Position numbers and translations under genes: made by a program
Source of the DNA: Cheilinus undulatus
Taxonomy: Eukaryota > Chordata > Actinopteri > Labriformes > Labridae
Direction: 5' to 3'
DNA length: 64,000 bases
Assembly (NCBI RefSeq): GCF_018320785.1
Contig: NC_054879.1
Span: forward strand, 46,922,198-46,986,197
Part shown: positions 1 through 64,000 of the stretch, piece by piece
Layout: the number at the start of each line of letters is the position of its first letter
Numbering within the stretch: position 1 is the first letter of the stretch
Notes under the pieces: generated by a model
Told to the model about the DNA's origin: nothing
The model's input: only the letters and a program-made list of their open reading frames with translations
Database searches by the model: none

Positions 1-60
1 GGAAAAAAGAAATATCCAGAGAGAAAAACGTGAGACATGTTTATAGAAGAGTCATGCAAC

Positions 61-3000
61 CTGAAGGTGTAAATTTCCTCCAAGCCATCCTCCTCATCCA
101 GGGTTAGCATGATGTGTTTTATCATGTCCAGACCGTCCTTCTGTTGGCTGGTCAGACCTTTGCCTGCGCCTGGATGACCGGGGCCTCTTCTGTCTGCATC
201 TCCTCCACCTTCTTCATCATCCTCCGCAGGGAATGGCAGACTGATAGAGATTAAAAAGAGGTATAGGTTTGAGTAAATTAGGTCCAAGGTTCAAGGTTCT
301 TTATTAGTACCCAAGGGGGTAAAGTGCGGACAGGAGTTCAGCGTCCAAGAGACAAAAACAACAATGATTCACAATCCACAAAATACATTAAAGCAGGAGT
401 GTCCAACTCAATCACAGCAGGGGCCAAAATCTGAATTTAGGTCTAACCTGAGGGCCTAACGGGGTCAAGATTAAACCAAAAACTGTCCACCATGTTTTCA
501 CAGGTAATAAAATCATAGGGGAAATTAAACAGTAATGATAAATGATATTAAGATTTCAAAAAAATAAACAGAAAAATAAAAAAGTCAAAATGAGTAAATA
601 TCACAGCATCAGTGTTACTGTGTGTACATGTCAAATAAATAAAATACTTACAAAAACTGCAGGGTGATGCCAGCTTGTTTCAGGTTTTCAATAATAACGT
701 CCAGGTTATCTGAGCTGGCCTGAGAGTTGAGGTCAGTGAGAAGTGCAATGATGAGACGATCACACTTTTTGTCCCTGAATTAAAAAAAAAAAACAGAGAC
801 AGGTTAAGGGAAAAACAAACATTCAAAAGTATGAACAAAGTTTGCTTTTTCTGTAATTCATCAGAGTTCTGTTTAAAATATAAAGTTCTGTCTTACTTTG
901 TTTCTCTCTGGAGGAGATCCATGCTGACGACTAGAGCATCCAGCCCTGATGAACATGAGTTAAGGTACTGATAGCTAGTCTCACACCATCCTGAGCTCAG
1001 TCTGTGGCTGTCTGCAGACAGGAGCTGGCATATGAATAACTAACATAACCTCACTGAACCATTGACTTTATCTGAGATGAAGAGCTCCATGTAAAAATAC
1101 AGTATACAGGTACATCTCAAAAAAATTAGAATATCATGAAAAAGTTCAATATTTTTTTGTCACTCATTTCTGAAAGTGAAACCCATATATAATACACACT
1201 TGTTACACATAAAGTTAAGTATTTCAAGCCTTTATTTCTTGAAATGTTGATGATTATGGCTTACAGATAGGAAAACCCAAAATTCAGTGTCTCAAAAAAT
1301 TATAATATTACATAAGATCAATAAAAAAAGGATATTTTAAACAGAAATGTCAGGCTTCTGAAAAGTATGCTCATTTCTATGCCTGAAATACTCAGTTGGG
1401 CCTCCTTTTGCATGAATTACTGCATCAATGTGGCGTGGCATGGAGGCAATCAGCCTGTGGCACTGCTCAGGTGTAATGGAAGCCCAGGTTGCTGCATTGT
1501 TGGGTCTGGTGTCTCTCATCTTCCATAGATTCTCTATGGGGTTCAGGTCAGAACCAAGCACAGTAACACCATGGTCATTGAAGCAGCTTTTGGTTCCTTT
1601 GGCAGTCTGGGCAGGTGCCAAGTCCTGCTGGAAAATGAAATCAGCATCTCCATAAAGCTTGTCAGCAGAAGGAAGCATGAAGGTCTCTAAAATGTCCTGG
1701 TAGATGGCTGCGTTGACTGTGGACTTCAGAAAACACAGTGGACCAACACCAGCAGATGCCATGGCAGCCCAAACCATCACTGACTGTGGAAACTTCACAC
1801 TGGACTTCAAGCAACGTGGATTCTGAGCCTCTCCACTCTTCCTCCAGACTCTGGGACCTTGATTTCCAAATGGCATGCAAAATGTACTTTCATCTGAAAA
1901 GAGGACTTTGGACCACTGAGACCTCAACAGTCCAGTTCTTTTTCTCCACAGCCCAGGTAAGATTCTTCTGACATAGTCTCTGGTTCAGGAGTGGCTTGAC
2001 ACTGGGAATGCCACATGTGTAGTCCATGTCTAGGATTGGTCTGTCCATAGTGGCTCTTGATGTGCTGACTCCAGCCTCAGTCCACTCCTTGTGAAGCTGC
2101 AGTTCTCCCTCATGCTGGTGCACCTTTTCCTACCACACTTTTTCCTTCCACTCAACTTTCTATGAATCTGCTTGGATACAGCACTCTGTGAACAAGCAGC
2201 TTCTTTAGCAATGACCTTTTGTGGCGTACCCTCAATGTCAATGACTGTCTTCTGGACTTCTGTCAAGTCTGCAGTCCTCCCCTTGATTGTGTATCCTACT
2301 GACCCAGACTGAGAGACCATTTAAAGGCTCAGGAAACCTTTGCAGGTGTTTGAAGTTCATTAGCTGATTAAGGTGTGACACCATGACTTTACAATATCAA
2401 ACTTAATCACAATATTCAAATTTTTTGAGACACTGAATTTTGGGTTTTCCTGTCTGTAAGCTGTAATCATCAACAGTTCAAGAAATAAAGGCCTGAAGTA
2501 TTTCACTCTATATGTAATGAGTCCATATAATATATGAGTTTCACTTTCAGAAGAGTGACAAAAAATATTGAACTTTTTCATGATATTCTAATTTTTTGAG
2601 ATGTACCTGTATGTCACCACATGCCAGAGTCACAAATGAATTGCATGTCTGTACAATGATGTCTGTACAATTATGATGAATTAGACAATCTTGTACAGAC
2701 ACTGAAACCAGTGCTTATAAAATGCAGCTCTGCTTTTCTAAGTACAACCCTGACATGTCATTAAAAAAGGATACAGTCAGCCTGGGAATTCTCTGGATGG
2801 ATCTGATTTTCTATTTCCTCCAGTAGCTCAAAATCAGGAATCTTAAGTTGGCGATGCACTGTTATGTTCTGGTACTGGTCATCCTGATCCAGGGGGTTGT
2901 TTGTGGAGTCTGTGCCAAACAGAACTAAAGCCAGTTCATCCTTTGTTTCAGCAAAAACCTGTCAATGAAATTTTTAATGCATGTAAGAAGACGTCAGCCA

Positions 3001-5943
3001 TAAAGTAGATCTCAATGTTTTGGAAGAGAGATGTGCATATCTGGACCTGGCGCTGGACAAACTTCTGGATGACTTTTTTGGCGAGATCAAAGTGAGACTC
3101 TTCACCCGGGGCAGAGTTGGACATGGAGAATCCAACATCCATGCACAGCACCAAAGCGGACTACAGAAAACAACAAGGACATGTCAGGTATTCAACCAGA
3201 GCAAGTTTACTTAGAATGATAACAAGTGAATTACATTTTTAAAAAGTTTTATTCATGCACCTGACGGCTCTCATGCTGTGAATATCAGCAAAGATGACAG
3301 CATAGTTTTATACAGTGCCATAAAAAGTATTTATTCCCTTGGATGTTGAACCCTTTGATTGGCTTTATTAATCAATCTTGGTCAATATAAGTTGGCTTTT
3401 CAGAAAAAAGTACAGAAAACTCTTTAATGTCAAAATGAAAACAGATTTCTAGAAAGTCTGTGCAAAAGTGCCCAACAGTCAGGTTGCAAGGGGATCGGGC
3501 ATGAACTGCCCTTTTTGAGTCCAGCCACAAATTCTCTACTGGACTGAGGTCTGGGATTTGACTCAGTCACTCCAGAACATTCCCCTTGTTGTCTTTAAAC
3601 CATTTCTGTGTAACTTTCTCTGTATGCTTCAGCTCATTGTCTTGTTGGAAAATAAATCTCTCAAGTCGTAGTTCGCTGCAGATTGAATAAGACTGTCCCC
3701 CTTCCTCTATTTTGCTGCATTCATTTAACCTCTATCTTTACAAGCCTTCCAGGGCCGGCTGCTGAGAAGCATCCCCACAGCATGATGCTGCCACTACCAT
3801 GCTTCACAGTGGGGATGGTGTGTTGTGGTGTCACAGAGTAGTCATAGGTGTCTTGGTGTCCTCTCTCACTAGTCTCCTTCTTGCACGCCCACTCAGTTTG
3901 TGAGGACGGTCTGATCTAGGCAGATTTACACATGTGACATATTCCTTCATTTCTTCATGATGGATTTGGCTGATCTCCAGGGGATGTTCGGAGCCTTGGA
4001 ATTCTTTTTGTATCCATCCCCTGATTCATACTTCTCAATAAACTTTTCTCTGAGTTGCTTGGAGTGTTCTTTAATCTTCATGATGTAATGGTAGGCAGGA
4101 ATACTGATTAACCACTGACTGGACCTTCTAGACTAAGGTGTCTTATACGTAAATCACTTGAGACACATTCACTGACCTCAGGTCCCATTTCACCAATTAT
4201 GAGACTGGAACTCTGTTGAATTAGGTCATTCACTCAAAAGGGGGTGAATATAAACTTAAAACAAAAAGTAAGGCAATTTGTGTTTGGTACATTATTTCTT
4301 TGTTGTAACAATGCTTCTTGGTAATTAATCTTTGAACTTTTGGAAAGCCTGTTTATTACCCTTTTAAATGATGCCACATTTGTAAGGATCATGCATTTGT
4401 GGGATGAGCAGCAGAGCTGAGTATGTGGGTTGTGCCCATGAAAATTGTGCCAAATCTTCTCTGCCAATGCCAAACGGCTTATTTTGCTGTTGTTTTTGAC
4501 TCTTGTTTTGAGCTTCTGGTACCCCCACCTGTGAGCATGGGCCCTGCTACAGTGGTCAGTAGACATCTGCTTCAAGGATCAGCATGCCACATTTGACTGA
4601 TCTGGATAGGGCCCGTCGGTTGGGCAACTTCAAGCTGATGTTCTGCAAAACCAAGTTGCGGCATTGTTTGGAGTGAACCCTAGTACCATCTCCAAACTGA
4701 AGGCCAAGTTCCATCTAACCAGGAATGTCAGAGACAGGCCGTGAAGTGGGCCAAGAAGACAACACCCCAAGAATACTGTTTTCTCACCCTGTCAGCAAGA
4801 ACTCTATCCTCCAAGATGACAACGCTCACCCCCACAGAGCGGGGTTTATCAGAGACTACCTCCAGAATTTGGGAGTGGAGAGGATGGGATGGCCTCCAGG
4901 TTGAAGAAAGGAGGAAGTGCCGGGCTGTCGTGGCTGTGTATGGTGCTTCCACACACTACTGAGGCTCCTGTTTGTTTAATGAATAAACTGTTAAATTGTC
5001 AATATGTCTTATTTCTTCAAACTTCAATCATCCAATCCACCAAACACCAAACAAGAGTCAACGGCAGAATCAGCTGTTTGGCATTGGCAGAAAATAGTTG
5101 GCACATTTTCATGGGCGCAACCCACATACTCAGCTCTGCTGCTCATCCCACAAATGCATGATCCTTACAAATGTGGCATCATTTAAAAGGGTAATAAACA
5201 GGCTTTCCAACAGTATATGATGTATTACCAAGAAGCATTGTTACAACAAAGAAATAATGTACCAAACACAAATTGCCTTACTTTTTGTTTTTAAGTTTAT
5301 ATGCAGTCACTTATTTGACATTACATATTTTTGTTTGACTTTACTTTGTAGTAATCGGTTTTCGATTTGACATCAAAGAGTTGTATTTTTTGTCAAAAAA
5401 GCCAAATATTATTGATCATAGTTTATTTAAAAGACCAATAAAAAGGTAAAACATAAGATAAGAAACAATTAAGATCACTGCAAATTATTTTTCTCTGGTT
5501 CCTTTTTTTGTAATTTTGTGCTTCGCTGGATTTTTTATTTAATGTATTAATCAGTTAAAGTGAAAATCGACTTATTTCATTGCTTTATTCGCCTTCCGAC
5601 TTTTTTTCATCTAAAAAAATAAATGATATTTTTCCATTCGGCAGAGTAAAAGTAAAACATTACATGTTATTTTTGCTCAAACACAAAGTTTTAATACGGG
5701 TGAACAGAGTAAAACCTGCTGCAGTTTGTTCTCAGAGTTATGAATGGGCGTGAATAGTCCGCTTCAGTCTCAACATGTCCAAACATGTCTTTAACGTTGG
5801 GAGTGAAAAACCCGGACACAGTGATAATAATGACGTCATCAAGCATGCAGTTTAACTAAATATGATACAAAAGACGCTGAATAAAAGGGCTGTTCAGTTA
5901 ATTCATCATATAGCATAAAGTTTCTTACTTTAGAACCTGCCAT
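61..5943 (-). CDS. xrcc5: Ku80 (X-ray repair cross-complementing 5), N-terminal part, exons 1-6
   Basis: This encodes the large subunit of the Ku heterodimer, which binds DNA ends in non-homologous end joining together with Ku70 and DNA-PKcs in the nucleus. Coding exons in transcript order are 5929-5943 (MAGSK), 3047-3160, 2775-2958, 897-945, 652-774 and 61-240, all with GT-AG borders and continuous frame. The translation follows the Ku80 von Willebrand A-like domain: [15 protein letters not shown], then [54 protein letters not shown], then [13 protein letters not shown] and EEDGLEEIY. The gene runs off the left edge, so the beta-barrel, DNA-binding bridge and C-terminal arm are outside the window. 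Nothing in the visible exons is broken. Start choice: the ATG at 5943 is directly followed by a donor, and human Ku80 likewise has a very short first coding exon. Introns 1 and 3 carry Tc1 insertions. Confidence 0.93.
241..651. repeat. hAT-like repeat fragment in an xrcc5 intron
   Basis: From 393 the sequence starts with CAGGAGTGTCCAACTCAATC, a variant of the CAGGGGTGTCAAACTC terminus seen in many copies in this window. It continues with the usual GC-rich cap and then A-rich sequence to about 600. No matching right terminus is seen, so this is a truncated copy. The stretch 292-345 (an AAGGTTCTTTATTAG-type string) also looks repetitive but I cannot assign it to a family. Confidence 0.5.
1107..2609 (-). 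mobile_element. Tc1-like transposon (broken), in xrcc5 intron 3
   Basis: The element is bounded by TA dinucleotides at 1105-1106 and 2610-2611 and has inverted termini that begin CAGGTACATCTCAAAAA and extend for about 80 bp. The minus strand carries remains of a Tc1 transposase. The N-terminal helix-turn-helix part (residues like [20 protein letters not shown]) lies at about 2030-2320 and the catalytic part at 1337-1927, in different frames. The catalytic part keeps [21 protein letters not shown] and DLNPIENLW. About five residues are missing just before DLNPIENLW, at the usual WPANSP motif, which shortens the DD34E spacing. With the frame break as well, the copy cannot be active. The same termini, more decayed, recur at 44121. 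Confidence 0.88.
3314..5460 (-). mobile_element. Tc1-like transposon (decayed), split by a second element, in xrcc5 intron 1
   Basis: The left terminus reads TACAGTGCCATAAAAAGTAT, matching the family seen whole at 35535-36510. The minus strand shows transposase remains around 3500-3660 (the reverse complement encodes a segment ending in a DLSPVENLW-like motif) and the family's 5' leader at about 4080-4245. The element then breaks at 4248 and resumes at about 5301 with the family's subterminal sequence, continuing to about 5455. The distal terminus is not recognisable. The order of segments shows that the element at 4248-5300 inserted into this one. Confidence 0.72.
4248..5300. mobile_element. 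Internally deleted Tc1-like element with long inverted repeats, nested in another Tc1
   Basis: Two arms of about 260 bp (4248-4515 and 5045-5300) are reverse complements; both carry the string GGCAATTTGTGTTTGGTACA or its complement. The core keeps pieces of a plus-strand transposase. At 4580-4740 there is a helix-turn-helix segment with the motifs [19 protein letters not shown]-like residues and [11 protein letters not shown]. At about 4815-4895 an [10 protein letters not shown]-like strip matches the sequence after the second catalytic aspartate. The middle of the gene is missing. The flanks read ATAT on both sides, consistent with insertion at TA within the older element. Confidence 0.75.
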
Positions 5944-6443
5944 CTTCCTTCTTCCCTCCTTCTGACACTGCGTGCTATTGTGTTATTGCTCCGGAGAGAA
6001 ACTACGCGCGGGAGTGAAAGGACGGACGTTCCTCTTTACGGTAATAACAGTTCCGCAGTAACTCACGGCGAGAATCGACTAATGGATTCTGTAGAAGGTC
6101 GTAATAAATGTCGATAGAGCTGATTAGAGTCACATATTAAACCTTCCTTAAGCGGTAATATTATTGAGGGTGGTTTTCCAGAGTTAGGCACGGGTCAGTG
6201 CTATGAATGAAATACAACAGTCAGATGTAGGTCAAACGCCCTCTAGCGCTTTAGATGTGCAATAGGTGAATCATGCTGTGACGCATGAAAAAAAACAGGA
6301 AAATAAAAGCCTTTCCATTCTTAAACCAACCCTACCTCCTGAATTTAGAGTAACTGCTCTGTGTTTGCAGCCATAGCCCTGGCTCGTTTGTGTGGGTTTG
6401 AAAACAACTCTGCACTTCTGGGTTTTATAATCACACTGTAGAG
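5944..6443 (-). promoter_or_regulatory. Probable xrcc5 promoter / 5' UTR region
   Basis: This lies immediately upstream (to the right) of the xrcc5 ATG. 5944-6070 is locally GC-richer, with CpG-containing strings such as ACTACGCGCGGGAG and GGACGGACG, and no TATA box is evident, as expected for a housekeeping repair gene. A perfect CRE (TGACGTCA) lies at 5831-5838 inside intron 1. From 6100 to 6443 I see no gene and no recognisable repeat. Confidence 0.45.
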
Positions 6444-7547
6444 CAGGGGTGTCAAACTCAAGGCCCGGGGTCCAAATCAGGCCCGTGTTGCAGTTACACC
6501 CGGCCCCCCAAGATCATAAGATATTTTTATCAGAATTGGCCCACCAGTATGAGGTCTGCAGATTTCCTCCAGTATAAAAATGTAAACTTAACCTTGATGA
6601 TTTATAACATCCTTGCTGAGTCATAAAAATTAGAAAATGTAAACAGTAGAAATAATTTGATATAAAGTCAGGAAACCTGGGACCTGGGAAATAAATTCTT
6701 GTTTTCTCTACATTTTCAATTTTTCCATCTCACATTATGACTAAAAGTTATGGTTTTGACTTTCTATTTCATATTTGAACCTTAACATCTCATAACTTTG
6801 ACTTTTTATCTCATTTTTTTTTACCTTTTAGATTCATAATTTTACATTTCAGATCTTATTTAGACCTTTTAAAGTCACGATTTTGACTTTTATCTCATGT
6901 TTTGACCTTTTTCAACTTTTAACTTTAACTTTTATTAAATTTTTTTAACCTAAAATTCATGATTTTATATTTGATCTCAGTTTTTTGACCTCTTAAAATC
7001 ATGATTTTGACTTTTATCTCACGTTTTGACCTTTTTCAACTCCTAACTTTAACTTTTATCTAAATTTTTTACCTTTAAAACTCATTTTTAATTTAATTTC
7101 ATATTTTGACCTTTTTCAACTCCTAACTTCAAATGTTTTTTTTTTTTTAACCTTAAAAACTTGTGATTTTTAATTTTATTTCATATTTTGACATTTGAAA
7201 TTCATGATTTTGATGTTTACCTCATATTTTGACAGTTTAAAAATCATGATTTTGACTTTTATCCAAGTTTTTGACTTTTAAACTTCATGGTTTCAATATC
7301 CTCTCTCATATTTTGCTTTTTAAAAACATTATTTTGACTTTAAATGTCATGTTTTTAACTTTTAAACTTATAAGTTTGACCTTTTATCTCAGATTTTGAG
7401 TTTTTAACTTATGTAATCACAAAATCGTTTATCATCAGTGCCAAGTTTTTTACCCCCATAATTCATTCCTGGTGAAAATACAGTTGGCATTTTATGGTTA
7501 AATATGGATCCTGTTAGGTTAGACCCAGGTTCAGAATCTGGCCCCTG
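6444..7547. mobile_element. Non-autonomous hAT-like element with 8-bp target duplication
   Basis: It begins CAGGGGTGTCAAACTCAAGG and ends ...CTGGCCCCTG, flanked on both sides by CTGTAGAG (6436-6443 and 7548-7555). The interior is a degenerate tandem series built on a roughly 35-40 bp unit resembling TTTGACTTTTATCTCATGTT and has no transposase. The right end stops about 20 bp earlier than other copies, which end in GAGTTTGACACCCCTG. Confidence 0.82.
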
Positions 7548-7555
7548 CTGTAGAG

Positions 7556-9200
7556 TGTAACAGTGTTATAGAGGTGGACATTAGAAAGATCTGGCATGAG
7601 TTGATATTTCTTCCTTTTTTTAGTCCACTGTATTTCATTTTTGGGGCAATAAGCAGCCCAGTAAAACACCAGGGTGCCAATAATAGGATCTCATAGCACC
7701 AATCCCTCAGCGTGCCGCTGCTGTGTGCTCTGTAGAGGGAAAATGCTGACTAGTGCTTCAGGGAGATTTTGTAAACACATCAGTTGCTGGCTGTGAAATG
7801 TTCTTCTCCAACAAAAGATTATAGTTTGTTCTGGAAAATAAGCATTTTCAAACGATCACATAATGGAGTGTAAAGCCATAATTTATTTCCGTTCGTGTAA
7901 TTCTTTACTTTGCAGTTTCACAACATGTAGAATCAGTCACAACCACTGATCCATGTATGAAAATAAGACTTCACACAGCCGATTCTCATCATTTACATTA
8001 AATGAACAATAATTCAACCATCTGATCAATCATCTTCAGCAGTTTCAAAGTGCCAGACAAAACACCTAGCTTCAACAACACAAGGTAGTGTAATTGTGTT
8101 CAATATTTAAAATAAATTAAATCAACATTTAAAACATGACTGTGGGGTATGTGAGAGGAATTCTCAGGCAGAAAGTTAAGGAGAACTTCATTTATCTGTA
8201 TGCAGATGACAAATGTAAACAAAACTAGGCATAAAGAGAGTAAACATACCAAACATGTGGGATGATGGTGCCATAAACATGTAAACATGATTTTAAAATG
8301 TCCAAGAAAAGCTCTGATTTGTCAGCTCTGTCCTGCATGGCTTCAAATCACAGCTGGATTATGCTGCCAGTGCCCTGAGGCCACAATAAGCTATTGATCT
8401 CTCTTCCTTCCTGTCTCTGTACATGCATGCATACACTGAACAGACAGCAGAACGGACGTTCCAGCTCCATTGTAGTTCTACTTTTGTCTGAGAGGGGTAT
8501 ATAACCCATTAAAAGGTCACATTATGAGTGAACTGAAAAGCACTACAGCTGCTGTTAATAATAAAATGCATAATAATTTGCATCTGGCGTTTTAACCCCA
8601 ACAAATATACCCTTAATCCTTGTTTTAATAATAATAATAGTATACACCTACATCTGCAGTGGTAGGTTGTTTAGGGCCACTTTATATTTCAATTAAAATG
8701 CAGCTTTGTATCTCTATTTTGAAAGATTCAAGCCTTTTTGAGCAACCAAGATTAGAAGCATAACATGGAATCATATTAAAGGGCCAACACGTCAAATTTT
8801 AGCAAACTGAACATGCATCTGGAGTCAGTCACTTCTTTACTTCTTAGCCTCAGTCCAGAACAAACTTCAGTGAGTGATTATGATGACTTCATGAACAAAA
8901 CAACATTGTTGTAGAAACTGGTGCCGTTTTTGATGCCAGTGCACAGCACAGTGATCACATACAATAAATTACAACTATTTACAGATAATGTGGTTTCACA
9001 CACATGTATGCATCAGTGTCCGCAGCTTGTTTCTCTAACAAGGAGCGCAGAGGCCTGCATTTATCAAAAAATATGTGAGAGCAGTTCAGCGGCAGGAGGG
9101 AGAGTCCAACAACCATAAAACATAAAATATAAAAAGAAGGAATTACACTGTTTCCGTTTCCATGCTGCACAATATAAGTCAAAGACATCTGGATCTAAGC
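7556..9200. other. Intergenic / possible distal tmem169 3' UTR, no gene seen
   Basis: No coding exon, RNA gene or transposon terminus is recognised here. Short open frames present lack family resemblance or splice context. On the minus strand, TTTATT (AATAAA complement) at about 7879 could serve as a distant poly(A) signal for tmem169, but this is only a guess. Confidence 0.3.
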
Positions 9201-10037
9201 CAGGGGTGTCAAACTCAAGGCCCGGGGGCCAAATACGGCCTGTGGAACAGTTAAATACGGCCCACGAGATCATATGATATTTCTGTTATAACTGGCCCAT
9301 CAGTATTCAGATTTCCTCAAGTATAAAAATGTTATCCTTAAAGATTTAAAATATCCTTAAGTCATAAAATCTGAAAAAATTAAGGAGTGAAAATACTTAG
9401 ATAAAAGTCAGGAATGTGGTAAAATTAATTGATTTGTGTTTTAATTTCATATTTTCAATTTTGCATCTCACAATTAGGACTCAAACTTAGAATTCTCACT
9501 TTTTATTTCATACTTTGAGCATTTCAACTCATAATTTTGTCTTCTTTTATAAAATTTTGAGCTTTTAGATTTGTATTTTTAAAAATTTAAGAAATGTTTT
9601 GACCTTTTTAAATAATTATTTTGCATTTTATCTCATATTTTCAACTCCTTACTTTGACTTCATAATCCAATAGTTTGACCTTTTAGACTAACATTTTAAC
9701 AATACAATTTAATATCATGTTTTGACCTTTTAAGTTCATAATTTTGACTTCTTTCTAATATATTTGCCTTTAAAAAACATAATTTTTCAATTTCAATTTC
9801 ATGTTTTGACCTTTTTGAACTAATAATTTTACTTTTTTCAGATTATGAGCCTTTAAAATGATCTTTTTTAACCTCAAAATAATTTTTCATCGGTGCAAAG
9901 GTTGTTTTTTATTTCATATTTTATCACTGGTGAAATGTGGTTGACAGTTTATGGTTGAAAAGGTGACCCTGTTAGGCCCTCAGGTTAGACCTGAATCCAG
10001 AATTCGGCCCCTGCTGTGATTGAGTTTGACACCCCTG
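9201..10037. mobile_element. Non-autonomous hAT-like element (CAGGGGTGTC family)
   Basis: The termini are CAGGGGTGTCAAACTCAAGG at the left and GAGTTTGACACCCCTG at the right. The interior is the family's T-rich degenerate tandem sequence. The flanking octamers (ATCTAAGC and ATTTAAAG) agree only partly, so the target duplication is eroded or absent. The element sits about 165 bp past the tmem169 stop codon, probably in or near its 3' UTR. Confidence 0.82.
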
Positions 10038-10201
10038 ATTTAAAGTAAAAGACCAGCATCTCTTGGCAGTGTTTGATACGTTGCAGAAAAGTGAGAAGTT
10101 TTTAGATACTTTCCTGTGTACATCGTAAACTTTGTGGCACATGCTTGTCAAACCACGTTAAATAAGAGCCTTCGTGAACAAGTGCCGACACTACCCCATC
10201 T

Positions 10202-12851
10202 TCACACTGAGGATGTCTGGGCAAGTTCGCTCGGGGCTTTGCTCTGCAGAGTGCCAGAGACCGTATCAGAGTCAAGCAGCTCCACTATGCTATAAGGTGA
10301 GCAGTCCTCCAGCCCCAGCTTCCCACAGGCCCAGCCACAGAATCCCTTCTCCAGGTCTCTGACAGCCTGCCACCACTCACTGGCGGCCCAGGACACCTGC
10401 ACCACGGCCGAGTACAGAGCCAGAGACAGCGCCATGGGCATGATGAGCATGGGGTAGAAGATGATGAGGAAGGGGCATATGGTTATCTTGTGCCAGAACG
10501 TCCGCTCCTCATTGTACACCAGGAAGACGTTGTACCAGGTGAGGGTGCCGTAGTAGAAGGAGGTGATGAAGGAGAGGAGGAAAACCACAGGGGCGCAGGA
10601 GAGGCTCCACAGGACGACGTGGGGTCCCTGGCAAAAGCCTAAGCCACAGGTGCGTTTAGCTCCTTCGCCTGCCTCGCACTCAGCATCAAGACGTTCCTTT
10701 GACTTGGCCAGATCCCGGATTTCCTTCTCTGTCAAAGTGAGGTGGATGTCCACCAGCTGGCCTTTCTTCTTTCCTCGAGTGATGGTGCCTGTCAGTGTGA
10801 CGTAGCGGCTGTCTGGAGGAAGGCTCCAGCCTCCACCTAACACGAGAGATACAACACAACATTATCACATTAGGGAAAATTAAATATTTCTCTCTTTTAT
10901 TCGTCTTCCTGCAAGGATTGACATCAAACCCCTTTGTTGTTCATGGTTTCTGAGGTTTTATGTGATGTTATTTCATCTTATACATCAGGGGTGTCAAACT
11001 CAATCACAGCAGGGGCCGAATTCTGAACCTGGGTCTAACCTGAGGGCCTAGCAGGATCCATATTTAACCATAAAATGCCAACCGTGTTTTCAACAGAAAT
11101 GAATTATGGGGGTAAAAAACTTGGCAATGATGAGAAATGATTTTGCGATTAAAGGTGAACATGATAAGCAAAAACTCAAAATCTGAGATAAAAGGTCAAA
11201 GTTATAAGTTTAAAAGGTAAAAACATGACATTTAAAGTCAAAATAATGTTTTTAAAAGGCAAAATATGAGATAGAATACTGAAACCATTAATTCTAAAAG
11301 TCAAAAACTGAGATAAAATTCAAAATCATGAATTTACAGTCAAAATACTGTATGAGATCAACATTGAAATCATGAATTTCAAATGTCAAAATATGAAATA
11401 AAATTAAAAATCATAAGCTTTAAGGTAAAAAAAAATGAGATAAAATTTAAAGTTAGGAGTTGAAAAGGTCAAAATGTGAGATAAAAGTCAAAATTGTGAT
11501 TTTAAAAAGCAAAATATGAGATAAGTTACTTAAACCATGAATTTTAAAAGTCAAAAATTCGATTAAAAGTCAAAATCATGATTTTTAACAGTCAAAATAT
11601 GAGGTAAACGTCAAATCATGAGTTTGTAAATGTCAAAATATGAAATTAAATTAAAAATGAGTTTTAAAGGTAAAAAATTTAGATAAAAGTTAAAGTTAGG
11701 AGTTGAAAAAGGTCAAAACATGAGATAAAAGTCAAAATCATGATTTTAAAAGGTCAAAAAACTGAGATCAAATATAAAATCATGAATTTTAAGGTTAAAA
11801 AATTTTAAATAAAAGTTAAAAGTTGAAAAAGGTCAAAACATGAGATAAAAGTCAAAATCATGACTTTAGAAGGTCTAAATAAGATCTGAAATTCAAAATT
11901 ATGAATCTGAAAGGTAAAAATATGAGATAAAAAGTCAGAGTTATGAGATGTTAAGGTTCAAATATGAAATAGAAAGTCAAAACCATAACTTTTAGTCATA
12001 ATGTGAGATGCAAAATTGAAAATATAAAGAAAACAAGAATTTATTTCCCACAAACCTGACTTTTTATCAAATTATTTTTACTGTTTACATTTTCTAATTT
12101 TTATGACTCAACAATGATGTTATAAATCATCAAGGTTAAGTTTACATTTTTATACTGGAGGAAATCTGCAGACCTCATACTGGTGGGCCAGTTCTAATAA
12201 AAATATCATATGATCTGGTGGGCCGGGTGTAACTGCAACATGGGCCGGATTTGGACCCCGGGCCCTGAGTTTGACACCCCTGTGTTATAACAAAGGTACC
12301 ACAAATTTCACTACAGTCACCTTAACTGAGTTAAAATCTTTGTTAATCCATCAACTAGCAATTGTTTAGATTAGCTTGTTCATAAATAAGGAGCTAAAAA
12401 AATCAAATGATCTCTAAAGTTATAATTGATTCATGACATAAGAAAGGGACAATTGATAACCAGCTTCTCACCTTCTCCTGTAGGTGTGCAGAGGAATTTA
12501 GCCCCCTCCTCTGTGCTCCTCTCTCCTCCCTCCTCACCACCCTGCTCCTCTCCAGACGTCCTCTCCATCTCAGACCTGTACACAATAATGGACTCTGGAC
12601 GTGGGTCTTTCTTCTTCCTCCTCTTCCTCCTTATAGAGGGTCCTGATTCTCCGTCATCCACATGGTTTCCTGATATGTCTGATCTTAAGGAGATCATCTG
12701 AGGGCTGCCCTCTCCTTCAGTCTGAGACTCCTCTACATGTGCCATAGTCTCACCTGGTCTTGGAAAGTCTTTTGACTCTTGTAAGCTACTTTTTACAGGG
12801 TTGATGACGGACGTCCAACCATCGTGTGCAAGGATTTAGGAGGGTTTCCAG
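10202..12851 (-). CDS. tmem169: Transmembrane protein 169, complete
   Basis: There are two coding exons: 12472-12745 (ATG at 12743-12745) and 10202-10836, joined in phase 1, giving 302 aa; human TMEM169 is about 297. The first coding exon appears to extend as 5' UTR to an acceptor near 12852. The N-terminus is acidic/basic and cytosolic-looking, with RRKRRKKKDPRPESIIVYRS. It is followed by the conserved DSRYVTLTGTITRGKKKGQ (residues 100-118). Two membrane segments lie at about 165-185 and 211-238, separated by the conserved VYNEERTFWHK. The tail holds EKGFCGWACGKLGLEDCSPY and SIVELLDSD. The molecular function of this family is unknown to me. The same order beside xrcc5 is, from memory, conserved in human. 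Frame and splice sites are intact. The intron contains a 1.3 kb hAT-like element (10986-12282). Confidence 0.93.
10986..12282. mobile_element. Non-autonomous hAT-like element in the tmem169 intron
   Basis: It starts CAGGGGTGTCAAACTCAATC and ends GAGTTTGACACCCCTG. Relative to the copy at 6444 it is inverted and more complete, and the two share long stretches of interior. The interior is a degenerate tandem of strings like AAAGTCAAAATCATGATTTT. The flanking 8-mers (TTATACAT, TGTTATAA) do not match cleanly. There is no coding capacity. Confidence 0.83.
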
Positions 12852-13704
12852 CTGAAAACACAGTGAGAAAAGCACAACCGTAAACCAAGGCAAGAAAGCA
12901 CTTAAAAACAGGTTTGCTTTATTCAATCACAGTAATCTAATCCTGCATGTGGAGTGGCCTACATTCAGCACAGACGCCTTGAATTTAATGATGCTCGACA
13001 AAAAATCTGTCAAACGTCAAATAAGATTGATCCAATGGCATCAGGCGTTTGAGCAGAGAGAAAGCAATAGCTCTGGATAGCAAACAAAGCGTGAAAGATC
13101 TGCTCTATAAGGGGGGTGTCTCTGCTCTGCATGAAGGCGCACCGATGGATTCTCTGCGAGCCTAGTCCACACATTAAAACGACCTTTCTGCTTTACATGC
13201 GAAATAAGAGGAAAATACATATTACATAAATTATCCAGACGAATGCATGATGAATAAGAAGGCTGATTATTCGACAATGCTACCCATTCTTCCCACAGCT
13301 GATCCCCTCCCATTTAAATCCCACCCATGTCCGCTCTTTTGTTAGCAGCAGCAGCAGAGAGCTGCATGCATTCAGACCAGAGCTGCAGATCAAATACCGT
13401 CTTACCTTTTAATAGGTTGGGAAATTACCTGGTAGATAAATATCTGCGTGTGGAGAAAGCTCACCGGGTTCGGCTGACATGTTGTGGGAGGCCACGCATC
13501 ACGGCGCTGTGTTTTTCCCAGATGCAGCTGCGCAACGTAAAGGGTTTCCAGAATAGCACTAGCCCCGCCCCTCCAACCTCTGCCACACCAATCCAGAGCA
13601 AATCAGGAGACATCCTCCTCCTGGCTGCTGGAGTGAAAATGAAGAAAATGTCCCATAAATCTCCATTAGAACTGGTTTCTGAAGAAGAGTGACGGTGCCT
13701 ATGG
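12852..13704 (-). promoter_or_regulatory. Probable tmem169 upstream / promoter region
   Basis: This is unique-looking sequence between the tmem169 5' UTR acceptor (about 12852) and the next repeat. The segment 13330-13560 is richer in CpG (for example GCGCAACGTAAAGG) and is the best candidate for the transcription start and a non-coding first exon. The open frames across it are not convincing genes. Confidence 0.3.
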
Positions 13705-13917
13705 CAGGGATGTCAGACTCAGTCACAGCAGGGGCCGAATCCGGAATTTGGGTCTAACATGAGGGCCTAACCGGGTCAAGATTTCCCATAAACGGTCAGC
13801 CTCATCTTCACCGCTAACAAATTATGGGGAAAAAACGTAACATTGATGATAACTGATGTTGAGATAAAAAAAAAAAGAAGTCAAAAGTGAGAATCATGAT
13901 CTTAAACAGTTAAAGTA

Positions 13918-13950
<33 letters not shown>

Positions 13951-14830
13951 AAAAACACGAGTTTAAATAAGTCAAAATATGAGATAAAATCCAAAACCAT
14001 GAGTTTAAAAGGTCTAAATATGAGATAAAAAATTCAAAATTTTAAATAGAAAAGATCAATTTTATGGCGCTTGCCAGGGACCCCACGTCGTCCTGTGGTT
14101 TTCCTCCTCTCCTTCATCACCTCCTTCTACTACGGCACCCTCACCTGGTACAGCGTCTTCCTGGTGTACAATGAGGAGCGGACGTTCTGGCACACGATAA
14201 CCATATGCCCCTTCCTCATCATCTTCTACCCCATGCTCATCATGCCCACGGCGCTGGCTCCTTTTTTATGGATATTTAGAATATTTTGTTGAAAATGTCA
14301 TGATATGAGAAAAAAATTCTAAATCAAGAGTTTAGAAGCAGAAAATATGAGTTAAAATTCAAAATTATGAGTTTTAAAGGTCATAAGATGGGATAAAACA
14401 TTTTTAATTTTAAATCAAAGATCAATATTTGGGATTAAAAAATATATTTAAAATATTTGGTTGAAAATGTAATAATATGAGAAAAAAATCAAAATCAAGA
14501 GTTTATAAGCAGAAAATATGAGATAAAATTCAAAAACAAGAGTTTTCAATGTCAAAATATGAGAAAAAATTCAAAATATTGGGTTAGAAGGTCCAAAGAT
14601 GGGTTAAAAATTTAAGATTTTAATGTTTGGGATTAAAATTCAAAGTTAGGAGTTGAAAATGTCAAAATGTTAGATAAAATTCCATTTCATGTGTTTAAAA
14701 CGTCGAAATATGACATAAAAATTAAAATTGTGAATAAATGGTCAAAATATGATGTTAAAGTCAAAAACATAACTTTAAGTCTAATTGTGAGAAATTGTGT
14801 GCAAATTAGAAAATGGTGAGGAGAGACAAA
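13705..14830. mobile_element. hAT-like element carrying a captured gene fragment
   Basis: The left terminus CAGGGATGTCAGACTCAGTC is a diverged form of CAGGGGTGTCAAACTC, followed by the family's GGGCCGAATCC cap and the A-rich interior. The interior is interrupted by poly-A at 13919-13949 and by a block of exon sequence from tmem169 (14071-14256), then resumes with the same A-rich repeats to about 14830. The right terminus is not found. Confidence 0.65.
14071..14256 (+). pseudogene. Duplicated fragment of tmem169 second coding exon
   Basis: The block is nearly identical to the tmem169 coding sequence at 10428-10634, in opposite orientation and about 3.5 kb away. It keeps the stretch for VVFLLSFITSFYYGTLTWY and VYNEERTFWH. 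I count three substitutions (giving N to S, K to T and M to T) and one 22-bp deletion between two CCTGTGG direct repeats present in the source, which shifts the frame. It has no start, stop or splice sites of its own. Low divergence implies a recent copy, and its position inside hAT-type sequence suggests capture by a transposon. Confidence 0.88.
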
Positions 14831-15239
14831 AAATTAGTTGACTAAAATTGGCAAAAAGCAGCAAAAAGTTGGGAAAATGGGCAAAAATTAGAAAAAGAGG
14901 CACCTCATTGGGCGAAACGTGGGAAAAATGGCAAAGGGGGGCGGCAGACTGTAAATAGCAAAAAGCAGGATAAAAGTGTCGAGAACTGGTTTAAAAAGGG
15001 GCAATAACTGGATAAAATTGACAACTAGAAAAGCACTCGGAGACCGCAGACCTCCGCCATTAGCCCTATCTCCCAATAGTAAAGAATCCTTTTACAGAGG
15101 TTTCTGTGGGGGGCGCCACAGAGCTTCAGGGGAGGCATGGAACCATAAACCTGAAAAAGGTGATTTGCTTTGCTAACCTCTGCTGTGTATTGAGCAAAAT
15201 GGATGGACTTATAGTTAGTATAGGGACTATGCTATAGAG
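14831..15239. repeat. Repeat mosaic: A-rich tandem remains and a dispersed repeat piece
   Basis: 14831-15010 consists of degenerate AAAAATGGGCAAAAAG-type units, as in hAT interiors elsewhere in the window. 15020-15110 (AAAAGCACTCGGAGACCGCA, then GACCTCCGCCATT) looks like one end of a dispersed repeat whose other end type appears at 19990-20030 (CCTTGGCGGAGGTAAT). No gene is seen. Confidence 0.45.
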
Positions 15240-16043
15240 CAGTGTTACTCAACCCTCAACCAAAGAGCAAAATTGTTGAAAAATACTTTGCAAGAGCCAC
15301 AATCCAAGAGGTAAAAAGTGGCAAAAACAGCTTGAAGTCGCAATAAAAATAGGTTAAAGGTGGCAAAATGGTCCAAAAGCAGCAAAAAAGGGTGAAAAGG
15401 GGGAAAATGGGGTGAAAAAGTGGAAAAATGGTCAGAAAGTAGCAGAAATGGGTGAATAGTGACAAAAAATGAGTGAAAAGTGACTTAAATGGGCAAAAAG
15501 TAGTCAAAAGTGGCAAAAATGGGCAAAAAAAGATGAAATGGCATGTAATGGCAAAAGGTAGCTTAAATGGGGAAAAAGTGGCAAAAAAAAATGTAGAAAA
15601 GGGCAAACACTGGGAAAAAATGGCAAAAAGAAGAGGCAAAACTTGGGAAAAAAGTGAACAAGTGGTATCTAATGGCAAAGGGTAGCATGGGAAAAAAAAA
15701 GTGGCAAAAAAAATTGTAAAAAAAAAAAAAAAAGGCAAAAATGGGGATAAAAGTGGCAAAAATTGGGGAAAAGTGTCAAAAGGATGTTGCAAAAATGAGC
15801 CAAAAAAAAGGAAAAGAAGGATATTTAATGATGAAAGTTAGCTTAAATGGACAAAAAGTGGCTAAAAAATAGTTCTAAAAAAGGCAAAAAATGGGATAAA
15901 ACTGGAAAAAATTGGGAAAAAGTGGCAAAAGGACATCGCAAAAAATGAGCAAAAAAAGGGAAAAGGGATATTTAATGATGACAGGTAGCTTAAATGGACA
16001 AAAAGGTGAAAAAGGGCAAAAATTGGATAAAAGTGGAAAAAGG
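15240..16043. mobile_element. hAT-like element (CAGTGTTACTCAACC family), left part
   Basis: It starts CAGTGTTACTCAACCCTCAA and continues AGAGCAAAATTGTTGAAAAA and a run of AAAAGTGGCAAAAATGGG-type units. The same left end and interior occur in the complete copy at 29644-30751. The sequence is cut at 16044 by the foldback element; no right terminus is found beyond 19605. The long open frames here are by-products of the low-complexity interior. Confidence 0.65.
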
Positions 16044-16099
16044 TATTTCTACGGTGGCCCTGAAGGCCAACAGGAAATAAATATTTCAAAAGCGCAAAA

Positions 16100-16777
16100 T
16101 ACATTTCACAAAACACAAAAACATTTCACAATACACAAAAACATTTCACAATACACAAAAACATTTCACAATACACAAAAACATTTCACAATACACAAAT
16201 ACATTTCACAAAACACAAAAACATTTCACCGATCGCAAAATACATTTCACAATACACAAAAACATTTCACAATACACAAAAACATTTCACCGATCGCAAA
16301 ATACATTTCACAATACACAAAAACATTTCACAATACACAAAAACATTTCACCGATCGCAAAATACATTTCACAATACACAAAAACATTTCACAATACACA
16401 AAAACATTTCACAATACACAAAAACATTTCACAATACACAAAAACATTTCACAATACACAAAAACATTTCACAATACACAAAAACATTTCACAATACACA
16501 AAAGCATTTCACCGATCACAAAATACATTTCACAATACACAAATACATTTCACAATACACAAAAACATTTCACAATACACAAAAGCATTTCACCGATCAC
16601 AAAATACATTTCACAATACACAAATACATTTCACAATACACAAAAACATTTCACCGATCGCAAAATACATTTCACAATACACAAAAACATTTCACAATAC
16701 ACAAAAACATTTCACAATACACAAAAACATTTCACAATACACAAAAACATTTCACCGATCGCAAAATACATTTCACG
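16100..16777 (+). repeat. Minisatellite, 20-bp unit, left arm of the foldback element
   Basis: Over 30 head-to-tail copies of ACATTTCACAATACACAAAA, with interspersed 20-21 bp variants ending CACCGATCGCAAAAT. Because 20 bp is not a multiple of three, the array reads through all frames with a 20-residue period; this explains a 293-codon open frame here that is not a gene. Confidence 0.95.
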
Positions 16778-19047
16778 AAACCGGAAAGGGTAGGACCATG
16801 GTGCTTGTTTGTGATTGGCTAAACCCAAGTCTGTCCGGCATCAGTCATTTATCATTTCCTGTTTACACTTCTTACCGCAATGGCTGAGCCAACGCGAAAT
16901 TTGAAGTGTCTACCGGCATGGAAGAGGAACTTGAGTTGTTAGCGGAATACTTCAACAAGGGAAATACATATAGTGTGATTCTTGATATGCTCTCATCATG
17001 ACATACACATTTCAGTTGGAAGCCTAAAATCGCGCTGAAAGTGTCGTGCCAAAAGAAGTACCCCGGTAGGATTTGTATCCCCGCCGCCTTTGCCGAAGGA
17101 GCTGACTATCGACTATCAGGCGTAGATTTCCAGTGAATAAAAATGACAATAAAAGAATGTATAAAGCAGAAGATTAGTTTTGATCATCTGTTTTATTCAT
17201 CATTATCGTGTTTTTGTCAGTAATATCTTTTAAAATAAGATCTTTTAAGTAAACGTTTTGATACTGCAGCTTGGTGCACACTCATTACGCCGAACCAAGA
17301 ACGCATCTTTTTCCTCCTGCGTCCTGTCATTGTATTTTGGCGGCGTGTTGGTCATCAAATCTGGGTCCACGCTGCTGTACATGAGTAACAGACATATTTT
17401 CTTCATAACTTTTATCATCTTCTATTAGCGCTGTTTAGCGTCAAGCCGATGACATGCACTCACCACTTCCCACTTCCGCCTCGAGGTATTTCAAAATAAA
17501 GGTCCTGCATAGCCATTTCACTGAATATTAACTTGTCTATTGACCAGTCTGAACAAGATATATGTACAGAGAGATCAATTTCAGACCATTTATTTCAACA
17601 CATCGTCCACTTTGACTGCATCCCACTCTAAACAAGTGTTTCACAGTGTAAAGAACTGTAAAAAACAAAGGAACATTTAATTGCAATCAAATATGTCATC
17701 TCTTCAGGATGTATACATGGTGTACTACTGCCTTGTCTTTGCTTTAATGCAAATTACAAATGATTTTAGGTCTCATTTTAGCTTTGCCAGGATTTGTACC
17801 CCCATCCACAAGGAAGAGGTGGGGCCCCCTGCCTCAATAGACTTTTCTTGGCCGGCTCTCATGACAACTGATGACATTTGGGACTTTGGAGAAGTTTGAA
17901 GCATTACTCTTGAAGTTAGAGGGGGGATAACAAATACATCAGGCCTAGATTTGGCCCTGAAATAATTTGTATCCCCCTGTAACTTGAAATAGAAGTGAGT
18001 TAACCTGTTCAAACTCTCCAGTATTATCAGGCTTGATCAGAAATGAACACAAAATGAATGTTATGATGGTAGTTCATGATTTGAGCATTCTGGAGGGGGG
18101 ATACACTTTGCACCATTTATACACCCTGAAGAGATGACATATTTGATCGCACTTTAAATGTTCCTTTGTTTTTTACAGTTCTTTACACTGTGAAACACTT
18201 GTTTAGAGTGGGATGCAGTCAAAGTGGACGATGTGTTGAAATAAATGGTCTGAAATTGATCTCTCTGTACATATATCTTGTTCAGACTGGTCAATAGACA
18301 AGTTAATATTCAGTGAAATGGCTATGCAGGACCTTTATTTTGAAATACCTCGAGGCGGAAGTGGGAAGTGGTGAGTGCATGTCATCGGCTTGACGCTAAA
18401 CAGCGCTAATAGAAGATGATAAAAGTTATGAAGAAAATATGTCTGTTACTCATGTACAGCAGCGTGGACCCAGATTTGATGACCAACACGCCGCCAAAAT
18501 ACAATGACAGGACGCAGGAGGAAAAAGATGCGTTCTTGGTTCGGCGTAATGAGTGTGCACCAAGCTGCAGTATCAAAACGTTTACTTAAAAGATCTTATT
18601 TTAAAAGATATTACCGACAAAAACACGATAATGATGAATAAAACAGATGATCAAAACTAATCTTCTGCTTTATACATTCTTTTATTGTCATTTTTATTCA
18701 CTGAGGCGAAATCTACGCCTGATAGTCGATAGTCAGCTCCTTCGGCAAAGGCGGCAGGGGGATACAAATCCTACCGGGGGTACTTCTTTTGGCACGACAC
18801 TTTCAGCGCGATATTAGGCTTCCAACTGAAATGTGTATGTCATGATACGAGGAGAGCATATCAAGAATCACACTATATGTATTTCCCTTGTTGAAGTATT
18901 CCGCTAACAACTCAAGTTCCTCTTCCATGCCGGTAGACACTTCAAATTTCGCGTTGGCTCAGCCATTGCGGTAAGAAGTGTAAACAGGAAATGATAAATG
19001 ACTGATGCCGGACAGACTTGGGTTTAGCCAATCACAAACAAGCACCA

Positions 19048-19555
19048 GGTTTCGTGAAATGTATTTTGCGATCGGTGAAATGTTTTTGTGTATTGTGAAA
19101 TGTTTTTGTGTATTGTGAAATGTTTTTGTGTATTGTGAAATGTTTTTGTGTATTGTGAAATGTTTTTGTGTTTTGTGAAATGTATTTTGCGATCGGTGAA
19201 ATGTTTTTGTGTATTGTGAAATGTATTTTGCGATCGGTGAAATGTTTTTGTGTATTGTGAAATGTTTTTGTGTTTTGTGAAATGTTTTTGTGTTTTGTGA
19301 AATGTATTTTGCAATCGGTGAAATGTTTTTGTGTTTTGTGAAATGTTTTTGTGTTTTGTGAAATGTATTTTGCGATCGGTGAAATGTTTTTGTGTATTGT
19401 GAAATTTATTTTGCGATCGGTGAAATGTTTTTGTGTATTGTGAAATGTTTTTGTGTTTTGTGAAATGTTTTTGTGTTTTGTGAAATGTTTTTGTGTATTG
19501 TGAAATGTTTTCGTGTATTGTGAAATGTTTTTGTGTGTCGTGAAATATATTTTGC
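19048..19555 (-). repeat. Minisatellite, 20-bp unit, right arm of the foldback element
   Basis: The same unit as the left arm in reverse complement (TTTTGTGTATTGTGAAATGT), about 25 copies with the same GATCGG variants. It is shorter than the left array, so the arms have changed copy number independently. Confidence 0.93.
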
Positions 19556-19605
19556 GCTTTTGAAATATTTATTTCCTGTTGGCCTTCAGGGCCACCGTAT
19601 ATTTC

Positions 19606-20089
19606 ATAGCATTATAACTGAATTAGAGGGAAAGGCAGATGTTTAAGGACATTTGCAAACCAAAATATCCAAAATAAATTAATGTTAAAAATGTTTTAAG
19701 ATTAGACATAAATGTTTAAAAATGTTGCTGTTTAATTTTATTATTATTATTATTATTTTATTTGAATCCTTTTTGTGGGTGGGGGTCCACTGAATGAATA
19801 ATTTCTTCTTAAGGGAGGCTCATTCTCCCACACTTTGAAAATGCCTGCTTAAAAAACGTCCTGGACCCAGACGGTGATCCGGATCAGTCACAAAAGCTGA
19901 TCAGCTCTTTCTTAAGCCATTTCTGCAATTTCCTGAAAATGTCATCAAAATCTGTCCATAACTTTCGAGTTATGTTGCTAACAAACAAACCCTACCGATC
20001 ACAAAACCGCCTTGGCGGAGGTAATACAAGTTTAATAACGGAAATAACGTCGTTTTTTACGGGATATAACGGGAGAACGTCGTTCTTAA
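19606..20089. repeat. Unclassified dispersed repeat fragment and TTA microsatellite
   Basis: 19738-19756 is a short (TTA)n run. 19855-20030 contains GATCCGGATCAGTCACAAAA, AAAATCTGTCCATAACTTTC and CCGCCTTGGCGGAGGTAAT, a pattern I recognise as a widespread animal dispersed repeat end without being able to name its family. No gene is seen. 20035-20089 is a degenerate entry into the following array. Confidence 0.45.
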
Positions 20090-21683
20090 CCAACATCCTG
20101 GTTTAATAACGTCGTTTCTGTTGTGTTGGATGAGGCTAATATCCTGGTTTAATAACGTCGTTTCTGTTGTGTTGGATGAGGCTAATATCCTGGTTTAATA
20201 ACGTCGTTTCTGTTGTGTTGGATGAGGTTAATATCCTGGTTTAATAACGTCAGTTCTGTTGTGTTGGATGAGGCTAATATCCTGGTTTAATAACGTCGTT
20301 TCTGTTGTGTTGGATGAGGCTAATATCCTGGTGTTTCTTGATGAGGCTAATATCCTGGTGTAATAACGTCGTTTCTGTTGTGTTGGATGAGGCTAATATC
20401 CTGGTTTAATAACGTCGGTTCTGTTGTGTTGGATGAGGCTAATATCCTGGTTTAATAACGTCGTTTCTGATGTGTTGGATGAGGCTAATATCCTGGTTTA
20501 ATAACGTCGTTTCTGTTGTGTTGGATGAGGCTAATATCCTGGTTTAATAACGTCGTTTCTGTTGTGTTGGATGAGGCTGATATCCTGGTTTAATAACGTC
20601 GTTTCTGTTGTGTTGGATGAGGCTGATATCCTGGTTTAATAACGTCGGTTCTGTTGTGTTGGATGAGGCTGATATCCTGGTTTAATAACGTCGTTTCTGT
20701 TGTGTTGGATGAGGCTAATATCCTGGTTTAATAACGTCGTTTCTGTTGTGTTGGATGAGGCTAATATCCTGGTTTAATAACGTCGTTTCTGTTGTGTTGG
20801 ATGAGGCTAATATCCTGGTTTAATAACGTCGTTTCTGTTGTGTTGGATGAGGCTAATATCCTGGTTTAATAACGTCGTTTCTGTTGTGTTGGATGAGGCT
20901 AATATCCTGGTTTAATAACGTCGTTTCTGTTGTGTTGGATGAGGTTAATATCCTGGTTTAATAACGTCAGTTCTGTTGTGTTGGATGAGGCTAATATCCT
21001 GGTTTAATAACGTCGTTTCTGTTGTGTTGGATGAGGTTAATATCCTGGTTTAATAACGTCGTTTCTGTTGTGTTGGATGAGGCTAATATCCTGGTTTAAT
21101 AACGTCGTTTCTGTTGTGTTGGATGAGGCTAATATCCTGGTTTAATAACGTCGTTTCTGTTGTGTTGGATGAGGCTAATATCCTGGTGTAATAACGTCGT
21201 TTCTGTTGTGTTGGATGAGGCTAATATCCTGGTTTAATAACGTCGGTTCTGTTGTGTTGGATGAGGCTAATATCCTGGTTTAATAACGTCGGTTCTGTTG
21301 TGTTGGATGAGGCTGATATCCTGGTTTAATAACGTCGTTTCTGTTGTGTTGGATGAGGCTAATATCCTGGTTTAATAACGTCGTTTCTGTTGTGTTGGAT
21401 GAGGCTAATATCCTGGTTTAATAACGTCGGTTCTGTTGTGTTGGATGAGGCTAATATCCGGGTTTAATAACGTCGTTTCTGTTGTGTTGGATGAGGCTAA
21501 TATCCTGGTTTAATAACGTCGTTTCTGTTGTGTTGGATGAGGCTAATATCCTGGTTTAATAACGTCGTTTCTGTTGTGTTGGATGAGGCTAATATCCTGG
21601 TTTAATAACGTCGTTTCTGTTGTGTTGGATGAGGCTAATATCCTGGTTTAATAACGTCGTTTCTGTTGTGTTGGATGAGGCAG
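20090..21683 (+). repeat. Minisatellite, 46-bp unit, about 35 copies
   Basis: The unit starts TCCTGGTTTAATAACGTCGT and continues TTCTGTTGTGTTGGATGAGG then CTAATA; the period is 46 bp (checked by spacing of AACGTC). Units are almost identical, differing mainly at GTCGTTT versus GTCGGTT or GTCAGTT and GGCTAAT versus GGTTAAT or GGCTGAT. One unit near 20320-20345 is shortened. The array ends in a partial unit (GTGTTGGATGAGGC) that runs straight into the 5' UTR of the gene starting at 21765. The absence of unique spacers rules out a CRISPR-like structure. Confidence 0.97.
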
Positions 21684-21764
21684 GTGAACTCCCACGAGCG
21701 TTACGGCAGCAGCACGCGCTGTCAGTTGAAACAGGGGTCGGCTAATGGTTCATTTGCTGCTAAA

Positions 21765-24700
21765 ATGGACGACCAATACTCGTTTAATAATATTGACAAC
21801 CTGCTTTTCCAGTGTGGTGGGTTACCTTTTAGAGTTTTATGTTGCTTATTAATGGTTTTATGTTTTATAATTAGTTTTGTGGGCTTTATTTACTTCAAAG
21901 GTAAAGCTAGCTAAGTTAGCGCTTAGCTAAAGACATCAGGAAGCTACTTTCAGTGCTCTGAGCTAAAACTTTCGTTTTTGTGATAAATTTTAAAAGGATA
22001 CGAGTTTATTTCATAGAAAATAACCTTTGTGTGTTCTTTATAGCTCTTCAAACTCGGGAGCTTACCCAGAAGAAGAATGAATTAAATCAACAAATAAAAG
22101 GTATGTCTAAGTTGCACAATTATACACGAGGAATGACGGAGGAACAAATAGAAATATTGCCTCACATTTTAAAACCTTGAGCTGTTTTTCATCCAGTTTT
22201 GACATTATGAACAGTTTTCAGAGATGACATTGCTGAGAGGAAATCTTACATCCAAACAATTCAAAGCAAAACCCAAAAACTTGAAGAAAAAATCATGGCA
22301 TTGCAGAGCACTCTGATGCACAATAAAGCATGTGCTAAAAGGTATGATGACTAATAAGTCACATAAGAATGGATCACAGTGATACTTAATCATAACTAGA
22401 TTAATATTTGTCTGCTTGTTGTTCATCCAGCATTAAGACTACTAACAGCCTGCTTGGCCAGTATGAGCAATCGCTCAAAGAAGAACTGGCGAGCAGAAAA
22501 GTCAGCTACGACAATGACACGTGGGTTCTGTTTGCTATAATGTCTGATTGTAAAATAAATATTTTGAGCAAATTATAAAGCTTTATTTCTCCTTTCTGTC
22601 AACTAACTAGGAAAGTCTTTGAAGAGAAAATTGCAGACTGTAAGAAGAAATTTCAGTCCTATAAAGACTTCTATTGCCAAAGTCCTCTTGCACAAAAGCT
22701 CCTGGCGCTGCAGGCTGAAAATGAGGAGATTGAGTCTAGGATCAAGGCTTGTGATGACCAGATATCAGTAAAACAGAAAGAGCTGGACAATCTCAGGGGT
22801 GATAAACTTGATAACATCATTATATTACTTGCTTTGGTAGTGCTGAACAATTTCTAGTACCTTTGACATGTTTTTTCTAGGTCCAGGTGCACATTCTTCT
22901 GCTGCTGAGAATCTGTCAGACAGGTACTGTATTTTTCAGTGAATTTTACTGATAGTGTTGATACAAAGCCTCCAGCAAAGTTTTTTCTCTGATTGGGTCT
23001 TCATTTGTCTCCAGTACGCCAGAACAGCAGCCTTTACCACTACCAGAGAAACAACCGTATCCTCAGACAGAAGAAGACAGTGGACCTTCCATTGATATCT
23101 CCTCTCTTCATCTTAACCAAACTAAAGTATTCAGAAGTATCAATCAATACTAGTAGCATTACCTGAACTGTAAAGGTTTGAGGTTGTACCTTATAACCCA
23201 GGGGTGTCAAACTCAATCACCGCAGGGGCCAGATTCTGGATTTAGGTCTAACCTGAGGGCCTGAAAGGGTCAACATTTAACCATAACTGTCAACCTCATT
23301 TTCACTAGTGATAAAATATATTTAAAAAAAAAACAGCACTGATGATAAATCATTTGGAAATTCAAAACAGTAAAAATGATAAGTTTTAAAGGCTCAAATC
23401 TGAGATAAAAAGTCCAAAGTATTAGTTCAAAAGATCAGAACACAATATAAAAAACAGAAAAATAATGTTAAAGAGCAAAAGATATATAAGGAGAAAGTTG
23501 AAATCATAAATTTGAAAGGTCAAAATGTGAGATCAAAATCATGTTTAAAAGTTAAAATATGACTTCAAATTTTAAATTGTGAGTCTGATAGTTCAAAATA
23601 TGGGATTAAAAAGCCAAAATTAGGAGTTGAAAATGTCAAAATATGACTTTGGTAATCTAAAAAATAAAACTGTGACATATAAACTCCAAATTATGAGTTG
23701 AAAAGGTCAAAGCATGAAATGAAAAGTCAAAATCATAAGTTTGAGTCTTAAACTTGAGATGCAGAATTGGAAATTTAAAATAAAAACACAAATTAATATC
23801 TTTCCCCACATTATTGACCATTTTGAAATCTTTCTTACTCTTTTTCAGATTTTTATGGCTTAACAAAGATATTTTAAATTATCAAGTTGAATTTTAAATT
23901 ATCATACTGGAGGAAATCAGCAGAGCTCATACTGGTGGGCCAGTTAGAATACAATTATGATCTGATCTTGGGGGCCGGATATAATTGTTCCACGGGCCGG
24001 AGTTGGCCCCTGGTCCTTGAGTTTGACACCCCTGCTATAACCATTCACCAATTAAAAAGGAGAAAAAACATCTCAATACATCTTTTGTAGGATGATGAGA
24101 ATACATCTGTGGACGCGAATGATGAAGAAATATTTGAGGAACGCAAGGTCCAGGATACCCCCACCCACAGCTTTGTCCCAGAAGAGGAAACCACAAGGGT
24201 GCTGTCAAGACAACAGCTGAAAGGTAAGCTGTGTGGTCTTGTTACATATTTTATCAAACACTTGACACAACATGTAAAATCGTAGGGTGCTGGTTAAGAT
24301 CAGCTGGTACAGTGGGTGTCCCCATACAGAAGCTATGAAGTCCTCCACAAACTGGTTGCAGGATTTAAACATGATTCTAAAGCTGTTTGTTGCATGTCCT
24401 CTAACACTCTCTCCATATTTCCCTGCTCTCTCCAGCAGTTATATCCAATAAAGCAGGGGTGTCAAACTCAAGGCCCAGGGGCCAAAACCGGCCCCTGCTG
24501 CAGTTTTACCCGGACCGCAGGATCATATCATATTTTAATTAGAACTGGCCTGTAGGTCTGAATTCTGCAGAGTTCCTCCAGAGTAGAAATAAGAATTTAA
24601 GCTTGAGGATTTGAAATATCCTCCATAGAAATTTGAAAAAGAGTAAAAAATATAATGAGATAGAAAGTAATTTAATATTTGCAATTTGCATTTCAAAATT

Positions 24701-27126
24701 CTTACTTAAACTTATGATTTTGAGTTTTTATCTCATATTGTGAACTTTTAGATTCCAGTTTTAAATTTCAAGTCATATTTTGAAATTTCAAGATCATGAT
24801 TTCAAATTTGATCTCATATATTGCCCTTTTAAACTCCTAACTTTGACTTTTAATCCCATATTTTGACCTTTTAAACTCTCAATTTAGAATTTCATCCCAT
24901 ATTTTGACCTTTTAGATTCACAATTTTAAATTTTAAGTTTATATCTTGGCGTTTTAAACTCTGTTTTTTTATTTCATAATGTGACCTTATTAACTTCTAA
25001 CTTTGATTTGCAATCCTATATTTGGACACTTTAAACTCATGATTTTGTATTTTATCTCATATTTTGACCTTTAAACTCATGATTTTTGCTTTTTATCTCA
25101 TATATCTGCCTTTTGGAAACATTATTTTGACTTTTGATTTGTGTTCTTTCCTTTTTTAACTAATATTTTGACTTTTTATCTCAGATTTTGAGCCTTTAAA
25201 CTTATCATTTTGACTTTTTTTTTTTCAAATCTCAAAATCTTTTATCATCAGTTTTCTCCCCCTTAATTACCTGTGAAAACAAGGTTTACAGTTTATGGTT
25301 AAATGTTGACCCTGTTGGGCTCTCAGGTTAGACCTAAATTCAGACTTCTGCCCCTGCTGTGGTTGGGTTTGACACCCCTGCAATAAAGGAAAAAGCCCAA
25401 AATAATCTTTCAAACATAATCCCCTCAGCATATTACATTTTTCTGCAGAACAAAGATGGCCAGATGAGAAGCACACTGAGGAGAAAACCCAGGAAACTGG
25501 ACCTGAGGACCAAGTTATGGTAATGTTTAAGTTCTACTTAAAAGATATACCTTTACATTCACACTTTTCCTCCTTTATCAACCAAAGAAGAAACATATTT
25601 ACAACAGTTTCTTCAAGAAACTAGTTTTATTGTTTTAAGTTCAATTCATACTATAAACTGAAATCTAAATATTCCACAATGCCCTTCACTTATTTATAGT
25701 ATTCTTAATTTTACACTCTTCCATAGCACCCAGTTCATCACAGCATTAATTTTGGCAGCTATGCTTGGACTAAAAGTAAAGACTCAAAACATTTTAGTCT
25801 TTACTTTTAGTCCAAGCATTTATTCTCTTGCCTAAATCTGGTACCAAATCATGGTAGTGTGTTCTCTGCCAAACCTGGGGTCCCTGCTTTCTGTAGTTTG
25901 ACAGATTTACCTACATCGGAAAAATATCACAGATTCTGGATGCTCGACAAAAACTACATTACATTTTTGACTAGTTTTAGTCATCTTGATGAAAACTGAA
26001 CTTACTTTTTTCCAGGTTTAGTCATCACAGATCTATTTTTGTTAGTCTAGTTTTTGTCATGGGAAAAAAGGCTGTCGATGAACATTTTTCGTCATAGCTT
26101 TGGTCGACGAAATTAACACTGCTTCATCAGTGTATGGTTTTGTTATTAGTTATTGATCCCATCCACAAACTACAGCAGCTATTTTCTTATTTAAAAGTTT
26201 TACACCTCAGAGAATGTGACCAATCAGCAAGGTCCCTGAATTGTTTTGATAGTAAGAGATTTTTCCAAACTGTATTTAGAACATGAACTTTTAAACATAT
26301 TTAATTTTTAAATATTAGATTATAAAACAGAGGATTTGGTGCAGTTGCAGTCTAAAGTGATTCTCTAGTTTTCACCTCTCTGAAATGCTGATGGACCTGT
26401 TTTTTACTTGGTAGGAGAGCGAGTCCGCTGTATCAGACAAAGAGGATGCAGAGATGGAGGCAGGAGATGCTAGAGAGAGTGTGAAGTCACCAAGCCAAGA
26501 GAACGAGGGACCCGCTGCTTCATCTCAGTTATCAACTCAACAAACTAATCCTCAGTCGTCCCCAGCGACAGTGAAAATGACACCAGCAACTCCAAATTTC
26601 TCATTTAAGTAAGGCTTAATCTGAGCTGTCCAATGCTGTGAATCACTGTCACAACAGCTTATGATGTCCATGTTTTCTGTGTTCACTTCAGCTTTAGCCC
26701 TGCTAGCTCCCCACATCATGGGACCTCTGACACCAAATCTCCACCTTTCCTGTTCTCTTTGAATGCTGATCCCAGCACCCCAGGGTTCACTGGATTTGGA
26801 TTTGATGCAGGCTCATCACAAGATGAGGTATGCAGAGGGAACAAGTGATCTTACAGAAATCCATGTTTTTTAATATTTATATTAACAACAAGTTTCTTTA
26901 CAGGACTCATCTTTTGCTTTCACTGAACCCATTTTCAATGAGAAGGTACAAAATTTATCTTGTAACCTCTTTTATGTCTTACACTTTTACCTAAGTTGAA
27001 TAATAAACCTGTGTCCATCTCCTTTTAGAAAACATCCGAACCCAAGGCTTCAGACAGTAAGTCTTACCAAATCTCTACGGAGCCCCTTAAGGGATATGTG
27101 GGGAAAAAAATTAAAATGACAATGGA

Positions 27127-27174
<48 letters not shown>

Positions 27175-27580
27175 ACAGATTACGAGATCTTGCAAAAGTA
27201 GATTGAAATGACATAGCAGTAACTACTTTGAGGTCAAACCGACCAAAACAACGGAGGGTGGGCATCCATGGGGGAGATTCATTGAATTTTACTTCGAAAT
27301 TGGCCTGAAAATAAAGACATTCAATCCGTGCTTAGTCGCAAGCATGCTTTTTGTCTCAGAGAAAGGCATTTTGGGTGAAAGGGGACTCTTTTGTCGTAAA
27401 ACTTACTCAGATCTGTCGAATTCATCTGCAATCAGTTGCAATCCTCCGAACAGCTGCACAGTACAGACGGGCACGGATTGATTTCAGGCCAATTTCGAAG
27501 TAAAACTCAATTAATCTCCCCCACGGATGCTCGCACTGTTGGGTTGTTTGGTTTGACCCCAAAGTAGTTACTGCTACGTA

Positions 27581-27642
<62 letters not shown>

Positions 27643-28198
27643 TATATATATATGTATACACACACACATTTTTAAAATGATAATAAAAAATTATAAAATA
27701 AAAATACATGAAAAAACTGAACTAAAATAAAAAAATATATATTTAAAAAAATATAACAAATAAAAATAAATAATAAAATTAAAAATACAATAAAATTAAA
27801 AATAAATTAAAAAAAAGCTACTGCTGCGTCATTTCAGTTTACTTTTGCTAGATCTCGCAAATCAGTTGGCTTTGTGAGATTTCACACAAGTTTGCGAGAT
27901 TTCGCAATCTCTTTCCAAAAAGAATAAACATTCCCATCATCATATCAAAAAAATTAAATAAATAAATTCCATAATCATTTTTATTTTTTTCCCCCATGTA
28001 CCTCAAGGGACTCTGTAGCTTGGAACCACAGCTATATCCATTCTTTTTTTCTTTTTTTTTTTTTTAACAGGTTCTGATTTCCTGTTTGGCCAACAAGACC
28101 AAAGTGAAGACTTCCAGTTTGCTTTCAGTGCAAAGAGCCCTGGGCCAACTAAAAAAGATAGCACAGCAGATGAGTTCCCATTTTCATTCAACTTTTGA
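21765..28198 (+). CDS. Coiled-coil protein, probable SIX6OS1 (C14orf39) homologue, complete
   Basis: Fourteen coding exons join in frame to about 462 codons: 21765-21813 (or 21816), 22044-22100, 22224-22341, 22431-22520, 22611-22798, 22881-22923, 23015-23126, 24091-24223, 25449-25519, 26415-26608, 26692-26827, 26904-26945, 27029-27056 and 28071-28198. The N-terminus MDDQYSFNNIDNLLFQ followed by LQTRELTQKKNELNQQIK lines up with human SIX6OS1 as I remember it, as does KDFYCQSPLAQKLLALQAEN then EEIESRIKACDDQ. Residues about 17-200 are predicted coiled coil. The C-terminal 130 residues are Ser/Pro/Phe-rich (FSFNFSPASSP, GFTGFGFDAG, EFPFSFNF at the very end). SIX6OS1 is a synaptonemal complex central-element protein needed for meiotic synapsis. 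Human is longer (about 587 aa) and identity is modest, so the name is provisional. The start lies about 80 bp after the minisatellite. Introns hold three repeat-derived elements. Confidence 0.68.
23199..24034. mobile_element. Non-autonomous hAT-like element (CAGGGGTGTC family), intronic
   Basis: Termini CAGGGGTGTCAAACTCAATC and GAGTTTGACACCCCTG. The flanking octamers are TTATAACC and CTATAACC (7 of 8 identical), an aged target duplication. The interior is the A-rich degenerate tandem type. It lies in the intron between exons 7 and 8 of the SIX6OS1-like gene, ending 56 bp before exon 8. Confidence 0.87.
24454..25380. mobile_element. Non-autonomous hAT-like element, perfect 8-bp duplication
   Basis: Termini CAGGGGTGTCAAACTCAAGG and GGTTTGACACCCCTG, flanked by CAATAAAG on both sides (24446-24453 and 25381-25388). 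The interior is T-rich. It is inverted relative to the copy 400 bp upstream, so the two could pair in the primary transcript of the host gene. It lies in the intron between exons 8 and 9 of the SIX6OS1-like gene. Confidence 0.9.
25741..26121. mobile_element. Short hAT-like MITE
   Basis: It begins CAGCATTAATTTTGGCAG and ends GTCGACGAAATTAACACTG, flanked by GTTCATCA and CTTCATCA (7 of 8). Inside, 25761-25818 is a near-perfect hairpin (GCTTGGACTAAAAGTAAAGA with its complement). No coding capacity. It is in the intron between exons 9 and 10 of the SIX6OS1-like gene. Confidence 0.7.
27072..28016. mobile_element. Inverted-repeat DNA element (class unassigned) in the last intron of the SIX6OS1-like gene
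   Basis: The outer ends GAGCCCCTTAAGGGATATGT and, in reverse, GAGTCCCTTGAGGTACATGG are inverted copies followed by A-rich sequence. A second inner inverted pair, about 27176-27320 and 27450-27570, shares GCCAATTTCGAAGTAAAACT and TAGTTACTGCTACG-type strings. AT-rich simple repeats lie at 27123-27170 and 27575-27830. No transposase is visible. The element occupies most of the intron between the 28-bp exon 13 and the last exon. I could not assign a superfamily. Confidence 0.55.
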
Positions 28199-28940
28199 GA
28201 GTTGAGAAAATATTTCAAAGGGGACATAGTGTTACAAAAAGAATATTTTCTCACATATATTTGGGTATCTGGAGTGTCTACCATAGAAGTCATCTCACAA
28301 CTATGGAAGCACACAGCTATCCTTATGTCAGCACAGCCACAGGAAGAGAAAGGAGGGGTGAGGAGGAGCTCGTTTGCATTTAAAGAGACATTAAAACAGT
28401 GTTCTGAGAGAGGCTGGTTTACACAGGGCTAAAAACCTCTGGTCCTCGATCCATGTTAAAACAGCACATGCATTCTAGTTAGACCTCAGAGGAGTGTGTT
28501 AAAGGTAGAAAAGGGGGTTGATATGTCACCTTTCAATGATAAGTTGTTCTTCAGTTCTGTACTGAGTGTATCTGGTTATGTTTTTCATACAGTGTTAAGG
28601 CTGTGAGTATTAAAAACCATTATAAAATGTATTTAACAGTTAAATAATTAGTTAATAATTAGATAAATTAATATAGTAATAAAAAGTAATAATTAATTAT
28701 TAGTTAGAAATACTTGTGATGATTCCCAAGTGGAACTTTTCATAAAATATATTTGAAGATTTCCCTGGTACTCTTAGAATTCACATGCCTGTTAATTTTA
28801 AGCTTGATTTCTTATTTTAAAATATTTACATTAAAATGGTCAAATATATTTAACATTTCTGCTGAATAAAATGTTGCTGTTAATAAAGCAAGAGCATCAA
28901 AATAATACAAACATTCCTATTTCTTAACAAATTTCTCTCT
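28199..28940 (+). other. Probable 3' UTR of the SIX6OS1-like gene
   Basis: Non-coding sequence follows the TGA at 28196-28198. AATAAA-type poly(A) signals occur at about 28678, 28865 and 28881; the last two are the likeliest end. No repeat family is recognised. Confidence 0.4.
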
Positions 28941-28959
28941 TTGTAAGAACGGTTTTTCA

Positions 28960-29240
28960 CCTCTTTCCTGGCTGAGTTTGATGTGGGCGGGGCCAATATA
29001 AGGGCTGGTGATGTCATCATCCCACAGTAGGGAATGACCCCGCCCCCCTAACTCTACAATCTAAAACCACAGGGCCAGGCAGCTGTGCTCTGATCAAAAG
29101 GTCAATGTAAGGTCAAGGGGCGGGGCTAACAGCATGAGCGCTTTCATTAATTCAGAGTGTAGCGTCTGAGGGGATCGTATTTCTCCGGAGTGGGCGTGGC
29201 TTCAGCTCATTCAACAGACACGCCCACACCATTTCTGGAG
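28960..29240 (+). promoter_or_regulatory. GC-box / CCAAT / TATA-like cluster
   Basis: Within about 60 bp there are GGGCGGGG, CCAAT, a TATAAG string and TGATGTCATCA (CRE-like), in the order expected for a plus-strand core promoter (28984-29022). GC boxes also occur at 29036-29046 (reverse), 29117-29126 and 29199-29205. No convincing gene follows on the plus strand within the next 700 bp, so this may drive a non-coding RNA or an unrecognised small gene. Confidence 0.35.
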
Positions 29241-29643
29241 CAGATTTTACTTCCTCATTTTTCATAATTTTGAAGCTTAATTTTATAAACGTAAAGGTGT
29301 TTTACATGGCTAAAATTTGACCTGGGGGTTGATAACACACCTGTCATACAACAAATATAAATACAGATTTGTTTTTACTTTACAGGGTCCAACTAAAGAC
29401 AAACCATGGTGGGTGCATATTTTAGTTTTTTGTGCAAATAAAACCACTCCAGAGATTTCTGCTGCTCTATTTTTTTAGTAAGTAAACTCAAACCACATGA
29501 ATATAAAACCTATTTTATGATGGTTGGTGATTTCTGACTTTATACAAATGATTAAAACAACAGCTCCTACTATCTTTGGTAAATGTATTTCAGCCTGAAG
29601 GTATATCTGGTTGTCTTTACTGCAGTAATTTGACCATATACAG

Positions 29644-30751
29644 CAGTGTTACTCAACCCTACCCAACAAAGAGCCAAATTGTTGAAAAATACCTTTGCAA
29701 GAGCCACAATCTAACTGGTGAAAAGTGGCAAAAACGGCTTGAAGTAGCAATAAAATTAAGTTAAAAGGGGGGGAAATGGTCCAAGTGTGGCAAAAAATTA
29801 GAGAAAAGTGATTAAAATGGGCAAAAGCAGTCAAGAGTAGCAATAGGGCAAAAAAGGAAACCAGCAGTTTTTAATGGCAAAAGGTAGCTTAAATGGGCAA
29901 AAAAGTGTGAAAAAGGGCAAAAATGGGATAAAAGTGGCTAAAAGAAGTTGCAAAAACAGAGTAAACAAGTGGTATGTAATGGAAAAAATGTAGCTTAAAT
30001 GGGAAAAATGTTGGGGAAAAACGTGAAAAGGACAAAAATGGTCCAAAAGTGGCAAAAACGATAGAAAAGTTACTAAAATTGGCAAAAAGCAGTCAAGAGT
30101 GGCAAACTAGGGCAAAAAATAGAAACAAGTGGTATCTAATGTCAAAAGGTGGATAAAATGGGCAAAAAAAGTGTGAAAAGTGTCTAAAAAAATTGGACAA
30201 ATTGGACCAAAAAAGAGGAAACCAGTGGTATTTAATGGCAAAAGGTAGCTTAAATGGGCAAAAAAATTGTGAAAAAGGGCAAAAATGGTCCAAATGTGGC
30301 AAAAAATGATGGGAAAGTTACTAAAATTGGCAAAAAGCAGTTAAGAGTGGCAAAATAGGGCAAAATAGGAAACAAGTGGTATATAATGTCAAAAGGTAGA
30401 TAAAATGGGTGAAGTTTGGTGAAAAACCTGTGAAAAGGGTCAAAAATGGGCAAAAAGTAGCAAAAAAAAAGTCGTATTTAATGGCAAAGATAGCTTAATT
30501 GTGTGAAAAGTGGCAAAAAATGGTTAAAAAAAGGGCAACAATGGGATAAATGTGGCAAAAATGGGATAAATGGGACAATTAAGTTTGACAATTAAAGCCT
30601 ACTGTATAAGTCTGGAAACAAACTGATTAATGTGATTAATTTCTGAGGTCAAAGTTTCCCCTTTCTGTGTTTTTTTACGAAATAATATTTCAAATTAAAA
30701 CATGAAACAGCCACACATCATCACAAAAGAGCCACACGTTGAGTATCACTG
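29644..30751. mobile_element. Non-autonomous hAT-like element (CAGTGTTACTCAACC family), complete
   Basis: Left end CAGTGTTACTCAACCCTACC, right end ACGTTGAGTATCACTG, with perfect 8-bp duplications ATATACAG at 29636-29643 and 30752-30759. The interior is built from degenerate AAAAGTGGCAAAAATGGGCA units. It lies about 200 bp downstream of the pfkl stop codon (pfkl is on the minus strand), probably just beyond the pfkl 3' UTR. Confidence 0.9.
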
Positions 30752-30956
30752 ATATACAGGATAGCTTTGCAGAATACAGAATAAAATCGGCACCGTTTTG
30801 AGTTTATCATGCATTTCATGCCTTATTTAATATTCAGTAGTTACCATGACATAAGAATGCAAACATTTTCAAATATTTTTTTGATTTGTTTTGTCTTAAA
30901 GTGTCTGTAGGCCAAAAGTTAGCAAATGCAAAGAGAATACTGCTGCGTTAAAGAGT

Positions 30957-50785
<19,829 letters not shown>

Positions 50786-51041
50786 TTTGACCCCTGCAGG
50801 TAAAAACAGCCAAACTGGATCAAGTGGAGAGGAAAGAGTTTGCTGAGTAAACCTGGTGTTAATCCAGATGTCGCTTCCTTTCCGTAGTTTCACCCTCAGT
50901 AAACATCCAGCTCCTCTGCAGGCTCTGACTCCGCCCTGTACAAAGGAGCACAGTGGGCGTTCCCTTCATGGGCCCGCGCGAGACGGCAGATCTTTGCGAC
51001 AGCACGTAGAGCACGCACGCTGTCAACACCACGGTCTAAAG
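50786..51041 (-). promoter_or_regulatory. Probable pfkl promoter and 5' UTR
   Basis: Directly upstream (right) of the pfkl ATG. It contains a GC-box-like TGACTCCGCCC (50926-50936), CpG-rich GGGCCCGCGCGAGACGG (50970-50986) and GTAGAGCACGCACGC. No TATA box is obvious. The region is cut short at 51042 by a hAT-like element, which therefore sits within about 260 bp of the pfkl start codon. Confidence 0.5.
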
Positions 51042-52020
51042 CAGGGGGGGCAAACTCAACCACAGCAGGGGCCGAAATCTGGATTTAGGTCTAACCTGAG
51101 AGCCCAGCAGGGTCAACGTTTAACCAAAAACTCAAGGGGAGAAAAAGTGATGATTAATGATTTTGAGATTTAAAAATTAGTCGAAATGATAAGTTTAAAG
51201 GCTCAAATCTGAGATAAAAAGTCAAAATATTAGTTTAAAAGGTCAGAACACGAAATCAAAAGTCAAAATAATGTTTCCAAAAGGCAAATGCATGCGATAG
51301 AAAGCAAAAATCGTGAGTTTAAAGGTCAAAATATGGGATTACAAATCAAAGTTAGGAGATGAAAAGGTCACAACATGAGATTTAAAACAAAACAAAATTT
51401 TGAGTTTAAAAGGTCGAGATATAAAATTTATGATTGTGAATCAAAAAGGTCAAAGCATGGGATGAAATTCTAAATCGAGACTTTAAAATGTCCAAATATG
51501 GGATTAAAAATCAAAGTTAGGAGTTTAAAATGGAAACATGTGAAATCAAATTTGTAATCATAAAATTAAAAGTCAAAATATGATTCAAAATTTTAAATTG
51601 TGAGTCTAAAAGGTCAAACTATGGGATTATGAAGTCAAAGTTAGAGTTGAAAATATGAAATAAAATACAAAAATAATTGGTTAAAAAGGTCAAAATAACA
51701 CTTAAAAAGTAGAATTATGAATCTTAAAGCTCAAAATATTATATGAGAAGTCAAAACTATGAGTTGATATGCTCGAAGTATGAAACTAAAGTCAAAATTT
51801 GAAATCTGAATCCTGATTGTGAGATACTAAATCGAAAATGTGAAATTAAAACACAAATGAATTTCTTTTCCTTCATTCCTGACTTCTATTTTTACTCCTT
51901 ACTTTTTCAGATTTTATGACTTTACGAGGAAATCTTAAATCATCAGGGTAAGTTCACATTTTTATACTTGAGGAAATCTGCAGACCTCAGACTGATGGGC
52001 CAGTTAGAACAGAAATATGA
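51042..52020. mobile_element. hAT-like element (CAGGGGTGTC family), right end missing
   Basis: It starts CAGGGGGGGCAAACTCAACC and continues through the A-rich tandem interior to GACCTCAGACTGATGGGCCAG at about 52000, which is the usual inner right cap. The outer 30-40 bp with the terminal repeat is absent. Confidence 0.78.
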
Positions 52021-52149
52021 GAAAATCTTATTCTACCGATTTTTATCAGTGTCATAACTGCTAATAAAGAAAACTTCATAACCACACATCATGTGTGTTT
52101 CTTAACTAAGTGGTCCTGACTGAACTTAAGGTACTGTGCAGTTGGAGTG

Positions 52150-52395
52150 ATTAGGTATGACTGTACATATTCCCACGGCACACTAAGACTTGATTCAAGG
52201 CAGACCAGTGAGCCACGACGCTCCACTGATTTGGCCTATGCTTTGATAATGAGGGCCACCCGAGTCCATCACACAGAATGCAAAGATTGGTAATGAACCT
52301 CGGCACCCCATGGTACACAGTATTTACAGATTTAAGCATTGAGAGGATGCATTCACACATAAAACATAGCCAGAATCAACAGTCGCATAGCAATG
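52150..52395 (-). mobile_element. LINE reverse-transcriptase C-terminal fragment
   Basis: The minus strand reads SVNTVYHGVPRFITNLCIL, then GWPSLSKHRPNQWSVVAHW. This resembles the end of fish LINE reverse transcriptases, where a VYHGALRFIT motif followed by GWPSL is usual. It is short and truncated at both sides. The flanking 52021-52149 and 52396-52625 show nothing I recognise. Confidence 0.6.
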
Positions 52396-52625
52396 GCAGC
52401 AACAAATCTTTTCTTTGCAGTCAAAGAAAAACTTGAACTTCCTTAAGTGTTGCTCCATACGAAGCTTAAAGACCCTGTAAGATAAAAATAAATAACATTT
52501 AGGTGTGCTGTATGACAGGCCACTGTGTGATAAACCCCCAGGTCAAATTTCAGTCACATAAAACATCTAAGTTTACACAATTATGTTTCAAAACCATGAA
52601 AAAGAGAGAGCCACATCCATTAAGC

Positions 52626-53439
52626 CAGGGGCTCTCAACTTTGGGGTCGGGACCCATTTCTTCCCAGTTTTTCGACTCTTTCCACCACTTTTTTTCTGCC
52701 TGTTTTTGCCCCTTCTAAACCAGATCTTGCAACTCTCTGCCTATTTTTGGCTCTGTTGTCCTATTATTGCCACTATTAACCTTATTTACCTATTTTTCCG
52801 CCACATTTCCCAATTTGATATGCCTATTTTTTGCCAGTTTCACCCATCTCTTCTAATTTCTGCCTCAGCTAACCCTTTTTTGCCAGTGTGTATCAATTTT
52901 TCATCCCATTTCACTGAATTTCCACATATCTTTGGCACTTTAACGCCATTTCAGCCACATGTTAATCCCCTTTTATGACTGTTTAATATGACTGTTTTTG
53001 CTACTTGAACCAACTTTTGGCACTTCTAACCCATTTCTGCTACTATTAAAATCCAATTTCACCACTTTTCCCACTTTTTTTTTTTTTTGTTGCCATTAAT
53101 CCATTTTAGCTATTTTTTTTACGTATTTTAATTCTGTTTTTAACAAAGAGATTTACATTTTTAAGAGGGCTACTTACACAAATGAATTTAAAAGATATTT
53201 GTTTCTTTGATAAGCAAATACCACAGCTTTACTTTACAACTGACCATGATTTTGCTGGTCCTCAGTCTGGCTGGGTCCCTGACTGCTCTCCCATTTCCCC
53301 CCAGTGGTCGGCCTTGTCTCCACATGACTGTTCTAGGATGTTCATGGCTGTGTTCAACCACCTTCAGGTACAGCGGGGGTCCCCGGTCTCTAGTACCTTT
53401 ATTTTGGGGGTAACGGGCTGAAAAGGTTCAGAACCACTG
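52626..53439. mobile_element. Non-autonomous hAT-like element (CAGTGGTTCTCAACC family)
   Basis: Left CAGGGGCTCTCAACTTTGGG (terminus slightly changed), right GGTTCAGAACCACTG, with perfect 8-bp duplications CATTAAGC at 52618-52625 and 53440-53447. The T-rich tandem interior is shared with the copy at 34218. Confidence 0.88.
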
Positions 53440-53464
53440 CATTAAGCCACATCCATTTCCTGAG

Positions 53465-53851
53465 AGGGGCGGGGAGATTAAATTTGAAATCATGATCTTG
53501 AAATTTCAAAATATGACTTGAAATTTAAAATTGGCATCTAAAAGTTCACGCTATGAGATAAAAAGTCAAAACCCTAAGTTTAAGTCAGAATTTTGAGGTG
53601 CAAATTGAAAATATTAAATTACTTTTCTTTCTCATTATTTTTACACTTTACTTTTTCAAATTTCTAGGACTTAACAAAGAATATTTCAAATCTTCAAGCT
53701 TGAAATCTTATTTCTATTCTGGAGGAAATCTGCAGACCTCAGACCTGCGGACCAGTTCTAATAAACATATGATGTGATCCTGCAGGCTGGGTAAAACTGC
53801 AGCAAAGGCCAGTTTTGGCCCCCGGGCCTTGAGTTTGATACCCGTGCTCTA
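53465..53851. mobile_element. hAT-like element (CAGGGGTGTC family), right half only
   Basis: It contains A-rich interior sequence from about 53480, the inner cap CTGCAGACCTCAGACCTGCG, and the outer end CTTGAGTTTGATACCCGTG at 53833-53851. No left terminus is present. Confidence 0.7.
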
Positions 53852-54737
53852 ATGTATGTATGGTAGACTCTGTTTATCCAAAGAAATGACACCCACTGGT
53901 GACCTTTTATCGGCGTTATTTAAAAATTACAAACTATCATGTGCAATATTTAAAACCAAAATTATATTTTCATTTTAATTTTCAATCTAAATATTAATTT
54001 GCCTTCATTAATGTGGCAGGTGGCATTTAAATGGACAACTAAAATCCAAGTTTTTGGGATGTGCTCTTAATAATGATAAGAAACATATATAGAAAGAGAC
54101 TATATATAAAGATAATTATATTCCACCACTAAACAATAGTTAATCTGATATGAATAAATGGCAGAGGTGGAAAAAGTACACTGCTTTAAGCACTGAGTCC
54201 TGAGTAGATACTAGGAGTTGTACAATAAAATATGATTTTCAATTATGGGCAAGAACAAAATATTCAGGTTGTTTAGAGAGAAAAAGCCTTCTGGGGCCCA
54301 TCAAGGACAAGAAAATCTAGTGAAGTTAATCTATGATAACCTGTTTTTTATTTGTCCTGAATGATAATCACTCCTTTCAAAACAACAAAAAAGTGAACTT
54401 TATGTATGCTGTGGTATTCTAGCATTTCCAACATTTAAACCCATCAGGGTGTCAGAGAATAAAGTAGAAGGAAATAAATCAACTTAAAGAGTAAAAATAT
54501 TAAATCATTTCAAAATAAAACAAAAATGTGGAAACTGGCAAAATGGGATAAAAGTAGCAAAAATTGTCAGAAATAAGTGAAAAGCGGTTAAAGAGTGGCA
54601 AAAATGGTTGCATACACTTGGAACACAAAGTATTTAGGCTGCTTTTTTCAGTACTGTTAAAACGTGTATACAGAGTCTATAAGAATGTGCAATATAATGG
54701 CTTGTATTCTTGTTTTCAGCACAACCTAAGCAATCTG

Positions 54738-54780
<43 letters not shown>
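53852..54780. other. Unannotated AT-rich interval with TA microsatellite
   Basis: No gene or complete transposon is recognised. 54535-54610 has AAAAGTAGCAAAAATTG-type units like hAT interiors. 54738-54775 is a (TA)n microsatellite followed by poly-T, which belongs to the tail of the adjacent SINE. Confidence 0.4.
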
Positions 54781-54970
54781 TTTTTTTTTTTTTTTTTTCA
54801 TTCTTGGGCCTTTTTCATGCCATTTTTAGATTGAGAAGGACAGAAGATAGACTCAGAAACAGGGATGAGAGAGGGGAGAGACATGCGGCAAGGGGCCACA
54901 AGCCGGATTCGAACCTGGCTGCCCACATGTGTGGTGCCCGCTGTAAACCACTCGACCATCTGCGTGCCTG
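54781..54970 (-). mobile_element. tRNA-derived SINE
   Basis: Read on the minus strand, it starts near GGCACGCAGATGGTCGAGTG (A-box-like TGGTCGAGTGG) and has GGTTCGAATCCGG (B box) about 50 bp later. A tRNA-unrelated body follows (CATGTCTCTCCCCTCTCTCA), then AAAAAGGCCCAAGAATG, poly-A and a (TA)n tail. The tRNA part does not fold into a complete tRNA, so it is a SINE and not a tRNA gene. Confidence 0.82.
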
Positions 54971-54999
54971 AAATGTTTTTTTTTTCATTTTCAATAACT

Positions 55000-55505
55000 A
55001 CATAAACACACCTGTGCAAAAAGGTTCTCAAAATTGTTCACATCAGATTACATTTTTTACTTACAAACGCATACACATGGATCAAACATTTTTAAAGCTT
55101 TAAATTGTTAAAAAATTTATCCTGACATCGTCACCTTGAAGAAATATAAGTGTATAAAAACCATAAATAACTCATTACATTTCCAGGCAGATTTTTATGT
55201 CAAGGCATGCCATTCAACAACAGTTTCTCAAATTCAGTCGATGCATGCCACTTAAAAAACATTCCTCTCCAGGACAGACAAAGAGGGTAACACATTCAAA
55301 TGTTATTTAATTAAAATGTTACAGTTTTAACCAACTATATACTCAAAACTGAGAAAATCTAAAATCATTCAATCTGAATGATATTTTGTTTTAAAGTGCT
55401 CTTACAACATAAACAGAAATCAAACATTCTTAGTAGTTTATTCTGACAACAGGAAACATGGAGAACTAAATTACAAACAATAAGAGGACACAGCTTCATG
55501 CTGGC
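55000..55505. other. Sequence downstream of the piggyBac gene, no feature seen
   Basis: AT-rich, without open frames or recognised repeats. It probably contains the 3' part of the piggyBac element (3' UTR and terminal repeat), but I could not identify the end or its TTAA. Confidence 0.3.
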
Positions 55506-57345
55506 CTATACATGCCACTCTGCAAAACAGTTCCTGTCCAGCATCAGACAGAGGGGAATGTCACACGCCTGACACTTCCAGGGAGTGGTGTTGCGCACCC
55601 CTATCCGTGCACACAGCTGGCACCGCCTGCGCCCCACCGTGGCCCTGTTGGAGCTGCTGAACTCGGTGGCACATGCAGCCGGAACATGGCTGGTTTGTCT
55701 CTTTACAGGAACACCTGCTTTTTCAACTCCACACAGTTGTTTCACCAGCTCCCCCATGAAGTCTTTGCGGGACAAACTCTGCTGGTCACCGAAGGCCGCG
55801 AGCTCCAAATGCATTATGTATGCATTAGTTGTTGCAATGTCAAGGAGGTGCAAGAAGACGGTGCGGTACCACCGGCTTGTTCTTCTGTGCACTAAATAGT
55901 ACTGGATGACTTGATCAGATCGATCAACTCCACCCATGTACCTGTTATAATCCATGATTGGAGTAGGGCAAGGGACGTCCACCTTCAACACTCCATCCCC
56001 CTTCCTCACCCACCTCCTCACTGTGTCACCAGTGTTTGCAGGGTGGATGGTGGAACACACAGACACCTCCTTTGTGTCCTTCCACTTCACAAAGACCATG
56101 GAGTCCTGCCTGATCCACCGCATTGTACCACGAGGGGACTTCCTGGCGATGACTCCCCGGCTAGGAGGACACCCTCTCCGGTTCTCCCGGTAGGTGCCGC
56201 AGGCCCCAAACTTCAAGGCTGCCAGGTCAGTGAACAACTTTGGGCTGGTGTAGAAGCTGTCCATATAGATGTGATATCCAGTGCCAAGAAAGCCTGGTTG
56301 CACCAGGTTCATCACCGCATCGTAGCTTAGCCCATGAGCACTGGGGTCAGATGCCTTCCCAACATACACAGTGAAGTCCACAGTATAACCATTGCTGCAG
56401 TCTGCCAACACGAAGAGTTTTATCCCCCATTTGTTCGGTTTGTACTGTGTGAAGCCTGATTTTTCCTTTTTTACAACCATCCGTTCATCAATGGCCAGCT
56501 CCCTCCTTGGGTGGTATGAAGCTTTACAGGCAGCACGTACGTGGTCGTAGAGTGGTCGTAGGCGGAACAGCTGGTCATGCTCGGACTCACCCTTCTTCCT
56601 GTCATTCTCCCGGTCCTTCTCCACATCGCTCAAGTGAAGGTTCCACGTCAGTGTCTGAAAACGGGACCGAGTCATGATCGATCCTGGGAAAGGGTGAGAC
56701 GTGACATCGTTCCGCCTCCAATAGTCCTGTATGCTTGTTAGCTTCACCAGTGAGGTGAACAGCACCAGGCCCAAATACTTATAAAACTCCTCTTCATCAA
56801 CATCTTGCCAAATGTAGCTTTTGTGAGCTGTGCTTTTTGCAGCATATTTGTTTGTGTTGTGGCAGATTTCTTTGACCACTGCTGGAGGGAAAAACAGCTG
56901 AAACAGGCTGAGGGGGGAGTGCTTCACTGTGGGTTCCACCTGTAATAATAATAATCATATAAGTAATAAATATTGTGTATAAATATATTTGAAAAATAAT
57001 AGGTAAAAATATAAAGTATCAACATTAAAAAAAATCATGGAGAGGAAAGACAGTCAATACATGCACGCCCTGGGTCCTCAGTGGCTTGAAACTCAACAGT
57101 GGCGGAGCGGTGTCGAGTTCATCTCCAGTTTTCCAACTGTCAGTCAGCAGTGGAGATCTGGGGCGAGAAGACTGGCCTCTTATTGGCCCACGTCCTCTCT
57201 CTCTCCCTCTCTGTGGCTTTGGTGCTGGGCTCTCATCATCTGATTGGTCGTTACTGTAATACCAAAAAACATTTTTTCTTTTTGTGACAATTGTGCGCCG
57301 CCATATCTCATCTTCTTCGCTGTTTTCTTCGTGCATCGCAACCAT
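55506..57345 (-). CDS. piggyBac-type transposase, two exons, apparently intact
   Basis: Exon 1 is 57067-57345 (ATG at 57343-57345, 93 codons) and exon 2 is 55506-56939. Splicing GGC/gtgcat to ..ttacag/GTGGAACCC is phase 0 and gives 570 aa, normal for piggyBac. The N-terminus is acidic then basic (HEENSEEDEIWRR, RGRERGRGP). The catalytic DDD triad is present: Asp244 in LAIDERMVV, Asp320 in HIYMDSFYTS and Asp432 in YNRYMGGVDRSDQ. A Cys-rich C-terminal domain, CQLCARIG...CQACDIPLC...NCFAEWH (about 531-568), matches the piggyBac DNA-binding finger. No stop or frameshift was found. Its 5' flank is duplicated in inverted orientation to the right. It could be a recently active autonomous element or a domesticated PGBD-like gene; I could not find terminal repeats. 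Confidence 0.85.
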
Positions 57346-58197
57346 ATTAATATAGGCAAATCAGCCACATAAGGATATACAAGTAGACGAAAAAATATGT
57401 GAGTTTTCAGACTAACAAGAACAGCAATAACATAACATTAATTTTGATAAATTGATTTATGATCCAAATTCATGTATCACTGGGCACAGACATAACATGT
57501 GACGGGAGATGGGCTGGCCGGCCAGACGCCGATGTCGCCGCCATGTTGAAGCAAGTCGCTACATCATTCAATACAGTAGACAAGGACTGTGCAAGTTTTT
57601 GGAATAAAAAGCTCAACTATCAGATATATATAAGTTCGAAATAAAAAATATCTATACATATATGAAAGTGTATTATATATAAAATTATTTTATTTTAAAT
57701 CCTGGAGTACATTTTTTCATCTAACTGAGAAAATACAAGAAAGCGGATTCTGCTTTTATGTTTTATCAGTTGTTATTTTAACATTGATCATTTATTATAA
57801 ATGATTCATTAAAATCCATGCAATCTCGTCGTTTGAGCTTTTTATTCCAAAAACGTGCAGAATCCTTGTCTACTGTATTGAATGACGTAGCGACTTGCCT
57901 CTGGCAACATGGTGGCAACGTCGGCGTCCGGCCAGCCAACCAATCTCCTGTCGCATATTATGTGTGCGCTCAGTGATACGCTGCAGTGAATTTGGATCAT
58001 ATAACGATTCATTAAAATTAATGTTATATAATCACTGTGCTTCTTAACCTGAGAACTAACATATTTTTTTTTATTTACTTGTATTTCCTTATGCATAGGA
58101 CATGCCTCTACTAACATGGCAGCGATGCACGAAGAAAACAAAGAAGAAGACATTCAGTTCAAGTGACTTTCGGTATAAGAAGACCAGATATGGCGGT
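57299..58197. repeat. Inverted repeat of the piggyBac 5' region (head to head)
   Basis: The left arm 57299-57616 and right arm 57833-58197 are reverse complements with moderate divergence, around a 216-bp AT-rich spacer. Both arms meet the spacer at GAGCTTTTTATTCCA-type strings. The left arm includes the first codons and 5' flank of the intact piggyBac gene. The right arm carries the matching start on the plus strand (ATG at 58116, then AMHEENKEEDIQFK and a stop at 58164). So a second, truncated 5' end of the same family faces the intact copy. Confidence 0.8.
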
Positions 58198-58375
58198 GAT
58201 TTTCCTGGAAGTTCTCAGCTTCATCACTCCTGTGACTATTTACCTTGAGTCTTGATGAAAAGGTGAGTCCTCTCCTATGAAGCACTCATTTTCCCCTGCT
58301 GAGCATCTCCTGGAACGCTTTGATCCTGGCTGATCAGCACTGTAGTCACAGAAAAACAATTTTAGTATTACAACA

Positions 58376-58996
58376 CAGGGGCGTAGCTAGAGATTTAGGG
58401 CCCCTAGAAAGAATATTACGCAGGGCTCCCCTTAGCCAGCTCGCGAAGCAACAAATGTTGCATCATTTTTGCAGATATATGTGCATTTGGTGTATTTTTT
58501 AACCATAATTTCTCAATTTATGAGCATTTTTTTTTACTATGGCTAAATTAAATTTACTTGCATTATTTTGTAGTGCTGGACCACACTGCCCCCCCCCCCA
58601 GAATTGTATTTTACTCTATTTGATACAAATCTCAGTGTGCCGATTCATTTAGTCACTTTTGATAAAATAATGACACTAATTATTAAGAAAACACACTTTT
58701 CATTGAAGGCATATGGACAAAGGCATATACAAAGTCAAAATTATGAGATAAAAAGTGATTTAGTCAATTATAACTTTTTTATGTCATAATTTTAACTTCG
58801 TTTTTTGGATCTTATAATTATGACCTTTTATTTCATAATTATGACTTACAATTTTTTTTTTCAAGAAATGCTGTACTTTCACATTTTCTTCTTTTTTATT
58901 TGACCCAAATGGGCTTCCATACAGGCATCTCAAGGGCCCCTCCCTCCTGTGTGCCCAGGGAATCAGTGCCCTTTTCCCCCCTGTGCTACGCCCATG
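58376..58996. mobile_element. Non-autonomous hAT-like element (CAGGGGCGTAGC family)
   Basis: Left CAGGGGCGTAGCTAGAGATT, right CCCCTGTGCTACGCCCATG, with perfect 8-bp duplications TTACAACA (58368-58375 and 58997-59004). No transposase. The inner caps (TTAGGGCCCCTAG and AAGGGCCCCTCCC) are GC-rich. Confidence 0.88.
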
Positions 58997-59262
58997 TTAC
59001 AACATGCATACAAGAATATGAAGAGCTTAATACACCAAATCATGTTCTGTTATCAATTTACTGTGTTGAAAAATATCACCACAGAAATAAATACCACGAT
59101 ATGCATTCAAAAATATCAGGAATTTAGGCCCTAAACCGCCCCAAAGCTGGCTCTAAGCTGGCCACAGGCTCCACATGTCTATATTAACAGGGGAAAAACA
59201 AAGTTTCACTCATGCATTTCTATGATAACATCAGAGAGGACATGCGGATTTCAGAATCTTAC

Positions 59263-59456
59263 CTTGGTAGAGAGGCACTGTGGGGCTGCTCGTCTTCCTC
59301 GCTGGTTTCACTCCCACAGCTCCAGTCGAAGGAAAAACTTTCCTCCTCAAATGACTCTTCTCCTTCCAGCTCATCTTCATCTTCATCTTCCAACTCATCC
59401 ATCTCGTAAAAGTACTCACACGCCTGACACAGACCTGAAGTCCGCTTTGGCTCCAT
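59263..59456 (-). CDS. Possible first coding exon of an unidentified gene
   Basis: From an ATG at 59454-59456 the minus strand encodes 64 codons, MEPKRTSGLCQACEYFYEMD followed by a strongly acidic run (ELEDEDEDELEGEESFEEES) and SETSEEDEQPHSASLP. It ends at a strong donor (CCAAG/GTAAGA). The upstream flank (59460-59660) has CpG and an ETS-like AGCGGAAGTACCG, compatible with a promoter. I recognise no family. Later exons would have to lie to the left on the minus strand, where only repeats and the piggyBac gene are seen. It could be a true host exon cut off from its gene by rearrangement, the start of a piggyBac fusion, or chance. Confidence 0.38.
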
Positions 59457-59896
59457 GGTCAGTAGCGTTCAGTCCTTCCTGTTGCTTTCTCCTGTTTTCC
59501 GCGCTTTTCTCTTTTTTAAATTAATAACAACTTTATCGACAAGTTATCGAATACATCACACTATTAACAGAGTGACATTTTGAGCTCCAGGTAAGTTTTG
59601 AACAGACATTTCCACGGTTTTCTCATAATGCAAGAGATTGCGGGTTATAAGCGGAAGTACCGTCATCTAGGAAATCTTATTCTTCTTTGGTGTTTTTTGG
59701 CTGTCGGCAAACCAGCTGATAAGTGCAATACCGCCACCTGCTGAACTGGAGTGTGGGTCTGCATTAGGCAGCTGACCTTAAATTCTGTTAGTAAGATTTG
59801 TTTCTTTAAGAAATACGAGTATCGGTTTATATGTTTGTTATAATTTTCTCTCCAAGTATACATTTTAATGTAAAGCTAACATTCTGTTGCTTAACT
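59457..59896. promoter_or_regulatory. Upstream flank of the acidic exon, otherwise featureless
   Basis: 59457-59665 is unique-looking with CpG sites (TTTTCCGCGCTTTTC) and AGCGGAAGTACCG (ETS-like). From 59665 to 59896 nothing is recognised. Confidence 0.25.
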
Positions 59897-60778
59897 CAGT
59901 GGTTCTCAACCTTGGGGGGGTCGCGAGACACTGAGAGGGGGTCACCAGATGCCTTTAAAAACTACAAATATTTTTTAAATAACACTGTTGCCACTTTACA
60001 CCAATTTTACTTAGTGTTAACCCTTTTTCATAACTTTTGAACACCAATTTTGCCAATTTTTGCACATTTTTGGCCACTTAATTTTTGTCTTAAACCCTTT
60101 CCATCACTTTTGTCTGCCTGTTTTTGCCACTTTGAAACCAATTCTTGCCACTTTCTGCCTGTTTTTGCCTCTGTTGACCCATCATTGCCTCTGTCAATCA
60201 GCTTTTACATCCCTTTTTGCCCATTTTACTACAGTTAGCCCATGTTTGCCAGTTTATACCAATTTTTCATCCCATTCCCCCTAATTTATCCAATTTTTGC
60301 CATTTTGAGTCCCCTTTACCACTTTTTTGTCCTGTTTGTCACTAATTTTTGGTTATTTTTTGCCACTTTCCAATTTCACCACATTTTCTACCATTTTTTT
60401 CCCATTATTAACCAATTGTAGCCATTTCAAGCCATTTTGATTATGTTCTTAACAAAAGTTATTTTCATTTAAAGAAGGAAAAATGAATAAATCCAGATAT
60501 TTGTTTCTTAAATAAGAGTGGTTATTATTCAGGTCAAATAGAAAATATGGTTGTCACAGCTTAACTTCACAATGGACCATGGTTTTGCTGACCTCCATGG
60601 GCCACTAGTTTGGCTGGGTCCCAGAAACCTCCCCCTTTATCCCCCTTATGGCCAGCCTTATCTGCACATGACTATTCTCGAATGTTCCTGGCTGTTCAAC
60701 CACCTTCAACCCTAACTCTCCCCGGTCTCTGGCACCTTTATTTTGGGGGTCGCGGGCTGAAAAGGTTGAGAACCACTG
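59897..60778. mobile_element. Non-autonomous hAT-like element (CAGTGGTTCTCAACC family)
   Basis: Left CAGTGGTTCTCAACCTTGGG, right AAGGTTGAGAACCACTG, flanked by GCTTAACT and GCTTAAGT (7 of 8). T-rich tandem interior as at 34218 and 63575. Its right flank is a LINE fragment. Confidence 0.88.
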
Positions 60779-60782
60779 GCTT

Positions 60783-61395
60783 AAGTGAATCCCTAAGTTT
60801 TTGTCTTTCCTGTGAATATTGGCTGCAATCCATAATGCAGTGCTGTACTGTTTCTGGTTTATTGCAGTGAGAGCAAAGTCCTGTGGGGTGTTTGCCTATA
60901 ATATGGAGCGTGCTGTTTAATCCTGTGTGTCCTATTCTGAGTTGTGTGATTATGGCTTCTTCCCTTCGAGTAGAGAACGTTTTCCTGCCATCTTTGACCT
61001 GTTGTTGTATACTGTACAGGTGTCATCCTGTGTCATTGATGTCCCAATATTCCTGCCATGTTTGTAGAGTGCGATTGTTGTTGAATGATTTTGCTTCTGA
61101 TTTACTAAGAGTGATTTGTAAATCAACCTTTTGTATTTTTAAAGCCTGTTTTGCAAGTATATGTATGCTCATTCCCTTCAGTACCAACATGTGCAGGAAC
61201 CCAAATAAAACTGATGCTTAAACCACTGTTTTCTAAACTGTATAAATTATAGTTTATTTCATTAATAATATCAGGTCTACTAGATTTTCCAGTTTTAACA
61301 GTCATGAGGGCTGATAGGCTGTCTGACACTATTATTGTATTGTTGTTTGCTTCAGTTCACTGGAGTCCCAATAAAATTGCCACCAGCTCAACAGT
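60783..61395 (-). mobile_element. LINE fragment with RNase H domain (I-group-like)
   Basis: The minus strand reads ELVAILLGLQWTEANNN, TIIVSDSLSALMTVKTG, then SISFIWVPAHVGTEGNE, the classic RNase H motifs of I/Tad/R1-type LINEs. Downstream in broken frames come a TWQEYWDIN-like motif, QLRIGHTGLNSTLHIIG, KHPTGLCSHCNKPETVQHCI and a YSQERQKLRDSL-like segment, the usual Cys-His-containing C-terminal tail. 5'-truncated and frameshifted. Confidence 0.87.
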
Positions 61396-61401
61396 ATAGA
61401 T

Positions 61402-62558
61402 CACTGATCATCAACTGGCGGCCCGGGGGCCATATCAGGCCCCCCAGAACTTCCTGTCTGGCCCCCGAAAGATCATTTAATTCAGAAAAGATGTTGTGGT
61501 TTTAAAAGTATCCTTTGGCTTTAAATGTCTGCAGCTGTTAAATCCATCCCACAATGAATATTGAAATAGTTTGAGATTGATTTAACATTTGATCTGTTTT
61601 TACTCAAATTTACTGTCATAATTAGTAGATATTTTAAATAAGGGTTAAGGTTGGCACAAGTGCTGCAAAAATGACCAGATAAAGTGATGAAAAGAGGTTC
61701 AAATGTGGCATAAATTGGTTAAAGAGGGAAAAATGGGGAAAAAGTTTTATAAATTGGTTACAAATTACAAAAATAGTAAAAAAAAAAAAAAACAAACAAA
61801 CAATGAAAATGGATTAAAAAGTGGCAAAAAGATAAGAAAGTGGCAAAAATGCATAAAAGAGTGGCTCAAAGGGGATAAAATATGCCGTAAAAGTAGTTGA
61901 AATGGGTTAAAGAATGGCAAAAATTTGCATAAGGAAGCAAAAAGGGGCAAAAACTATCAAAAATTGGTTAAAAGTGGCAAAAATATCCTGGCAAATTAGT
62001 CAAAAGCGGTTCAAGAGTGGCACACAAGGGAAATAATTGACAGGAAAGTTGCAAAAGGGGGTTAAAGAGTAGCAAAAAATGGGTGAAAAGTGGCAATAAT
62101 TGGTTAAAAGTTGCAACTCTTGTTAAAAAATGTAATGAAAAAGTGGCAAAAATGGATAAAAGTGGCACAAAGTGTTTAAAACATGCAGGAAAAGTGGTTT
62201 GGTTAAAGAATAGCTAACATTGGGTTAAAGAGGCAAAAAGGGGTTAAAATGAGTCAGTACTGGTATTAAATCACGATTGTGGAGGGCCCATTCTCTGGGA
62301 TTTTCAGGGGTCCAGCCAACTCCATATTTTCTATTTGACCTGAATAATAACCACTCTTATTAAAGAAACAAATATCTTATATTTTTTTATCATTTTGCCC
62401 TCTTTAAATGAAAATAACTTTTGTTAAAACAATTTAAAAAGGTTAAAATTTGCTAAAATTGGCAAAATTGGTGTCAAATAGTGATGAAAAAGGGTCAACA
62501 TTTGGTAAAATTGGTGTAAAATGCCAACCGTGTAATCAAAAAAAATATATACATATAC

Positions 62559-62592
<34 letters not shown>

Positions 62593-62673
62593 TTTTTTAA
62601 GGCATCTGGTGACCCCCTCTTAGTGTCTTGCGACCCCCCAAGGGGGTCCCGACCCCAAGGTTGAGAACCACTG
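61402..62673. mobile_element. Composite of hAT-like elements with TA microsatellite
   Basis: The left end CACTGATCATCAACTGGCGG (then GCCCGGGGGCCATATCAGGC) and the right end CCAAGGTTGAGAACCACTG belong to different families seen elsewhere. The interior moves from a GC-rich cap to AAAAGTGGCAAAAATGG units and, from about 62270, to the reverse of the CAGTGGTTCTCAACC family body. 62545-62600 is a (TA)n run. No clean target duplication, so this is at least two elements fused or nested. Confidence 0.65.
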
Positions 62674-63574
62674 CTGTAGTCCATACCTTGGCAGATGTGT
62701 CATATATAATGGATTCTTACACATAGGAACGTGCACACTGAGGAAACGCTATCTTAAAGTTCAGAATAAGGAAACACTGGAGGTTAGTCTAGAATCTGGA
62801 AACAAAGTGACGGTAAATAAATAAAACAGAATAAGAGGACACTAAAGTAAGAATAAGAACAATAAAATATAGATCAATAAACTGTATAAAATCAGTATAA
62901 AACAAAAAGAGGACTTGGTTGTGAAGTGTGTTAACTTATCTACACTTTCTCTCAAGTCCCACGCATTCAGAGTGTGACACGCATTTTAACCTTTTCACAC
63001 TCTCGCCCGCCACACCTGGCATTTCTCACGCATGAAAATTTATAGTGTGACGTCCACCAAGTTACACCCTATAGTTACACCGCTATACACGCAGTGGAGC
63101 GTGTAGCAAGACGCTCTGGGCATCGTAGAGCTCAACGGGAGTTCAGCCAAACAAAAAAAAAACAACATACCGCACATCAGCCAATCAGAAAATAGCACCG
63201 CTGTATCCGGGTGATCTGACCGCAGCAACGTTACTGAGAAGATGCATACTAGTGTAGCCCACTGCGCGCGCACGGCGGGAGTGCCTCATCCATGATTACA
63301 GTGAGTTATCTCATCATTTGATTTTGTTGCCGACTGAATCATGAAATTATTGTAACTATTGTAATTATTGAACTTATTGTACAAAAGGGAAACAACGAGA
63401 GCTCATCTCAGGGAATAGCAGCTTTTTATAACAGTTTGACAAGACCGCATGTGAACTTTAGCAGACACAATCCATGCTAATTTCAGCAGCTTCACCACAC
63501 ACACCTACGTGGCTTACGCTGGACTCAAACAGTTAAACAGAGTCCTAAAGGCCATTGAAATTCATCGTATAGCC
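62674..63574. other. Intergenic interval, no gene seen
   Basis: 62674-62950 is AT-rich and featureless. 62955-63290 is GC-richer with repeated GTGTGACACGCATTTT / TCTCACGCATGAAAATT-like strings and CpG sites (ACTGCGCGCGCACGGCGGG at 63262-63280). It could be an old repeat or a CpG-rich regulatory region. I see no open frame I trust. Confidence 0.3.
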
Positions 63575-64000
63575 CAGTGGTTCTCAACCTTTTCAGCCCA
63601 CGACCCCCAAAATAAAGGTGTCAGAGACCGGGGACCCCCACTGCACCATCAGATAGTCATGTGCAGACAAGGCTGGCCATAAGGGGGGGGGGTAAAGGGG
63701 GAGGTTTCTGGGACCCAGAGGTCAGCAAAACCATGGTCCATTGTGAAGTTAAGCTGTGACAACCATATTTTATATTTGACCTGAATAATAACCACTCTTG
63801 TTAAAGAAACAAATATCTTTAATTTATTCATTTGTCCTTCTCTAAATGAAAATAACTTTTGTTAAGAACATAATCAAAATGGCATAAGATGGCTACAATT
63901 GGTTAATAATGGGAAGAGATGGTAGAAAACGTGGTGAAATTGGAAAGTGGCAAATAATTACCGAGAATAAGTTACAAACAGGAAAAAAAAGTGGTAAAGG
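63575..64000. mobile_element. hAT-like element (CAGTGGTTCTCAACC family), runs off the window
   Basis: It begins CAGTGGTTCTCAACCTTTTC and continues GACCCCCAAAATAAAGGTGT. It is the reverse orientation of the body at 59897-60778 and shares strings such as ACCATGGTCCATTGTGAAGT with that copy. The other end lies beyond 64000. Confidence 0.82.

Follow-up and report, generated by a model that had tools for sequence, protein, structure and literature searches.

A fragment of the last tmem169 exon inside a truncated hAT element of Cheilinus undulatus: a likely repair patch rather than a transposon capture

In a 64,000-nucleotide stretch of the Cheilinus undulatus genome (NC_054879.1, positions 46,922,198 to 46,986,197 of the forward strand; hereafter the window, in whose coordinates all positions are given), a copy of part of the last coding exon of tmem169 lies in inverted orientation inside a hAT element, with both of its junctions in element sequence. 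The match between this copy and tmem169 is far beyond chance, and its insertion into the element is a real, fairly recent event. We regard it as quite likely that the copy is a templated insertion, made by gap filling or template switching within a hAT MITE that was already old. The features on which the argument draws are the following.

9201..10037, minus strand: second copy of the host's hAT family, just 3' of tmem169 (family alignment)
10202..10836, minus strand: last coding exon of tmem169, running from its splice acceptor to the stop codon (sequence reading alone; homology)
10427..10634, minus strand: source segment, which falls within the last tmem169 coding exon (BLAST match to the copy)
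10986..12282, plus strand: third copy of the host's hAT family, located in the tmem169 intron and retaining both TIRs (family alignment)
12472..12745, minus strand: first coding exon of tmem169, running from the start codon to its splice donor (sequence reading alone; homology)
13705..14059, plus strand: left part of the host hAT element, left TIR at 13705 (family alignment, TIR motif)
14060..14067, plus strand: TTTTATGG, left unit of the 8-bp direct repeat that marks the junctions (chance 2.5-4%)
14068..14070, plus strand: left junction filler of 3 bases (CGC), alternatively belonging to the 8 bases ATGGCGCT that match the source at its other end (chance 5.9%)
14071..14256, plus strand (sense on the plus strand): inserted copy of the tmem169 exon fragment, with 3 substitutions and a 22-bp deletion relative to the source and without an intact gene frame
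14257..14263, plus strand: right junction filler, about 7 bases, possibly continued source with a mismatch or a 6-bp skip
14264..14271, plus strand: TTTTATGG, right unit of the 8-bp direct repeat
14272..14814, plus strand: right part of the host hAT element, truncated, right TIR missing (family alignment)

A BLAST search against the window aligns 14071-14256 with 10591-10427 on the minus strand at 162/165 identities (E 3e-79) and with 10634-10607, also minus, at 28/28 identities. The two matching pieces of the copy share seven bases, CCTGTGG, and therefore 22 bp found in the source between two CCTGTGG words are absent from the copy; the deletion thus falls between 7-bp direct repeats. These alignments bear out the earlier note, which had described tmem169 coding sequence on the opposite strand with three substitutions and one 22-bp deletion, the source beginning at 10427 where the note had placed it at 10428. 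As that note had also said, the copy is inverted and local, and it is fairly recent. The insert differs from its source at 3/186 positions (1.6%, 95% interval 0.3-4.6%), lies 3,437 bp from it and sits some 1.3 kb upstream of the gene's first coding exon.

The 302-residue translation of the two tmem169 exons matches transmembrane protein 169 of many fishes (211 hits, 120 listed), the best match among those listed being that of another wrasse, Halichoeres trimaculatus, at 93%; the homologues carry the listing PF15052. Read in the frame of the source, all three substitutions in the copy alter the protein (N194S, K208T and M226T), and the 22-bp deletion breaks the frame. The polarity of these changes was examined in an alignment of 35 of the 120 listed homologues, 36 rows with the query. 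N194 and K208 are identical in 36/36 rows; position 226 is V in 17, M in 13, L in four and I in two, with T in none; and no row of the 36 has a gap at the stretch corresponding to the deletion. As the gene keeps the common state in this alignment, the odd state at the three sites and the deletion belong to the copy.

The repeat that flanks the copy on both sides is A-rich and belongs to one large family, for which a genome search returned 5,291 first-look candidates, 40 of which were scored. The sibling set consists of 29 loci besides the host (L005-L033), which are the best matches to the host and hence were picked for likeness, and two of which (L009 and L018) overlap. Both TIR motifs, with up to four substitutions allowed, are present in 22 of the 29, and among these 22 an exact 8-bp target duplication is seen in eight and a 7-of-8 duplication in seven more. 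Short TIRs beginning with CAGGG together with 8-bp target duplications are the signature of hAT elements. The family is accordingly hAT by its TIRs and target duplications, the host itself retaining the left TIR only, and the A-rich hAT-type sequence previously noted on both sides of the copy is thereby confirmed. The host's similarity to its family stops near 14814, and the family's right end, which other parts of the window do contain, is not matched anywhere from 14814 to 23842, which makes the host a truncated relic today. Within the host there is a loosely repeated unit of about 41 bp, and an internal duplication (14272-14608 and 14444-14759, shift about 172 bp) whose second unit holds a paralogous empty site. 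Self-comparison of the window also reveals a tandem satellite array at 20092-21681 (shifts of about 46 bp); two inverted arms, each about 1.46 kb long, at 16260-17722 and 18111-19570, which are 94% identical, are separated by 0.4 kb and may form a large foldback element; and the inverted pairs 4248-4492/5059-5302 and 60313-60595/63718-64000 (92-93% identity), perhaps the ends of other DNA transposons.

When the insert and one member of the TTTTATGG repeat are taken out, the flanks align across the joint in 29/29 sibling loci. This count is weak evidence by itself, given that the siblings had been selected by resemblance to the host, that L009 and L018 overlap, and that joins at shifted positions cross as well. 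Since the loose repeat of about 41 bp lets other joins cross, 42 joins were compared by score, which is the better test. Averaged over the 29 siblings, the true join scores 129.1 bits and ranks first, and the means of the 41 shifted ones are 87.8-125.6 bits; the margin over the runner-up at 125.6 bits, in which the left flank is moved by 10 bases, is modest. The junctions, whose exact mapping the earlier note had proposed, are thus placed within element sequence on both sides. The siblings' empty site mostly reads about CAATATTTGGGATTAAAANTTATATTTAG (35 rows), and as the middle part of this sequence is not seen at the host joint, roughly ten element bases were lost or replaced. Allowing up to three edits, a loose search recovered the missing bases in 29/29 siblings and not near the host joint, but it also matched elsewhere in the host flank and is therefore not specific.

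No clear microhomology was found at the outer joints. An 8-base repeat placed like TTTTATGG occurs at 2.5-4% of random places in similar sequence with flanks of 10-14 bases, so that the repeat is suggestive only; a 7-base repeat with the left flank one base shorter has a chance of 6.6-15%. A staggered cut may have duplicated TTTTATGG, or the repeat may be a coincidence. The left joint also shows eight bases, ATGGCGCT, that match the source segment at its far end, with a chance of 5.9%.

With the insert as query, a search of the 1.17-Gb assembly gave two first-look candidates, both scored, and three matches, of which two are pieces of the source and one is the copy. No further copy of the fragment, and hence none of the other fragment-carrying copies of this hAT that the earlier note had suggested looking for, was recovered in this assembly. 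The relative age of host and insert was judged against a majority consensus of 34 subjects (29 loci and five window stretches). The host diverges from it by 9.1% with no filter and by 7.4, 5.2 and 4.1% under successively stricter filters, compared with 1.6% for the insert (Fisher P 0.0001, 0.0015, 0.045 and 0.12, loosest to strictest); a separate estimate gives 5.3% for the host (P 0.03). The choice of loci for likeness biases the host divergence low, that is, against the older-host reading. These values suggest that the element was in place before the piece arrived, probably though not certainly: an older host is supported but not proven, as the age difference rests on three substitutions and is not significant under the strictest filter.

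The small internal gap, the nearby inverted source, the lack of a further copy and the old, broken host together fit repair or template switching within a relic. We think it likely that a break or a stalled replication fork arose within the old A-rich hAT MITE upstream of tmem169, that repair copied about 200 bases of the nearby last exon from the opposite strand, and that the element was then rejoined. At the rejoining about ten element bases would have been lost or replaced, leaving the 8-bp direct repeat and a few filler bases, and the 22 bases between the two CCTGTGG repeats would have been skipped during copying or later, in a manner that resembles slippage in repair synthesis. We infer a break or fork stalling as the trigger, and the template was presumably DNA rather than RNA. 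In favor of this proposal are the join ranking, the single copy, the host divergence, the 3,437-bp distance and the deletion between 7-bp repeats; against it are the dependence of the age gap on three substitutions, the modest join margin, the 8-bp repeat and the want of clear microhomology at the outer joints.

Such patches have precedents. Like the class 2 TSIPs of Onozawa and Aplan 2016 (PMC5110952), the copy is a templated patch without poly(A), with a small target loss and filler bases; unlike them, its source is 3.4 kb off rather than distant and a short direct repeat is present, class 2 having none. It likewise resembles the MMBIR templated insertions of Osia et al. 2021 (PMC8421209), in which a short insertion from another template is followed by a return to the original, and differs from those described there in having no clear microhomology at the outer joints and in being germline and old. 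Close counterparts are also found among the Pack-TIRs of Tan et al. 2021 (PMC8277862), of which 370 were reported in 100 animal genomes (81 of them vertebrate), 208 of them in hAT elements and eight in zebrafish. In that survey 160 of 281 unique cases lie at most 15 kb from their source, the majority of these under 5 kb; the internal gap is small (median 4.6% of the element); and single-copy cases are mostly ascribed to transposition-independent gap filling. Our copy agrees with such single-copy cases in being a gene fragment internal to a hAT element, present once, with its source under 5 kb away. It also agrees with the survey's thresholds in its length ratio of 0.894 (0.8-1.2), identity of 98% (at least 90%), length of 186 bp (100-5000) and unique source. 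The survey also asks that no transposon lie within 100 bp of the parental copy; for the host's own family, the nearest elements end at 10037 and start at 10986, so that none of this family comes within 100 bp of the source. It differs from Pack-TIRs in the 8-bp direct repeat at the joints and in the host's missing right TIR; in a Pack-TIR each of the two flanks must take in 10 bp or more of the element terminals, and our host, which has only its left end, would therefore fail the two-TIR filter of that survey.

The earlier note had favored capture by the transposon. Its placement of the fragment inside a hAT element stands, with both junctions in element sequence; capture as an act of transposition is not supported. 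That a hAT element picked up the fragment while transposing or during repair after its own excision, and brought it here or was still mobile, seems to us improbable. The internal setting in an element with a left TIR would suit such an origin, as would the hAT share of the animal Pack-TIRs (208/370) and the transposition-driven multicopy cases known in frogs and alligators (PMC8277862), but those multicopy cases are always distal to their source, which here is only 3.4 kb off, and the insert is internal rather than terminal. Active capture was rejected on the single copy in the assembly, the truncation of the host (though loss of the right TIR may postdate capture) and the older look of the host relative to the insert (P 0.0001-0.12). 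The copy shares with Turmoil-1 style transduplication (PMC2572040) the presence of gene sequence within a DNA transposon; in Turmoil-1 the captured sequence forms part of the element family's own ends, and no movement is seen here.

Retroposition of a tmem169 RNA fragment by LINE machinery, with TTTTATGG as its target-site duplication, is equally doubtful. The 8-bp repeat contains TTTT/A, as in class 1 insertions (PMC5110952), but a repeat of this kind, as noted, arises by chance at 2.5-4% of places; the fragment spans no intron junction, both of its ends lying within the coding exon; and neither end carries a poly(A) or poly(T) tail longer than a run of six T, which makes this origin unlikely and was the reason for its rejection. 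Less likely still is an inverted duplication of a larger local stretch, or recombination between the oppositely oriented hAT copies around the source exon (9201-10037 minus and 13705-14814 plus), later whittled down: same-family elements do flank that exon, the one at 9201-10037 lying in the opposite orientation to the host, but the copied segment ends about 390 bp before that element and about 350 bp before the one at 10986-12282, holds none of the unique sequence between the source and either of them, and has flanks that rejoin as element sequence, and the possibility was rejected when self-comparison of the window (at least 92% identity, at least 60 bp) gave no further tmem169-derived block, the unrelated inverted duplication that the earlier note had allowed for thus finding no support.

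The repair patch that we favor has left a single scrap of a gene, probably inert. As the insert is a 186-bp inverted partner of the tmem169 exon, a minus-strand transcript from beyond 14256 would carry both the antisense copy and the sense exon and could fold back as a hairpin RNA, a newborn self-targeting small-RNA locus, but we give this outcome very little credence. The view of the earlier note that such captures are rarely documented in vertebrates is out of date in light of the Pack-TIR survey (370 cases in 100 animal genomes, 81 vertebrate, 208 in hAT elements; PMC8277862), and the present case is of a kind already described and probably ordinary, a fish addition to the existing catalogue that changes no known rule. 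As a clean example, the case suggests that dead A-rich hAT elements are landing places for repair patches from nearby genes, so that a piece of a gene found within a transposon is not necessarily a capture by that transposon.
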